From Sphingobium cloacae (GTDB lineage Bacteria; Pseudomonadota; Alphaproteobacteria; Sphingomonadales; Sphingomonadaceae): 64,000 bases of DNA. Below, piece after piece: positions 1-64,000 of the stretch. The notes below the pieces were generated by a model. The model had not been told where the DNA came from. It saw only the letters and a list, made by a program, of their open reading frames with translations, and did not search any database. The stretch is taken from contig NZ_AP017655.1 of NCBI RefSeq assembly GCF_002355855.1, forward strand, positions 3,413,001 to 3,477,000, given 5' to 3'. The number at the start of each line of letters is the position of its first letter. Position 1 is the stretch's first letter. A program made the translations under genes and the position numbers.

Positions 1-761
1 GGATGCTGTTCAATCCCGCCGTGCTGGTGCAGCAGCCCCTGCTTTTGCTCGCGACCGTCGCGATCATCATCGTGGGCAAGACGATCGCGGCCTTCTTCAT
101 CGTGCGCGCCTTCGGCCATCCGACGGACACGGCGCTCACCATTTCGGCGAGTCTCGCGCAGATCGGCGAATTTTCTTTCATCCTGGCGTCGCTCGGCACC
201 GGCCTTGGCGTCCTGCCGGCGGAAGGACGCGACCTGATCCTCGCGGGTGCGATCGTGTCGATCCTGCTCAATCCGATCATCTTCTCGCTGGTCGTGCGCG
301 CCCGCAGGGAAGAGGAAGGGGAGGAGAAGGAGGAGCCGGCCACCGAAAAGCCCCGGATGGGCCATGTCATTCTGGTCGGCTATGGCCGGGTAGGCAAGAT
401 GATCGCCTCGCGCCTCAAGGAACGCAATGTGCATTTCGTCGTGATCGAAGGGGATGCGGAGCGGGCGGAGGAGGCTGAGGAAGCTGGCCTGTCCGTGGTG
501 CGCGGCAGCGCGCTGGAGGACCGGCATCTGATCGCCGCGGGTATCGGCAAGGCGCGCCGCCTGCTCATCGCCGTGCCGGAAGGCTTCGAATGCGGCGCGA
601 TCCATCAACATGCGCGCAACCTCAATCCCGACATCCAGGTCATCGCGCGCGCCCACAGCGATGCCGAAGTGGCTCATCTGGAAGGGCTGGGCGTTCCTTA
701 TGTCGTCATGGGCGAGCGGGAGCTGGCGTCGCGCATGTTGATGCTCTGCGGCGCAGGGTGA
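1..761 (+). CDS. Kef/YbaL-type K+/H+ antiporter, C-terminal part (cut by window edge)
   Basis: This is the C-terminal end of a CPA2-family monovalent cation/proton antiporter; the reading frame is already open at the left edge, so the start is outside the window. The visible part has two or three membrane segments including the family-typical AQIGEFSFIL stretch (visible residues 52-61). An acidic linker rich in Glu follows, and then a cytoplasmic TrkA-N (RCK) domain with the nucleotide-binding GYGRVG loop (residues 126-131). The RCK domain gates transport in response to bound NAD(H) in relatives. The architecture resembles E. coli YbaL (RosB) more than KefB/KefC, but the exact ion specificity is not readable from this fragment. 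It is convergent with the helicase gene downstream. Confidence 0.85.
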   Translation, partial: MLFNPAVLVQQPLLLLATVAIIIVGKTIAAFFIVRAFGHPTDTALTISASLAQIGEFSFILASLGTGLGVLPAEGRDLILAGAIVSILLNPIIFSLVVRARREEEGEEKEEPATEKPRMGHVILVGYGRVGKMIASRLKERNVHFVVIEGDAERAEEAEEAGLSVVRGSALEDRHLIAAGIGKARRLLIAVPEGFECGAIHQHARNLNPDIQVIARAHSDAEVAHLEGLGVPYVVMGERELASRMLMLCGAG

Positions 762-881
762 CCGGCTTCAGGACGCCGGCGGGATCGGGGTCCGATCCGG
801 CCAGTTGTCCTGTCCCGGTTCCATGCCATCATCGATCATCGATCCGTCCATGACGAACCGATGATGGAGAGGTGTGCGTGA

Positions 882-2618
882 CTACCCGCGCGGCTTGCGT
901 GGGGCGGGACGTTTTGGCCCTTTGAACGGACGTGCGCTATGCGGCGCTCCGCTGCGGGGGCGGTCGCCATTGCCGGGCCGTCCGCCAGCTTTGCGATGTT
1001 CGCGCGCCTGTTCGCGCGGCTTGCCCTCGATCTGCTCGATGGCAACGTCCGCGCCCTCATCGCTTGCCTGCCCCGTCCGTTTCACCGCCGCCATGAAGCG
1101 CGAGGCGATGGCGGAGGGAATCTCGAACAGTGTTTCGTTGGCGGCGATGCGGATCGCGCCGATCTCGCCCCGGCTGACATGGCCTCGGCGGCAGATCAGA
1201 GGCAATATCCAGCGCGGATCGGCATTTTGCCGCCGCCCGATGTTCATCTGGAACCAGGTCGTATCCTCGAAGCCGGGGCGCGGCCCGTCCCGTCGTGGCG
1301 GCGCTTCGCTGGCGTCGAGCAATTCCTCCGGCGCGGGGAGCGAGGAGCGGGCGCTCCGCACCAGCATCGCCGCGATTTCCTTCGCGCTCTTTTCCGCCAG
1401 CAGTTCCGCACCCAGCGCCCAGTCCGCTTCGTCCAGTTCGGCCCGTGCCATCAGCGTGGCCCGCAGACGCGCATTATCCTGTTCCTGAATGGCCTCCCGG
1501 CTGGGCGGCGTGCCCCATTCCACGGGGATCTTCGCGCCGCGCAGCATGGATTCGACGCGGCGGCGTCGCGGATAGGGGACGATCAGCACCGCCGTCCCCT
1601 TCTTCCCTGCCCGCCCGGTGCGACCCGACCGGTGCTGCATCGTTTCGGCATCGCGCGGCAACTCGACATGGATGACGAGGCTGAGGTTCGGCAGGTCGAT
1701 ACCGCGCGCCGCCACGTCCGTCGCTACGCACACCCGCGCCCGTTTGTCGCGTAGCGCCTGAAGCGCGTGATTGCGCTCATTCTGGCTATGTTCGCCCGAC
1801 AGCGCCACGGCGGCAAAGCCCCGTTCGGTCAGGCTCGCGTGGAGATGCCGCACATTGTCGCGCGTCGCGCAGAACAGGATCGCCGTCTCCGCCTCATGAA
1901 ACCGCAGCAGGTTCACCACGGCATTTTCGATGTCGGCGGGTGCGACCGTCACCGCCTGATAGCTGATGTCGCCATGGCCGCGATCTTCGCCGACGGTGGA
2001 AATTCGCAGCGCATCCTTCTGGTAGCGCCGGGCGAGCGCCACGATGGGCTTGGGCATGGTCGCGGAGAACAGCAAGGTCCGCCGCTCCGCCGGCGTCGCG
2101 TCGAGAATCTCCTCCAGATCCTCGCGAAAGCCCATGTCGAGCATCTCGTCGGCTTCATCCAGCACGACCGTGCGCAGGTTCGACAGGTCGAGCGCCCCAC
2201 GCTCCAGATGGTCGCGCAGGCGTCCCGGCGTGCCGACGACGATATGCGCGCCGTGGGAAAGCGCCCGTCGTTCCTTGGCTGCGTCCATGCCGCCTACGCA
2301 GGTAGCGATCCGCGCCCGCGCAGCCCCATAGAGCCATTCCAGTTCCCGGCTGACCTGCAACGCCAGTTCGCGTGTCGGCGCGATCGCCAGCGCCAGCGGA
2401 AGGCCCGGGACAGGCAGCTTTCCCGCCTCGCCCAGCAATTCGCCCGCCATGGCAAGGCCGAAAGCCACGGTCTTGCCCGATCCGGTCTGCGCCGAAACGA
2501 TCAGGTCGCGGCCTTCCGCTTCGGCCTGCGTCACTTCGGCCTGGACCGGGGTCAGGCCCTCATAGCCCTTCTTGGCGAGCGCGTCGGCGAGCAGGGGAGG
2601 GAGGTGTTCGAATGTCAT
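882..2618 (-). CDS. DEAD-box ATP-dependent RNA helicase, DbpA-like
   Basis: This 578-residue protein is a DEAD-box RNA helicase. Walker A AQTGSGKT is at residues 43-50, PTREL at 81-85, DEAD at 154-157, SAT at 185-187, and the HRSGRTGRAG motif VI lies near 330. After the two RecA-like domains comes a region around 460-520 that resembles the DbpA RNA-binding domain, followed by an Arg/Pro-rich basic tail. DbpA-type helicases act in 50S ribosome maturation through 23S rRNA; a similar role is inferred here and fits the neighbouring ribosomal protein genes. It is transcribed in the same direction as rplA but lies beyond that operon's terminator, so it is probably a separate unit. A cold-shock helicase (DeaD/CsdA type) is the main alternative. 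Confidence 0.9.
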   Translation of the reverse strand: MTFEHLPPLLADALAKKGYEGLTPVQAEVTQAEAEGRDLIVSAQTGSGKTVAFGLAMAGELLGEAGKLPVPGLPLALAIAPTRELALQVSRELEWLYGAARARIATCVGGMDAAKERRALSHGAHIVVGTPGRLRDHLERGALDLSNLRTVVLDEADEMLDMGFREDLEEILDATPAERRTLLFSATMPKPIVALARRYQKDALRISTVGEDRGHGDISYQAVTVAPADIENAVVNLLRFHEAETAILFCATRDNVRHLHASLTERGFAAVALSGEHSQNERNHALQALRDKRARVCVATDVAARGIDLPNLSLVIHVELPRDAETMQHRSGRTGRAGKKGTAVLIVPYPRRRRVESMLRGAKIPVEWGTPPSREAIQEQDNARLRATLMARAELDEADWALGAELLAEKSAKEIAAMLVRSARSSLPAPEELLDASEAPPRRDGPRPGFEDTTWFQMNIGRRQNADPRWILPLICRRGHVSRGEIGAIRIAANETLFEIPSAIASRFMAAVKRTGQASDEGADVAIEQIEGKPREQAREHRKAGGRPGNGDRPRSGAPHSARPFKGPKRPAPRKPRG

Positions 2619-2811
2619 TTATGTTCCATCGGATAAAAGCGACCCGCCCTTGTCCGACGGTTCCCTGTGAGAGGCTTCGTCCCGCCTCATGAATCCGTTC
2701 GTTCTGAACCTGCGCCTTTGTAGCAAGGCGCGGGGCCTCGACATTTGGATGAGACGAGCGGCTCGTCCAAACAGCCGAACGGTTGATGGCGGATAGCGCT
2801 GGGCCACCGCC

Positions 2812-2852
2812 AAAAAGCGAAAGCCTCCTTCCCCCGCGCGGAGGAAGGAGGC
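2812..2852 (-). terminator. Rho-independent terminator of the secE-nusG-rplK-rplA block
   Basis: A perfect 10-bp stem (2823-2832 with 2843-2852, GCCTCCTTCC / GGAAGGAGGC) with a 10-nt loop is followed on the minus strand by TTTCGCTTTTT. It sits 26 bp downstream of the rplA stop codon, which is the expected position for ending this transcript. Confidence 0.85.
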
Positions 2853-2877
2853 TCCCCTATACATTATACGCGTCCGG

Positions 2878-3576
2878 TCAGGCGGCAGCGACTTCCGCCA
2901 CGTCGACCTTCACGCCCGGACCCATGGAGGAGGACAGGGCGATCTTGCGGACATATTTGCCCTTGGCGCCGGCGGGCTTCGCCTTGACGATCGCATCGAC
3001 GAAGGCGTCGAAATTCTTGCGCAGATCGTCCTGGCTGAAGCTGGCCTTGCCCAGGCCCGCATGGATGATCCCCGCCTTTTCGACGCGGAACTCGATCTGG
3101 CCGCCCTTGGCGGCCTTGACCGCTTCGGCGACGTTCGGGGTCACGGTGCCCAGCTTCGGGTTCGGCATCAGGCCCTTGGGGCCCAGCACCTTGCCGAGGC
3201 GGCCGACCAGACCCATCATGTCCGGGGTCGCGATCACGCGCTGGAAGTCGATATTGCCGGCCTGGATCGATTCCAGCAGGTCTTCGGCGCCCACCACGTC
3301 GGCGCCAGCGGCGGTCGCAGCCTCAGCCTTGTCGCCACGGGCGAACACCGCGACGCGCACGGTCTTGCCAGTGCCCGCGGGCAGGGTGACGACGCCACGG
3401 ACCATCTGGTCGGCGTGACGCGGATCAACGCCCAGGTTGATCGCGATCTCGACGCTTTCGTCGAACTTGGCGGTCGCGTGGGTCTTGATGAGGCCCAGCG
3501 CCTCGTCGACGCCGTGCAGCTTGTCCCTGTCGACGGCAGCGGCCAGGGTCTTCGCCTTCTTCGTCAGCTTTGCCAT
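2878..3576 (-). CDS. rplA: 50S ribosomal protein L1
   Basis: The 232-residue product matches ribosomal protein L1 in length and sequence throughout, including the conserved [10 protein letters not shown] stretch in the second half. L1 binds 23S rRNA at the mobile stalk next to the E site, and in many bacteria also represses its own mRNA. The gene starts 4 bp after the rplK stop codon, so the two are co-transcribed and probably translationally coupled. The neighbouring gene downstream is not rplJ: a terminator follows and then a helicase gene in the same direction, so the L10/L12 genes must lie elsewhere. Confidence 0.98.
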
Positions 3577-3580
3577 GGTC

Positions 3581-4012
3581 TTAGCCCTCCACCACTTCGA
3601 GGCCCATCGCGCGGGCGGAGCCTTCGATGATCTTCGTCGCCGCGTCGATGTCGTTCGCGTTGAGGTCGGCCATCTTGGCCTGCGCGATCTCGGCGAGCTG
3701 CGAGCGCTTGATCGTTCCGGCGGTGACCTTGCCCGGCTCCTTCGAACCGGACTTCAAATTCACGGCCTTCTTGATGAGATAGGTGGCGGGCGGCTGCTTC
3801 GTCACGAAGCTGAAAGAACGGTCCGCATAGACGGTAATGATGGTCGGCAGCGGCGTGCCCTTTTCCATCTTTTCCGTCGAGGCGTTGAATGCCTTGCAGA
3901 ATTCCATGATGTTCACACCGCGCTGACCCAGCGCCGGACCGATCGGCGGCGAGGGGTTGGCGGCTCCAGCGGGCACCTGGAGCTTGATATAGCCCGTAAT
4001 CTTCTTGGCCAT
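3581..4012 (-). CDS. rplK: 50S ribosomal protein L11
   Basis: The 143-residue protein is ribosomal protein L11. The N-terminal domain contains the Pro-rich [19 protein letters not shown] stretch that contacts translation factors, and the C-terminal domain binds the GTPase-associated region of 23S rRNA. L11 is also needed for RelA activation in the stringent response of relatives. The start is set by GAGTGAGTAACA before ATG. The gene lies 120 bp downstream of nusG, leaving room for an internal promoter, and is 4 bp upstream of rplA. Confidence 0.98.
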
Positions 4013-4132
4013 TGTTACTCACTCTGTTGCTGGGAGATAAGGCAAGCCCGTCTCCCGGTTCAAGTTTAGCGGTCTTGACGGATCGCCGAAGCGACCCTCC
4101 CGCAACATTTCCGGGCCAGAGCCCGAAAATCC

Positions 4133-4669
4133 TTACTTCGACAGTTCGACCTGTTCGAAATCCAGTTCGACCGGCGTGGCGCGGCCGAAAATCGACACCG
4201 ACACCTTGACCCGGTTCTTCTCGAAATCCAGTTCCTCGACCACGCCATTGAAGCTGGCGAAGGGACCGTCCAGCACCTTGACGCTGTCGCCGATCTCATA
4301 GTCGACATTGACCTGATGCTTGGGCGCGGCGGCGGCTTCCTGCTGCGCGCCGAAATAGCGGGCGGCCTCCGATTCGCTGATCGCCTGAGGCTTGCCGCTA
4401 GCGCCCAGAAAACCCGTCACCTTGGGCGTGTTGCGGATCAGATGGTAGATGTCGTCATTCAGGCTGAGCTTGGCGAGGACATAGCCGGGCATGAACTTGC
4501 GCTCGACCTGCACCTTCTTGCCGCGCTTCACCTCGGTGATCGTCTCGGTGGGCACCTCGACCTGCTCGACCAGTTGGGAGAGGCCCATGCGCTCGGCTTC
4601 GGAGAGGATCGATTCCTTCACCTTGTTCTCGAAGCCCGAATAGGCGTGGATGATGTACCAGCGCGCCAT
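4133..4669 (-). CDS. nusG: Transcription termination/antitermination factor NusG
   Basis: The 178-residue product has the NusG N-terminal domain, starting MARWYIIHAYSGFENKV, which binds RNA polymerase. The C-terminal KOW domain (around residues 125-178, containing GPFASFNGVVEEL) contacts Rho or ribosomal protein S10. NusG couples transcription to translation and modulates termination. The gene follows secE with a 34-bp gap, the usual bacterial arrangement, and a hairpin-forming sequence without a U-run lies just after its stop codon (about 4108-4128). Confidence 0.98.
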   Translation of the reverse strand: MARWYIIHAYSGFENKVKESILSEAERMGLSQLVEQVEVPTETITEVKRGKKVQVERKFMPGYVLAKLSLNDDIYHLIRNTPKVTGFLGASGKPQAISESEAARYFGAQQEAAAAPKHQVNVDYEIGDSVKVLDGPFASFNGVVEELDFEKNRVKVSVSIFGRATPVELDFEQVELSK

Positions 4670-4703
4670 GTTACCGTCTCAAACTCCCAAAAAAGCCGAA
4701 AGC

Positions 4704-4910
4704 TCAGCCCTGACCCGATGCGAAGCCCAGCAGCCACTGGACGATCGCGCCGAAGAAGGTGTCGATGCCGAAGAAGAAAAGGCCCAGCAGCGTCGTCATG
4801 ATGACGACCATGACCGCCGTCATCACCGTTTCGCGGCCGGTGGGCCATACGATCTTCGACGCTTCGGTCTTCACCTGATTGACGAATTCGCCCGGGGAAA
4901 CCTTCGCCAT
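4704..4910 (-). CDS. secE: Preprotein translocase subunit SecE
   Basis: This short 68-residue SecE begins MAKVSPGEFVNQVKTEASKI, has the conserved VWPTGRET amphipathic segment at about 21-28, and has one main hydrophobic membrane helix. SecE clamps SecY in the SecYEG channel. The open frame extends further upstream, but the internal ATG at 4910 gives the canonical alphaproteobacterial SecE length and sequence start, so it is chosen here. It lies between tRNA-Trp and nusG, as in many bacteria. Confidence 0.95.
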   Translation of the reverse strand: MAKVSPGEFVNQVKTEASKIVWPTGRETVMTAVMVVIMTTLLGLFFFGIDTFFGAIVQWLLGFASGQG

Positions 4911-5079
4911 CGCCTGCCTCAAAACCTTCGTGTCAACGCCAATTCGCGAAGCAACAGTCCGCCCTCCGGACCCCGCCATATCAGCGTCCCGGGGTGCGGC
5001 CGCCGCTCCGCGACCCAATTCTTCACCCGCGCACCTAATCGCAATTCCCTGTAAAAACAAGGAACGACGGCGGTTCGCA

Positions 5080-5155
5080 TGGCAGGAGTGGAGGGACTCG
5101 AACCCCCGGCATTCGGTTTTGGAGACCGACGCTCTACCAGCTGAGCTACACTCCT
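5080..5155 (-). tRNA. tRNA-Trp (CCA anticodon)
   Basis: The minus strand folds as a full cloverleaf of 76 nt. The acceptor AGGAGTG pairs with CACTCCT, the anticodon stem TCGGT/ACCGA encloses loop CTCCAAA with anticodon CCA, the T arm contains GGTTCGAGTCC, and a genome-encoded 3' CCA is present. Its position just upstream of secE is the classic arrangement. Confidence 0.97.
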
Positions 5156-5209
5156 GTACTGGCGAAGGAGGGCGCTTTAGCGTGGGCAGGCGGGCAGGGC
5201 AAGCGGGAT

Positions 5210-6127
5210 TTAAGCCGCTTGCTCCATCGGTTCGCCCACGCCGGTTTCCGCGCTGGTCTGCCGTTCGGCCTCCGCATTGATCTGCGCGCCCAGCAGCACC
5301 ACGAAGGCGGAGACGAACAGCCAGAGTTGCAGCACGACCACCGCGCCGAGTGAGCCATAGGTCTCGTTATAATTGCCGAATTGCGAGACATAGATCGATA
5401 CCGCCAGCGTCGCGCCCAGCCAGCACAGCGTCGCGGCCACCGATCCCACCGTCAGCCATTGCCATTGCACCTGCCTGCGATTGGGGCCGAAGCGGTAGAT
5501 GAGGCCGAAGATCAGGCTGGCGAGCAGCCCGGCGGAAATCCACGTCACCGCCTTGATCGCGAACAGCACGCCCGGCCCCCATCCAGTGAGCAGCTTTTGC
5601 AGGAGGCCGATGATCGTCGCCGTAAAGACGCCTGCGACGACGACCAGCACGGCAGAAAAGGTGATCCCCATCGATACGCGGTAGAAGGAGAAGAAACCGC
5701 GCCCTTCCTTCTCTCCATAAACGACGTTCAGCGCCTCCATCACCGCGGAAGCCGCGCGCGTGGCGCCATAGATCGCCAGCGCGAGGGCTACGGCAAGGCC
5801 GATGCCCGCCACGCCCTTGGCGGTGGAAACGACGCCCAGCAACTGATCGTTGATGAGCGAGGCGGCGTCGGCCGGAACCACGGTGATGATCGCCTGCATG
5901 TGGCGGCTCACCAGCTGCGGATCGCCGAACAGGCCATAGGTCATGACGACGGCCGCCAGCAGCGGCGCGAGGCTGAGGAAGGCATAATAAGCGACGCCCG
6001 CCGCCAGCAGCGAAAGATGATTGCCCGATATCGCGGCATAGACGCGTTTCAGGATTTCCCACCAGGCGCGGGGCGGAATCTTCCACGGCGCATCGACATG
6101 GACTTGCTGCGCGACCTGTTCTCTCAT
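5210..6127 (-). CDS. YihY/BrkB-family inner-membrane protein (copy 1)
   Basis: The 305-residue protein has about six membrane helices and the YihY/BrkB (once called ribonuclease BN) family pattern, including GVAYYAFLSLAPLLAAVV near residue 45 and YNETYGSLGAVVVLQLWLF near the C-terminal part. The family is widespread and its function is unsettled; despite the old name it is not an RNase. The charged C-terminus is short. A second paralogue of similar length lies at 25617-26570. It is upstream-adjacent to tRNA-Trp on the same strand and follows the pyrBC' pair by about 90 bp. Confidence 0.88.
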   Translation of the reverse strand: MREQVAQQVHVDAPWKIPPRAWWEILKRVYAAISGNHLSLLAAGVAYYAFLSLAPLLAAVVMTYGLFGDPQLVSRHMQAIITVVPADAASLINDQLLGVVSTAKGVAGIGLAVALALAIYGATRAASAVMEALNVVYGEKEGRGFFSFYRVSMGITFSAVLVVVAGVFTATIIGLLQKLLTGWGPGVLFAIKAVTWISAGLLASLIFGLIYRFGPNRRQVQWQWLTVGSVAATLCWLGATLAVSIYVSQFGNYNETYGSLGAVVVLQLWLFVSAFVVLLGAQINAEAERQTSAETGVGEPMEQAA

Positions 6128-6217
6128 CGGCTCCCCCTTCTTGTGGCCCTCACAGGCAAGCGCGCGAGAAGCGCAGGGAGTTCCATCCGCACCGTCGAAA
6201 GGACGGCAAGCGAAGGT

Positions 6218-7441
6218 TTACAGAAAAGTCCCGCCCTTCATGATCCGCCGCACCCGACCTTGCACCGGCATTCGGTCGAAGGGCGTGTTGCCTGCCTGCG
6301 CCGCCATCTTGCCGGAATCCACGATCCATGGCGCATCGGGGTCGACAAAGATGAGGTCCGCCGCGCTTCCCGTGGAGAACCCGCCCGCATCCACGCCCAG
6401 AATCCGGGCAGGATTGGCGCTGAGCAGCGTCATCAGCCGGTTGATGGATAGCAATCCGTCGCGCACCAGGTTGAGCGACAACGCCAGCAGGGTTTCCGCG
6501 CCTGCCATGCCCGGCGCGGCATCGGCGAAGGGCAGGCGCTTGTCCTCCGGCCCGCGCGGGTCGTGGCTGGAGGTGATGACGTCCACCGTTCCGTCGCGCA
6601 CCGCGTCGAGCGCCGCCTTGCGGTCGTCCTCCGCGCGCAGCGGGGGAGACAGCCGCGCGAAGGTGCGGAAATCCGTCACGGCCTGATCGTTGAGGAAGAG
6701 ATAGGCGGGGCTGATCCCGCATGTCACCTTCAACCCCTCCGCCTTGGCCGCGCGGATGAGGTCGAAGCCCGCTTTCGTCGTCACCAGCCGGAAATGCAGC
6801 GCGGCGCTCGTTTCCCGCGCCAGCATGATGTCGCGCACGATCGCCAGCGCCTCGGCGCAGGCCGGTGCATGGGGCAGGCCCAGCCGCGTCGCCGTTTCTC
6901 CGCTGGTCGCGACCGCCTTCCCGGCCAGCCCGCCATCCTCTGCATGGCTGATCACCGTCAGCCCCAGCCCCGATGCATAGGACAGCACCCGCAGCATCAT
7001 CCCCGAATCCGCGATCCACTGACGTCCGGTGCCCACGGCTTTCGCGCCCGCCGCCTGCATCATGCCGATCTCGGCCAGTTCCGCGCCCTTGAGGCCGCGC
7101 GTCGCCGCCGCGATGGGGTGGACCCAGAAATCGGGTTTGCCCGCTCGCGTCGCCTGCTGGATCAGACCCACATCGTCGAGCGGCGAGGACTGGTCCGGCA
7201 TCAGCGCCGCCCGCGTGATCCCGCCGAAATGGAAAGCAGGCTTGTCCGTTGCAAAGACGCCGAGATCGACAAGCCCCGGCGCGACCACCAAGCTCTTGGC
7301 ATCGACTGTCTCGGCATCCTTCGGCACCGCGACGTCGCCCGCCGCCACGATCCGGTCGCCTTCGATCAGGATCGTGCCGGCAACAAGGTCAGATCCAGCC
7401 GGATCGGCCAGCTTCCCGTTGACGATGGCGAGTTTGCTCAT
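6218..7441 (-). CDS. Dihydroorotase-like protein, probably non-catalytic (PyrC'/PyrX type)
   Basis: The 407-residue protein has the amidohydrolase fold and ordering of type I dihydroorotases, but the metal-binding residues are gone. The usual D-x-H-x-H at the end of the first beta-strand reads VDLGVFATD, the second His region (HVST in active enzymes) reads HFRLVTT, and the catalytic TDHAPH segment reads [16 protein letters not shown] keeps one His. The ATG at 7441 overlaps the pyrB stop codon (ATGA) and has GGAGG at 7-nt spacing, so it is preferred over the ATG two codons upstream. In pseudomonads such inactive homologues form the holoenzyme with aspartate carbamoyltransferase; by position and sequence that role is inferred here. 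A true dihydroorotase should be encoded elsewhere. Confidence 0.85.
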
Positions 7442-8433
7442 GCCCATCCCTCCATGCCGCGCGCGCTTCGCGTCAGCACGTCCAGGCAGGCCATCCGCAC
7501 CGCCACGCCCATTTCCACCTGTTCGGTGATCGCCGAACGATCGGGATCGTCCGCGACATTGCTGGAAATCTCCACGCCCCTGTTCATGGGACCGGGATGC
7601 ATCACCAGCGCGTCGGGCTTCGCGATCGCGAGCCGTTCCGGCGTCAGCCCGTAAAGCATGTGATATTCGCGCGGGGAGGGGATGAAGGCTCCATCCATCC
7701 GCTCATTCTGGAGCCGCAGCATCATCACCACGTCCGCGCCGTCCAGCCCCTCATCCATGCGGTAACAGGGTGTCGCGCCCAGCATCTCGACCTCCGGCGG
7801 CATCAGGGTCGGCGGAGCGACAGCCCGCACCTGCGCGCCCAGCGCGGCAAGGCTCAGCATGTTGGAGCGCGCCACGCGGCTATGGAGAATGTCGCCGCAG
7901 ATCGCGACGATCAGCCCTTCGAACCCGCCCTTTCGCCGCCGGATGGTGAGCGCGTCGAGCAGCGCCTGCGTGGGATGCTGGTGCCATCCATCGCCTGCGT
8001 TCAGCACCGGGCAGTCCACTTTGTCCGCGATCAGCGCCACCGCGCCCGAACTGGCATGGCGGATCACGATCACGTCGGCGGCCATGGCGTTCAAGGTCAT
8101 CGCCGTGTCGATCAGCGTCTCTCCCTTCTTCACGCTGGATTGGCCCGCATGCATATTCACCACGTCCGCGCCCAGCCGCTTGCCCGCGATCTCGAACGAC
8201 AGCAGCGTGCGGGTGGAGTTTTCGAAAAAGGCGTTGATCTGCGTCATGCCCGCCAACCGGCCGTCATGCTTGCGCGCATTGCCGCGATTGGCCTTGGCCC
8301 ATTGCTCGGCCTCGTCCAGCAGGAAACGGATTTCCCAGGGTTTGAGGTCCGCGATGGAGAGCAGATGGCGATGCGGAAACAACGCCCGGCCGGTCAGTTC
8401 GGACGATGCGGAAGGAATAGTGGCTTCGGGCAT
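7438..8433 (-). CDS. pyrB: Aspartate carbamoyltransferase catalytic subunit
   Basis: The 331-residue enzyme condenses carbamoyl phosphate with L-aspartate, the second step of pyrimidine synthesis. The carbamoyl-phosphate site [11 protein letters not shown] is at residues 71-81 (S73-T-R-T), SSVKKGETL at about 99-107 carries the mobile-loop lysine, and [10 protein letters not shown] and [11 protein letters not shown] are also present. No regulatory PyrI gene is adjacent; instead the stop codon overlaps the start of the dihydroorotase-like gene, which points to a PyrB-PyrC' complex. Confidence 0.96.
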
Positions 8434-8497
8434 GAGCCGATGCTTTAGGCGCGGGAAGATAAGAGGGCAAGGCGCTCCTGCGCGCCGTGGATCGCAA

Positions 8498-9895
8498 TCA
8501 ACTGGAAGGGGGAAAGGCGATGATGTTATCAGCCGCCGGAGCGTTGGCCCCGCTATTCCGTTTCGCTGAAGCCATGCGGAACCATCGCGGCTCGTCGGCG
8601 AAGGCGATGCCGTCTTCCGTCAGGGCGCGCGCTTCTTGCTTCTTCAGCCTTCTCCGCATCCGTCTTTCCCGATAGTTGCGGAAAAACCCGCCCGGGAACC
8701 GCCCTTGTTCCTGCCGCACCCTCTCATAGATGCCCAGCATCGCCTCTACATTGTCCGACCATTCGTAAAGCCGGGCCACTCGCGCGCGCCCCGCCTCGCC
8801 CAGCTTTGCCCGCAAGGCGGGGGCCGCGGCAAGCTGGCGCAGCCGCTCGCCCAGGGCGGCCGGGTCGTCGCGGGGAATGACGAAGCCCGTCACCTCCTGC
8901 TCGACGACTTCGGGAAGCCCTCCGGCATCGGAGACCACGACCGGCAAGCCGCAGGCGCTCGCTTCAATGATGGCGACGCCGAAGCTTTCGCTATCGTCTC
9001 TGCTGAGCGCCGCATAAATGTCGAACCCATGGAGGGTGGCGGGAACATCCCTATGCCTGATCGGGCCAAGGAAGGTGACCCGATTGCCGATTCCCAGGCA
9101 CTTCGCCAGCAGTTCATAGCTTTGCCGTTCGGGTCCGCCGCCCGCGATCCGCAGTTCCGGATCGAGCGCCAGGAAGGCGGGATCATGCAGCGCGCCGGCG
9201 AAGCCGCGGATGAGCGTATCGATGCCATATTTGCGCTTGAGGGTCTTGACCGTTCCCACGACGAACCGACCGTCTCTTTTCGCGCGGGGCTGGAACGTCC
9301 CGGTGTCCACGCCGAATGGCACGACATCTATTGGCGTGGATACCCCTAGCCGCTTCACCTGCGTCTTCATCACATGGCTGGTGGAGGTGATGCGGCTGGC
9401 TCTCCCCAGCGCGCCGATGACGGCCATGCGATGCAGCCGGCTTCGGAAGGGCACTTCATAAACGTCCCCGCCCCATACGGAAATCAGCGGCCGGGTGACA
9501 CCGGACAGCCAGACCGTCGCGCCATATCCGCCCGCATAATGCACATGCAGGAAGTCCGCGCCCGATCGGTGATAGAACCAGCGCACGAACGGCGCATTGA
9601 ACAGATAGGCGAGGCGGCCTCGAAACGGCAGAAGCGCGAAATGCACGGCAGGGTGATAGTCACCCGGCAATGGTGGCTGCTGCGTGATCACCAGAATATC
9701 CAGCCCCCGTTCCGCCAGCGCATTGATCCAGCGAATCGCATGGATATTGCTGGCCACCGTCAGGATGGCGATCTTCATGCGGGCTTGTGCTTCATCCTTC
9801 ATGGGACGCCCGCCGATCATGTGCAGGCCGTTTGCGTCGATACGGGGGATGGCCGGATCCTGCCCTCCTCCAAACAGATCGGGAATATATTGCAT
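8498..9895 (-). CDS. Glycosyltransferase family 4-type protein
   Basis: This is a GT-B-fold glycosyltransferase. The core fold starts at [11 protein letters not shown]. The C-terminal half carries the donor-site pattern [31 protein letters not shown], which is typical of GT4 (glycosyl transferases group 1). The ATG at 9895 is preferred because GGAGGGACGG precedes it; it adds about 39 residues before the core. An ATG at 9778 would give only the core and cannot be excluded. The basic C-terminal tail (residues KKQEAR and beyond) is atypical. Substrate and product are not predictable; there is no polysaccharide cluster nearby, only tRNA-Gln upstream and pyrB downstream. Confidence 0.85.
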
Positions 9896-10047
9896 CCGTC
9901 CCTCCGCGCCCGATGCCCGCAAGGGGGAAGCTAGGCAGTTTTGGGACAAACCGGAATCCGCCGATCAGCATAACCCTTATGGCTTGTCATAAAGGCGGTA
10001 ACGGCATGAAAAGTGCGGAACGCGTCGTGGACAAGTCCGCTAAGTCC

Positions 10048-10122
10048 TGGCTGGGGCGGCAGGATTCGAACCTGCGCATGGCGGTACCAAAAACCGCTGC
10101 CTTACCGCTTGGCTACGCCCCA
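10048..10122 (-). tRNA. tRNA-Gln (TTG anticodon)
   Basis: The minus strand reads as a 75-nt cloverleaf. The acceptor TGGGGCG pairs with CGCCCCA, the anticodon stem GCGGT/ACCGC encloses TTTTGGT with anticodon TTG, and the T arm has GCAGG TTCGAAT CCTGC. The 3' CCA is encoded. The U1-A72 first pair is typical of bacterial tRNA-Gln. Confidence 0.96.
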
Positions 10123-10248
10123 TCGGATCGCCGGAAATGGCTGATGCGGATCGCATATAACGCCTGATCCGCGAAAGGAAAGCCTAGTCATGGCGATCAT
10201 TGCGCGGCAAGATGACGGGACCGAACGAGCCCGAGGAAATCGCTGGCC

Positions 10249-10761
10249 ATGCCCGCAAACAACAGCCTGACCGCATCGCAGATTTCCCCGGCATCCCCGC
10301 TTTTCCTGCGCGAGGATGAGATACGGCGCGGCATCGAGATGCTCTATTTCGGCTATTCCGCGCTGACCCGATCCATCGATGAAGGGTTGGCGGCGCAGGG
10401 ACTGGGGCGCGCGCATCATCGGGCGCTTTATTTCATCTCCCGACAGCCGGACCTGACCGTCAAGGATCTGCTTCGGCTGCTGGCGATCACGAAACAGTCG
10501 CTCGGGCGTGTGCTCACCGACCTGATCGAGCGTGGCTATATCGAAACGCGGCAGGGCGCGAGCGACAGGCGGCAAAAGCTGTTGCGGCTCAGTCCGGCGG
10601 GCGCGGCGCTGGAGGCGGAACTGTTCCGCGCGCTGCGGGAGAAGATGGCGACCGCCTATGCGCAGGCGGGGCAGGGATCGGTCACGGGCTTCTGGCGCGT
10701 GCTGGAAGGGTTGATCCCTGATGAGGACAAATCCATGGTTCTGGGGCTGCGAAGCCGCTGA
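10249..10761 (+). CDS. MarR-family transcriptional regulator
   Basis: The 170-residue protein has the MarR winged-helix arrangement. A recognition-helix region LTVKDLLRLLAITKQSLGRVLTDL is followed by the wing GASDRRQKLLRLSPAG with the conserved D-x-R pair that contacts DNA. An amphipathic N-terminal segment would form the dimer interface. GGAAA lies 9 nt before the ATG. MarR proteins usually repress adjacent genes and respond to small phenolic ligands, but neither immediate neighbour (tRNA-Gln divergent, small lipoprotein downstream) indicates a target, so the regulon is unknown. Confidence 0.9.
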   Translation: MPANNSLTASQISPASPLFLREDEIRRGIEMLYFGYSALTRSIDEGLAAQGLGRAHHRALYFISRQPDLTVKDLLRLLAITKQSLGRVLTDLIERGYIETRQGASDRRQKLLRLSPAGAALEAELFRALREKMATAYAQAGQGSVTGFWRVLEGLIPDEDKSMVLGLRSR

Positions 10762-10833
10762 ACCTTTCCGCGCGCAACCTTCTGGCGGCTGATGCGCTTA
10801 TTACCGGTTCATGGGTGAAACGAGGGAGAGATC

Positions 10834-11145
10834 ATGAGGAAATCCTTTCTGGCGGTTGCCGCCATCATGTCCGTCGCGGGCTTGTCGGCCTGTTCGGAGA
10901 AGGCGCAGGACAGTCTGGAGAATAGCGGTTCCGCGATCGGGAATGACATCAGCAGTTCCATGGAAAGCGCGGGCGACCGGATCGACAATGGGCTGGACCG
11001 CGCGGGGCGCGCCATCGATGAAGGCTCCGACAAGGTCGGCGCGGCGGCCGACAACGCCGCCCGTGATGCGCGCCGCGAAGCGGGCGAGGCGAAACGGGAC
11101 GTGGGTGAATCGCTGGAAAAAGCGGGCAATGATTTGAAGAAGTGA
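10834..11145 (+). CDS. Small lipoprotein with amphipathic helical repeats
   Basis: The 103-residue product begins with a signal peptide and a lipobox LSAC with Cys at position 20, so it should be lipid-modified and exported. The mature part is highly charged and helical, with loose repeats of the form GxAIDxGxDKVGxAADNAARDARRE. This resembles entericidin/YtxH- or CsbD-like stress lipoproteins but does not let me name a family. The ribosome site GAGGGAGAG is strong. It follows the MarR gene by about 70 bp on the same strand and may be co-transcribed. No specific function can be given. Confidence 0.75.
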   Translation: MRKSFLAVAAIMSVAGLSACSEKAQDSLENSGSAIGNDISSSMESAGDRIDNGLDRAGRAIDEGSDKVGAAADNAARDARREAGEAKRDVGESLEKAGNDLKK

Positions 11146-11148
11146 CCG

Positions 11149-11910
11149 TCAGGACGGTCGGCGGAAGACCGGGGCGCGCTTTTCGAAGAAGGCCGTGAAA
11201 GCCTCCTGCGCCTCGGCGGATTGCATGGCTTCCATGAACAGGCGGCCTTCTTCGTCGATGCGGGCGCGTAGTCCGTCGAGATCGCCTTTTAGCAGGCGGC
11301 GGGTGGCCGCGAGCGCCTGAGGCGGCTTTGACGTCAGGGCGGCGGCCTTCTTCCGCGCATGGTCGAGAAGGACGTCATTCGGAACGACGGCGCTGACCAG
11401 TCCCGCCCGGTCCGCCGCTTCGGCATCCATGGGTTCGCCCAGCAGCAGCATGGCGGCGGCCTTGGCGTGGCCCATGATCGCGGGCGCCAGCAGGCTGGAG
11501 CCGGCTTCGGGCACGATCCCCAGATTGACGAAGGGCATGATGAAGCGGGCGTCGGGCGCGGCGTAGATCAGGTCGCAATGGAACAGCATGGTGGTGCCGA
11601 CGCCCACCGCCAGACCCTGCACCGCCGCGACGACGGGCTTGTCGAAGACCGCGATGGCGCGGATGAATGCGAAAGCCGCTTCGCCGCCCTGCGGGCCTGC
11701 CAGGAAATCCTTGAGGTCGTTCCCGGCGCAGAAATCGCTTCCCTTCCCGGCGATCAGGACCGCGCCCACATCGGAGCGGCGGGAGGCATCGGCCAGCGCG
11801 GCGGTCATGGCGTGGTACATGGCGGCGGTGAGCGCGTTCTTCTTGTCGGGGCGGTCGATGTGGATTTCGATGACGCCTTCGCTCTCCGCCAGATTGATGC
11901 CTTCGCTCAC
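11149..11910 (-). CDS. Enoyl-CoA hydratase/isomerase family protein
   Basis: The product of about 253 residues has the crotonase fold. IHIDRPDKKNALTAAMYHAM lies near the N-terminus, the first oxyanion-hole segment is GKGSDFCAGNDLKDF, and the second is QGLAVGVGTTMLFHCDLIYA. The acidic residue in FVNLGIVPEAGSS corresponds to one of the catalytic glutamates. The open frame runs much further upstream, but that extension is low-complexity Pro/Arg/Ala antisense sequence. A GTG at 11910 preceded by AGGGAGCAGGATC gives a normal family length. The likely role is hydration or isomerisation of an acyl-CoA in fatty-acid or aromatic catabolism; the substrate is not readable. It is divergent from the transporter gene at 12003. 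Confidence 0.88.
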   Translation of the reverse strand: MSEGINLAESEGVIEIHIDRPDKKNALTAAMYHAMTAALADASRRSDVGAVLIAGKGSDFCAGNDLKDFLAGPQGGEAAFAFIRAIAVFDKPVVAAVQGLAVGVGTTMLFHCDLIYAAPDARFIMPFVNLGIVPEAGSSLLAPAIMGHAKAAAMLLLGEPMDAEAADRAGLVSAVVPNDVLLDHARKKAAALTSKPPQALAATRRLLKGDLDGLRARIDEEGRLFMEAMQSAEAQEAFTAFFEKRAPVFRRPS

Positions 11911-12002
11911 GATCCTGCTCCCTGAAACGGCCAAGCCGGATTGTTGGCCGATGACGGCCTTCCCGTCTATCCTTTGCCGTCTCTTTTCAGCACATAGGCT
12001 GC

Positions 12003-12992
12003 ATGAGTCGGCTGAGATTGATCCTGGACCCCTTCCTGCTGCTGTTGATCGCCATGGTGGTGCTGGCGTCGCTGGCCCCGGCGCATGGACGGGGCGCGCG
12101 GGTGGTGGACATGGCGGCGGATGTGGGCATCGTGCTGCTCTTCTTCCTCCATGGCGCGAAGCTGTCGCGGGAGGCGATCTGGAACGGGGCGCGGGCGTGG
12201 AAGCTGCATCTGGCGACGCTGGGAACGACCTTCGCCGCCTTCCCGCTGCTGGGGCTGGCGGCGCAGCAGATCGGGGCGCTGCCCGCGACGATGCGGGCGG
12301 GATTGCTGTTCCTGACATTGCTGCCTTCGACGGTGCAATCGTCCATCGCCTTCACCGCCATCGCGCGGGGCAATGTGGCGGCGGCGGTGGTGAGCGCGTC
12401 CTTTTCGAACCTGCTGGGCATATTCCTGACCCCGGTGCTGGTCGCGCTGCTGATGGGGAGCGGCGGGACGGCGGGGATGATCTCGCTCCATTCGATCGAG
12501 GGGATCGTGCTGCAATTGCTGCTGCCCTTTGTGGTGGGGCATTTGCTGCGGCCGTGGATCGGGGGCTTTGTCGGGCGGCACCGGACGATGCTGGGGCGGG
12601 TGGACCGGACGTCGATCCTGCTGATCGTCTATTCCGCTTTCAGCGCGGCGGTGGTGGAGGGGCTGTGGCACAAGATGTCGCGGGCGGAACTGGCGCTGCT
12701 GGCGGGGGTGTGCGTCGCGATGCTGGTCGTGGTGCTGCTGTTCACATGGGTGCTGGGACGGGCGCTGGGCCTGGCGCGGGAGGATGCGATCGTGCTGCAA
12801 TTCTGCGGGTCGAAGAAAAGCCTGGCGTCGGGCGTGCCGATCGCGGGCGTGCTGTTTCCGGCGAGCGTGGTGGGGCCCTTGATCCTGCCGCTGATGCTGT
12901 TCCACCAGATGCAGCTGATCGCCTGCGCCCTGCTGGCGCGGCACTATGGGGCGGAGGGGGAAGGCGAAACCATGAAGGAGATGGCGAAGTGA
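12003..12992 (+). CDS. SBF-like (bile acid:sodium symporter-type) membrane transporter
   Basis: The 329-residue protein has about nine or ten hydrophobic helices and matches the SBF-like family related to eukaryotic SLC10A7 and bacterial YocS rather than the classic bile-acid carriers. The cross-over region contains FLTLLPSTVQSSIAFTAIARGN (about residues 103-124) and, in the second repeat, QFCGSKKSLASGVPIAG (about 267-283), both diagnostic. A sodium-coupled organic anion carrier is the family expectation, but substrates are unknown. The gene ends 100 bp before the convergent peroxiredoxin gene, with a strong hairpin between them. Confidence 0.85.
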   Translation: MSRLRLILDPFLLLLIAMVVLASLAPAHGRGARVVDMAADVGIVLLFFLHGAKLSREAIWNGARAWKLHLATLGTTFAAFPLLGLAAQQIGALPATMRAGLLFLTLLPSTVQSSIAFTAIARGNVAAAVVSASFSNLLGIFLTPVLVALLMGSGGTAGMISLHSIEGIVLQLLLPFVVGHLLRPWIGGFVGRHRTMLGRVDRTSILLIVYSAFSAAVVEGLWHKMSRAELALLAGVCVAMLVVVLLFTWVLGRALGLAREDAIVLQFCGSKKSLASGVPIAGVLFPASVVGPLILPLMLFHQMQLIACALLARHYGAEGEGETMKEMAK

Positions 12993-13049
12993 ACGCGTTC
13001 CGGATTTTCGTTTCGATATTGTAACGAAATTGGCGCGAGGATCATGGGG

Positions 13050-13082
13050 GGAGGAGGAGGCGCCGGACGGGCCTCCTCCTCC
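13050..13082. terminator. Strong hairpin between convergent genes, possible bidirectional terminator
   Basis: A perfect 12-bp stem (13050-13061 with 13071-13082, GGAGGAGGAGGC / GCCTCCTCCTCC) encloses a 9-nt loop. It lies between the convergent SBF transporter and peroxiredoxin genes. Neither strand has a U-run after it, so it may instead act as a 3'-end stabiliser or Rho-associated element. Confidence 0.5.
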
Positions 13083-13091
13083 GCGTGCGCC

Positions 13092-13718
13092 TTACAGGTC
13101 GACCAGCCGGAGATAGGGCTTCAACGTCCTGTAGCCCTGCGGGAACTGGCGGTTGGCCTCCTCTTCCGACAATTTGGGGGAGATCACCACGGACTGGCCC
13201 GGTTCCCAGTTGACGGGCGTGGCGATGCTGCGCGCGTCGGTCAGTTGCAGGCTGTCGATGGCGCGCAGCACCTCCGCGAAATTGCGGCCCGTGCTGGGCG
13301 GATAGGTGAGGACCAGACGGACCTTCTTCTGCGGATCGATGACGAAGACGGAGCGCACGGTGACGGTCGGATCGCTTTCCGGGTGGATCATGCCGTAGAG
13401 GCCCGACACGCGCCCGTCGGGGTCGGCCAGCATCGGGAAATCGAGCTTGTGCTTCTGCGTTTCCTCTATGTCGAGTTCCCATTTGCGATGGGCTTCCACC
13501 GGGTCCACCGACAGACCGATGGGCTTCACGCCGCGCTTGTCCCATTCGGGACGCAGGCGCGCGACTTCGCCCAGTTCGGTGGTGCAGACGGGCGTGAAAT
13601 TCTTCGGATGGCTGAACAATATGCCCCAGCTCGATCCCAGCCAGTCGTGGAAGCGGATGGGGCCGTGGGTGCTGTCCTGTTCGAAATCGGGCGCGATCTG
13701 CCCAAGCTGGATGGTCAT
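13092..13718 (-). CDS. 1-Cys peroxiredoxin (Prx6 type)
   Basis: The 208-residue enzyme reduces hydrogen peroxide and organic hydroperoxides. The peroxidatic cysteine is Cys45 in FTPVCTTELG, and there is no second cysteine anywhere in the protein, so it is a true 1-Cys enzyme. The longer C-terminal dimerisation domain with PVNWEPGQSVVI is typical of the Prx6 subfamily, which needs an external reductant such as glutathione or ascorbate. The gene is alone, convergent with the SBF transporter, and a small membrane-protein gene lies upstream on the same strand. No OxyR site was identified. Confidence 0.95.
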   Translation of the reverse strand: MTIQLGQIAPDFEQDSTHGPIRFHDWLGSSWGILFSHPKNFTPVCTTELGEVARLRPEWDKRGVKPIGLSVDPVEAHRKWELDIEETQKHKLDFPMLADPDGRVSGLYGMIHPESDPTVTVRSVFVIDPQKKVRLVLTYPPSTGRNFAEVLRAIDSLQLTDARSIATPVNWEPGQSVVISPKLSEEEANRQFPQGYRTLKPYLRLVDL

Positions 13719-13801
13719 GGGAACTCCTTCATGCAGACGCGCCTACTGTGCGGCAGTCTCCATCCATGAACAAACGAATGTTATAGAGAGTTCAGCGCAT
13801 T

Positions 13802-14122
13802 TTATTTGCTGTTATTCCGCCCCTTGCCGCGCCGCTTGCGCCGGTTGTCGGGCCGGGGCGGCCAGACGGAGGCGATGTCGGGGGGCGGCGGCACTTCGTG
13901 CCAGGGCGGCGGCTCCACGTCGATGAGGATGAGATAGCCCATCGGGATCGCGATGACGAGCATGAGCAGGGGATAAAGCGTCTGCGCGGTGATCGTGCCG
14001 GCCATGAACAGGCCGAGGAGCAGCGTCGCCAGCGCCATGGCGACCGCGCCGGGCCAGAAGCTGGCCGGGCGGCGGTTCGGGCCCCGCGGCGGCTCCGCCT
14101 TCCATGGGTCCATGGGCTTCAT
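13802..14122 (-). CDS. Small membrane protein of unknown function
   Basis: The 106-residue product has a Pro/Arg-rich N-terminus, two closely spaced hydrophobic helices (about residues 27-49 and 51-68), then a Pro-rich segment containing PPPWHEVPPPPD and a very basic C-terminus ending RRKRRGKGRNNSK. I do not recognise a family. The frame was chosen over an overlapping longer one because only this frame has membrane-like hydrophobicity. It is divergent from the LysR gene, so both may share the AT-rich control region at 14125-14250. Confidence 0.55.
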   Translation of the reverse strand: MKPMDPWKAEPPRGPNRRPASFWPGAVAMALATLLLGLFMAGTITAQTLYPLLMLVIAIPMGYLILIDVEPPPWHEVPPPPDIASVWPPRPDNRRKRRGKGRNNSK

Positions 14123-14209
14123 GGCGTGGGACCGCTTCGGGTTTCGGCATCGTCGGACATGGGCGCTCTCCCTTGCGAGGGCATCATCCGTCCGCTATGA
14201 TGCAACAAG

Positions 14210-14232
14210 CAAATGAATATAATTGTTATTTG
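14210..14232. promoter_or_regulatory. Candidate operator in the AT-rich region upstream of the LysR gene
   Basis: An AT-rich island interrupts the GC-rich context and contains an inverted repeat CAAAT...ATTTG spanning 23 bp, about 20 bp before the LysR start. LysR-type regulators commonly bind such dyads near their own promoter to autoregulate and to control the divergent gene. This is position plus symmetry only. Confidence 0.35.
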
Positions 14233-14251
14233 AAATGAAAGAATTTTATTG

Positions 14252-15100
14252 ATGGATATTAGCGTCGCGCGGACTTTCCTGGAGGTCGTGAAGACCGGCA
14301 GCTTCGTGAGCGCGGCGGCCAACCTCAACCTGACGCAGACGGCGGTGAGCGCGCGCATCCGGGTGCTGGAGGAGCAGCTCGACCGGCCCGTCTTCATCCG
14401 CAACAAGGCGGGGGCGAAGCTGACCCCGGCGGGCGAGCAGTTCCTGCGCTTCGCCACCACCATGGTGCAGGTGTGGGAAAGGGCGCGCCGCGCCGTGGCG
14501 CTGCCGCCGGGACGCGAGACGGTGGTGACGGTGGGCGCGGAGCTCAGCCTGTGGAGCCCGCTGCTGCGCCACTGGCTGCTGTGGATGCGGCGCGAATGTC
14601 CCGAAATCGCGGTGGCGACGCAGATCGCGGCGTCGGACCGGCTGATGGAGCAGGTGCAGGACGGATCGTTGGACGTGGCCATCCTCTATGCCGCGCCCAG
14701 CCGCCCCGGCGTGATCGCGGAACTGCTGTTCGAGGAGAAGCTGGTGCTGGTGCGGACGACGCCCGCCAACCGCCCGCTCGGCCCGGAGGACCATGTGCAG
14801 ATCGACTGGGGCGAGGAGTTCGCGGCAAGCTATCAGGCGGCCTTTCCCGACCAGCCCAATGCGGTGGTGTCGATCGGCTATGGGCCGCTGGCGCTGGACT
14901 ATATCCTGGCGGCGGGAGGCAGCGGCTATTTCCGCAAGGGGTTCATCCGATCCTATCTGGAGGAGGGGCGGCTGGCGCTGGTGCCCGACAGCCCGGAATT
15001 CTCCTATTCCGCCTATGTGGTCCATTCGACCAAGGCCGATCCGGGCGTGATGGACCGGATACGCAGCGGGTTGCGGGCGGCGGCGGCGATTTCGGCATGA
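14252..15100 (+). CDS. LysR-family transcriptional regulator
   Basis: The 282-residue protein begins MDISVARTFLEVVKTGSFVSAAANLNLTQTAVS, a standard LysR winged helix-turn-helix with the FxxVxxxGSFxxAAxxLxxTQxAVS pattern, followed by a periplasmic-binding-like effector domain. The ATG at 14252 is preferred over the TTG directly before it. The gene is divergent from the small membrane-protein gene, and its last codons overlap the start of the following gene (ATGA), so the two are co-translated. The effector and targets are unknown. Confidence 0.92.
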   Translation: MDISVARTFLEVVKTGSFVSAAANLNLTQTAVSARIRVLEEQLDRPVFIRNKAGAKLTPAGEQFLRFATTMVQVWERARRAVALPPGRETVVTVGAELSLWSPLLRHWLLWMRRECPEIAVATQIAASDRLMEQVQDGSLDVAILYAAPSRPGVIAELLFEEKLVLVRTTPANRPLGPEDHVQIDWGEEFAASYQAAFPDQPNAVVSIGYGPLALDYILAAGGSGYFRKGFIRSYLEEGRLALVPDSPEFSYSAYVVHSTKADPGVMDRIRSGLRAAAAISA

Positions 15101-15585
15101 CGCACGAGCCTGCCTCGCCGCCTTGCTATGCCGCCGGGGTCGACGGGGCCTATATGGGCCATGCCGGGCGGGCGGAGATCGTGGCGGCGCTCGACGAATT
15201 GCTGGAGGCGGAACGGGCGGGCGCGCGCGTGGCGCTGGCATCGGCGAAACAGGGGCCCGCGCCGGATTATGGGACGCTGATGGGCGACGTGCGCGCGGAC
15301 GAGGCGCGATGGTGCGCGATGTTGTCGCGGCATCTCAGGCGGCTGGAGGCCGCGCCGTCGCGCCGGACCGGGGCCTTTTACGGCAAGGCGATGGCGATCG
15401 CGGAGCCCTGGGAACGGCTCGCCTTCCTCAATCGGGGGCAGGCGTGGGTGGTCCGCAAGCTGGAGACGCTGACGCCGCGCGTGCGGGATGAGAGGCTGCA
15501 TGCCGACTTGAAGGCGATGCTGGAGAGCCACCGGGAGAATATCGCGCGGGCGGCGGCGTTGCTGGAGAGGGAAGGCGGGCGCTGA
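15097..15585 (+). CDS. Helical protein of unknown function, DUF6306-like
   Basis: The 162-residue protein is almost entirely helical. It contains an acidic pattern DELLEAERAGARVALASA early on, DEARWCAMLSRHLRRLEA in the middle, and ESHRENIARAAALLE at the end. The spacing of Glu, Asp and His over four helices resembles ferritin-like bundles, and the N-terminal sequence resembles DUF6306 proteins as I remember them. Metal binding is inference. The start codon overlaps the stop of the LysR gene, indicating co-translation with the regulator. The frame was picked because the upstream extension of the open frame is only LysR antiphase sequence. Confidence 0.7.
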   Translation: MTHEPASPPCYAAGVDGAYMGHAGRAEIVAALDELLEAERAGARVALASAKQGPAPDYGTLMGDVRADEARWCAMLSRHLRRLEAAPSRRTGAFYGKAMAIAEPWERLAFLNRGQAWVVRKLETLTPRVRDERLHADLKAMLESHRENIARAAALLEREGGR

Positions 15586-15634
15586 TGCCGGCGGCGTGCG
15601 CCCACCCTCTCCCGCAGCGCCGCCGCCGTTCCGA

Positions 15635-16819
15635 TCAGACGGCCTGACCGGCCGCGACGCCGCTGGCCCAGGCCCATTGGAAATTATAGCCGCCGAGCCA
15701 GCCGGTGACATCCACCGCTTCGCCGATGGCGTAGAGGCCGGGGGCGTGGCGCGCTTCCATGGTGCGGGAGGACAGGCCGTCGGTGGCGATGCCGCCGGAG
15801 GTGACTTCCGCCTTGGCATAGCCTTCGGTGCCGTTGGGGAGGAAGGTCCAGCCGGAGAGGCGGCGTTCGGCTTCGGCGAGTGTCCTGTCGGGAAGGTTGC
15901 CGAGATCGCCGGAGAGCGCGAGGCGGTCGGCCAGCGCGTCGGCGAGGCGGTCGGGAAGGTGGGCGCGCAGCGTCTGGGCCAGCGTGGCGCGGGGCTTGTG
16001 GCGCTTGGCTTCGATCAGCCAGCCTTGCGGGTGATCGGGGAAGAAGTCGAGGTCGATGGGCTGGCCGTGCCGCCAATAGGAGGAGATTTGCAGGATGGCG
16101 GGGCCGGACAGGCCGCGATGGGTCAGCAATGCGGCTTCGCGAAAAGCGGTCTTGCCGGTGCGGGCGATCACTTCGGCGGAGACGCCGGAGAGGGAGCGGA
16201 AGAGGAGGTCTTCGCCGCCCAGCGTCAGCGGCACGAGCGCGGGGCGCGGCTCCACGACCTTGAGGCCGAAACGGCGGGCGAGGTCATAGGCGAAGCCGGT
16301 CGCGCCCATTTTGGGGATGGAAGGCCCACCGGTCGCGATCGCCAGCGCCGGGGCGCGGGCGATGCGGTCGCCATGGGTGACGCGATAGTGGGCGTCGGCA
16401 TGGTCGACGGCGGCGATCGCGTGGCCGAGGCGGATGTCGACGCCGCCCGCCGCGCATTCGTCCAGCAGCATGGCGACGATCTGGCGCGCGGAGCCGTCGC
16501 AGAATAGCTGGCCGAGGGTCTTTTCATGCCAGGCGATCTTGTGGCGCTCCACCAGCGCGAGGAAATCGGACGGGGTGTAGCGGCCCAGCGCCGACTTGGC
16601 GAAATGGGGATTGGCGGAAATATAGCGGTCCGGCGCGGTGTGGATGTTGGTGAAGTTGCAGCGGCCTCCGCCAGAGATGACGATCTTCTTTCCCGCTTCG
16701 GGGGCGTGGTCGATCACCAGCACGCGCTTGCCGCGTTGCCCTGCGGTGGCGGCGCCCATCAGCCCGGCGCCGCCTGCGCCGAGGACGATCAGGTCGTAAA
16801 GGTCGCGATCGTGGGAAAT
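15635..16819 (-). CDS. HI0933-type NAD(P)/FAD-dependent oxidoreductase, non-canonical start
   Basis: The protein belongs to the HI0933/YhiN flavoprotein family (TIGR03862-like): FAD-binding DLIVLGAGGAGLMGAA, then GKKIVISGGGRCNFTN and the C-terminal GEAVDVTGWLGGYNFQWAWASG. The Rossmann glycine motif lies upstream of the first in-frame ATG (16759), so translation must begin earlier. No ATG, GTG or TTG exists in frame before the stop at 16868-16870. The best candidate is an ATT at 16817-16819, about 8 bp after the stop of the preceding gene, giving a 394-residue protein that begins I-S-H-D-R-D-L-Y-D-L. CTG at 16792 would cut into the first strand. The reaction is unknown in this family. Confidence 0.82.
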   Translation of the reverse strand: MSHDRDLYDLIVLGAGGAGLMGAATAGQRGKRVLVIDHAPEAGKKIVISGGGRCNFTNIHTAPDRYISANPHFAKSALGRYTPSDFLALVERHKIAWHEKTLGQLFCDGSARQIVAMLLDECAAGGVDIRLGHAIAAVDHADAHYRVTHGDRIARAPALAIATGGPSIPKMGATGFAYDLARRFGLKVVEPRPALVPLTLGGEDLLFRSLSGVSAEVIARTGKTAFREAALLTHRGLSGPAILQISSYWRHGQPIDLDFFPDHPQGWLIEAKRHKPRATLAQTLRAHLPDRLADALADRLALSGDLGNLPDRTLAEAERRLSGWTFLPNGTEGYAKAEVTSGGIATDGLSSRTMEARHAPGLYAIGEAVDVTGWLGGYNFQWAWASGVAAGQAV

Positions 16820-16826
16820 CGGTCGG

Positions 16827-17255
16827 TCAGCCTGCGGCGAGGGCGTCCATGATCTGGCGCACCGGCGTCACGTCATAGCCTGCATTGGCGGCCTGTTCGG
16901 TCAGCGCAGCGGGATGGTCCCCGGCGCGCGCGCGGGTGAGCGCCCAAAGGAGCGTGCTGCGCGTGCCGGAGCGGCAATAGGCGAGCACCTTACCCTCCCT
17001 TGCCTGCGCGAGGGCGGCGGCCATGCCGTCGAGCTGCCATGGGGCAAAGCCGCCATGGGCGACGGGGACGGCGGCATAGGCGATGCCGGCGGCGGTCGCG
17101 GCGGCTTCGATTTCGGGGCCGTTCACCTGACCCGGTTCCTCGTCATCGGGGCGGTTGTTGATGATGACGGTGATGCCCTGCGCCTTGGCCTGTTCGACGT
17201 CCGCCACGCTGATCTGCGGCGACACGAGGATGTGAGGGGTAAGCTGGCGGAACAT
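16827..17255 (-). CDS. TIGR01244-type phosphatase/sulfurtransferase-like protein (DUF442)
   Basis: The 142-residue protein matches the Blh/DUF442 family. This is a dual-specificity-phosphatase-like fold with the active-site loop YCRSGTRST, where Cys94 and Arg99 form the C-x5-R signature, and the upstream INNRPDDEEPGQ motif. In other alphaproteobacteria this domain is fused or adjacent to sulfide-detoxifying genes and to beta-lactamase-like persulfide dioxygenases. Here it lies upstream of the HI0933 flavoprotein with a gap of 7 bp to the proposed start, so the two are probably one operon. Substrate is unknown. Confidence 0.85.
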   Translation of the reverse strand: MFRQLTPHILVSPQISVADVEQAKAQGITVIINNRPDDEEPGQVNGPEIEAAATAAGIAYAAVPVAHGGFAPWQLDGMAAALAQAREGKVLAYCRSGTRSTLLWALTRARAGDHPAALTEQAANAGYDVTPVRQIMDALAAG

Positions 17256-17315
17256 GGGCGTCTCCTTCTGCGGCCCTCCTTGCGCTCTGGACGGGCGGGA
17301 TTCAAGGGGGAAGGA

Positions 17316-19088
<1,773 letters not shown>

Positions 19089-19193
19089 GGGGACTGCCTT
19101 AGCGGGCGGGGGCGCGCAGGCAAGGAGGGAATGCGGCATTTTTCGGTGCGCCGACGCCCCTGCGCAGGCAGGGAGGCAAGGACAGCGGCCCGT

Positions 19194-19511
19194 TCAAGGC
19201 CGGTCGAGCAGGCAGCCCCAGCCGGGGCGGTAGCGGGCGGTGCGGGTGGCGATGAGGGGGACGCTGGCGCTGACGGCGCGCGCTTCGGGGCGGTCGGTCA
19301 GGCTGACGATGCCCATGCCCGGTTCCTTGTCGGTCTGGCAGGCCTGGAGGGGGCGTCCTTCGACATAGCGGCAGGAACAGGCGATGCGCGCGCCATAGGC
19401 CGCGCCGAGCGCCGCGCGGGCGTGGAGCGAGCGCCAGTGCCACGCCAGCAGGGCGAGCAGCACCACCAGCAGCGCGGTCAGTCCGTAAAACCATTTGCGG
19501 CGTGTGGACAT
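19194..19511 (-). CDS. Small membrane-anchored protein with cysteine cluster, unknown function
   Basis: The 105-residue product has one N-terminal membrane helix (about residues 8-24) and a small exported part with four cysteines: two in ARIACSCRYVEG, one in QACQTDKEPGM, and one near the end in GWGCLLDRP. The cysteine spacing suggests disulfide formation in the periplasm. I do not recognise a named family. It is divergent from the serine hydrolase gene at 19638, and the two may share the 126-bp control region and a common cell-envelope role; that is inference from position. Confidence 0.6.
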   Translation of the reverse strand: MSTRRKWFYGLTALLVVLLALLAWHWRSLHARAALGAAYGARIACSCRYVEGRPLQACQTDKEPGMGIVSLTDRPEARAVSASVPLIATRTARYRPGWGCLLDRP

Positions 19512-19637
19512 GCTCCCCTTTCCCGACAGCCGATGCAGGGCATTTGCCGGCCGACCCGTCGCGGGTGGCGATTCGGAAAATGCGCAAAAAAAATCAGAGC
19601 ATTTTCACCGCGCGGGAAAAGGCTCTATGCGCGGCTT

Positions 19638-20765
19638 ATGAAGCTCTGTGGGATCAGCGTAAAGCGCCTTGGCGCGGGGGTGGCCTTTTTGTTGCTGGCG
19701 GGCGCGGCGGGGGCCTGGGCCGTGCATGCGCAGAATGAGGACGCGCCGGTCTATCGCGTCGCCAGCGATGGCGATGTGAGCGAAAGCGCGGTCCGCGCCG
19801 CCGTCGATCCGCTGTTCGAGGATGCGGCGATGGGCGAGACGCGGGCGCTGGTGGTGATGCACCGGGGGCGGATCGTGGCGGAACGCTATGCGCCCGGCTT
19901 CGGGCCGGAGACGAAGCTGCTGAGCTGGTCCATCGCCAAGAGCGTGACGGCGGTGCTGGTGGGCCTCATGGTGTCGGACGGGCGGCTGGGCCTCGATTCG
20001 CCGGTGCCGGTCGATGCGTGGAGTCAGCCGGGCGACCCGCGCGGGCGGATCACGCTGCGGCAATTGCTGACCATGACGGCGGGACTCGACCATGTGGAGG
20101 AGATGAAGCCGGTCGAGCGCGGCGACACGGCGCGGATGCTGTTCACCGACGGGGCGCGGGACATGGCCGCCTATGCCGAGGCGAAGCCGCTGGCCCATGC
20201 GCCGGGTTCGGTTTTCTCCTACAGCACGGGCAGCACCATGATCCTGTCGGAACTGATGGCGCGGCAATTGACCAACAGCCACGATCCCGACGCGCGGCGG
20301 CGGGCGATGCAGATGTTCATCGACGGCCGGCTGAAGGCCCCCGCGCGGCTGGACAGCCTGACCGTCGAATATGATGCGGCGGGGACGATGGCGGGGGGCA
20401 GCTTCCTGCATATGACGGCGCGGGATTATGCGCGCTTCGGGGAGCTGCTGCGCCAGCGGGGGCGCTCGCCCAACGGGCACCAGATCGTGCCGGAGAAATG
20501 GATCGACTTCATGCGCACGCCCTCGCCGCGCAACCCGGCCTATGGCGCGCATCTGTGGCTGAACCGGGCGAGCGAGGAAAGCGCCCTGATGCCGGGGATG
20601 GCGCCGCAAAGCCTGTTCGGCTGCGTCGGGCATAACGGGCAATATGTGCTCGTGTCGCCGGGGCAGAAGCTGACGGTGGTGCGGATCGGCATGTCCCCGC
20701 GCAAGGAACAGCGCGAGGCGCTGAAGGCCGGGCTGGCGCGGTTGATGGGGGCGTTTCCGGGTTAG
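19638..20765 (+). CDS. Exported beta-lactamase-fold serine hydrolase (class C-like)
   Basis: The 375-residue protein starts with a signal peptide or membrane anchor (about residues 9-31). The penicillin-binding fold motifs are present: S98-I-A-K101 (SxxK, nucleophile Ser98), Y195-S-T197 in place of YxN, and a C-terminal GHNGQ in the KTG position. Such proteins hydrolyse esters or D-amino acid peptides; resistance to beta-lactams cannot be assumed. The YST variant differs from classic AmpC YAN. It ends 3 bp before the convergent PhzF gene, so transcripts overlap. The open frame extends far upstream but that is antisense to recQ. Confidence 0.87.
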   Translation: MKLCGISVKRLGAGVAFLLLAGAAGAWAVHAQNEDAPVYRVASDGDVSESAVRAAVDPLFEDAAMGETRALVVMHRGRIVAERYAPGFGPETKLLSWSIAKSVTAVLVGLMVSDGRLGLDSPVPVDAWSQPGDPRGRITLRQLLTMTAGLDHVEEMKPVERGDTARMLFTDGARDMAAYAEAKPLAHAPGSVFSYSTGSTMILSELMARQLTNSHDPDARRRAMQMFIDGRLKAPARLDSLTVEYDAAGTMAGGSFLHMTARDYARFGELLRQRGRSPNGHQIVPEKWIDFMRTPSPRNPAYGAHLWLNRASEESALMPGMAPQSLFGCVGHNGQYVLVSPGQKLTVVRIGMSPRKEQREALKAGLARLMGAFPG

Positions 20766-20768
20766 AGG

Positions 20769-21554
20769 CTAGAGGAAATAGCGGCCCTCGATCACCGTGC
20801 GGCACGCGCCGGTGAGCGTCACCCGGTCGCCTTCCAGCGCGCAGCCGATGCGCCCGCCGCGTGCCGACGCCTGGAAGGCCGTGATGCGGTTCCGGCCCAG
20901 ACGCTTCGCCCAGAAGGGGGTGAGAAGGCCATGCGCCGATCCGGTCACGGGGTCTTCATCCACGCCGCCGCCGGGCACGAAGACGCGGCTGACGATATCG
21001 CTGTCCTCGCCGGGAGCGGTGGCGATCAGCATGATGTCGCCCAGCGTCTTCAATTGCGCGAAATCGGGGGAGAGCGCCCGCACGGCGGCGGCGTCGGGAA
21101 AGAGGAAAAGACTGTAGCCGCCGTCGCGCCAGTGGCTTTCGGCCGGCGCGCCGCCAAGGCCCGCCGCCAGATCCGGGAGCGGGCGCGGCTCCATGGTCCA
21201 GGCCGGAAGCGAAAGGGCATAGCCCTCCGCCGCGCGCGTGACGGTGAGGACCCCGGCATGGCGGGTGCGGAAGCGGACGGCGCCGCGTTCCATCAGCACA
21301 TGGCCGCTCGCCAGCGTCGCGTGGCCGCAAAGCTTCACCTCGACCGTTGGGGTGAACCAGCGCAGGGCGTAATCGGCGTCCGGATCGTCGGGCGTCGGCA
21401 CGGTGAAGGCGGTTTCGGACAGGTTGTTTTCCGCCGCGATCCCCTGAAGCACGTCGTCGGGCAGCCATTGGCCGAGCGGCAGCACGGCGGCGGGATTGCC
21501 GGTGAAGGGCGCGTCGGCAAAGGCGTCGACCTGAACGAAGGGCAGGGTGGTCAT
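20769..21554 (-). CDS. PhzF-family epimerase/isomerase
   Basis: The 261-residue protein matches the PhzF diaminopimelate-epimerase-like family. It opens QVDAFADAPFTGNPAAVLPL, the catalytic Glu is in NNLSETAF, and the second domain has PGGGVDEDPVTGSAHGLLTPFWA. The founding member isomerises a phenazine precursor, but most homologues, including this stand-alone one, have unknown substrates and there are no phenazine genes nearby. It is convergent with the serine hydrolase gene and follows the SLC13 carrier's strand. Confidence 0.92.
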   Translation of the reverse strand: MTTLPFVQVDAFADAPFTGNPAAVLPLGQWLPDDVLQGIAAENNLSETAFTVPTPDDPDADYALRWFTPTVEVKLCGHATLASGHVLMERGAVRFRTRHAGVLTVTRAAEGYALSLPAWTMEPRPLPDLAAGLGGAPAESHWRDGGYSLFLFPDAAAVRALSPDFAQLKTLGDIMLIATAPGEDSDIVSRVFVPGGGVDEDPVTGSAHGLLTPFWAKRLGRNRITAFQASARGGRIGCALEGDRVTLTGACRTVIEGRYFL

Positions 21555-21630
21555 GGGCGTTCTCCTTGCCCACGGCCTTGCCCGAGCGCGGCGCGGCGGG
21601 ACAGGGCCGACCGGCGGAGATTGGCCGTGC

Positions 21631-23412
21631 TCAGTTCAGCAGCACCAGCGTGGTGCACACCGCCAACCCCACGGTGATGTTGAGCGGCACGCCGATGCGG
21701 ACGAAATCGGCGAAGCGATAGTCGCCCGCGGCATAGACCAGCGCATTGGTCTGATAGCCGATGGGCGTCGCGAAACAGGCCGACGCGCCGATCATCAGCG
21801 CGATCACCAGCGGCAGCGGATCGACGCCCAGTTGCCGGGCCAGCGCGATGGTGATCGGCGTCATCAGCGCCGCCACCGCATTGTTGCTGAGCAGTTCGGA
21901 GAGCAGCAGCGCGAAGAAATAGATGACGAACACCAGCGACCAGGTGGGCGCGACTTGCAGCAGCGGGGTGATCCACCCGACCATCAGCGCGACGCTGCCC
22001 GCCTGTTCGAGCGCGAGGCCCACGGCCAGCATCGCGAAGATCAGCACCAGCACGTCGCCGTCGATGGCGCTCCATGCCTCCTCCGCGTCGATGCAGCGGG
22101 TGACGAGGATGACGCCCACGCCCAGAAAGGCGGCCAGGCCGATGCTGATGACGTCGAGCGCGGCGAGGATCACCGCGGCGGCCATGGCGAGGATCGCGAT
22201 CCACGCCTTGTTGCGGCGGAAGGCGCGGGTGCGGCTGATGTCCACGCCCATCAGGTGCGGATGGTTGCGCAGGGACCGGACCGCGTCGTCGCTGCCCGCG
22301 ATCAACAGGCGGTCCGCGCCCCGGATGCGGGCATCCGTCAGATCGGGGCCGGGCAGATGGCGGGCGCGGTGCATCCCGATGATGCGGACGCGCAACGCAT
22401 GGAGGAAGGGAATGTCCATCAGCCGGTCGCCGGTCGCCGGGTGGCTGGGCGCGACCATCGCCTCGATCACCGTGCCTTCGTGCGAGGAGGTTTCGGAATC
22501 GGCCGCGATGCCCAGTTCGAAGCGGCCCGATTCGCGCAGGGTCATGATCGCGGTGCCGTCCGCGCGGACGATCAGGCGGTCGCCCGCCTTCAACTCTTCC
22601 TCGTCCAGATCGGCGCGCCGGATCTCCCCGGTGCGCTTGAGGCCGAGCAGGACGATGGAACGGCCGAACAGGCTGAGCGATCCGATCTCCCGCCCGATCA
22701 GGTCGCTTTCGTGCGGGACCACCAGTTCGGTCAGATATTCCTGCACCGTGCCGCCGTCCTCGCCGCCGATGGCGGGTTCGTCGCTGGGCAGGAGGAAGGA
22801 CAGGCAGGCCAGCGTCACGATCCCCGCCAGCGTGCCCGCTATGCCATAGGGGGTGATGGTGAAGATGCCGATCGGGTCCATGCCCTGTTCCGTCGCGATG
22901 CCCGCGACGATCAGGTTGGTGGACGTGCCGATCAGCGTGATGCAGCCGCTCATCACCGCGACGGCGTTCATGGGGATGAGCAGCTTCTTGACCGGGATGG
23001 CGGTCGCCTGCGCCAGCTTGAAGACGATGGGGATCAGGAGGACCACCACCGGCGTGTTGTTGAGGAAGCAGGAAATGACGATGGTGCCCGCCGTCACTTC
23101 GGCCAGGGCGAGCCGGGGATGCTGCTTCGCGCGGGTCATGATGATGTCGGCTACGCGGTTGATCGTGCCGGTGCGGATCAGCGCGCCCGACAGCACCAGC
23201 ATCGCCGCCACCGTCAGCGGCGCGGGATTGGCGAAGACGGAGAAGAGGCTTTTTTCGTCGAGCAGGCCCAGCACCGCATAGGCGCAGGCCCCCAGCACCG
23301 CGACGACGCTGGCGGGATAGCGTTCCCGCAGGAACGCGACGAACATGCAGGCGAGGATGACGAGGCCGATCTCCGCGCGATAGACGCCCAAAAGCGCCGT
23401 CACCATGTGCAT
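21631..23412 (-). CDS. SLC13/DASS-type anion transporter with TrkA-C domains
   Basis: The product of about 593 residues has two blocks of membrane helices (CitMHS/ArsB-like) flanking a cytoplasmic segment of two TrkA-C (RCK_C) domains near residues 205-370, for example EIGSLSLFGRSIVLLGL. The duplicated signature pieces are FLNNTPVVVLLIPIV and LLSNNAVAALMTPI. Members move sulfate, dicarboxylates or other anions with Na+ or H+; the specificity here is unknown. The ATG at 23412 starts the first helix; the upstream in-frame extension is not protein-like and overlaps a terminator. It is alone on its strand, downstream of aroC. Confidence 0.88.
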   Translation of the reverse strand: MHMVTALLGVYRAEIGLVILACMFVAFLRERYPASVVAVLGACAYAVLGLLDEKSLFSVFANPAPLTVAAMLVLSGALIRTGTINRVADIIMTRAKQHPRLALAEVTAGTIVISCFLNNTPVVVLLIPIVFKLAQATAIPVKKLLIPMNAVAVMSGCITLIGTSTNLIVAGIATEQGMDPIGIFTITPYGIAGTLAGIVTLACLSFLLPSDEPAIGGEDGGTVQEYLTELVVPHESDLIGREIGSLSLFGRSIVLLGLKRTGEIRRADLDEEELKAGDRLIVRADGTAIMTLRESGRFELGIAADSETSSHEGTVIEAMVAPSHPATGDRLMDIPFLHALRVRIIGMHRARHLPGPDLTDARIRGADRLLIAGSDDAVRSLRNHPHLMGVDISRTRAFRRNKAWIAILAMAAAVILAALDVISIGLAAFLGVGVILVTRCIDAEEAWSAIDGDVLVLIFAMLAVGLALEQAGSVALMVGWITPLLQVAPTWSLVFVIYFFALLLSELLSNNAVAALMTPITIALARQLGVDPLPLVIALMIGASACFATPIGYQTNALVYAAGDYRFADFVRIGVPLNITVGLAVCTTLVLLN

Positions 23413-23470
23413 ATGAAGGCCAGTCCCCTGTTGCTCGCGCGGTCGCGTCGCTTCGCGGTCTTTAGGGGGT

Positions 23471-23509
23471 GAAAACGAAATGGGCCAGCCATGGTTGCAT
23501 GGCTGGCCC
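23471..23509 (-). terminator. Rho-independent terminator downstream of aroC
   Basis: An 11-bp perfect stem (23482-23492 with 23499-23509, GGGCCAGCCAT / ATGGCTGGCCC) with a 6-nt loop is followed on the minus strand by ATTTCGTTTTC. It separates aroC from the SLC13 gene on the same strand, about 190 bp after the aroC stop codon. Confidence 0.8.
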
Positions 23510-23702
23510 GTGGTTCGCGGCTTGAGGGGACGTTTTATCGTCATGCCCGCGCAATGCGGAGACCTTCCCCATGCTTACGCTCTGCCGCTCGCCCTCCCGC
23601 GGGCGATCCGTAAGGGAAGTGTAACGCAGATTGCGCGAGTCGTCTTGCCTTATGTGCGGCTTTATCGGCTAAATCGCGCCGTTCGCCGCTGGAAAAGGGG
23701 TT

Positions 23703-24776
23703 TCAGCGTGCCCCGCACTGGGCACGGTCGAGCAGATACTGGTCGGCCAGCACCAGCGCCATCATCGCCTCCACCACCGGGACGCCCCGGATGCCGACGC
23801 AGGGGTCGTGGCGGCCCTTGGTCACGATGTCGGACGCGGCGCCTTCGCGGGTCACGGTTTCGACCGGGATCAGGATGGAACTGGTCGGCTTGAAGGCGAC
23901 GCGCAGCCTGACCGGCTGGCCGGTGGAAATGCCGCCCGCGATGCCGCCCGCATGGTTGGCGAGGAATTGCGGGCCATCCGCGCCGGGGCGCATCGGGTCG
24001 GCATTCTGCTCGCCGCGCAGGCGCGCCGCGTCGAAACCGTCGCCGATCTCCACGCCCTTGACCGCATTGATGCTCATCATCGCGGCGGCGAGCTCGCTGT
24101 CGAGCTTGGCATAGAGCGGCGCGCCCCAGCCGGCCGGGACGCCCGCCGCCACGCATTCGACCACCGCGCCGAGCGAGGAGCCGTCGAGCCGGGCTTCGTC
24201 GACCAGCTTTTCCCAGCGCTTCGCGGCTTCGGGATCGGGACAGAAGAAGGGATTGTTGTCGATTTCTGCCGCGTCGAAGCGGGCGGGGTCGATGGCGTCG
24301 CCGCCGATCTCGCTCACCCAGGCGAAGATGTCGACATCGGGGATGACGAGCCGCGCCACCGCGCCCGCCGCCACGCGGCTCGCGGTTTCACGCGCGGAGG
24401 AACGCCCGCCGCCGCGATAGTCGCGCAAGCCATATTTGGCGTCATAGGCATAGTCGGCATGGCCGGGGCGGTAGGATTGGGCGACTTGCGAATAATCCTT
24501 CGACCGCTGATCGGTGTTTTCGATCATCAGGCTGATCGGCGTGCCGGTGGTCTTTCCCTCGAACAGGCCGGAGAGGATGCGCACCTCATCCGGTTCGCGG
24601 CGCTGGGTGGTGAATTTCGACGTGCCGGGCCTGCGCTTGTCGAGGAAGGGCTGGATGTCCGCTTCGCTGAGCGGCAGGCCGGGCGGGCAGCCGTCCACCA
24701 CCGCGCCGATGGCGGGCCCGTGGCTTTCCCCCCAGGTGGTGAAGCGGAAAACGCGGCCGAATGTGTTGAAGCTCAT
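23703..24776 (-). CDS. aroC: Chorismate synthase
   Basis: The 357-residue enzyme makes chorismate from EPSP using reduced FMN, the last step of the shikimate pathway. It starts [33 protein letters not shown], a family signature, and includes [21 protein letters not shown] and [27 protein letters not shown]. Length and ends match the bacterial family. It is preceded on the same strand by fabI with a 31-bp gap, so brkB2-fabI-aroC may form one transcript ending at the terminator near 23.49 kb. Confidence 0.98.
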
Positions 24777-24807
24777 TGTCCGTTCCTGTCCGGCCGCGTC
24801 CCGCCGG

Positions 24808-25614
24808 TCACTTTTCGAGGGCGATGTCGGGCGCGTCTTCGGCCTTCATGCCGATGACATTATAGCCCGCGTCGACATGGTGGATTTCGCCGGTCACGCC
24901 CGAGGCGAGGTCGGAGAGGAGGTAGAGGCCCGCGCCGCCCACATCCTCGATCGTGACGTTGCGGCGGAGGGGGGAGTTCAGCTCGTTCCACTTCATGATG
25001 TAGCGGAAATCGCCGATGCCGCTGGCCGCCAGGGTCTTGATCGGGCCGGCGGAGATGGCGTTGACGCGGATATTTTCCGGTCCCAGGTCCATCGCCAGAT
25101 ATTTGACGCTGGTTTCCAGCGCCGCCTTGGCGACGCCCATGACGTTATAGTGCGGGATCACCTTTTCCGCGCCATAATAGCTCAATGTCAGCAGACTGCC
25201 GCCTTCGGCCATCAGTTCGCGGGCCCGCCTGGCCACGGCGACGAAGCTGTAGGCGGAGATGTTCATCGTCATCAGGAAATTTTCGAGGCTGGTGTCGACA
25301 TACAGGCCGCGCAGCTCGTTCTTGTCCGAAAAGCCGATGGCGTGGACGACGAAATCCAGCCTGTCCCAGCGCGCCTTCAGTTCGGCGAAGGCAGCGTCCA
25401 GCTTGTCCATGTCGGACACGTCGCATTCGATCAGGAAATCCGACCCAAGTTCCTCGGCCAGCGGCCTCACGCGCTTGGCCAGCGCCTCGCCCTGATAGGA
25501 GAAAGCCAGTTCCGCTCCTTGTGCGCGCAGGGCTTTCGAAATGCCCCAGGCCAGCGACTTGTCGTTCGCAAGGCCCATGATGAGGCCGCGCTTTCCTGCC
25601 ATCAACCCGTTCAT
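24808..25614 (-). CDS. fabI: Enoyl-[acyl-carrier-protein] reductase (NADH), FabI
   Basis: The 268-residue enzyme completes each round of fatty-acid elongation by reducing trans-2-enoyl-ACP. The Y-x6-K catalytic pair is present as Tyr156 and Lys163 in [11 protein letters not shown], and Tyr146 lies in LSYYGAEK, matching E. coli numbering. The divergent FabI-type N-terminal motif [16 protein letters not shown] replaces the usual GxxxGxG of short-chain dehydrogenases. FabI is the triclosan target. The start lies 2 bp after the stop codon of the upstream BrkB paralogue, so the two are co-transcribed. Confidence 0.97.
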
Positions 25615-25616
25615 TC

Positions 25617-26570
25617 TTATGTCCCGTTCCCTTTGCCGTCGGGCGCCTCTTCCTCATCCGGAAATTCGGCGAGCGCCGCGTTGAGTTCCGCGCCAATTAC
25701 CACGCCAAGCCCGACGAGGAAGAAAAAAATGAGGGTAATCATCACGCCCGCCAGACTGCCATAGGTGCGGTCGTAGCTGCCGAGCAGCCCGAGCGTGGGC
25801 GGCAGCAGCAGCGTCACCGCATACCACCAGAGCGTCGTCGCCGCCGCGCCGGGCCATTTGGGGAAGCGCGCGTCCTTGTAGAGGCTGGGGGTCAGCGACC
25901 AGTAAAGCGACCAGAGTGAAATGAAGAGGATGGCGCTGGGCACCAGCTTGGTGAGGGTGAGGATGCGGATGGCTTCGTCGGCGAAGGGGAAGAGGCGGTG
26001 GATGAGCTGGTCGATGGCCGTCACCGCGACCTGAAGCGAGAAGGAGAACATCACCGCCAGCACGCTCGCCAGCGTGATGCCGATGGCGGTCATGCGGTAA
26101 TGCAGGAAGGATTTCGTGCTTTTCGTGCCATAGGCGCGGCGCAATATGTCGCGGATGGTTTCGATGAGGCTGCCCACGGTCCACAGGCCCACCAGCGCGC
26201 CGAGCCAGAGCAGCGGGCCGGTGCGGGCGGCGAGCACGTCGGCGATGGGCTGGCGGATCACGTCCGAGACGCCGCGCGGCAGATTGTCGAGGAAGGCGCC
26301 CACCGCCGCCAGCCCGTCCTGCGAGCGGCCAAAGATGCTGGCCACCGCCGCGGCCACGATGAAGAAGGGGAAGAGCGCCACCAGCGAGAGATAGGCGAGG
26401 TTCCCGGCATGGATGAAGCCGTCGCTATAGGTGCCGACGGCGACGCGCTTCATGACTTCGAAGGCGTGGCTGCCGGGGCGGACGCGATCGATATGGCGGT
26501 TGAGGCGGCTGCGCGCCTGACGCGCGACATGGCGGCGCGATTCAGGGGAAAGGGGGGAAGGCTGCGGCAT
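25617..26570 (-). CDS. YihY/BrkB-family inner-membrane protein (copy 2)
   Basis: The 317-residue product has about six membrane helices and the family motifs AYLSLVALFPFFIVAAAVASIFG (about residues 61-83), MTAIGITLASVLAVMF, and YDRTYGSLAGVMITLIFFFLVGLGVVIGAELNA. The C-terminus is acidic (DEEEAPDGKGNGT), and the N-terminus is strongly basic, consistent with a cytoplasmic tail. It is paralogous to the gene at 5210-6127 but clearly diverged. It lies 2 bp upstream of fabI, an arrangement that suggests co-expression with membrane-lipid synthesis. Function is unknown. Confidence 0.87.
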   Translation of the reverse strand: MPQPSPLSPESRRHVARQARSRLNRHIDRVRPGSHAFEVMKRVAVGTYSDGFIHAGNLAYLSLVALFPFFIVAAAVASIFGRSQDGLAAVGAFLDNLPRGVSDVIRQPIADVLAARTGPLLWLGALVGLWTVGSLIETIRDILRRAYGTKSTKSFLHYRMTAIGITLASVLAVMFSFSLQVAVTAIDQLIHRLFPFADEAIRILTLTKLVPSAILFISLWSLYWSLTPSLYKDARFPKWPGAAATTLWWYAVTLLLPPTLGLLGSYDRTYGSLAGVMITLIFFFLVGLGVVIGAELNAALAEFPDEEEAPDGKGNGT

Positions 26571-26634
26571 CGGTCCCTCTTAGAGACTGTTTCCGCTGGA
26601 TTGAAGCGCCATGGGCATCGGGACGGTTTTCCAT

Positions 26635-26757
26635 CCTCCCCTTTAAGGGGAGGTGGGCCGAAAGATCAGACGGAGGGGTGATCTCCCCATCGAGAGGGCC
26701 GTTACCCCTCCACCACCGCTGCGCGGCGGTCCCCCTCCCCTTGGAGGGGAGGAGGGA
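26635..26757. repeat. Palindromic GC-rich intergenic repeat, type 2 (copy 1)
   Basis: A palindrome CCTCCCCTTTAAGGGGAGG opens the element, ACGGAGGGGT and ACCCCTCC lie within it, and CCCCTCCCCTTGGAGGGGAGG closes it. It sits directly downstream of the DnaJ-type gene on the minus strand. A related element with the same pieces is at 53373-53463. Such short repeats are scattered between genes in sphingomonads. It could also serve as a transcription end for the DnaJ gene. Confidence 0.6.
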
Positions 26758-26767
26758 GGGTCTTGTC

Positions 26768-27691
26768 TCAGACGCCCAGATGGGAGCGGACGGCGCGACT
26801 GTCCTGCCAGTTCTCGATGAAAGCCTTGAGCGCCGGATCGTCGGCGGGCAGGTCGATCTGGAGCGTGACGAGCTGGTCGCCGCGCTTGCCGCCCTTGGCC
26901 GTGAAGCCCTTGCCGCGCAGGCGCAGCGTCTTGCCGGAACTGGAACCGGCGGGCACGCCCAGCATCACCGGGCCGTCGACGGTCGGCACCTTGACCTTGC
27001 CGCCCTTCACCGCCTCGTCGAGGGTGATGGGCAGGTCGAGCAGCACATGGTCGCCGTCCCGCTTGAAGAAGGGATGCGGCTTCACGTCGATGGTGACGAT
27101 GGCGTCGCCCGCGCCGCCGGGACCGGGCTGGCCCTTGCCGGAAAGGCGCATCTGCGTGCCCGTCTCCACGCCGGGCGACAGTTTGAGGTCGATGGTCTTG
27201 CCGTCCTGGAGCGTGATGCGCTGCGGGGCGAGCGTCGCCGCGTCGACGAAGGACACGGCGAGGCGATAGGCGACGTTCGCGCCCTTTTGCGGGGGCGCGT
27301 TGCGGCCGAAGCCGAAACCGCCGCCTCCACCGCCCGCGCGCCGTCCGCCGCCGGCGCCGCCGAACAATCCTTCGAAGATGTCGCCGAAATCCGCGCCGCC
27401 GCCGTTGAATTCGAAGCCGCCGGCCTGTCCGCCGCCCGCGCCGCCGCCGAAGCCGAAGGGCGCGGTCGGATTGCCGTCCGCGTCGATCTCCCCCCGGTCG
27501 AAACGGGCGCGCTTGTCCTTGTCGGACAGCAGGTCATAGGCGCTGGTGACGGTGGAGAATTTCTCCGCCGCCTTGGGATTGTCCTTGTTCCGGTCGGGAT
27601 GCAGTTCCTTGGCGAGCTTGCGATAGGCGGACTTGATCTCCGCCTCGCTCGCGCCCCGTGCGACGCCCAATGTGGAATAGGGATCGGCCAT
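26768..27691 (-). CDS. DnaJ-class chaperone (CbpA-like)
   Basis: The 307-residue protein has an N-terminal J domain with the HPD motif (ELHPDRN, about residues 31-37), a Gly/Phe-rich linker (about 75-130 with GGGGFGFGR) and the two-part DnaJ C-terminal substrate-binding domain. It has no Cys-rich zinc-finger repeats, so it is a class B/CbpA-like co-chaperone of DnaK. It is divergent from pdxH with a shared 133-bp control region, a gene pair seen in many alphaproteobacteria. A GC-rich repeat follows its stop codon. Confidence 0.92.
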   Translation of the reverse strand: MADPYSTLGVARGASEAEIKSAYRKLAKELHPDRNKDNPKAAEKFSTVTSAYDLLSDKDKRARFDRGEIDADGNPTAPFGFGGGAGGGQAGGFEFNGGGADFGDIFEGLFGGAGGGRRAGGGGGGFGFGRNAPPQKGANVAYRLAVSFVDAATLAPQRITLQDGKTIDLKLSPGVETGTQMRLSGKGQPGPGGAGDAIVTIDVKPHPFFKRDGDHVLLDLPITLDEAVKGGKVKVPTVDGPVMLGVPAGSSSGKTLRLRGKGFTAKGGKRGDQLVTLQIDLPADDPALKAFIENWQDSRAVRSHLGV

Positions 27692-27824
27692 TTACGTCGT
27701 GCTGCCTTTGTCTTTGGATCGTGAAAAGGGAATGTGCCCCTCTATGTGGAGAAAAGCGCCGCCGCGTTCAAGTTGCGGTTGGCCCGTATCGACAGCGGAC
27801 GCGCTTCTTCATAAGGTCGGCGGC

Positions 27825-28400
27825 ATGACAGACCCCTTTGCCCTGTTCGACGACTGGTATGGCGAGGCCCGCCAGAGCGAGATCAATGACAGCAACGCCA
27901 TGGCGCTGGCCACCGCCGACGAACGCGGGCGGCCTTCGGTGCGGATGGTGCTGCTGAAAGGCCATGGGCCGGACGGCTTCATCTTCTACACCAATTTCGA
28001 AGGGCGCAAGGCGGGGGAGCTGCTGGACAATCCCCATGCGGCGCTGCTGTTCCACTGGAAGTCGCTGCGGCGGCAGATCCGGATCGAAGGGCCGGTGGGG
28101 CGCGTCGACGACGCCACCGCCGACGCCTATTTCGCGACGCGCAGCCGGGACAGCCAGTTGGGGGCCTGGGCTTCGGATCAGTCGCAGCCGCTGGAATCGC
28201 GGGAAACGTTCATGGCCCGCTATGAGGAGGCGCGGCTGCGGTTCGAGGGCGGGCCGGTGCCGCGTCCGCCGCACTGGTCGGGCTTTCGCGTGAAGCCGCA
28301 GCGGATCGAGTTCTGGCAGGACCGGGAGCATCGGCTGCATGAGCGCCGCCTGTTCACGCGGCATGGGGATCATTGGCATGAAGGGATGCTTTACCCCTGA
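27825..28400 (+). CDS. pdxH: Pyridoxamine/pyridoxine 5'-phosphate oxidase
   Basis: The 191-residue FMN enzyme oxidises pyridoxine or pyridoxamine 5'-phosphate to pyridoxal 5'-phosphate, the cofactor also used by metC and metB in this window. The FMN-binding motif RPSVRMVLLKGH, FYTNFEGRKAGEL, and the C-terminal signature EFWQDREHRLHER are present. The ATG at 27825 (with AAGG upstream) is used because the extra N-terminal frame is not conserved-looking. It is divergent from the DnaJ gene and its 3' end is 10 bp from convergent queF. Confidence 0.96.
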   Translation: MTDPFALFDDWYGEARQSEINDSNAMALATADERGRPSVRMVLLKGHGPDGFIFYTNFEGRKAGELLDNPHAALLFHWKSLRRQIRIEGPVGRVDDATADAYFATRSRDSQLGAWASDQSQPLESRETFMARYEEARLRFEGGPVPRPPHWSGFRVKPQRIEFWQDREHRLHERRLFTRHGDHWHEGMLYP

Positions 28401-28410
28401 GGGCACAGGT

Positions 28411-28869
28411 TCAGCCCCGGCCGCGATAGCCCGGCACGTCCTGCGGGGGGAGCCATAGCCCGGCGGGCGGATCACCCGACTGCCAGAACACGTCGATGGG
28501 GATGCCGCCGCGCGGATACCAGTAGCCGCCGATGCGGAGCCAGAGCGGCTCCATCTCGGTGAAGAGCCGCTCGCCGATGCCGACGGTGCAATCCTCATGG
28601 AAGGCGGCATGGTTGCGGAAGGCGCCGAGGAAGAGCTTCAGCGACTTCGATTCGACGATGGTCGCGGCGGGCGCATAGTCGATCACCAGATGGGCGAAGT
28701 CGGGCTGGCCCGTCACCGGGCAGAGCGAGGTGAATTCCGGCGCGGTGAAGCGCACCAGATAGGGCTTTCCCGGACGGGGATTGGGAACATAGTCGAGGAC
28801 GGCCTCTTCCGGGCGCTGCGGCAGCGCGCTGGTCTGGCCGAGGTGGATCGGGGGGGGCATGTCGGTCAT
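28411..28869 (-). CDS. queF: NADPH-dependent 7-cyano-7-deazaguanine reductase
   Basis: The product of about 152 residues is the short (type I, monodomain) QueF, which reduces preQ0 to preQ1 in queuosine tRNA modification. The active-site Cys is in [20 protein letters not shown], and [22 protein letters not shown] carries the QueF motif (E-S-K-S-x-K-L-Y-L-type). The ATG at 28869 is chosen; the upstream extension is weak. A further ATG three codons later is possible. The gene is convergent with pdxH and probably monocistronic; other queuosine genes are not in the window. Confidence 0.95.
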
Positions 28870-28958
28870 GGCGGCCCATCTACGCGATCGCACGCATAAA
28901 GTCATGGGGTCGATCCGTTCATCTGCCGTTCAGGTGCGGCGTTGCCTTGGCTGCCCCC

Positions 28959-39205: not shown

Positions 39206-39329
39206 TGAAGGGGCTCTCCGCGGGAAGGCGCATCATGCTGCGCTGCGGAACCCTATGGCCTGCGGATGAAGGAAAAAAGTCCGTCCCGGTCGCGCCGCGC
39301 CGAAACCGGCACGGGTCGCCGCAAGCGGT

Positions 39330-39686
39330 TCAGCCCTTGACGCGGCGGGACCGGGCCTCGTCGATCAGGATCGGTTCGCCGCGCTGGTCCGGCAGCGCCT
39401 TGATGGCGCGCTTGCGGTCCATCTCGCGCTTGGCTTCATAGAGGCGGCCCGCCAGATAGGCGCCGGTCACGACCATCGCGCCCACGGGGTAGCGCATGAT
39501 GAGGCGCCTGGCGCCCATGCCCGCGATCAGGCCGACCACGCCCTTCTTGCCGGTTTCGGCGGCGACGCGGGTTCCCACCAGGACAGCGCCGGCGCGCGCC
39601 GCCTTCCGCAGCAGGCCGGGCTTGCGGGGAGAGGAGGCCGGGGCTTTCTGAGCGGCCGGTTTGGCGGGGGCGGCTTTCTTCTTCAT
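39330..39686 (-). CDS. Small basic protein of unknown function
   Basis: The 118-residue product has a Lys/Pro/Ala-rich N-terminus, starting MKKKAAPAKPAAQKAPASS, like the tails of nucleoid-associated or histone-like proteins. A central part contains a weakly hydrophobic region GVVGLIAGMGARRLIMRYPVGAMVVTGAYLAGRLYEAK. The latter could be a short membrane hairpin or an amphipathic helix pair. I recognise no family. It lies 49 bp downstream of fumC's stop codon on the same strand and may share its transcript. Confidence 0.5.
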   Translation of the reverse strand: MKKKAAPAKPAAQKAPASSPRKPGLLRKAARAGAVLVGTRVAAETGKKGVVGLIAGMGARRLIMRYPVGAMVVTGAYLAGRLYEAKREMDRKRAIKALPDQRGEPILIDEARSRRVKG

Positions 39687-39735
39687 ATCGCATCAATGTA
39701 TCGGAACGCCGTCCGTTCCGCCATGTCGATCTGAA

Positions 39736-41121
39736 TCAGACCATATTTTCAGGACGGACGAGCCGATCGAAGGTCGCTTCGTCGACGAGGCCGAGGGCAA
39801 GGCCGGCTTCCCTGAGCGTAAGCCCTTCGGCATGGGCATGTTTCGCGATCTTCGCCGCATTGTCATAGCCGATCTCCGGCGCGAGGGCCGTCACCAGCAT
39901 CAGCGAGCGGTCGACCAGTTCGGCGATGCGCTTCTCATTGGCCTCCAGCCCCTCGACGCAGCGCTGCGCGAAACTCTCCATGCCGACGGCGAGCAGGTGG
40001 ATGGAGCGCAGCACCGCCGCGCCGATCAGCGGCTTGAACACGTTGAGTTCCAGATGGCCTTGCAGGCCGCCGACCGTCACCGCCTGATGATTGCCGATCA
40101 CCTGCGCGGCGACCATGGTCAGCATCTCGCACTGGGTCGGGTTGACCTTGCCCGGCATGATGGAGCTGCCCGGCTCATTGGCGGGGAGGTCGATTTCGCC
40201 CAGCCCTGAGCGCGGCCCGCTGCCCAGCAGGCGGATGTCGTTCGCGATCTTCGTCACCGCGACGGCGATGCTGTTGAGGCGGCCGGAGAAATCGACCAGC
40301 GTGTCATGGCTCGCCAGCGCCTCGAACTTGTTGGGCGCGGTTTCGAAGGGCAGGCCGGTGAGGGACGCGATCTGCGCCGCCACATCCTCCGCGAAGCCGG
40401 GGGGCGTGTTGAGGCCGGTGCCGACCGCCGTGCCGCCCTGCGCCAGCTTGGTGAGGCCATGCTCGACCAGCGGCATGGTGCGGGTGCGGGCCAGGCGGAG
40501 CTGGGCGACATAGCCGGAAAATTCCTGCCCCAGCGTCAGCGGCGTCGCGTCCTGCAAATGGGTGCGGCCGATCTTGACGATGCCGTCCCACGCCTTCGCC
40601 TTGTCGAGCAGCGCACCTTCCAGCCGTTCGAGCGCGGGGAGCAGATGGCGGGTCGCGGCCAGCGCGGCGGCGATGTGCATGGCGGTGGGGAAGCTGTCGT
40701 TGGACGACTGGCTCATATTGACATGATCGTTCGGGTGGACCGGGGACTTGCCGCCGCGCTGGCCGGTCAGGATTTCATTGGCGCGGCCGGCGATCACCTC
40801 GTTGACGTTCATGTTCGACTGGGTGCCGCTGCCGGTCTGCCAGATGACGAGCGGGAACTGGTCGTCATGCCGGCCTGCCGCGACTTCGGCGGCGGCGGCG
40901 TCGATGGCGTCGGCGATGGCGGCGTCGAGGCCATGCTTGCGGTTCACCCGCGCCGCCGCCTGCTTCACGATGGCGAGCGCGTGGATGAGGCCGATGGGCA
41001 TGCGTTCGGTGTCGCCGAAGGGGAAATTCTCGATGCTCCGCTGGGTTTGCGCGCCCCAATAGGCGGCGGCGGGCACGTCGATCGCGCCAAGGGAATCGGT
41101 TTCGGTGCGGGTGTCGGCCAT
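39736..41121 (-). CDS. fumC: Class II fumarate hydratase (iron-independent)
   Basis: The 461-residue enzyme interconverts fumarate and malate. It starts [31 protein letters not shown] and has the class II signature [17 protein letters not shown] and the substrate-site residues in [12 protein letters not shown]. Unlike class I it has no iron-sulfur cluster, so it works under iron limitation or oxidative stress. A Fur-like sequence lies 15 bp before the start (41136-41157). A palindromic repeat and the divergent-facing Rrf2 gene are upstream. Confidence 0.97.
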
Positions 41122-41135
41122 GCTCGCGGCTCCGT

Positions 41136-41157
41136 GATGAGAATCAATCGCAATAAT
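41136..41157 (-). promoter_or_regulatory. Candidate Fur box in the fumC leader
   Basis: On the minus strand the sequence ATTGCGATTGATTCTCATC closely resembles the Fur-type operator TTGCGAATGATTCTCATT, with one or two mismatches. It lies just upstream of the fumC start codon. Iron-independent fumarases are Fur-repressed in several bacteria, so iron-starvation induction is inferred. This is from pattern matching by eye. Confidence 0.5.
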
Positions 41158-41218
41158 AGGATGGATGTAGGGTGCGAGCGGGAAAAGCCAAGCGGGATTT
41201 TTGGGAAGCGTGTCTGTC

Positions 41219-41311
41219 GGCTTTGGGTGGATTGGCGACAGTCCGCTTTCCTCATTCCGTTCGCCTGAGCGAAGTCGAAGGGCTCAGCCCGAACGGAGAT
41301 TGAATGTCCGC
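41219..41311. repeat. Palindromic intergenic repeat, type 1 (copy B, short form)
   Basis: It shares the left end (CTTTGGGTGG..GCGACAGTCCGCTTTCC), CCGTTCGCCTGAGCGAAGTCGAAGGG and the right end CTCAGCCCGAACGGAGATTGAATGTCCGC with the other copies. It lacks the middle insert found in copies A and C. The left GCGACAGTCCGC and the right GATTGAATGTCCGC form the outer symmetry. Confidence 0.75.
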
Positions 41312-41333
41312 CTTTGTCCGATACCGCCGCTGC

Positions 41334-41783
41334 CTAGTCCAGTTCCACAGCGAGCGGGGACTGGCCGTTCGTCATGCGGCGCATCGCGGCGCGGTCGGTG
41401 AGCAGGTCGGCGATGGTATAGGCGTCGAATACCGCCAGCATGGCCCGCACTCCTTTGGAAAGCACGCCCGTCAGGCCGCAGGCGGGGGAGAGCGAGCAGC
41501 TGGGACAGTCGGCAAGCTGGAAGCCTTCCTCCGTGCGGCGGACGACTTCGCCCACGCCGATCCGGTGCGCCGGGCGGGCAAGACGCATCCCGCCGCCGCG
41601 GCCGCGCAGGGTTTCCACGAAGCCGTCATGGGCGAGTGCGTTCACCACCTTCATCAGATGATTGTGGGAAATGCCATAGGCGCGCGAAATCTCGCCGATG
41701 GAGCAGAGCCGCTCCTCGTGCAGGGCGAGGTGGATGAGCACCCGCAGGGAATAGTCGGTATAGCGCGTCAGCCGCATGGCCAT
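41334..41783 (-). CDS. Rrf2-family regulator, NsrR-like (likely iron-sulfur)
   Basis: The 149-residue protein has the Rrf2 winged helix (MRLTRYTDYSLRVLIHLAL, ISRAYGISHNHLMKVVNALAHDGFVET) and three cysteines, C93-x2-C96-x5-C102, in ADCPSCSLSPACGL. The SPAC-G-L ending matches NsrR, the nitric-oxide-sensing [2Fe-2S] or [4Fe-4S] repressor. In NsrR the first spacing is usually longer than two, so a different sensor such as a cysteine- or iron-responsive one is possible. The gene is divergent from cysJ and faces a palindromic control region. Linkage with sulfite reductase could mean regulation of sulfur assimilation or shared stress control. Confidence 0.85.
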   Translation of the reverse strand: MAMRLTRYTDYSLRVLIHLALHEERLCSIGEISRAYGISHNHLMKVVNALAHDGFVETLRGRGGGMRLARPAHRIGVGEVVRRTEEGFQLADCPSCSLSPACGLTGVLSKGVRAMLAVFDAYTIADLLTDRAAMRRMTNGQSPLAVELD

Positions 41784-41800
41784 GTTCTAGCGGGTTTGCG

Positions 41801-41823
41801 CATCGAATACATGTATAATGATG
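41801..41823. promoter_or_regulatory. Palindromic operator candidate between the Rrf2 and cysJ genes
   Basis: CATCGAATACATGTATAATGATG contains the perfect palindrome ATACATGTAT (41807-41816) with CATC/GATG at its outer ends. It lies 18 bp upstream of the Rrf2 start and overlaps a possible minus-strand -10 element. Rrf2 proteins often autoregulate from such sites. The following AT-rich tract to 41900 probably carries the cysJ promoter. Confidence 0.45.
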
Positions 41824-42020
41824 GCACCTCTTGCCTTGTCACCGCATTGATATGAAAAATATTCTGTTCAAGATCAAATAATAGTCATTTGCCTTATTTT
41901 ATTCCAGCGCCCAGATTGGCCTTCTGAGTGAAGGATGCTTCATGACATCGGCGCCCGGGGAGGATTCTGCGCAGGCAGGCCGGAGCGCGGGAGGGAGCGG
42001 AACGCCGGGGATAAGCGCGA

Positions 42021-43823
42021 ATGACGACATCGGAAATTCCGGGGAGTGCCTTGACCCCGGAGCAGTGGCGACTGGCAGAGCAGCTTTCGCGGTCGCTGGA
42101 CCCGATGCAGGCGCGCTGGATCAGCGGCTATTTCGCCGGGTTTGACGCGGCGCTGCGCCATCCCCAACCGCAGCCCGCGTCATTCGCGCCTGCCCCTGCG
42201 CGGTCGCTGACGATCCTGTACGGCACGGAAACCGGCAACGCGGCCGAACTGGCGCGGACGCTGGAGGCGGCGGCCAAGGCGGCGGGACTGACATGCGCGC
42301 TGGCCGACATGGCCGATTACAAGGTGCGGCAATTGGGGCAGGAACAGGACCTGCTGGTCATCGTCAGCACCTATGGCGAGGGCGATCCGCCGCAACCCGC
42401 GACCGGCTTCTTCGAATTTGCCGAAGGGCGCAAGGCGCCGAAGCTGGAAGGCGCGCGCTTTGCCGTGCTGGCGCTGGGCGATTCCACCTATGAATATTTC
42501 TGCCAGGCGGGCAAGCGGATCGACAAGCGGTTCGAGGAACTGGGAGCGCAAAGGATCGCGCCGCGCGTCGATTGCGATGTGGATTATGAGGAACCGGCGG
42601 CGGAATGGATCGAGGCCATCGTCGCGCAACTGGCGAGCGAGGCGGAGGCCGCGCCCGGACCGGCTGTTGCGACCGTGTCCGGCGCAGGCGTCGCTCCGGC
42701 TTCGGCTTATGACAAGCGCAATCCCTTTCCGGCGCAGATCGTGGACAATATAGCCATCGTCGGGCGCGGATCGGACAAGGAGACGCGCCATATCGAATTC
42801 TCGCTGGCGGGGTCGGGGCTGCATTATGAGCCGGGCGACGCCATGGGGATCGCCGTGTCCAACGATCCGCAGGTGGTGGCGGCGCTGCTCGATGCGCTGG
42901 GCCTGCCGCCCGATGCGGCGTTCGAGTGGAAGGAGCAGGCGCTTACCATCGGGGAGGCGCTGACTCATCGGTTCGAGATCACCGCCGCGACGCCGCGTTT
43001 CCTGGATTATTGGGCGTTGCTGAGCGATGCGGCGGCCTTGAAGCAGTTGCAGCAGGAGGATCGCGCGGGCGAGCGGTCCGTGTTCCTGCGGACGCATCAT
43101 ATCGTCGATATCGTGCGCCGCTTCCCAGTGGGGGAGGTGATGCCGCAGGGCTTCGTGTCGGCGCTGCGGCCGCTCCAGCCGCGGCTCTATTCGCTGGCGT
43201 CCAGCCTGTCCGCCGCGCCGGAGGAGGCGCATCTGACGGTTTCGCCGGTGCGCTATGCGCTGCATGGGGAGGCGCGGCATGGGGTCGCGTCCTGCCTGCT
43301 GGCGGATCGCGCGCCGCCCGATACGACGCTGCCGGTCTATATCCAGAGCAATCCGCATTTCCGCCTGCCGGGCGACGACAAGCCGATCGTCATGATCGGG
43401 GCGGGAACGGGCGTCGCGCCCTATCGCGCCTTCATGCAGGAGCGGGAGGCGCGGGGCGCGGAGGGCAAGAGCTGGCTGTTCTTCGGGGAGCGGCGGTTCC
43501 GCACGGATTTCCTCTATCAGACCGAATGGCAGGGCTGGCTGAAGGACGGGACGCTGAACCGGATGGATGTCGCCTTCTCCCGCGACGGGGAACAGAAGGT
43601 TTATGTCCAGCATCGGATGAAGGAGCAGGCGCGCGACCTGTTCGGATGGCTGGAGGACGGCGCGCATGTCTATGTGTGCGGCGATGCGGCGAATCTCGCG
43701 CCGGACGTGCATCGGGCGCTGATCGACATCGTGGCGCAGGAATCGCGCACCAGCCATGAGGCGGCGGAGGATTATGTGCGCTCGCTCCAGGCCGACCACC
43801 GTTACCAGCGCGACGTGTATTGA
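42021..43823 (+). CDS. cysJ: Sulfite reductase (NADPH) flavoprotein subunit
   Basis: The 600-residue diflavin reductase has a flavodoxin (FMN) domain from about residue 63 (LTILYGTETGNAAELARTLE, with VSTYGEGDPPQPATGFF), a connecting FAD-binding ferredoxin-reductase region (RLYSLASSL) and an NADPH-binding end (GAGTGVAPYRAFMQEREARG, then YVCGDA). It passes electrons from NADPH to the siroheme subunit CysI for sulfite-to-sulfide reduction. GGGGATAAG lies before the ATG. It is followed by cysI 8 bp later. An upstream ATG with a better ribosome site (41942) is out of frame. Confidence 0.95.
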   Translation: MTTSEIPGSALTPEQWRLAEQLSRSLDPMQARWISGYFAGFDAALRHPQPQPASFAPAPARSLTILYGTETGNAAELARTLEAAAKAAGLTCALADMADYKVRQLGQEQDLLVIVSTYGEGDPPQPATGFFEFAEGRKAPKLEGARFAVLALGDSTYEYFCQAGKRIDKRFEELGAQRIAPRVDCDVDYEEPAAEWIEAIVAQLASEAEAAPGPAVATVSGAGVAPASAYDKRNPFPAQIVDNIAIVGRGSDKETRHIEFSLAGSGLHYEPGDAMGIAVSNDPQVVAALLDALGLPPDAAFEWKEQALTIGEALTHRFEITAATPRFLDYWALLSDAAALKQLQQEDRAGERSVFLRTHHIVDIVRRFPVGEVMPQGFVSALRPLQPRLYSLASSLSAAPEEAHLTVSPVRYALHGEARHGVASCLLADRAPPDTTLPVYIQSNPHFRLPGDDKPIVMIGAGTGVAPYRAFMQEREARGAEGKSWLFFGERRFRTDFLYQTEWQGWLKDGTLNRMDVAFSRDGEQKVYVQHRMKEQARDLFGWLEDGAHVYVCGDAANLAPDVHRALIDIVAQESRTSHEAAEDYVRSLQADHRYQRDVY

Positions 43824-43831
43824 GGGACGCC

Positions 43832-45539
43832 ATGACCAGCATGACCATCGACCGCAGCCATGACCTGTCCCAGCCGCTCGACCGGCTGAGCGCCGACGAA
43901 CGGATGAAGGACGCCAGCGATTTCCTGCGCGGGACCATCGCGACGGGATTGCTGGACCGGATCACCGGGGCGGTGCCTTCGGCCGACGACGTGAAGCTGA
44001 TGAAGTTCCACGGCATATACCAGCAGGACGACCGCGACGTGCGCGACGAGCGGCGGCGGCAGAAGCTGGAGCCTGCCTATCAGTTCATGATCCGGGTGAG
44101 GCTGCCCGGCGGGGTGTGCACGGCGGCGCAATGGCTGAAGCTGGACGAGCTGGCGCGGGCGCATGGCGGGCAGACGCTGCGGATCACGACGCGGCAGACG
44201 TTCCAGTTCCATTGGGTGCTGAAGGATAGCTTGCGGCCGATCATTCAAGGATTGCACGAGACGCTGCTGGATACCGTCGCGGCCTGCGGCGACGACAGCC
44301 GCGGGGTCATGTGCACCGTCGATCCGCAAAGCTCCCGCTTCCATGCCGAGGTCGCGGCGATGGCGAAGCGGGTGAGCGACCATGTGATCCCCAAGACCCG
44401 CGCCTATCATGAAATCTGGTATGGCGACGAGCGGGTGGCGTCGTCCGAGCCGGAGGAGCCTTTTTACGGGCGCACCTACATGCCCCGGAAGTTCAAGATC
44501 GGCTTCGCGCTGCCGCCGTCCAACGACATAGATGTCTATGCGCAGGATCTGGGCTTCATCGCCATCGAAGGGCCAGACGGGCTGGCGGGGTTCAACGTCG
44601 CCATCGGCGGGGGCATGGGGCGCACCGATCAGGCGCCGCACACCTATCCGCGCCTGGCGAGCGTGATCGGCTATGTGCCCGCCGACCGGGTGATCGCCTG
44701 CGCGGACGCAGTGATGACGGTGCAGCGCGACTATGGCGACCGCAAGGACCGGCAGCGGGCGCGCTTCAAATATACGATCGACGACAAGGGGCTGGACTGG
44801 ATCAAGGGCGCAATCGAGCGGGTGATGGGCGAGCCTTTCGAGGAGGCGCGGCCTTTCCTGTTCACGTCCAACGGCGACAGCTTCGGGTGGAACGAGACGC
44901 CTGACGGCCGCCTGCATCGGACCGTCTATGTGCAGAACGGGCGGCTGGACCTGAAGCTGCTGGACGCCTTCCGCGACATCGCGCGGGTCCATCGCGGCAC
45001 GTTCCGCATGACGCCCAACCAGAATGTCATCGTCGCGGGCGTGAAGGCGGAGGATCGGGCGGCCATCGACGCGCTGCTGGCGGAGCATGGGCTGGAGGAG
45101 GAAAGTGCGTCGCCGCTGCGGCGCAACGCCATCGCCTGCGTGGCGCTGCCGACCTGCGGCCTCGCCATGGCGGAGAGCGAGCGCTATCTGCCGGACCTGC
45201 TGGGCAGGATCGAGGAGATGATGGACCGGCACGGCCTTTCCGGCGAACCGATCACCGTGCGGATGAGCGGTTGTCCCAATGGCTGTTCGCGGCCCTATAT
45301 CGCGGAGATCGGCTTCACCGGGCGCGCGCCGGGCAAATATAATCTCTATCTGGGCGGCGGCTTCCATGGCGAGCGGCTCAACCGCATGGTGCGGGAGAAT
45401 GTGGGCGAGGCGGCCATGCTGGAAGTGCTGGACGACGCGCTGGGGCGCTATGCCCGCGAGCGGGAACCGGGCGAGCCTTTCGGCGATTTCACCATAAGGG
45501 CCGGGATCGTGCGCGAGGTGACGGAAGGGCGCTATTTCA

Positions 45540-45547
<8 letters not shown>
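43832..45547 (+). CDS. cysI: Sulfite reductase (NADPH) hemoprotein beta subunit
   Basis: The 571-residue siroheme enzyme reduces sulfite to sulfide with six electrons from CysJ. The siroheme/[4Fe-4S] cysteines are seen as CVALPTCGLAM (C-x5-C) and MSGCPNGCSRP (C-x3-C). Nitrite/sulfite-reductase ferredoxin-like half domains appear as RITTRQTFQFHWV and FRMTPNQNVI. GAGGGACGCC precedes the ATG at 43832; a TTG four codons earlier overlaps the cysJ stop and is less likely. The stop codon overlaps the metB-like gene's start by 8 bp, linking sulfide production to its use. Confidence 0.96.
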
Positions 45548-46709
<1,162 letters not shown>

Positions 46710-46730
46710 TCCGCCTGGAGGAGAGGTGAC

Positions 46731-46976
46731 ATGCCCGTCCATGTGTGGGTCATCGATCTGTTCGGGGTCGCGCTGCTGATCGTCGGCTTCACCATGGCAT
46801 TCCGGCAGGATGTGGCGCGGCGGATCATCGGCAAGCCGCATACCCCCGCGGCATCGGCCGCGGCGAAGGAGGAGGGGGGCGATCCGCTGACCTATATCCT
46901 GCGGATCGCGGGCGTCATGCTGATGGTTTTCGGTTTCGCGATCGGATTGATGTTCACGCTGTTCAATCTGTCTTAG
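46731..46976 (+). CDS. Small two-helix membrane protein of unknown function
   Basis: The 81-residue product has two hydrophobic helices (about residues 5-23 and 56-79, the second RIAGVMLMVFGFAIGLMFTLF) joined by a polar loop with KPHTPAASAAAKEEGG. I know no family. It has a good ribosome site (GGAGAGG) and lies 21 bp after the PLP enzyme gene, so it is likely the next member of the cysJI operon, but its role is unknown. Confidence 0.65.
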   Translation: MPVHVWVIDLFGVALLIVGFTMAFRQDVARRIIGKPHTPAASAAAKEEGGDPLTYILRIAGVMLMVFGFAIGLMFTLFNLS

Positions 46977-46988
46977 GATGCGAATGTC

Positions 46989-47345
46989 ATGGGCAAGATC
47001 GGCATCAAGCGCATTTACGAACCGGCTGACCGGGCGGACGGACAGAGGATATTGGTGGACCGCCTCTGGCCGCGCGGCGTTTCCAAGAAGGAAGCCGAGC
47101 TGACGGAGTGGTGCAAGGACATCGCGCCTTCCCCCGCCCTGCGGAAATGGTTCGGCCATGATCCGGCCCGTTTCGACGAGTTTCGCGACCGTTATCGCAA
47201 GGAACTGGACGGGAATGGAGAGGCCGTCGCGGCGCTGTGCGACCGGGCGGCGAAGGGCGACCTGACCCTGCTGTACGGCGCGCATGACGAGACATGCAAT
47301 CATGCGGTGGTGCTGGCGCAATATTTGCGGGCGCATTGCCGATAG
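46989..47345 (+). CDS. DUF488-family protein
   Basis: The 118-residue protein matches DUF488: IKRIYEPADRADGQRILVDRLWPRGVSKKEAELTEW, then WFGHDPARFDEFRDRYRKEL and LTLLYGAHDETCNHAVVLAQYL. The conserved Arg, Asp, His and Cys residues suggest an enzyme, but the activity is unknown. It follows the small membrane-protein gene by 12 bp and precedes frmA by about 150 bp. Confidence 0.9.
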   Translation: MGKIGIKRIYEPADRADGQRILVDRLWPRGVSKKEAELTEWCKDIAPSPALRKWFGHDPARFDEFRDRYRKELDGNGEAVAALCDRAAKGDLTLLYGAHDETCNHAVVLAQYLRAHCR

Positions 47346-47492
47346 GCAGCCTCTTCGCTTCCCTGTAACAGGGGGAGCCGAATCCTCCTGTGAACGGATC
47401 GTCCGCGAGGCGGCCGCCGCTGTCCCCCGGGGGTTTCCTTGGCGGGCAATTGTCCTAAAGAGGGGCCTTCGCATGGAATCGGGAGTTTGCGC

Positions 47493-48602
<1,110 letters not shown>

Positions 48603-48616
48603 GAGGAGAGAATGCG

Positions 48617-49000
48617 ATGTTCAGCCATGTGACGGTCGGGGCGGACGATCTGGAAAAGTCCCGGACATTCTACGACGCCCTGCTGGGTTCGATCGGCTAC
48701 GGTCCGGGCGTGCCGTTGAAGGAGGACCGCTACGCCTATCTGTCGGACAACGGGGCCTTCATGATCGTCCGTCCCATCGACGGGAAGGAAGCGACGCACG
48801 CCAATGGCGGCACGATCGGCTTTGCCTGCGATTCGCCGGAGAAGGTGGAGGCATGGCACGAAGCGGGCCTCGCTCATGGCGGCACCTCCATCGAAGACCC
48901 GCCGGGCGTGCGCGCCATGCCGTTCGGCAATCTGTATCTCGCCTATCTGCGCGATCCCTATGGCAACAAGCTTTGCGCCATGCATCGGATGGCGGGCTGA
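48617..49000 (+). CDS. VOC-family (glyoxalase/bleomycin-resistance-like) protein
   Basis: The 127-residue protein is a VOC-fold protein opening FSHVTVGADDLEKSRTFYDALLGSIGYGP and ending LAYLRDPYGNKLCAMHRM, the usual positions of the metal-ligand His and Glu. One ligand, His4 (FSHVT), is present; the C-terminal acidic ligand is not evident, so it may not bind metal as glyoxalase I does. It lies between frmA and fghA, so it is expected to work on formaldehyde or glutathione conjugates, but no activity is known. Confidence 0.85.
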   Translation: MFSHVTVGADDLEKSRTFYDALLGSIGYGPGVPLKEDRYAYLSDNGAFMIVRPIDGKEATHANGGTIGFACDSPEKVEAWHEAGLAHGGTSIEDPPGVRAMPFGNLYLAYLRDPYGNKLCAMHRMAG

Positions 49001-49012
49001 ACCGGGGCGGAG

Positions 49013-49855
49013 ATGGAAACGCTCTCGACCCATCGGGCCCATGGCGGCGCGCAGGGCGTGCATCGCCATGCGTCGGCGGCGACGGGGACGGAGATGACCT
49101 TTTCCGTCTTCGTGCCGCCCCATGCGGAAGGCGCGCGGCTGCCGGTGGTCTGGTATCTGTCCGGCCTGACCTGCACCCATGCGAATGTGACCGAAAAGGG
49201 CGAGTTCCGCCGCGCCTGCGCCGAGCTTGGTCTGATCTTCGTCGCGCCCGACACCAGCCCCAGGGGCGAAGGCGTGGCGGACGATCCCGAAGGTGCCTAT
49301 GATTTCGGGCTGGGCGCGGGCTTCTATGTCGATGCGACCCAGCCGCCCTTCGCGGCCCATTATCGCATGTGGTCCTATGTGACGGAGGAACTGCCCGCCC
49401 TGATCGCGGCGCATTTCCCTGCCGACATGGCGCGTCAGTCGATCATGGGGCACAGCATGGGCGGGCATGGCGCGCTGACCATCGGGCTGACGTTCCCGGA
49501 TCGCTTCAGGGCGGTGTCGGCCTTCGCGCCGATCGCCGCGCCCGCCCGGGTTCCGTGGGGGGAAAAGGCGCTGGCCGGTTATCTGGGGGACGACCGGACG
49601 GCCTGGCGCGCGCATGATGCCGTCGCGTTGATCGAGGATGGAGCGCGGCTGCCCGACCTGCTGGTGGATCAGGGCGATGCCGATCCGTTCCTGGAAGAAC
49701 AGCTCCGGACGCCATTGCTGGAAGAAGCCTGCCGTGCGGCCGGGCAGAAGGCGACGATCCGCATGCAGCCGGGCTATGACCACAGCTATTATTTCATCTC
49801 CACCTTCATGGATGAGCATCTGCGGTGGCATGCCGACCGGCTGCGCGCGGCCTGA
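49013..49855 (+). CDS. fghA: S-formylglutathione hydrolase
   Basis: The 280-residue esterase-D-type alpha/beta hydrolase releases formate and glutathione from S-formylglutathione, the second step after FrmA. Nucleophile Ser148 is in GHSMGGHGAL, with WYLSGLTCTHANVTEKGEF (oxyanion region) and GYDHSYYFISTFMDEHL carrying the catalytic His. It is 13 bp after the VOC gene. The convergent apbE gene follows after 32 bp. Confidence 0.96.
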   Translation: METLSTHRAHGGAQGVHRHASAATGTEMTFSVFVPPHAEGARLPVVWYLSGLTCTHANVTEKGEFRRACAELGLIFVAPDTSPRGEGVADDPEGAYDFGLGAGFYVDATQPPFAAHYRMWSYVTEELPALIAAHFPADMARQSIMGHSMGGHGALTIGLTFPDRFRAVSAFAPIAAPARVPWGEKALAGYLGDDRTAWRAHDAVALIEDGARLPDLLVDQGDADPFLEEQLRTPLLEEACRAAGQKATIRMQPGYDHSYYFISTFMDEHLRWHADRLRAA

Positions 49856-49886
49856 GCGGCGGGCCGTGACGGATTGAAGCGGGCGA

Positions 49887-50858
49887 TCACCCGTCCAGCA
49901 TCGCGGCGAGGGCAGGCGTCATATATTCCCGCGCGCGGTCGCCCTCGCGCCGGACGAGGCGGATGGCGAGGCCGTGGCGGGTGGCGAGGGCCATGCCGCG
50001 ATCATGACCGAGGACGGTGACGGCGGTCGCCCATGCGTCGGCCAGCATGGCGCTTTCATGCAGCACGGTGACGGCGGCTACATCATGCGCGATGGGCGCA
50101 CCGGTCGCCGGATCGATGCTGTGGGAAAGGCGCTGGCCGCCTTCCATGCGGAAGCGGCGATAGTCGCCGGAGGTGGCCACGGACAGGCCGCAAAGCGCGA
50201 TGCGAAGCGTGGGGATGGACAGGCCGGGCGGGGAATCCGCGTCGACCCACCATGGCTGGAGGTCGGGCCTCACGCCCGCGCCATGGAGTTCGCCGCCGAT
50301 CTCGATCAGGAAATGGTGGAGGGATCGCGCCTTCAACGCCTGCGCCACGGCGTCGACGGCATGGCCTTTGGCGATGCCCGAGAAGTCGAGCGTTACGTCG
50401 GCGAGGCGTCGGGCGCGGGAGCCGTCGACTTCTATCGCCTGCCATGGCGGAGAGGCGGCGGCGGGCGTGCCTGCTCCGCTTCCGGGGCCGAAACCCCAGT
50501 GGGCGACCATGTGGCCGATGGCGGGGTCGAAGGCTCCGCCGGAGAGGCGCGCCATGTCCAGCCCGGCGCGCAGGACCGTCATCATCTCGTCGGGAAGGGT
50601 CATCCATTGGCCGGGGGGCAGGCGGTTGAAGCGGCTGATGTCGGAATCCGCCTCCCAATTGCTCATCTGCGCGATGATGCGGGCAAGGATGGTTTCGATC
50701 AGCGCCGCGCAGTCCGCGGGCGCGTCGACGATGCGGGCGGACCAGCTCGTGCCCATGGTGGGACCGCCCAAGTCCGCGATCCGGCCCGCGCGGTTGCGGC
50801 CCTTGAACGAGTCGGGCGAGAGGTCGGGCGGGATGGCGATGCGCAGGGCGGGGGGCAT
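49887..50858 (-). CDS. apbE: FAD:protein FMN transferase
   Basis: The 323-residue protein attaches FMN to a Thr in target proteins. The family motifs are LGGPTMGTSWSA, SNWEADSDISRFN, SGGAFDPAIG, LDFSGIAKGHAVDAVAQAL and HSIDPATGAP. The Mg-binding and FAD-contact residues are all in place. There is no signal peptide or lipobox, unlike many periplasmic ApbE proteins, so it may act in the cytoplasm, or a different start is used. It is the last gene of a same-strand set with the PepSY, DUF2271 and DUF4198 genes, the second of which carries a flavinylation-type sequence. Confidence 0.95.
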   Translation of the reverse strand: MPPALRIAIPPDLSPDSFKGRNRAGRIADLGGPTMGTSWSARIVDAPADCAALIETILARIIAQMSNWEADSDISRFNRLPPGQWMTLPDEMMTVLRAGLDMARLSGGAFDPAIGHMVAHWGFGPGSGAGTPAAASPPWQAIEVDGSRARRLADVTLDFSGIAKGHAVDAVAQALKARSLHHFLIEIGGELHGAGVRPDLQPWWVDADSPPGLSIPTLRIALCGLSVATSGDYRRFRMEGGQRLSHSIDPATGAPIAHDVAAVTVLHESAMLADAWATAVTVLGHDRGMALATRHGLAIRLVRREGDRAREYMTPALAAMLDG

Positions 50859-50938
50859 GGATGGTCGTTCCTTTGCTGGTCCCGGCCTGAATCAAGAGGG
50901 AGGGCGATTATGTCCTTTGCAAACCCGGTATGGAAGGC

Positions 50939-51141
50939 GGCTTTGGATGGGGAGCGGACAGTCTGCTTTCCTAACTCCGTTCGCCCTGAGCGAAGTCGAA
51001 GGGCACGGCCGACCGTAGGGAGGCCCCTTCGCTCCGCTCAGTGGAGAGCTTCGACTGCATTGGAGATGCAGTTTATCCTGAGCGACTGCTGCAAGCAGTC
51101 AGTCGAAGGGCTCAGCCCGAACGGAGATTGAATCTCCGCAA
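50939..51141. repeat. Palindromic intergenic repeat, type 1 (copy C, long form)
   Basis: The outer parts equal copies A and B (CTTTGGATGG..GCGGACAGTCTGCTTTCC, CTGAGCGAAGTCGAAGGGC, CTCAGCCCGAACGGAGATTGAAT). Inside is an extra nested stretch: CTTCGACTG (51049-51057) is inverted as CAGTCGAAG (51100-51108) and contains a perfect 7-bp hairpin GACTGCT-GCA-AGCAGTC (51084-51100). The 313-bp gap 50859-51171 holds only this element and possible leader sequence. Confidence 0.75.
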
Positions 51142-51171
51142 ATGGCCGGAAGCCGCCCAGGAACGCCTGGT

Positions 51172-52050
51172 TCAGGGGGCCAGCACTTCCAGCGTGGTGA
51201 TGTAGGAAGCGCGGCGCGGCGGAGGGCCGGCGGGGACGGGCGGCGGCGACTTCGGCGCGGCTGCGCCCTGCGCTTCGCCCATGCCGCCGCCGGGGCCGCC
51301 TTCGCGCTCGCTGGCGAGGCTGACGTTCATCCAGTACATGCCCGGCTGCGGCCAGTTGACCGACACCTTGCCGTCCGCGCCCGTGCTGAGGTCCATCTGG
51401 CCCAGCGAATCCCGGTAACGGATCCCGCCGGGGATCACCGTGACCTTGAGGCCCGAGGCGGGCTTGCCGTCCAGCAGGAACTGGAAGGTCGCGCTTTCGC
51501 CCGAAACAAGGTCGTTGGGATGGGTGACCGGCACCATCTCGATGCCCTGGCCGGTCGGCTTGAAGAGATCGCTGGTGGGCGCGCCCAGCGTCACGAAAAT
51601 CTCGTTGCGGCTGATGGATTCGGCCGTCTGCACATCCGTCGCCCCGGCGGGGAGCGCGGTGGCGAGCGTGTCCTTCGTCGTGCCGCGCGGCAGGCGTTCG
51701 CGCTTGCCGTTCAGCATGTAGCTGCCCATCAGGCCGCTCGACACATTGGCGATGCGATAGGTGCCCGGCTGGGTCAGATGCACGTCGAAGGTCGAGCGAT
51801 AGCGGCCCTTGGCGGCGTTTTCGATCCTGCCCGCCGAACCGTCCGGCTGCGTGACGGCGATCTGGTCGGTCGCCATCGGGAAATGCTCGAAATAGAAAAG
51901 GTCGTTGGAGATGGCGGCGTCCACCGTCACCCAGCTATCCGTGCCGGACAGCACGGTGGAGGAGGGCATCATCCACTGGCGGTGCGCCTGCGCCGCGCCG
52001 GAGAGGGTGAGGGCGGCAAGCGCGCCCGCGATCAGAAATCTGGCCTTCAT
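51172..52050 (-). CDS. Exported DUF4198-family protein
   Basis: The 292-residue product has a signal peptide (residues 1-22, ending GAAQA). The mature protein then begins HRQWMMPSSTVLSGTDSW, so His23 would be the first residue. Two beta-rich halves follow; the C-terminal part contains GKPASGLKVTVIPGGIRYRDS and YWMNVSLASE, and the tail is Gly/Pro-rich. The first-residue His is the feature that could form a copper-brace-type metal site, as in CopC-like and other exported proteins, but this is speculation. GGGGA lies six bases before the ATG at 52050. It is 11 bp downstream of the DUF2271 gene. Confidence 0.88.
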   Translation of the reverse strand: MKARFLIAGALAALTLSGAAQAHRQWMMPSSTVLSGTDSWVTVDAAISNDLFYFEHFPMATDQIAVTQPDGSAGRIENAAKGRYRSTFDVHLTQPGTYRIANVSSGLMGSYMLNGKRERLPRGTTKDTLATALPAGATDVQTAESISRNEIFVTLGAPTSDLFKPTGQGIEMVPVTHPNDLVSGESATFQFLLDGKPASGLKVTVIPGGIRYRDSLGQMDLSTGADGKVSVNWPQPGMYWMNVSLASEREGGPGGGMGEAQGAAAPKSPPPVPAGPPPRRASYITTLEVLAP

Positions 52051-52061
52051 TGGACTTCCCC

Positions 52062-52598
52062 TTATTTCCCGATGCTGAGGCTGACCGCCCCCAATTCCGT
52101 CGATCCCTTGGCGCGCAGCACCGCGCCGGGCTTTTGCGGCCAGGCGAAGGGCACGCGCACGACTTCGCGGCCGCCGACTTCGCGCGCGGCTTCCACGATC
52201 AGCGTGTAATTGCCCGGCGCAAGCTGGCCCAGCGGCCCCTTGCCGGTGGCGAAGCTGACCTTCTGGTCGCCCGGCGCGCGGGTCGCGCCGGTGACGCCAT
52301 CGGCGGGGAAGGTCATCGTCCGGCCGGAAGCGCGCCACCATTGCCGCACGTCGCGCAGCCATTTGGTGCCTTCGCCATTCTTCATGTCATAATCATACCA
52401 GACCGACAGGGTGCGCGGCGCCGCGCCTTCCTTTTCCAGCCAGATGGCGACATAGGGGCGGTGATATTCGGCCACCGACAGGCGCGGAATATTGACGGTG
52501 AGGTTCAGCGTTTCCGCCTGCGCGGGCATGGCGGCGAGCGCGCCGGTCGCGCCCAGCGCGGCCCCGCCGGTCAGCAGCAGTCTGTGGCTGATCTGCAT
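52062..52598 (-). CDS. Exported DUF2271 protein with flavinylation motif
   Basis: The 178-residue protein has a Sec signal peptide ending AMPAQA (about residue 28) and the DUF2271 core: LNLTVNIPRLSVAEYHRPYVAIWLE, DYDMKNGEGTKWLRDVRQWW. Residues 100-106 read DGVTGAT, which matches the ApbE recognition pattern D-x-x-[S/T]-G-A-[S/T] used in NqrC/RnfG, so Thr106 is the expected FMN attachment site. ApbE is encoded 1.2 kb downstream on the same strand. ATG at 52598 is preferred to an upstream ATG because the signal peptide starts there. Confidence 0.9.
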   Translation of the reverse strand: MQISHRLLLTGGAALGATGALAAMPAQAETLNLTVNIPRLSVAEYHRPYVAIWLEKEGAAPRTLSVWYDYDMKNGEGTKWLRDVRQWWRASGRTMTFPADGVTGATRAPGDQKVSFATGKGPLGQLAPGNYTLIVEAAREVGGREVVRVPFAWPQKPGAVLRAKGSTELGAVSLSIGK

Positions 52599-52615
52599 GG
52601 TTGTTCTTTTCCCTG

Positions 52616-53263
52616 TCAGTGGATGAAGACGATGGCGAGGATCGCCGGGATGGCGAGGCCGATGGCGACCAGCGGCCATGTGCTGGGCCGCTTGGCCGCG
52701 TGGAGTTGCAGCAGCAGCAGGCCGGTCAGAGCGAAGAGGAAGCAGGCGACGGAGAAGATGTCGATGAACCATTTCCATACCGTGCCGGTGTTGCGGCCCT
52801 TGTGCAGGTCGTTGAGATAGCTGATCCAGCCGCGGCTGGTCGCTTCGCTGGTGACTGCGCCGCTGTGCCGGTCGATCGCGACCCAGCCGTCGCCGCCCGG
52901 GCGGGGCAGGGGCAGATAGACTTCATCGGCCGACCATTCCGCCTCGCCGGTGCCGCGCTGGCCGATTTCCTTCTGGACCCATTGGGCGATGTCGGCGGGC
53001 AGCGGCTTCTTGCTGTCGGGCTTGTCGTCGGGCGCGACCTGTTTCAGCAGGGCGGGGGGCAGGGTCGCGGCCTTCTCCACCGTCTGCGGCGCGCCTTCGA
53101 CATCGGCGGCATGGTTGAGCGTGATGCCGGTGAAGGCGAAGAGCAACAGGCCGATCAGGCTGACCGCCGAGCTGATCCAGTGCCAGGCGTGAAGCTGCTT
53201 CAGCCAGAAAGCCTTGGGGCTTTTCTTCTTCCTCTTGGGCTGAAGTTGAGCGGGAGCGTGCAT
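52616..53263 (-). CDS. PepSY-domain membrane protein
   Basis: The 215-residue inner-membrane protein has a basic N-terminus, a first helix (about residues 27-49) with HAWHW at its start (His25, His28) and His51 after it. A periplasmic PepSY-like domain contains GGDGWVAIDRHSGAVTSEATSRGWISYLNDLHKGRNTG. Two closing helices follow, the last ending LAIPAILAIVFIH. PepSY-TM proteins of this kind occur with flavinylated proteins and iron-uptake genes and can carry haem through the membrane histidines. It is the first gene of the set and starts 42 bp after a Fur-like palindrome. The ATG at 53263 has only a weak ribosome site. Confidence 0.88.
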   Translation of the reverse strand: MHAPAQLQPKRKKKSPKAFWLKQLHAWHWISSAVSLIGLLLFAFTGITLNHAADVEGAPQTVEKAATLPPALLKQVAPDDKPDSKKPLPADIAQWVQKEIGQRGTGEAEWSADEVYLPLPRPGGDGWVAIDRHSGAVTSEATSRGWISYLNDLHKGRNTGTVWKWFIDIFSVACFLFALTGLLLLQLHAAKRPSTWPLVAIGLAIPAILAIVFIH

Positions 53264-53304
53264 CGGAAAAGCGGCGAATCCTGAGAATAGCAAGGCGGAC
53301 CGAA

Positions 53305-53323
53305 TAACGCGAACGACTCGCAA
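53305..53323 (-). promoter_or_regulatory. Candidate Fur-type operator upstream of the PepSY-DUF2271-DUF4198-apbE set
   Basis: The minus strand reads TTGCGAGTCGTTCGCGTTA, an imperfect palindrome (GCGA-ACGAC-TCGC core on the plus strand) that matches the Fur-type pattern TTGCGAATGATTCGCATT at about 13 of 18 positions. It is weaker than the fumC candidate. Position before the first gene supports it. Confidence 0.4.
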
Positions 53324-53372
53324 TTGCAAACCTGCGAGGGAGGGAAATTGTATCAAAATGTAAGCGGGATCA

Positions 53373-53463
53373 TCCCTTCCCGGTGGGGAGGGGTAGCATC
53401 CTTTCCATAGGACGATACCCCTCCGTCAGGCCTTCGGCCTGCCCCGTCCCCTTGCAGGGGAGG
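53373..53463. repeat. Palindromic GC-rich intergenic repeat, type 2 (copy 2)
   Basis: It contains CGGTGGGGAGGGGTA, GATACCCCTCCGTCAGG, the palindrome AGGCCTTCGGCCT and GTCCCCTTGCAGGGGAGG, matching the pieces of the repeat at 26635-26757. It lies just after the gdhB stop codon on the minus strand, so both copies sit at 3' ends of genes. Confidence 0.55.
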
Positions 53464-53467
53464 ATTT

Positions 53468-56400
53468 TTAGCGGCCCAGCAACCCGCGTGCCTGTCCCGC
53501 GATTTCCGCGAGCATGGCGACATTGGGCGCGGCCGCCGCGCGGGCGCGCTGGACGAGGGTGCGGAACTGGCGGATGCGGGGGTCTTTTTCCTTCAGCCAG
53601 TTTTCGACATGGGCGGCGATGTCCTTGCTCTTCGCCTGGGCGAGGAGGTCGAGCCGCACCTGCTGCATGTCGCGGGCGATGCCGGAAATGAGCAGCCGTT
53701 CCCATGGATCGGTCGGCTCCATGCGGGCGGCGGCGGACTGGACCCAGTCGATGCCGACCGCTTCGCCCAGATGGGTGAAGGCGCGGGTGAGGGCGACTTC
53801 TTCCACGCCCAGCTTTTCGGCCAGCATGGCGATGCCGACCGCACCGTCCAGCTTGAACAGGCCCGCGGTGCGATGGACCAGTTTTTCCGGCGCGCCCAAG
53901 GAGAGGAGGTGATCGGTGACGGCGGCGGTGCGGCGAAGCGCTTCGCTGGTGAGGAGGTCGTCGACCTTGCTTGCGAGCTTGCCGACGCCCTTGGCGAGCA
54001 GGGCGTGGCCCGCTTCCGGCAGGGTGCCGGTGGGGACGGAGCGCAGGATGTCCGCGATCTGGGCGCGCATGCCGCCGGCGATATGGCCGAACAGGGCGAG
54101 ACGGGCCGCTTCGGACATGTCCGCCGCGTCGATGTCGTCCCACAGCTTGTGGATGTCGTAGAGCCGTTCGGCGATCAGGAAGGCGCTGGCGAGGTCGCCC
54201 GTCGAGCAGCCTTCCTCCTCCGCCAGTTCGAGCGGGTGGATGAGGCCAAGGCGGTTGACGATGCGGTTCGCGACCTTGGTGGCGATGATCTCTTTCCGAA
54301 GGGCGTGGACGGCGATGGCGTCCGCTTCCTTCTTCTGCATCTGCGGCGGGAAGGCGGCCATGAGTTCGCCGGTCATGGAAGGATCGGTGGCGAGGGCGCT
54401 TTGCTCGATCGCGTCCTGCAAGGCCAGCTTCGCGGTGGAAAGCAGCACGGCGAGTTCGGGACGGGTGAGGCCCATGCCGTCCTGTCCCCGGCGCAGGAGC
54501 TGGTCGTTCGCGGCGAGCCCCTCCACCTGCCGGTCGAGCCTGCCCGCTTCCTCGAAGGTTTCGATGAGGCGGACATAGCTGGCAAGGTCCGCCGCGCCGC
54601 CGCTTTCCGCGATGGAGAGGCCGAGCGCCTGCAAGCGGTTGTCCTCCAGCACGAGGTCCGCGACCGCATCGGTCATGCTTTCGAGCAGCGCGTTGCGCGC
54701 GTCGAAGGCGAGGCGGCCTTCGGCCATTTCCTTGTTGAGCGCGATCTTGATGTTGACTTCATTGTCGGAGCAATCGACGCCCGCGCTATTGTCGATGAAG
54801 TCGGTGTTGATGCGCCCGCCGCGTAGCGAGAAGGCGATGCGCGCGGCCTGGGTGACTCCCAGGTTCGCGCCTTCGCCCACGACCTTGACGCGCAAGTCCT
54901 CCGCATTGACGCGGAGGCGGTCGTTGGCGGGGTCGCCGACATCGGTCTGGCTTTGCGCGGCGGCCTTCACATAGGTGCCGATGCCGCCGAACCAGAGCAG
55001 GTCGTTGGGGCTTTTGAGGATGGCGGAGATGAGGGCGGTCGGCTCCATTTCCGTGGCGTCGACGCCGAGGACCGCCTGCATTTCCGGGGTGAGGGGGATG
55101 CTCTTGAGCGAACGGGGGAATATGCCGCCGCCCCTGGAGATGAGCGCCTTGTCATAATCCTCCCAGCTTGAGCGGGGGAGGTTGAAGAGGCGCTGCCGTT
55201 CCGCCCAGCTTGCCGCCGGGTCGGGATCGGGGTCGATGAAGATGTGACGGTGGTCGAAGGCGGCGACCAGCTTGATCGCCTGCGAGAGCAGCATGCCGTT
55301 GCCGAACACGTCGCCCGACATGTCGCCGCAGCCGACGACCGTGACCGGCTCGCTTTGCACGTCCACACCCATTTCGGCGAAGTGGCGGCGCACGCTGATC
55401 CATGCGCCGCGCGCGGTGATGCCCATCGCCTTGTGGTCGTAGCCATGGCTGCCGCCGCTGGCGAAGGCGTCGCCCAGCCAGAAGTCGCGATCCAGCGCGA
55501 TGGCGTTGGCAACATCGGAGAAGGTCGCCGTGCCCTTGTCCGCCGCGACGACGAAATAGGGGTCGTTGCCGTCATGGATGACGACCTGCGCGGGGTGCTT
55601 GACCTTGCCCTTGACGATATTGTCGGTGACGGAAAGCAAGGCGCGGATGAAGATGCGGTAGCTTTCCGTGCCCTCCGCCATCCATGCGTCGCGGTCGACC
55701 TGCGGGTTGGGAAGCTGTTTCGGGTAGAAGCCGCCTTTCGCGCCGGTGGGGACGATGACGGCGTTCTTCACGCGCTGCGCTTTCATGAGGCCGAGGATTT
55801 CGGTGCGGAAATCGTCGCGGCGGTCGGACCAGCGCAGCCCTCCGCGCGCCACCGGACCGGCGCGCAGGTGAATGCCCTCCACGCGAGGGGAATAGACCCA
55901 GATCTCGCGCCAGGGCAGCGGGGCGGGAAGGCCCGGCACCTGCGCGCTGTCCAGTTTGAACGCGAGCGCTTCGGTCGAGGCGGGAGCGAAGAAATTGGTG
56001 CGCAGCGTTGCGGCGATGACGGCGCGCAGCAGGCGCAGCACGCGGTCCTCGTCGATGGCCGTGACTTTTTCGAGGCCGGTTTCGATGGCGGCCTGCGCGG
56101 CGGCGGCGCGGGCTTCGCCCTCTTTCGCGGCGGGATCGTGGAGCGCGATGAACAGTTCGACCAACTGATGCGCCACATCCTTTTCCCGACGCAGCGTATT
56201 GGCGACGGTGGCCCGGCTATAGGCCATGCCGGTCTGGCGCAGATAGCTGAACAGGGCGCGGAACAGCACGACCGCGCGCGGCGAAAGGCCCGCCGTCACG
56301 ATCAGTTCGTTGAGGCTGTCATCCTCCGCCACGCCCTCGATCACCTGCGCTATGGCTTCGGTGACGACATCGGCGCGGGCAACCACGGCTTCGGCATCGC

Positions 56401-58132
56401 CGCCTGCGGGCAGTTCCAGCACGAAGCGCTGCACATGGCCGAGCGCGCCGCCGTCGATGGCGGTCGTCATCTCGTCGATCACGCGGAACCCGAAATTCTC
56501 GAAGGCGGGGACGACTTCGGACAGGGCGATGGCGTCATGGCTGTAGAGCTTGAGGCGCAGGCGTTCCGCGCTGTCCTCCGCATTGCGGTAGATGCGGATC
56601 GACTTGTCGCCGGGGCCGGACAGGCCATGGATCAGGCGGATGTCGATGGCCGCTTCCGCCGGGCCCGCGCCGTTGCGATAGGCCATCGGGAAACCGTTGG
56701 CGAAACGCTGGGCGAGTGCGGCGGCGCGGCCCGGCTCCTCGGTTTCGGCGAGCGATTCCTCGACGGCGGGAAGCCAGCCGCGCACCATCTTGCGCAGGCG
56801 TTCGTCCAGTTCCGCGTCGTCGGGCACCACGCCGCCGTCGCGCAGGTCGAGCGTGATGCGCAGCAGGGCGAGGCCCCCTTCCTCCAGCGCGATCGACCAG
56901 CTGAGCACCGCGGCACCATTGGCGGCCTGCGACAGCATATCCTGAATGGAGACGCGGCGGGCGGTCGAAAGCTCTTCGCGGGGGAGCCAGACGAAGGCGT
57001 AGAGATGGCGGGCGAGCGCGCTGGTGGCAAGCGCCAGCTTCGGGCGCGGGCGGTCGGCCAGCGACATGAAGGTGAGCGCCAGCCGCTCCAGCGTCTCGCG
57101 GTCGAAGCCGATCAATATGTCGTGCGGCAAGGCGGTCAGCGCATGAACCAGCGTCTTGCCCGCATGGCCAACCGGATCGAAGCCGAATTTCTCCATCAGC
57201 AGCGACAGGGCGGAACGCAGCAGGGGCACCTTGTCCGGCGGCGCGGCGAGGGCGGAGCTGGTCCACATGCCCGCGTGGATGGAGAGGGCGACCACCTCCT
57301 TGCCCTGCCGCACCGGCACGATGATGAGGTCGAGCAGCACATGGCGATGCACGCGCGAGGTGATGTTGGATTTGATGATGAGGGGGACGCGCTTGCCCTC
57401 CTCGAACCAGGCGAAGGCGGCTTTGCGGGAGGCGGGGGCGATCAACGGCTTGTCGCGCAGGGCGCAGATGCCGATGCCGTCCCGCGCCTTGCCGTCGCGG
57501 CCGCAGATTTCATGCCCGGTCTGCGTGAAATGGCGCGAGAGGAACCAGCGGAGCAGCGCCGCGCCTTCCTCGTCGGGGATGGCGTCGGCATCGGCGGCCA
57601 TCGCTTCCTGCATCCGTGGCCAGTCGGCGACGGCGGCGCGCACGTCGGCCAGCGTGTCGCGCAGGTCCTTCTCCAGCGCGCGGCGGACCTTCGCGTCGGC
57701 GCGGTCGGCCTCGATATAGATCATCGATTCGCGGCGGGCGCCCGATGTTTCATCGTCAAGGATCGCCTTCAGCGCCCCCTTGGCGTCGCGGCTGACCGAC
57801 AGGACGGGATGGAGCAGGCGGTGGATGGTGATGTCCTCCGCCGCCAGCGTGTGCGCGATGGAATCGACCAGGAAAGGCATGTCGTCGTTGACGAGGGCGA
57901 TCCGCATGAAGCGGGCCGACACGCTTTCGCCCAGCGTTTCGATGGCGATGGCGGGCTGACCGGGCGCGCGGCTGCCGGCGGTGCCGGCGAGGAAGGCGGC
58001 GGCGTCGGCCAGGGCGGCTTCATCGAACCCTTCGCTCTCGCCGGGCAGCGCGCCGCGGGCCAGCGCGTCTTCCAGCGCCTGGCGGATGGAAAGGTCGACT
58101 TCCTTGATCTTTGGCTCAGCCGCGGCCGTCAT
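53468..58132 (-). CDS. gdhB: NAD-specific glutamate dehydrogenase, large (L_180) class
   Basis: The 1554-residue enzyme oxidises glutamate to 2-oxoglutarate with NAD+. Beginning about residue 700 is the catalytic core with VARGGLRWSDRRDDFRTEILGLMKAQRVKNAVIVPTGAKGGF (nucleotide and substrate-site residues including the catalytic Lys). DMSGDVFGNGMLLS and VVGEGANLGVTQAARI follow. The N-terminal 600 residues are regulatory ACT-like repeats, and the C-terminal part is helical. Length and order match the alphaproteobacterial/pseudomonad L_180 class. It is monocistronic, with a repeat at its 3' end and an IS element 238 bp upstream. Confidence 0.96.
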   Translation of the reverse strand: MTAAAEPKIKEVDLSIRQALEDALARGALPGESEGFDEAALADAAAFLAGTAGSRAPGQPAIAIETLGESVSARFMRIALVNDDMPFLVDSIAHTLAAEDITIHRLLHPVLSVSRDAKGALKAILDDETSGARRESMIYIEADRADAKVRRALEKDLRDTLADVRAAVADWPRMQEAMAADADAIPDEEGAALLRWFLSRHFTQTGHEICGRDGKARDGIGICALRDKPLIAPASRKAAFAWFEEGKRVPLIIKSNITSRVHRHVLLDLIIVPVRQGKEVVALSIHAGMWTSSALAAPPDKVPLLRSALSLLMEKFGFDPVGHAGKTLVHALTALPHDILIGFDRETLERLALTFMSLADRPRPKLALATSALARHLYAFVWLPREELSTARRVSIQDMLSQAANGAAVLSWSIALEEGGLALLRITLDLRDGGVVPDDAELDERLRKMVRGWLPAVEESLAETEEPGRAAALAQRFANGFPMAYRNGAGPAEAAIDIRLIHGLSGPGDKSIRIYRNAEDSAERLRLKLYSHDAIALSEVVPAFENFGFRVIDEMTTAIDGGALGHVQRFVLELPAGGDAEAVVARADVVTEAIAQVIEGVAEDDSLNELIVTAGLSPRAVVLFRALFSYLRQTGMAYSRATVANTLRREKDVAHQLVELFIALHDPAAKEGEARAAAAQAAIETGLEKVTAIDEDRVLRLLRAVIAATLRTNFFAPASTEALAFKLDSAQVPGLPAPLPWREIWVYSPRVEGIHLRAGPVARGGLRWSDRRDDFRTEILGLMKAQRVKNAVIVPTGAKGGFYPKQLPNPQVDRDAWMAEGTESYRIFIRALLSVTDNIVKGKVKHPAQVVIHDGNDPYFVVAADKGTATFSDVANAIALDRDFWLGDAFASGGSHGYDHKAMGITARGAWISVRRHFAEMGVDVQSEPVTVVGCGDMSGDVFGNGMLLSQAIKLVAAFDHRHIFIDPDPDPAASWAERQRLFNLPRSSWEDYDKALISRGGGIFPRSLKSIPLTPEMQAVLGVDATEMEPTALISAILKSPNDLLWFGGIGTYVKAAAQSQTDVGDPANDRLRVNAEDLRVKVVGEGANLGVTQAARIAFSLRGGRINTDFIDNSAGVDCSDNEVNIKIALNKEMAEGRLAFDARNALLESMTDAVADLVLEDNRLQALGLSIAESGGAADLASYVRLIETFEEAGRLDRQVEGLAANDQLLRRGQDGMGLTRPELAVLLSTAKLALQDAIEQSALATDPSMTGELMAAFPPQMQKKEADAIAVHALRKEIIATKVANRIVNRLGLIHPLELAEEEGCSTGDLASAFLIAERLYDIHKLWDDIDAADMSEAARLALFGHIAGGMRAQIADILRSVPTGTLPEAGHALLAKGVGKLASKVDDLLTSEALRRTAAVTDHLLSLGAPEKLVHRTAGLFKLDGAVGIAMLAEKLGVEEVALTRAFTHLGEAVGIDWVQSAAARMEPTDPWERLLISGIARDMQQVRLDLLAQAKSKDIAAHVENWLKEKDPRIRQFRTLVQRARAAAAPNVAMLAEIAGQARGLLGR

Positions 58133-58262
58133 GCGTACACCTCATCCTCGCGGGATTGCCCGCTTATTTCCCAGAATGGAGGAGGCGTTGGATCGCGATC
58201 CGACGACTCCCCGGCTCGCAACCCACTATGCGCCGGAGAGCCGTGTGGCTCAAGCAGGAATG

Positions 58263-58277
58263 AGAAACAATGTTTCT
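58263..58277. promoter_or_regulatory. Perfect dyad AGAAACA-N-TGTTTCT upstream of gdhB
   Basis: A 15-bp dyad (58263-58277) lies 131 bp upstream of the gdhB start in an AT-rich stretch, 93 bp from the IS element. The symmetry is perfect apart from the centre base. It is a candidate repressor or activator site for gdhB; no known regulator is assigned. Confidence 0.4.
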
Positions 58278-58369
58278 TGATTTTGAAATATTACACCGAA
58301 AGGGCGCCTCTCGAGGGAAGCGCTGGCCGGTCCTCGTGGCGGCGCCCGTCGGCCCCGGCGCCATATGTG

Positions 58370-59392
58370 CCTAGTTGTTCAGTCCCGGCATCTGGTGGAT
58401 TGGGTTGACGATGAACCGTTCTGGCTCTGACGTCCAGATCTTGGCGATGTATTCGTAGGGTGTGAGCCCGCTGAGCGTTTTGAGCCTTCGGGCGAAGTTG
58501 TAGGCGGCCATGAAGTCAGCGAGGTGCGTCCGGAGTTGCTGATGGCTGTCGTAGTGGAAGCGTTTGACGGTCGCCTCCTTGATGGTCCGGTTCATCCGCT
58601 CGACCTGGCCGTTGGTCCACGGGTGGTTCGGTTTGGTGAGACGATGCTCGATGTCGTTTGCCTCGCAGATCATGTCGAAGCGCATCTGGCGTGACCATGC
58701 GGTGTTACGGTTGCGCGGCTGCTCGGCGAACTGGATGCCATTGTCCGTCAGGATCGTGTGGATGCGGTAGGGCACCGCTTTCAGCAGGTGTTCGAGGAAC
58801 TCCCACGCCGTTCGGCGATCCGCCTTGTCGACGAGTTGCGTGACGGCGAACTTGCTGGTGCGGTCGATGCCGACGAACAGGTACAGCTTGCCTTCTGCAG
58901 TTTGCACTTCGGCAATATCGATGTGGAAGAAGCCGATCGGATAGCGTTTGAAGCGTTGTCGCTTTGGCTTGTCACCTTCGATGTCGGGCAGGCGAGAGAT
59001 GCCGTGTCGCTGCAGGCACCGATGCAGCGCCGATCGTGTCAGGTGCGGGATCGATGGTTGCAGGGCATAAAGACAGTCATCGAGCGGCAGCAACGTGTGT
59101 CGACGGAACGCCACAACCATTGCCTCCTCGGCCTCGGACAGGGTGGTGGAATGAGGGGCCTTCGGCCCGGTCTTCAAATCCTCGACCGTCGCCCGCTTGC
59201 GCCACTTCGCCACCGTCTTCGGGTTGATCCCCAAATCCCGGCTCAGCGTCGCGAGCGAAGCTTGCGATCGCTGTATTGCTGCTCGGACGGCGTGCGTGGT
59301 CGTGGCGCTCCCGTGACGTACCTGTCCCATAAGGCTTCCTTCCATTCCAACGAAAGGATCGCACCATCAAACCGTGGGATCAAACAACTAGG
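58370..59392 (-). mobile_element. IS481-family insertion sequence
   Basis: A 1023-bp element. The ends are imperfect inverted repeats: the left starts CCTAGTTGTTCAGTCCC and the right, read inwards, CCTAGTTGTTTGATCCC (14 of 17 match). One transposase gene fills it. I see no target-site duplication: the left flank ends CCATATGTG and the right flank starts GGGTAGGGG. It marks the left edge of the accessory region and lies upstream of gdhB. Confidence 0.85.
58371..59330 (-). CDS. IS481-family transposase
   Basis: The 319-residue protein has an N-terminal helix-turn-helix (SQASLATLSRDLGINPKTVAKWRKR) and an integrase-type DDE domain. DIAEVQTAEGKLYLFVGIDRTSKFA carries the first Asp, ILTDNGIQFAE the second, and NHPWTNGQVERMNRTIKEATVKRFHY the Glu. 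The three acids and the reading frame are intact, so the element may be active. The ATG at 59330 is preferred over the one five codons upstream because AAGGA lies six bases before it. The stop codon falls in the left inverted repeat. Confidence 0.93.
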   Translation of the reverse strand: MGQVRHGSATTTHAVRAAIQRSQASLATLSRDLGINPKTVAKWRKRATVEDLKTGPKAPHSTTLSEAEEAMVVAFRRHTLLPLDDCLYALQPSIPHLTRSALHRCLQRHGISRLPDIEGDKPKRQRFKRYPIGFFHIDIAEVQTAEGKLYLFVGIDRTSKFAVTQLVDKADRRTAWEFLEHLLKAVPYRIHTILTDNGIQFAEQPRNRNTAWSRQMRFDMICEANDIEHRLTKPNHPWTNGQVERMNRTIKEATVKRFHYDSHQQLRTHLADFMAAYNFARRLKTLSGLTPYEYIAKIWTSEPERFIVNPIHQMPGLNN

Positions 59393-59468
59393 GGGTAGGG
59401 GAATGGCTGTGGCCCTCCCCGCACATCGGGGGGGGCGTGGCCGCAGTCAGCCGTCCGGCGGGAAAGCA

Positions 59469-60152
59469 TCAAAGATTATAGGCAATCCTGATTTCCGCCG
59501 AAGAAGCGGTCATCAGCCGCAGCGCTTCATCCACATTCTGGTTCAGTATCGCCACCAGAATTTCTTCATGATAGGCGATCCATTTATAGGGATCGGAATT
59601 GAGGGTCATGATCTGCGCGGGGTAGCAGAAGATCAGGGATTGCAGCCTGCCGCGCGTTTCCCACAGAAACGGGTTGTCGACCACGGACGCGATCGAATCC
59701 CAGAAGCGTATATTTTCCTCGCTATACTTGATCACCCGCCGTTCATTGCCGGCCGCTTTCGCAAAAGCCTTCGCTTCTTTCAGATTCTTTTCGAGGATCG
59801 ATTTGACCTTCGGCTCCTTCGCGCTCTCGGTCGCGCGCCGGATGGCGAGCGAGGTCAGGGTGTCGAGCACATCGAAAATGCAGGATATATCCTGCGGCGT
59901 CAGCTTGCGCACGGCCGCGCCGCGGTTTTTCTCGATCGTGACGAGGCCTTCGACTTCCAGCCGCTGCAATGCCGATCGAACCTGACGCTGGGATGCGCCG
60001 AATTCGGTGATGAGGTCGATCTCTACGAGCCGCTGCCCCGGCACATATTTGCCGTTATGGATGCCTTCGCGCAATTGTATTTCGAGATGTTTCGCGGCGT
60101 CCTCCTCCGCGACCTTCTTTTTCCTGGCGGGCGACTTTGCAGTGGTCTTCAT
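59469..60152 (-). CDS. GntR-family regulator, FCD (FadR-like) type
   Basis: The 227-residue protein has a winged helix near residues 18-80 (LREGIHNGKYVPGQRLVEIDLITEFGASQRQVRSALQRLEVEGLVTIEKNRGAAV). An all-helical FCD effector domain follows with the expected metal-binding positions (a His in IAYHEEILVAI). Its codon use and lower GC differ from the core genes around it. Such regulators control catabolic operons in response to organic acids; the likely targets are the neighbouring transporter and hydrolase. It is upstream of the MFS gene only by 110 bp in the reverse sense, and is not clearly divergent from it. Confidence 0.9.
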   Translation of the reverse strand: MKTTAKSPARKKKVAEEDAAKHLEIQLREGIHNGKYVPGQRLVEIDLITEFGASQRQVRSALQRLEVEGLVTIEKNRGAAVRKLTPQDISCIFDVLDTLTSLAIRRATESAKEPKVKSILEKNLKEAKAFAKAAGNERRVIKYSEENIRFWDSIASVVDNPFLWETRGRLQSLIFCYPAQIMTLNSDPYKWIAYHEEILVAILNQNVDEALRLMTASSAEIRIAYNL

Positions 60153-60262
60153 GTCAATCCTCAGATCCGGAAGGCAGCCACCGGTAGAAGCTTCTCGTTT
60201 CCGTTATTTTCTCTCTGTGGGACTTGGAAAATTTTCATGGGATGTCAAGCGTCAATCCCGCC

Positions 60263-61054
60263 TCATAGGCCCTGCTTGCGGCCATGGCGGTGCAGGCGGA
60301 CCAGAAGCGGAAGCACCATGACAAGCGTCAGCGCATACAGGCCGATGCCGAGCCACAGGACGTGCGAATAATCATTCTGCGCGACGATCAGCGCCGCCAG
60401 GGCCGGCCCTGCCGCGGTGCCCAGCATCTGGGCGGCTATGCCATGTGCGAGGATGCCGCCGGTCTTGTCGATCTTGGACAGGAAGGACAGCAGCAGCGGA
60501 TGCATGAAGTTCCAGAAGAAGCAATAGGCACCCGCGGCCACCGCAAAGGCCAGCGACGAAAACGGACCCAGAAGGAAGACGAGCGACACAATACTGCCCG
60601 CCACGGCCCCGGCGGTTGGAATGATCCTGCCGAATTTCAGGCCGATCAACGTGAAGCTGAGCGACACGAAAACGCCGGACCCAAGCCCGGCCAGCCCCCG
60701 AACGATCAGGGACAGGGGAAGGGATTGCTGAAGAGGCGCGATGGTGCCGTGAAGGAAATTCGCGGCGGCGATGACGAGCGCGGCCAGCGCCATCATCGCG
60801 CGCCAGTTGAAGCGATGCAGGACGAAACCCATCACCAGCGTCGTGACGGCGATGCCCCACATTTCCGCCGACGCGATATATCCGGCTTGCTGATCGTTGA
60901 AACCATAGCCGGCGACGAGGCCATGGACAAAACCGGGCTGCACGATGAAAACCGCTGGCCCGATGACGCTGATATACAGGATCGCCAGCAATATGATCGG
61001 CCTGTTCACATCCCGCGACCCGTCCCGTGAAGCCCGGTCGATGTTCATCGGCAT
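60263..61054 (-). CDS. MFS transporter, apparently internally deleted
   Basis: The 263-residue product is an MFS-type carrier but far shorter than the usual 400 residues. About eight helices are visible: the first four are normal, from PIILLAILYISVIGPAVFIVQ to RGLAGLGSGVFVSLSFTLIG. A run LKFGRIIPTAGAVAG follows, which resembles the loop and helix start that in full-length members occurs around helices 7-8. The last helices (SLAFAVAAGAYCFFWNFMHPLLLSF, GGILAHGIAAQMLGTAAGPALAALI, HVLWLGIGLYALTLVMVL) look like 10-12. I infer an in-frame loss of roughly helices 5 to 8. It may be non-functional. It shares its strand with the GntR gene. Confidence 0.75.
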   Translation of the reverse strand: MPMNIDRASRDGSRDVNRPIILLAILYISVIGPAVFIVQPGFVHGLVAGYGFNDQQAGYIASAEMWGIAVTTLVMGFVLHRFNWRAMMALAALVIAAANFLHGTIAPLQQSLPLSLIVRGLAGLGSGVFVSLSFTLIGLKFGRIIPTAGAVAGSIVSLVFLLGPFSSLAFAVAAGAYCFFWNFMHPLLLSFLSKIDKTGGILAHGIAAQMLGTAAGPALAALIVAQNDYSHVLWLGIGLYALTLVMVLPLLVRLHRHGRKQGL

Positions 61055-61501
61055 TTTCCTTCGCTACCCGATGCGCCGGTCCGCGGGGGCATCCGACCCG
61101 CTCTGCTTCGTGCCCGCGTGGGGCATCTCGGCGGTCATCGGGAGATAGGTGTTCACACGGCGGTTGTTGATATCTGGAGCTTGATGATGTAGCAATATAT
61201 TATGCGAAATAAAATGCAGGACACGGCGAGCCCCGGCCGGTTCATGGACTCATACCCGGTCGAATGGGGGAAATTCCGGCGGTTGCTTCAGGCTTTCGGG
61301 CAGTCGCGGGCCTCCTTAGACGCCCGCTCTCCGTCAGTTTCGGGTGGAGGGACGGCCGCGCTCCCGTCCCAAATGTCGCCCCGGTCCTGCGTAAACTTCT
61401 GGCCGGTGTAGGGAAAGCCAGTATGCATGGAGGGTTCCGCTGATGTCCGCCATCGGGCAGGAGGGAGGCGAGCCAGGTGATCTTAGCCCGAAGGACTGCA
61501 T
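61055..61501. other. 447-bp stretch without a supported gene
   Basis: The stretch holds the MFS leader, an AT-rich island around 61150-61215 (GATGTAGCAATATATTATGCGAAATAAAATG) that looks like promoter or operator sequence, and then GC-rich non-coding sequence. An ORF at 61202-61411 starts with a plausible ATG but has no recognised motif, and it ends before the next gene. I see no RNA gene. Confidence 0.4.
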
Positions 61502-62800
61502 ATGGAAGATGCGGATTGGAAGTCTCGGCTCAGGGAAGAGGCGGAACGTATCCGGCTCGGCAAGAGGCTCGGCAAGTCGGCGCAGATCAATCGGCTGTTC
61601 GATTATCTTGTCGAGCGCTCTCTCATGGGGACCGCCACCAAGGAAATCGAAGTGGCGCGGGAAGTCTTCGGATGGTCGGCGGATTCCAACGCCGGGCTGG
61701 ATGCGACCGTGCGCACGCATGTCCATCGGCTGCGCAAGAAGCTGGATGAACTGGCGGCGGAAAGCGACGGAGATCATCTTGCCCTTCCGCGCGGCGAATA
61801 TCGGCTGGTGCTGGTTCCGCAGGAGCATGATGGCGGCCGGGGTATATTGTTCGACCGGCCGGGCCGATCAGCCGCCTCCATCAGCATCCGGGGCAGGCAC
61901 CTGTTCTGGATTGCCGCGGGCCTTTTCGGTCTGGCGCTGGCGGGCTGGCTCGGCTGGATCGCGCATGCGGGCTATCATCCTGCCGATCGCCGGGCGGCTT
62001 CCGCCTTCTGGAAGCCGCTGACGACCAGCCGTTTCCCGACATTGATGGTCATGGGTGACGACTATACGTTCGGCGAATTCAACGATCATGGAGCCGTCGC
62101 GCGGCTGATCCGTGATCCCGCCATCAATACGCGCCAGGATCTGGATCGGGAAAAGCTTCTGGTCGGCGGCGCCAGCAAGGGTTTTGTCGACCTCGACTAT
62201 CACACTCTGCCCGAAGCGATGGGACCGGCGCTGACCATGGTGGCGCCCATCGTCCACGCGGCGACGGGCGACCCGGAAAGACCGGCGGTTGTCGGCATAT
62301 CGCGCTTCCCGACCGAAATGCTGGGCCGCAACAATATCGTCTATGTCGGCTTGCTCGGCGGACTTCGCCTGTTGGCCGCTCCCCTGTTCGAAGGATCGCG
62401 TTTCTCGGTTTCCGACGATGGAGACAGCATCCTCGATCGGGAGACGAAGCGACGCTTCGAGTCGGATTGGGCCGACCCGGCGGAGGACAGGCTGCTTCGC
62501 CATGATTATGCCTATATCTCCAGCAGGCCGGGGCCGATCGGCAACTGGATATTGGTGATTTCCGGGACGCGCGATCCGGCGCTGAAGGAAGCCGCGCAAA
62601 TCGTGTCGAGCCGCGCGAAACTCGATCAGCTTGCCAGGATCGCCGGCAATGGCCCGTTCGAGGCAGTCTACGAAGTGCGCACCTATGGGCCGTCCAACTA
62701 TACCAGCCGGCCGATCATCGTGCGGCCCATCCCTGCTGGCGCACGCGTACCCGGCGCCGATCCGGCCAAAGCCCAGTCGCGCCGCCAGCCGTCCCCGTGA
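61502..62800 (+). CDS. Membrane-anchored winged-helix protein (CadC/ToxR-like topology)
   Basis: The 432-residue protein has an N-terminal DNA-binding-type domain (residues 1-105): LREEAERIRLGKRLGKSAQINRLFDYLVERSL, then TVRTHVHRLRKKLDELAAES and LPRGEYRLVLVP. This pattern occurs as a wHTH in transmembrane regulators with TolB- or TPR-like sensors. A single membrane helix (about 133-153) follows, then a 280-residue exported domain of unknown fold. This is a one-component membrane regulator topology; the signal is unknown. GAAGGA lies six bases before the ATG. It is convergent with the hydrolase gene downstream. Confidence 0.72.
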   Translation: MEDADWKSRLREEAERIRLGKRLGKSAQINRLFDYLVERSLMGTATKEIEVAREVFGWSADSNAGLDATVRTHVHRLRKKLDELAAESDGDHLALPRGEYRLVLVPQEHDGGRGILFDRPGRSAASISIRGRHLFWIAAGLFGLALAGWLGWIAHAGYHPADRRAASAFWKPLTTSRFPTLMVMGDDYTFGEFNDHGAVARLIRDPAINTRQDLDREKLLVGGASKGFVDLDYHTLPEAMGPALTMVAPIVHAATGDPERPAVVGISRFPTEMLGRNNIVYVGLLGGLRLLAAPLFEGSRFSVSDDGDSILDRETKRRFESDWADPAEDRLLRHDYAYISSRPGPIGNWILVISGTRDPALKEAAQIVSSRAKLDQLARIAGNGPFEAVYEVRTYGPSNYTSRPIIVRPIPAGARVPGADPAKAQSRRQPSP

Positions 62801-62875
62801 GAATTTCGGCCCCTCGACCCGGAGCGCGCAGGATAGACGCTCCGGGCGAACTCGTTCCCGTGACCGGGGGATCGT

Positions 62876-64000
62876 TCAACGCCGGGGAAGGGGAACGTCC
62901 CGCTCGAAATCCTCGGGACTGGCGATGGGTTTGAGCGTTGCGGCGTCTTCCGGCAGCAGATAGCCCTCCTTCACCGAACGCTGCTTGGCTTCCTCGAAAC
63001 GGCGCGCGTAATCGGCGTAGCTGCCATACATCTTCTTCAGGCGCCTGGCGGAATAGGGCAGCTTGCTGTCATAGACCACGCCGCAGCCGGTTTCGAAGTC
63101 GGTCCAATATTCCGCGCTCGGCACCGTGATCCACGGGGGACGAACGCCGCCCACGATGTTGCCGGTCTTCGCGTCGCGCACGACCGTCTTGCCCCGGCGC
63201 ACCACGCGCGGCGCCATCGGCATGGGAGTGCCGTTGCGAACCCAGCGATCCATCGCATCGAGAAGCGCCGAAAAGGGAAGCTCGGCCGGTTCGTCGTAGA
63301 TGAACTGGCAGCGCGGGTCATTGGGCTTGCCCCGCTCGTTCGGCCAGGGTTCCACTTCGTTGGTGCCGAGGTCGGCTTCGCGCAGATGGGGGGTGCCCAT
63401 CACCTCGTAATAGCGCAGCTCGGGCTTGTCCGTATCCGCCGGCAACCTGATGCCCTCCAGCACGTCGTGCAGGGTTTCCGACTGGCTGTATACCGTCACG
63501 AATGGGACGTTTTCGGGCATTTTCCGGGGAATGCGAATGGCGTCGCCCGCCACCTCGCCATAGGCGAACCTGCCCGTCATATAGGCGTCGATCAGCGGGC
63601 GTCCATCGGGCAGGCGCCATTGCTGGTGACGGCCCTGGTCGAGATAGTCGAACCATATCTGCGCCGTGACGGCCCAACTGTTCACATAGACGCGCTCCAC
63701 CTTCAGCCCGGCCATGGGGCCCGAGGGAAGGTTGGACTTCAGCATCAGCGCCAGTTGCGCGCCGATTCCCTGGGATTGCGGCACGAACGGATCGGGCGCG
63801 CCGCCCCGCTGGAATCGCGTCTCGTCATAATAGCTGCCCAGCGGCGCATAGCGCGCATAGTCGAAATCCCGCATGAACTCGAAATTGACGATATCGCCAT
63901 AATGGTTGATGCCGTCGCCCGGCGACGCGGGATCGGCGTCGCTCGGCGGAAATTTGGGATCGTTCTTCGGCTGGTTGATGTTGAGCGTGTAGCCGACGAA
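62876..64000 (-). CDS. Alpha/beta-hydrolase-domain protein (PF20091-like), C-terminal part
   Basis: The frame runs from a stop at 62876-62878 to the right edge without interruption (about 374 residues seen; the start lies outside). The sequence VGYTLNINQPKNDPKFP...DGINHYGDIVNFEFMRDFDYARYAPLGSYYDETRF, then SQSETLHDVLEGIRLPADTDKPELRYYEVMGTPHLREADLG, matches the alpha/beta-hydrolase 10-type family as I know it. Asp and His in VYSQSET/GTPHLREAD are likely part of the triad; the nucleophile Ser is probably further upstream. In related gene sets it sits in catabolic islands, which fits the regulator and transporter here. Substrate unknown. Confidence 0.8.
   Translation of the reverse strand, partial: FVGYTLNINQPKNDPKFPPSDADPASPGDGINHYGDIVNFEFMRDFDYARYAPLGSYYDETRFQRGGAPDPFVPQSQGIGAQLALMLKSNLPSGPMAGLKVERVYVNSWAVTAQIWFDYLDQGRHQQWRLPDGRPLIDAYMTGRFAYGEVAGDAIRIPRKMPENVPFVTVYSQSETLHDVLEGIRLPADTDKPELRYYEVMGTPHLREADLGTNEVEPWPNERGKPNDPRCQFIYDEPAELPFSALLDAMDRWVRNGTPMPMAPRVVRRGKTVVRDAKTGNIVGGVRPPWITVPSAEYWTDFETGCGVVYDSKLPYSARRLKKMYGSYADYARRFEEAKQRSVKEGYLLPEDAATLKPIASPEDFERDVPLPRR

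Follow-up and report, generated by a model that had tools for sequence, protein, structure and literature searches.

A probable PepSY-like flavinylated electron-transfer operon of Sphingobium cloacae, under Fur control and serving assimilatory iron reduction

Clusters of genes that combine a PepSY-like membrane protein with protein flavinylation are a described class. Meheust et al. (2021, PMC8238504) listed 3220 PepSY-like flavinylation clusters, of which 2833 hold a DUF2271 gene and 1500 a DUF4198 gene, and flavinylation of a DUF2271 protein by ApbE was shown there experimentally. The counterpart operon of Caulobacter is repressed by Fur (PMC3751524), Fur binding and a phenotype under chelation stress have been shown for relatives elsewhere, and metal binding has been shown for a DUF4198 relative. 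We analyzed an operon of this kind in a 64,000-nucleotide stretch of the Sphingobium cloacae genome (the window). A preliminary description had called its set-up little studied, but the same gene set is already described as a class (PMC8238504), and both the flavinylated redox system and its connection to iron were known before. The operon extends this class by a sphingomonad member that has a Fur-like operator, and the new twist is that the flavin-attaching enzyme appears to remain in the cell even though the protein it modifies is exported.

The four genes lie on one strand within 49887-53263, in the order PepSY, DUF2271, DUF4198 and apbE, and open frames and strong Pfam matches bear out this previously proposed arrangement (Table 1). 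A PF03929/PF16357 gene is clustered with genes for ApbE and DUF2271, as in PepSY-like flavinylation clusters, and where such a cluster has a signal peptide or lipidation site on at least one of ApbE, FMN_bind, DUF2271 or DUF3570, a signal peptide is present here on DUF2271. The 313 bp between the DUF4198 gene and apbE, which the preliminary description did not mention, contain a REP-like repeat with a 27-base core that occurs 44 times in the genome (at most 3 mismatches), versus 0 times for the reversed control. By eye, apbE starts with ATG and has AAGGAA upstream. A DUF4198-ApbE fusion through a frameshift at CCC-TGA in relatives was considered and rejected, as the apbE frame is -1 and no slippery heptamer was seen by eye. 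The flavoprotein at 42021-43823 is the genome's closest relative of the reductase usual for this operon (33% identity, in two pieces); it was not counted with the operon because it is one of a sulfite-reductase gene pair encoded on the opposite strand.

Table 1. Features of the operon, with positions in the window.
Feature	Position	Strand	Evidence
PepSY-like three-helix membrane protein (PF16357/PF03929)	52616..53263	-	Pfam PepSY_TM_like_2 E 9.1e-80
DUF2271 protein, Sec-type signal peptide, predicted FMN carrier	52062..52598	-	Pfam E 2e-46
Flavinylation motif D100-GVTGA-T106 in DUF2271	52281..52301	-	motif scan, alignment
DUF4198 protein, signal peptide, predicted periplasmic metal binder	51172..52050	-	Pfam E 2.5e-57
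DUF4198-apbE intergenic stretch with REP-like repeat	50859..51171	.	repeat search
apbE, encoding an FAD:protein FMN transferase with no recognisable signal peptide	49887..50858	-	Pfam E 1.8e-71, PDB relatives
Fur-box-like operator TTGCGAGTCGTTCGCG	53308..53323	-	own-genome pattern search, aligned footprint in relatives

The PepSY protein is predicted to be a two-haem electron conduit, with His28, His51, His154 and His188 and three helices (Pfam, alignment A2). Its AlphaFold2 model (pLDDT 93.9) showed a weak structural match to FoxB; a Foldseek search with this model gave no match at E 0.001 or better, and PDB sequence searches with the PepSY and DUF2271 proteins gave none. The earlier proposal that electrons pass through PepSY is supported by analogy with published relatives (PMC8238504, PMC3751524, PMC11870441). 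The AlphaFold2 model of the DUF4198 protein (pLDDT 91.9) confirmed its fold by fold match and has the same overall fold as Zcp (9MHI-9MHO) and IsDUF4198 (9GCB). Histidine occupies mature position 1 in 97 of 104 DUF4198 proteins, and in alignment A1, whose rows were preselected for His1, His155 was present in 49 and His34 in 39 of the 50 rows.

DGVTGAT, reported before at the same position and with the same residues, is the sole D-x-x-[ST]-G-A-[ST] match in the DUF2271 protein and contains [S/T]GA[S/T]. Judged from the alignment, the motif exceeds chance, since the column of Thr106 holds Thr in 110 of 111 aligned rows (Ser in the other one); by eye, 13 more loci outside this alignment have Ser at this position. 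The expectation that the motif would be conserved only beside apbE had a mixed to negative outcome. The strict motif was indeed commoner next to apbE over all rows (60/84 with and 13/27 without adjacent apbE, Fisher p 0.036), but not in the phylum sample alone (15/35 versus 9/19, p 0.78), and the acceptor residue was retained in both groups. This persistence may be explained by an apbE elsewhere in the genome, as found in 20/20 phylum-sample genomes that lack an adjacent one. The variants TGPT, SSAT and TQPT occur beside apbE with the acceptor residue retained, and the motif column of fused ApbE-DUF2271 proteins (loci L122, L123, L125 and L126) also departs from the strict form. That DUF2271 carries covalent FMN, as first proposed, is supported by analogy with published relatives (PMC8238504).

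Both DUF2271 and DUF4198 had been described as having signal peptides, and this held up. The DUF2271 N-terminus MQISHRLLLTGGAALGATGALAAMPAQA reads as a signal peptide by eye, and among relatives a home-made leader rule, used as a stand-in for SignalP, recognised a leader in 99/106 DUF2271 and 95/103 DUF4198 proteins. Tat export of folded FMN-DUF2271 was rejected as a general route because a Tat-like motif occurred in none of the 106 DUF2271 leaders scanned; any RR in the leader region was found in 7/106.

The N-terminus of ApbE, by contrast with DUF2271, has no recognisable signal peptide or lipobox, a point missing from the preliminary description, and for lack of a leader this ApbE was not classed as extracytosolic. 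A hidden upstream start with a leader was rejected, as 11 codons separate the stop from the ATG (open frame 334 versus 323) and include no hydrophobic stretch; a second ApbE serving DUF2271 was not found in a genome search. One apbE, one DUF2271 gene and no FMN_bind protein were found in this genome, which makes DUF2271 the sole ApbE substrate among the families searched. FMN_bind, the only other substrate family that the search covered, was likewise found in none of 29 single-ApbE genomes.

Unfused ApbE proteins next to DUF2271 cluster together, and a first version of the leader rule flagged 8/46 ApbEs, including L074 and L075 on an RVLIP-type stretch. The rule was revised after this result to demand a cleavage-like site and fewer prolines, and then flagged 6/44: L082, judged false by eye, L090, and four fused proteins. 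This second count leaves out L027, L099 and L121, which lack an anchor; L099 and L121 were leaderless by the first rule. That a leaderless, grouped and often sole ApbE accompanies a leadered DUF2271 suggests, at the level of sequence, flavinylation before export. With slightly less than even odds, the ApbEs of DUF2271 operons form a group whose signal peptide was lost and whose members act on an exported protein while it is still cytosolic, prior to Sec translocation; FMN would then cross the membrane already attached to its carrier, and FAD would not have to be exported. No published statement of flavinylation before export by such ApbEs was found in the passages searched. In Listeria, an ECF transporter route has been reported (PMC9973259); an ApbE acting before export, if true, would provide a different answer for a whole bacterial group, and the Sec pathway would then have a substrate that carries covalent flavin.

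ApbE might instead be carried into the periplasm, piggy-back or along some cryptic route, and flavinylate there, as in classical systems. The ApbEs that have been characterised are mostly lipoproteins anchored to the membrane on its non-cytosolic side (PMC12052999), the A. ursilacus ApbE must have a signal peptide because one was removed for the assay (PMC8238504), and the leadered L090 is nested in the otherwise leaderless group. In the 20 genomes without an adjacent apbE, moreover, the best distant ApbE has a lipoprotein-type leader in 20/20 by eye (the scripted rule covered 9 of 30 distant-ApbE loci and flagged 9/9), so in those genomes an ApbE beyond the cytosol can serve DUF2271. We nevertheless consider a periplasmic ApbE rather unlikely for operons like this one, as by the home-made rule no leader is present in 47/47 unfused adjacent ApbEs of named relatives and in 38/40 of the phylum sample, the same rule sees leaders in most DUF2271 and DUF4198 proteins, and the adjacent ApbE is the only one in 29/42 genomes. 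Some of the distant-ApbE genomes have further ApbE-family genes without a leader by eye (L166, L167, L168 and L170).

The proposed link to iron is supported by the literature on relatives (PMC8238504, PMC3751524, PMC11870441) and by Fur-type sites. By eye, a -35-like TTGCAA (53329-53324) precedes the operator and a -10-like stretch follows it near 53307-53301. The genome has two FUR-family genes and 14 sites with the Fur-box-like pattern, versus 2 for the reversed control, a count free of pattern circularity. These sites adjoin seven ECF sigma factor genes, two TonB receptor genes, one Rrf2 gene, one FAD/NAD reductase gene and this operon, with two unexplained, so that the operon would share its candidate promoter Fur box with other iron genes. 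Fur-type sites occur in 73/104 operon promoters of relatives. The sphingomonad operator pattern accounts for 46/104, a count that is partly circular because the pattern was derived from those promoters; the general Fur core, which is not circular, was present in 29/104 against 0.85 expected from single-base shuffles. In six divergent loci, five of them mapped gene by gene, a permease family and an ATPase family of an ABC transporter come after the operon genes (one permease scanned was ABC-3, one ATPase ABC_tran), and two TonB-receptor families, with one member of each scanned, were seen close to the operon at 15 and 10 loci.

The operon might serve nickel, zinc, cobalt or copper instead, with DUF4198 acting as chaperone for that metal while the redox arm maintains the metal or its ligand in the proper state. 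This is improbable given the Fur-type operators before this operon and those of its relatives, the response of Caulobacter CC3059-63 to iron and Fur (PMC3751524), and Trp at mature DUF4198 residue 18, where IsDUF4198 has the nickel ligand His18 (by numbering only). Least probable is an unflavinylated DUF2271 whose motif is a structural relic, with ApbE acting on another, unrecognised cytosolic target: a leaderless Klebsiella ApbE does modify a soluble fumarate reductase (PMC12052999), and the motif variants beside apbE and the phylum sample fit a relic, but the variants keep the acceptor residue, FMN_bind was not found in this or the 29 single-ApbE genomes, ApbE-DUF2271 fusions exist (albeit without the strict motif), and one DUF2271 was shown to be flavinylated (PMC8238504).

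We consider it quite probable that the operon is under Fur control and serves assimilatory iron reduction through PepSY-like flavinylated electron transfer, for which the literature counted was PMC8238504, PMC3751524, PMC11870441 and PMC7190382. The DNA itself provides the four genes, the conserved motif, the DUF2271 and DUF4198 leaders, the leaderless ApbE, and the operator pattern with its genomic company. The electron direction, the haems, iron as the substrate in S. cloacae, the role of DUF4198 and cytosolic flavinylation are inferred. At low iron, Fur would leave the operator and PepSY, DUF2271, DUF4198 and also ApbE would be made. ApbE would move FMN from FAD onto Thr106 of DUF2271. A cytosolic or quinol donor would supply electrons, which the two predicted bis-His haems of PepSY would conduct through the inner membrane. 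FMN-DUF2271 would accept them and reduce periplasmic ferric iron, free or siderophore-bound. DUF4198, which has an N-terminal His, may then receive or hold the divalent metal set free, so that it can be taken up across the inner membrane.

Compared with known systems, the locus has PepSY_TM-like, DUF2271, DUF4198, ApbE and the motif in common with the PepSY-like clusters, for which iron reduction and assimilation were proposed as here (PMC8238504). It differs from that class description, as far as the available text goes, in its leaderless ApbE, the lack of a flavodoxin or NAD reductase nearby and the REP-like repeat that splits off apbE. Caulobacter CC3059-CC3063 (CCNA_03155-03159; PMC3751524, PMC11870441) has these four genes in identical order and a promoter-overlapping Fur site, but also a fifth gene, for a sulfite-reductase-flavoprotein-like reductase, that this operon lacks. 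The Pseudomonas siderophore reductase FoxB (7ABW) and Vibrio VciB likewise have a PepSY-type membrane protein with conserved histidines expected to hold haems, whereas the PepSY protein here has three helices and a separate flavin carrier (the structural comparison being with FoxB). The DUF4198 protein is 15-16% identical to Zcp and IsDUF4198; it shares the N-terminal His with IsDUF4198, while the second metal ligand may differ. Finally, the cytosolic ApbE of Klebsiella likewise has no signal peptide, but its target, fumarate reductase, is cytosolic (PMC12052999), whereas the sole recognised target of the ApbE described here is exported.

The preliminary description had placed genes for a PepSY membrane protein, DUF2271, DUF4198 and ApbE in this order on one strand, with a DGVTGAT motif at residues 100-106 of DUF2271. 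Both claims were borne out, each gene being confirmed by Pfam. DUF4198 and apbE are separated by 313 bp with a REP-like repeat, a 27-base core of which occurs 44 times in the genome (up to 3 mismatches) versus 0 for the reversed pattern; because of this repeat, apbE may be less strongly co-transcribed with the gene of its substrate. The three consecutive genes downstream resemble a glutathione-dependent formaldehyde pathway. The nearest named relative found was Sphingobium faniae, with 94% identity over one search query and 96% over the DUF2271 protein.

Features of the operon and its surroundings (positions in the window)
Feature	Position	Strand	Basis or remark
NAD-glutamate dehydrogenase, large, upstream of operon	53468-58132	minus	Pfam
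Fur-like site, core	53323-53308		pattern search
PepSY	53263-52616	minus	Pfam
DUF2271	52598-52062	minus	Pfam
DGVTGAT motif, DUF2271 residues 100-106	52301-52281	minus	sole such motif in protein
DUF4198	52050-51172	minus	Pfam
REP-like repeat	50975-51126		
apbE	50858-49887	minus	Pfam
R-[VI]-x-[IV]-P-like stretch region, ApbE N-terminus	50858-50800		
Zinc-type alcohol dehydrogenase, glyoxalase-fold protein, esterase, consecutive	47439-49855	facing apbE	Pfam
Sulfite reductase flavoprotein and haemoprotein genes, then cystathionine-type PLP gene	42021-46709	plus	PLP by eye
Sulfite-reductase flavoprotein	42021-43823	plus	

The analysis covered the operons of named relatives and a phylum sample of 398 evenly drawn genomes, 70 of which hold DUF2271; 68 places lay above the cut-off, one being the window's own, and the other 67 loci were analysed. 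In the DUF2271 alignment (111 rows including the window; the truncated locus L054 left out), position 106 is Thr in 110 rows and Ser in one, and 102 rows have Asp at position 100. As a test of whether the motif is conserved only beside apbE, the outcome was mixed to negative: strict [ST]GA[ST] was commoner there over all rows (60/84 versus 13/27 without adjacent apbE, p 0.036), but not in the phylum sample alone (15/35 versus 9/19, p 0.78). Variants beside apbE were TGPT, SSAT, TSPT and TQPT, and all 20 sampled genomes without an adjacent apbE carry one elsewhere. A second DUF2271 type (L127-L138 and L140), which matches the profile too weakly for the alignment, has by eye TGAS or SGAS in 13/13 loci, and the acceptor there would therefore be Ser; a leaderless ApbE lies ~2.5 kb away in 11 of the 13. 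Four loci (L122, L123, L125, L126) encode single-protein ApbE-DUF2271 fusions with a leader (signal peptide), where the motif column reads ARET, TRPT, SRPT and SGPT, so that the acceptor site may differ. Judged from these sequences, the DUF2271 signature is looser than the published motif, the predicted acceptor residue being its lasting feature.

A simple signal-peptide rule, revised once after its first application, detected leaders in 99/106 DUF2271 and 95/103 DUF4198 proteins, and in none of the ApbEs of 47 named relatives. The ApbE profile matched 46 of the 67 phylum-sample loci, including the four fusions. There the rule called leaders in 6/44 (L027, L099 and L121, having no anchor, were left out of the count): the fusions, the clear lipoprotein L090, and L082, which is doubtful by eye. 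Shuffled ApbE N-termini gave 63/1740. Where apbE lies only at a distance (20 genomes), the top-scoring ApbE carries, by eye, a lipoprotein-type leader in every case, and some of these genomes hold additional ApbE-family genes, by eye leaderless. A phylogeny of 84 ApbEs puts the unfused adjacent proteins, among them L090, in a single group (100/97) and accounts for the leaderless label with 2 changes, versus 25.4 in shuffles. In 60/89 unfused adjacent ApbEs, versus 0/26 distant ones, the domain is preceded by a short stretch resembling R-[VI]-x-[IV]-P (RIAIPP, RVLIP), a possible docking element.

The adjacent unfused ApbE is the sole ApbE in 29/42 genomes, and an FMN_bind protein was found in 0 of these 29; DUF2271 is therefore the one substrate recognised within the searched families. 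Neither a second ApbE nor an FMN_bind protein was found in the window's genome. DUF2271 is predicted to be exported via a Sec-type leader, a Tat-like motif occurring in 0/106 leaders scanned. ApbE may be exported by a cryptic route. The simplest reading is that FMN would be attached to DUF2271 before the protein is exported, in the cytosol, the compartment that contains FAD. SecYEG can let small bulky groups through. Cytosolic flavinylation seems biochemically possible, since the E. coli test described in PMC8238504 used constructs of both proteins without leaders.

A CTG in the apbE frame overlaps the DUF4198 stop (CTGA) in 38 of 76 apbE genes examined (L005-L007, L009-L012, L015, L016, L018, L019, L023 and others), and 23 of the 38 lack a nearby ATG, GTG or TTG in that frame. 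In these relatives CTG may serve as the apbE start codon, with translation coupled to that of DUF4198; if true, this would keep ApbE scarce. The window's apbE has an ATG start. In L027 apbE appears to lie in two pieces in different frames (frameshift or assembly error).

Most sphingomonad relatives share, by eye, TTGCAATTGCGARTCGTTCGCGTTA in their promoters, and Undibacterium has at the corresponding position TGAGAATAATTATCA, a classic Fur box. Allowing one mismatch, the operator core occurred at 14 sites genome-wide versus 2 for the reversed control. The neighbours of these sites are seven ECF sigma factors, two TonB receptors, one Rrf2 regulator and one FAD/NAD reductase, as well as the operon itself; at the remaining two (L065, L073) the adjacent genes, a methyltransferase pair and TrbI, have no obvious iron role. 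Among 104 relatives' promoters, the sphingomonad pattern (≤1 mismatch) occurred in 46 (0.0 expected), a partly circular count because the pattern was derived from those same promoters, and the general Fur core (≤2 mismatches) in 29 (0.85 expected); 73 had either and 31 neither. The genome has two FUR-family genes. Together, there is good sequence evidence for Fur control of the operon. Chiefly among Sphingobium promoters (L003-L014, L030, L036, L057), a second conserved block resembling ACATTTTGATACAATTT was seen by eye, lying ~25 bp upstream of the one that resembles a Fur box.

A flavodoxin plus NAD-binding reductase is encoded nearby on the same strand in 45/63 other loci, in 0/41 loci from named sphingomonads (of which a few are truncated by contig ends) and in 1/7 same-family loci of the phylum sample; six of the 46 were Pfam-scanned. 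The window lacks this reductase; the genome's closest relative of it is the sulfite-reductase flavoprotein at 42021-43823. The FAD/NAD reductase (L071), which has its own operator-like site (one mismatch), is another candidate electron donor.

The set-up and its iron link had been thought little studied, which did not hold: three papers between them already cover both, so neither is new. Across 3040 genomes, PMC8238504 (eLife 2021) lists 3220 flavinylation clusters of the PepSY-like type, with DUF2271 in 2833 and DUF4198 in 1500; it proposes iron reduction and assimilation as their role, and reports that a DUF2271 is flavinylated on co-expression with its own ApbE, which a Thr-to-Ala change abolished. 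According to PMC11870441, transposon hits in the Caulobacter counterpart locus, whose first gene is named a PepSY-family protein, lower fitness in EDTA. In Alteromonas, DUF4198 and DUF2271 genes adjoin iron-responsive TonB receptors and, like them, show enrichment when iron is limiting (PMC7190382). The part deserving specialist attention is the leaderless ApbE group with its exported substrate; the operon itself is an ordinary, well-placed member of this published class.
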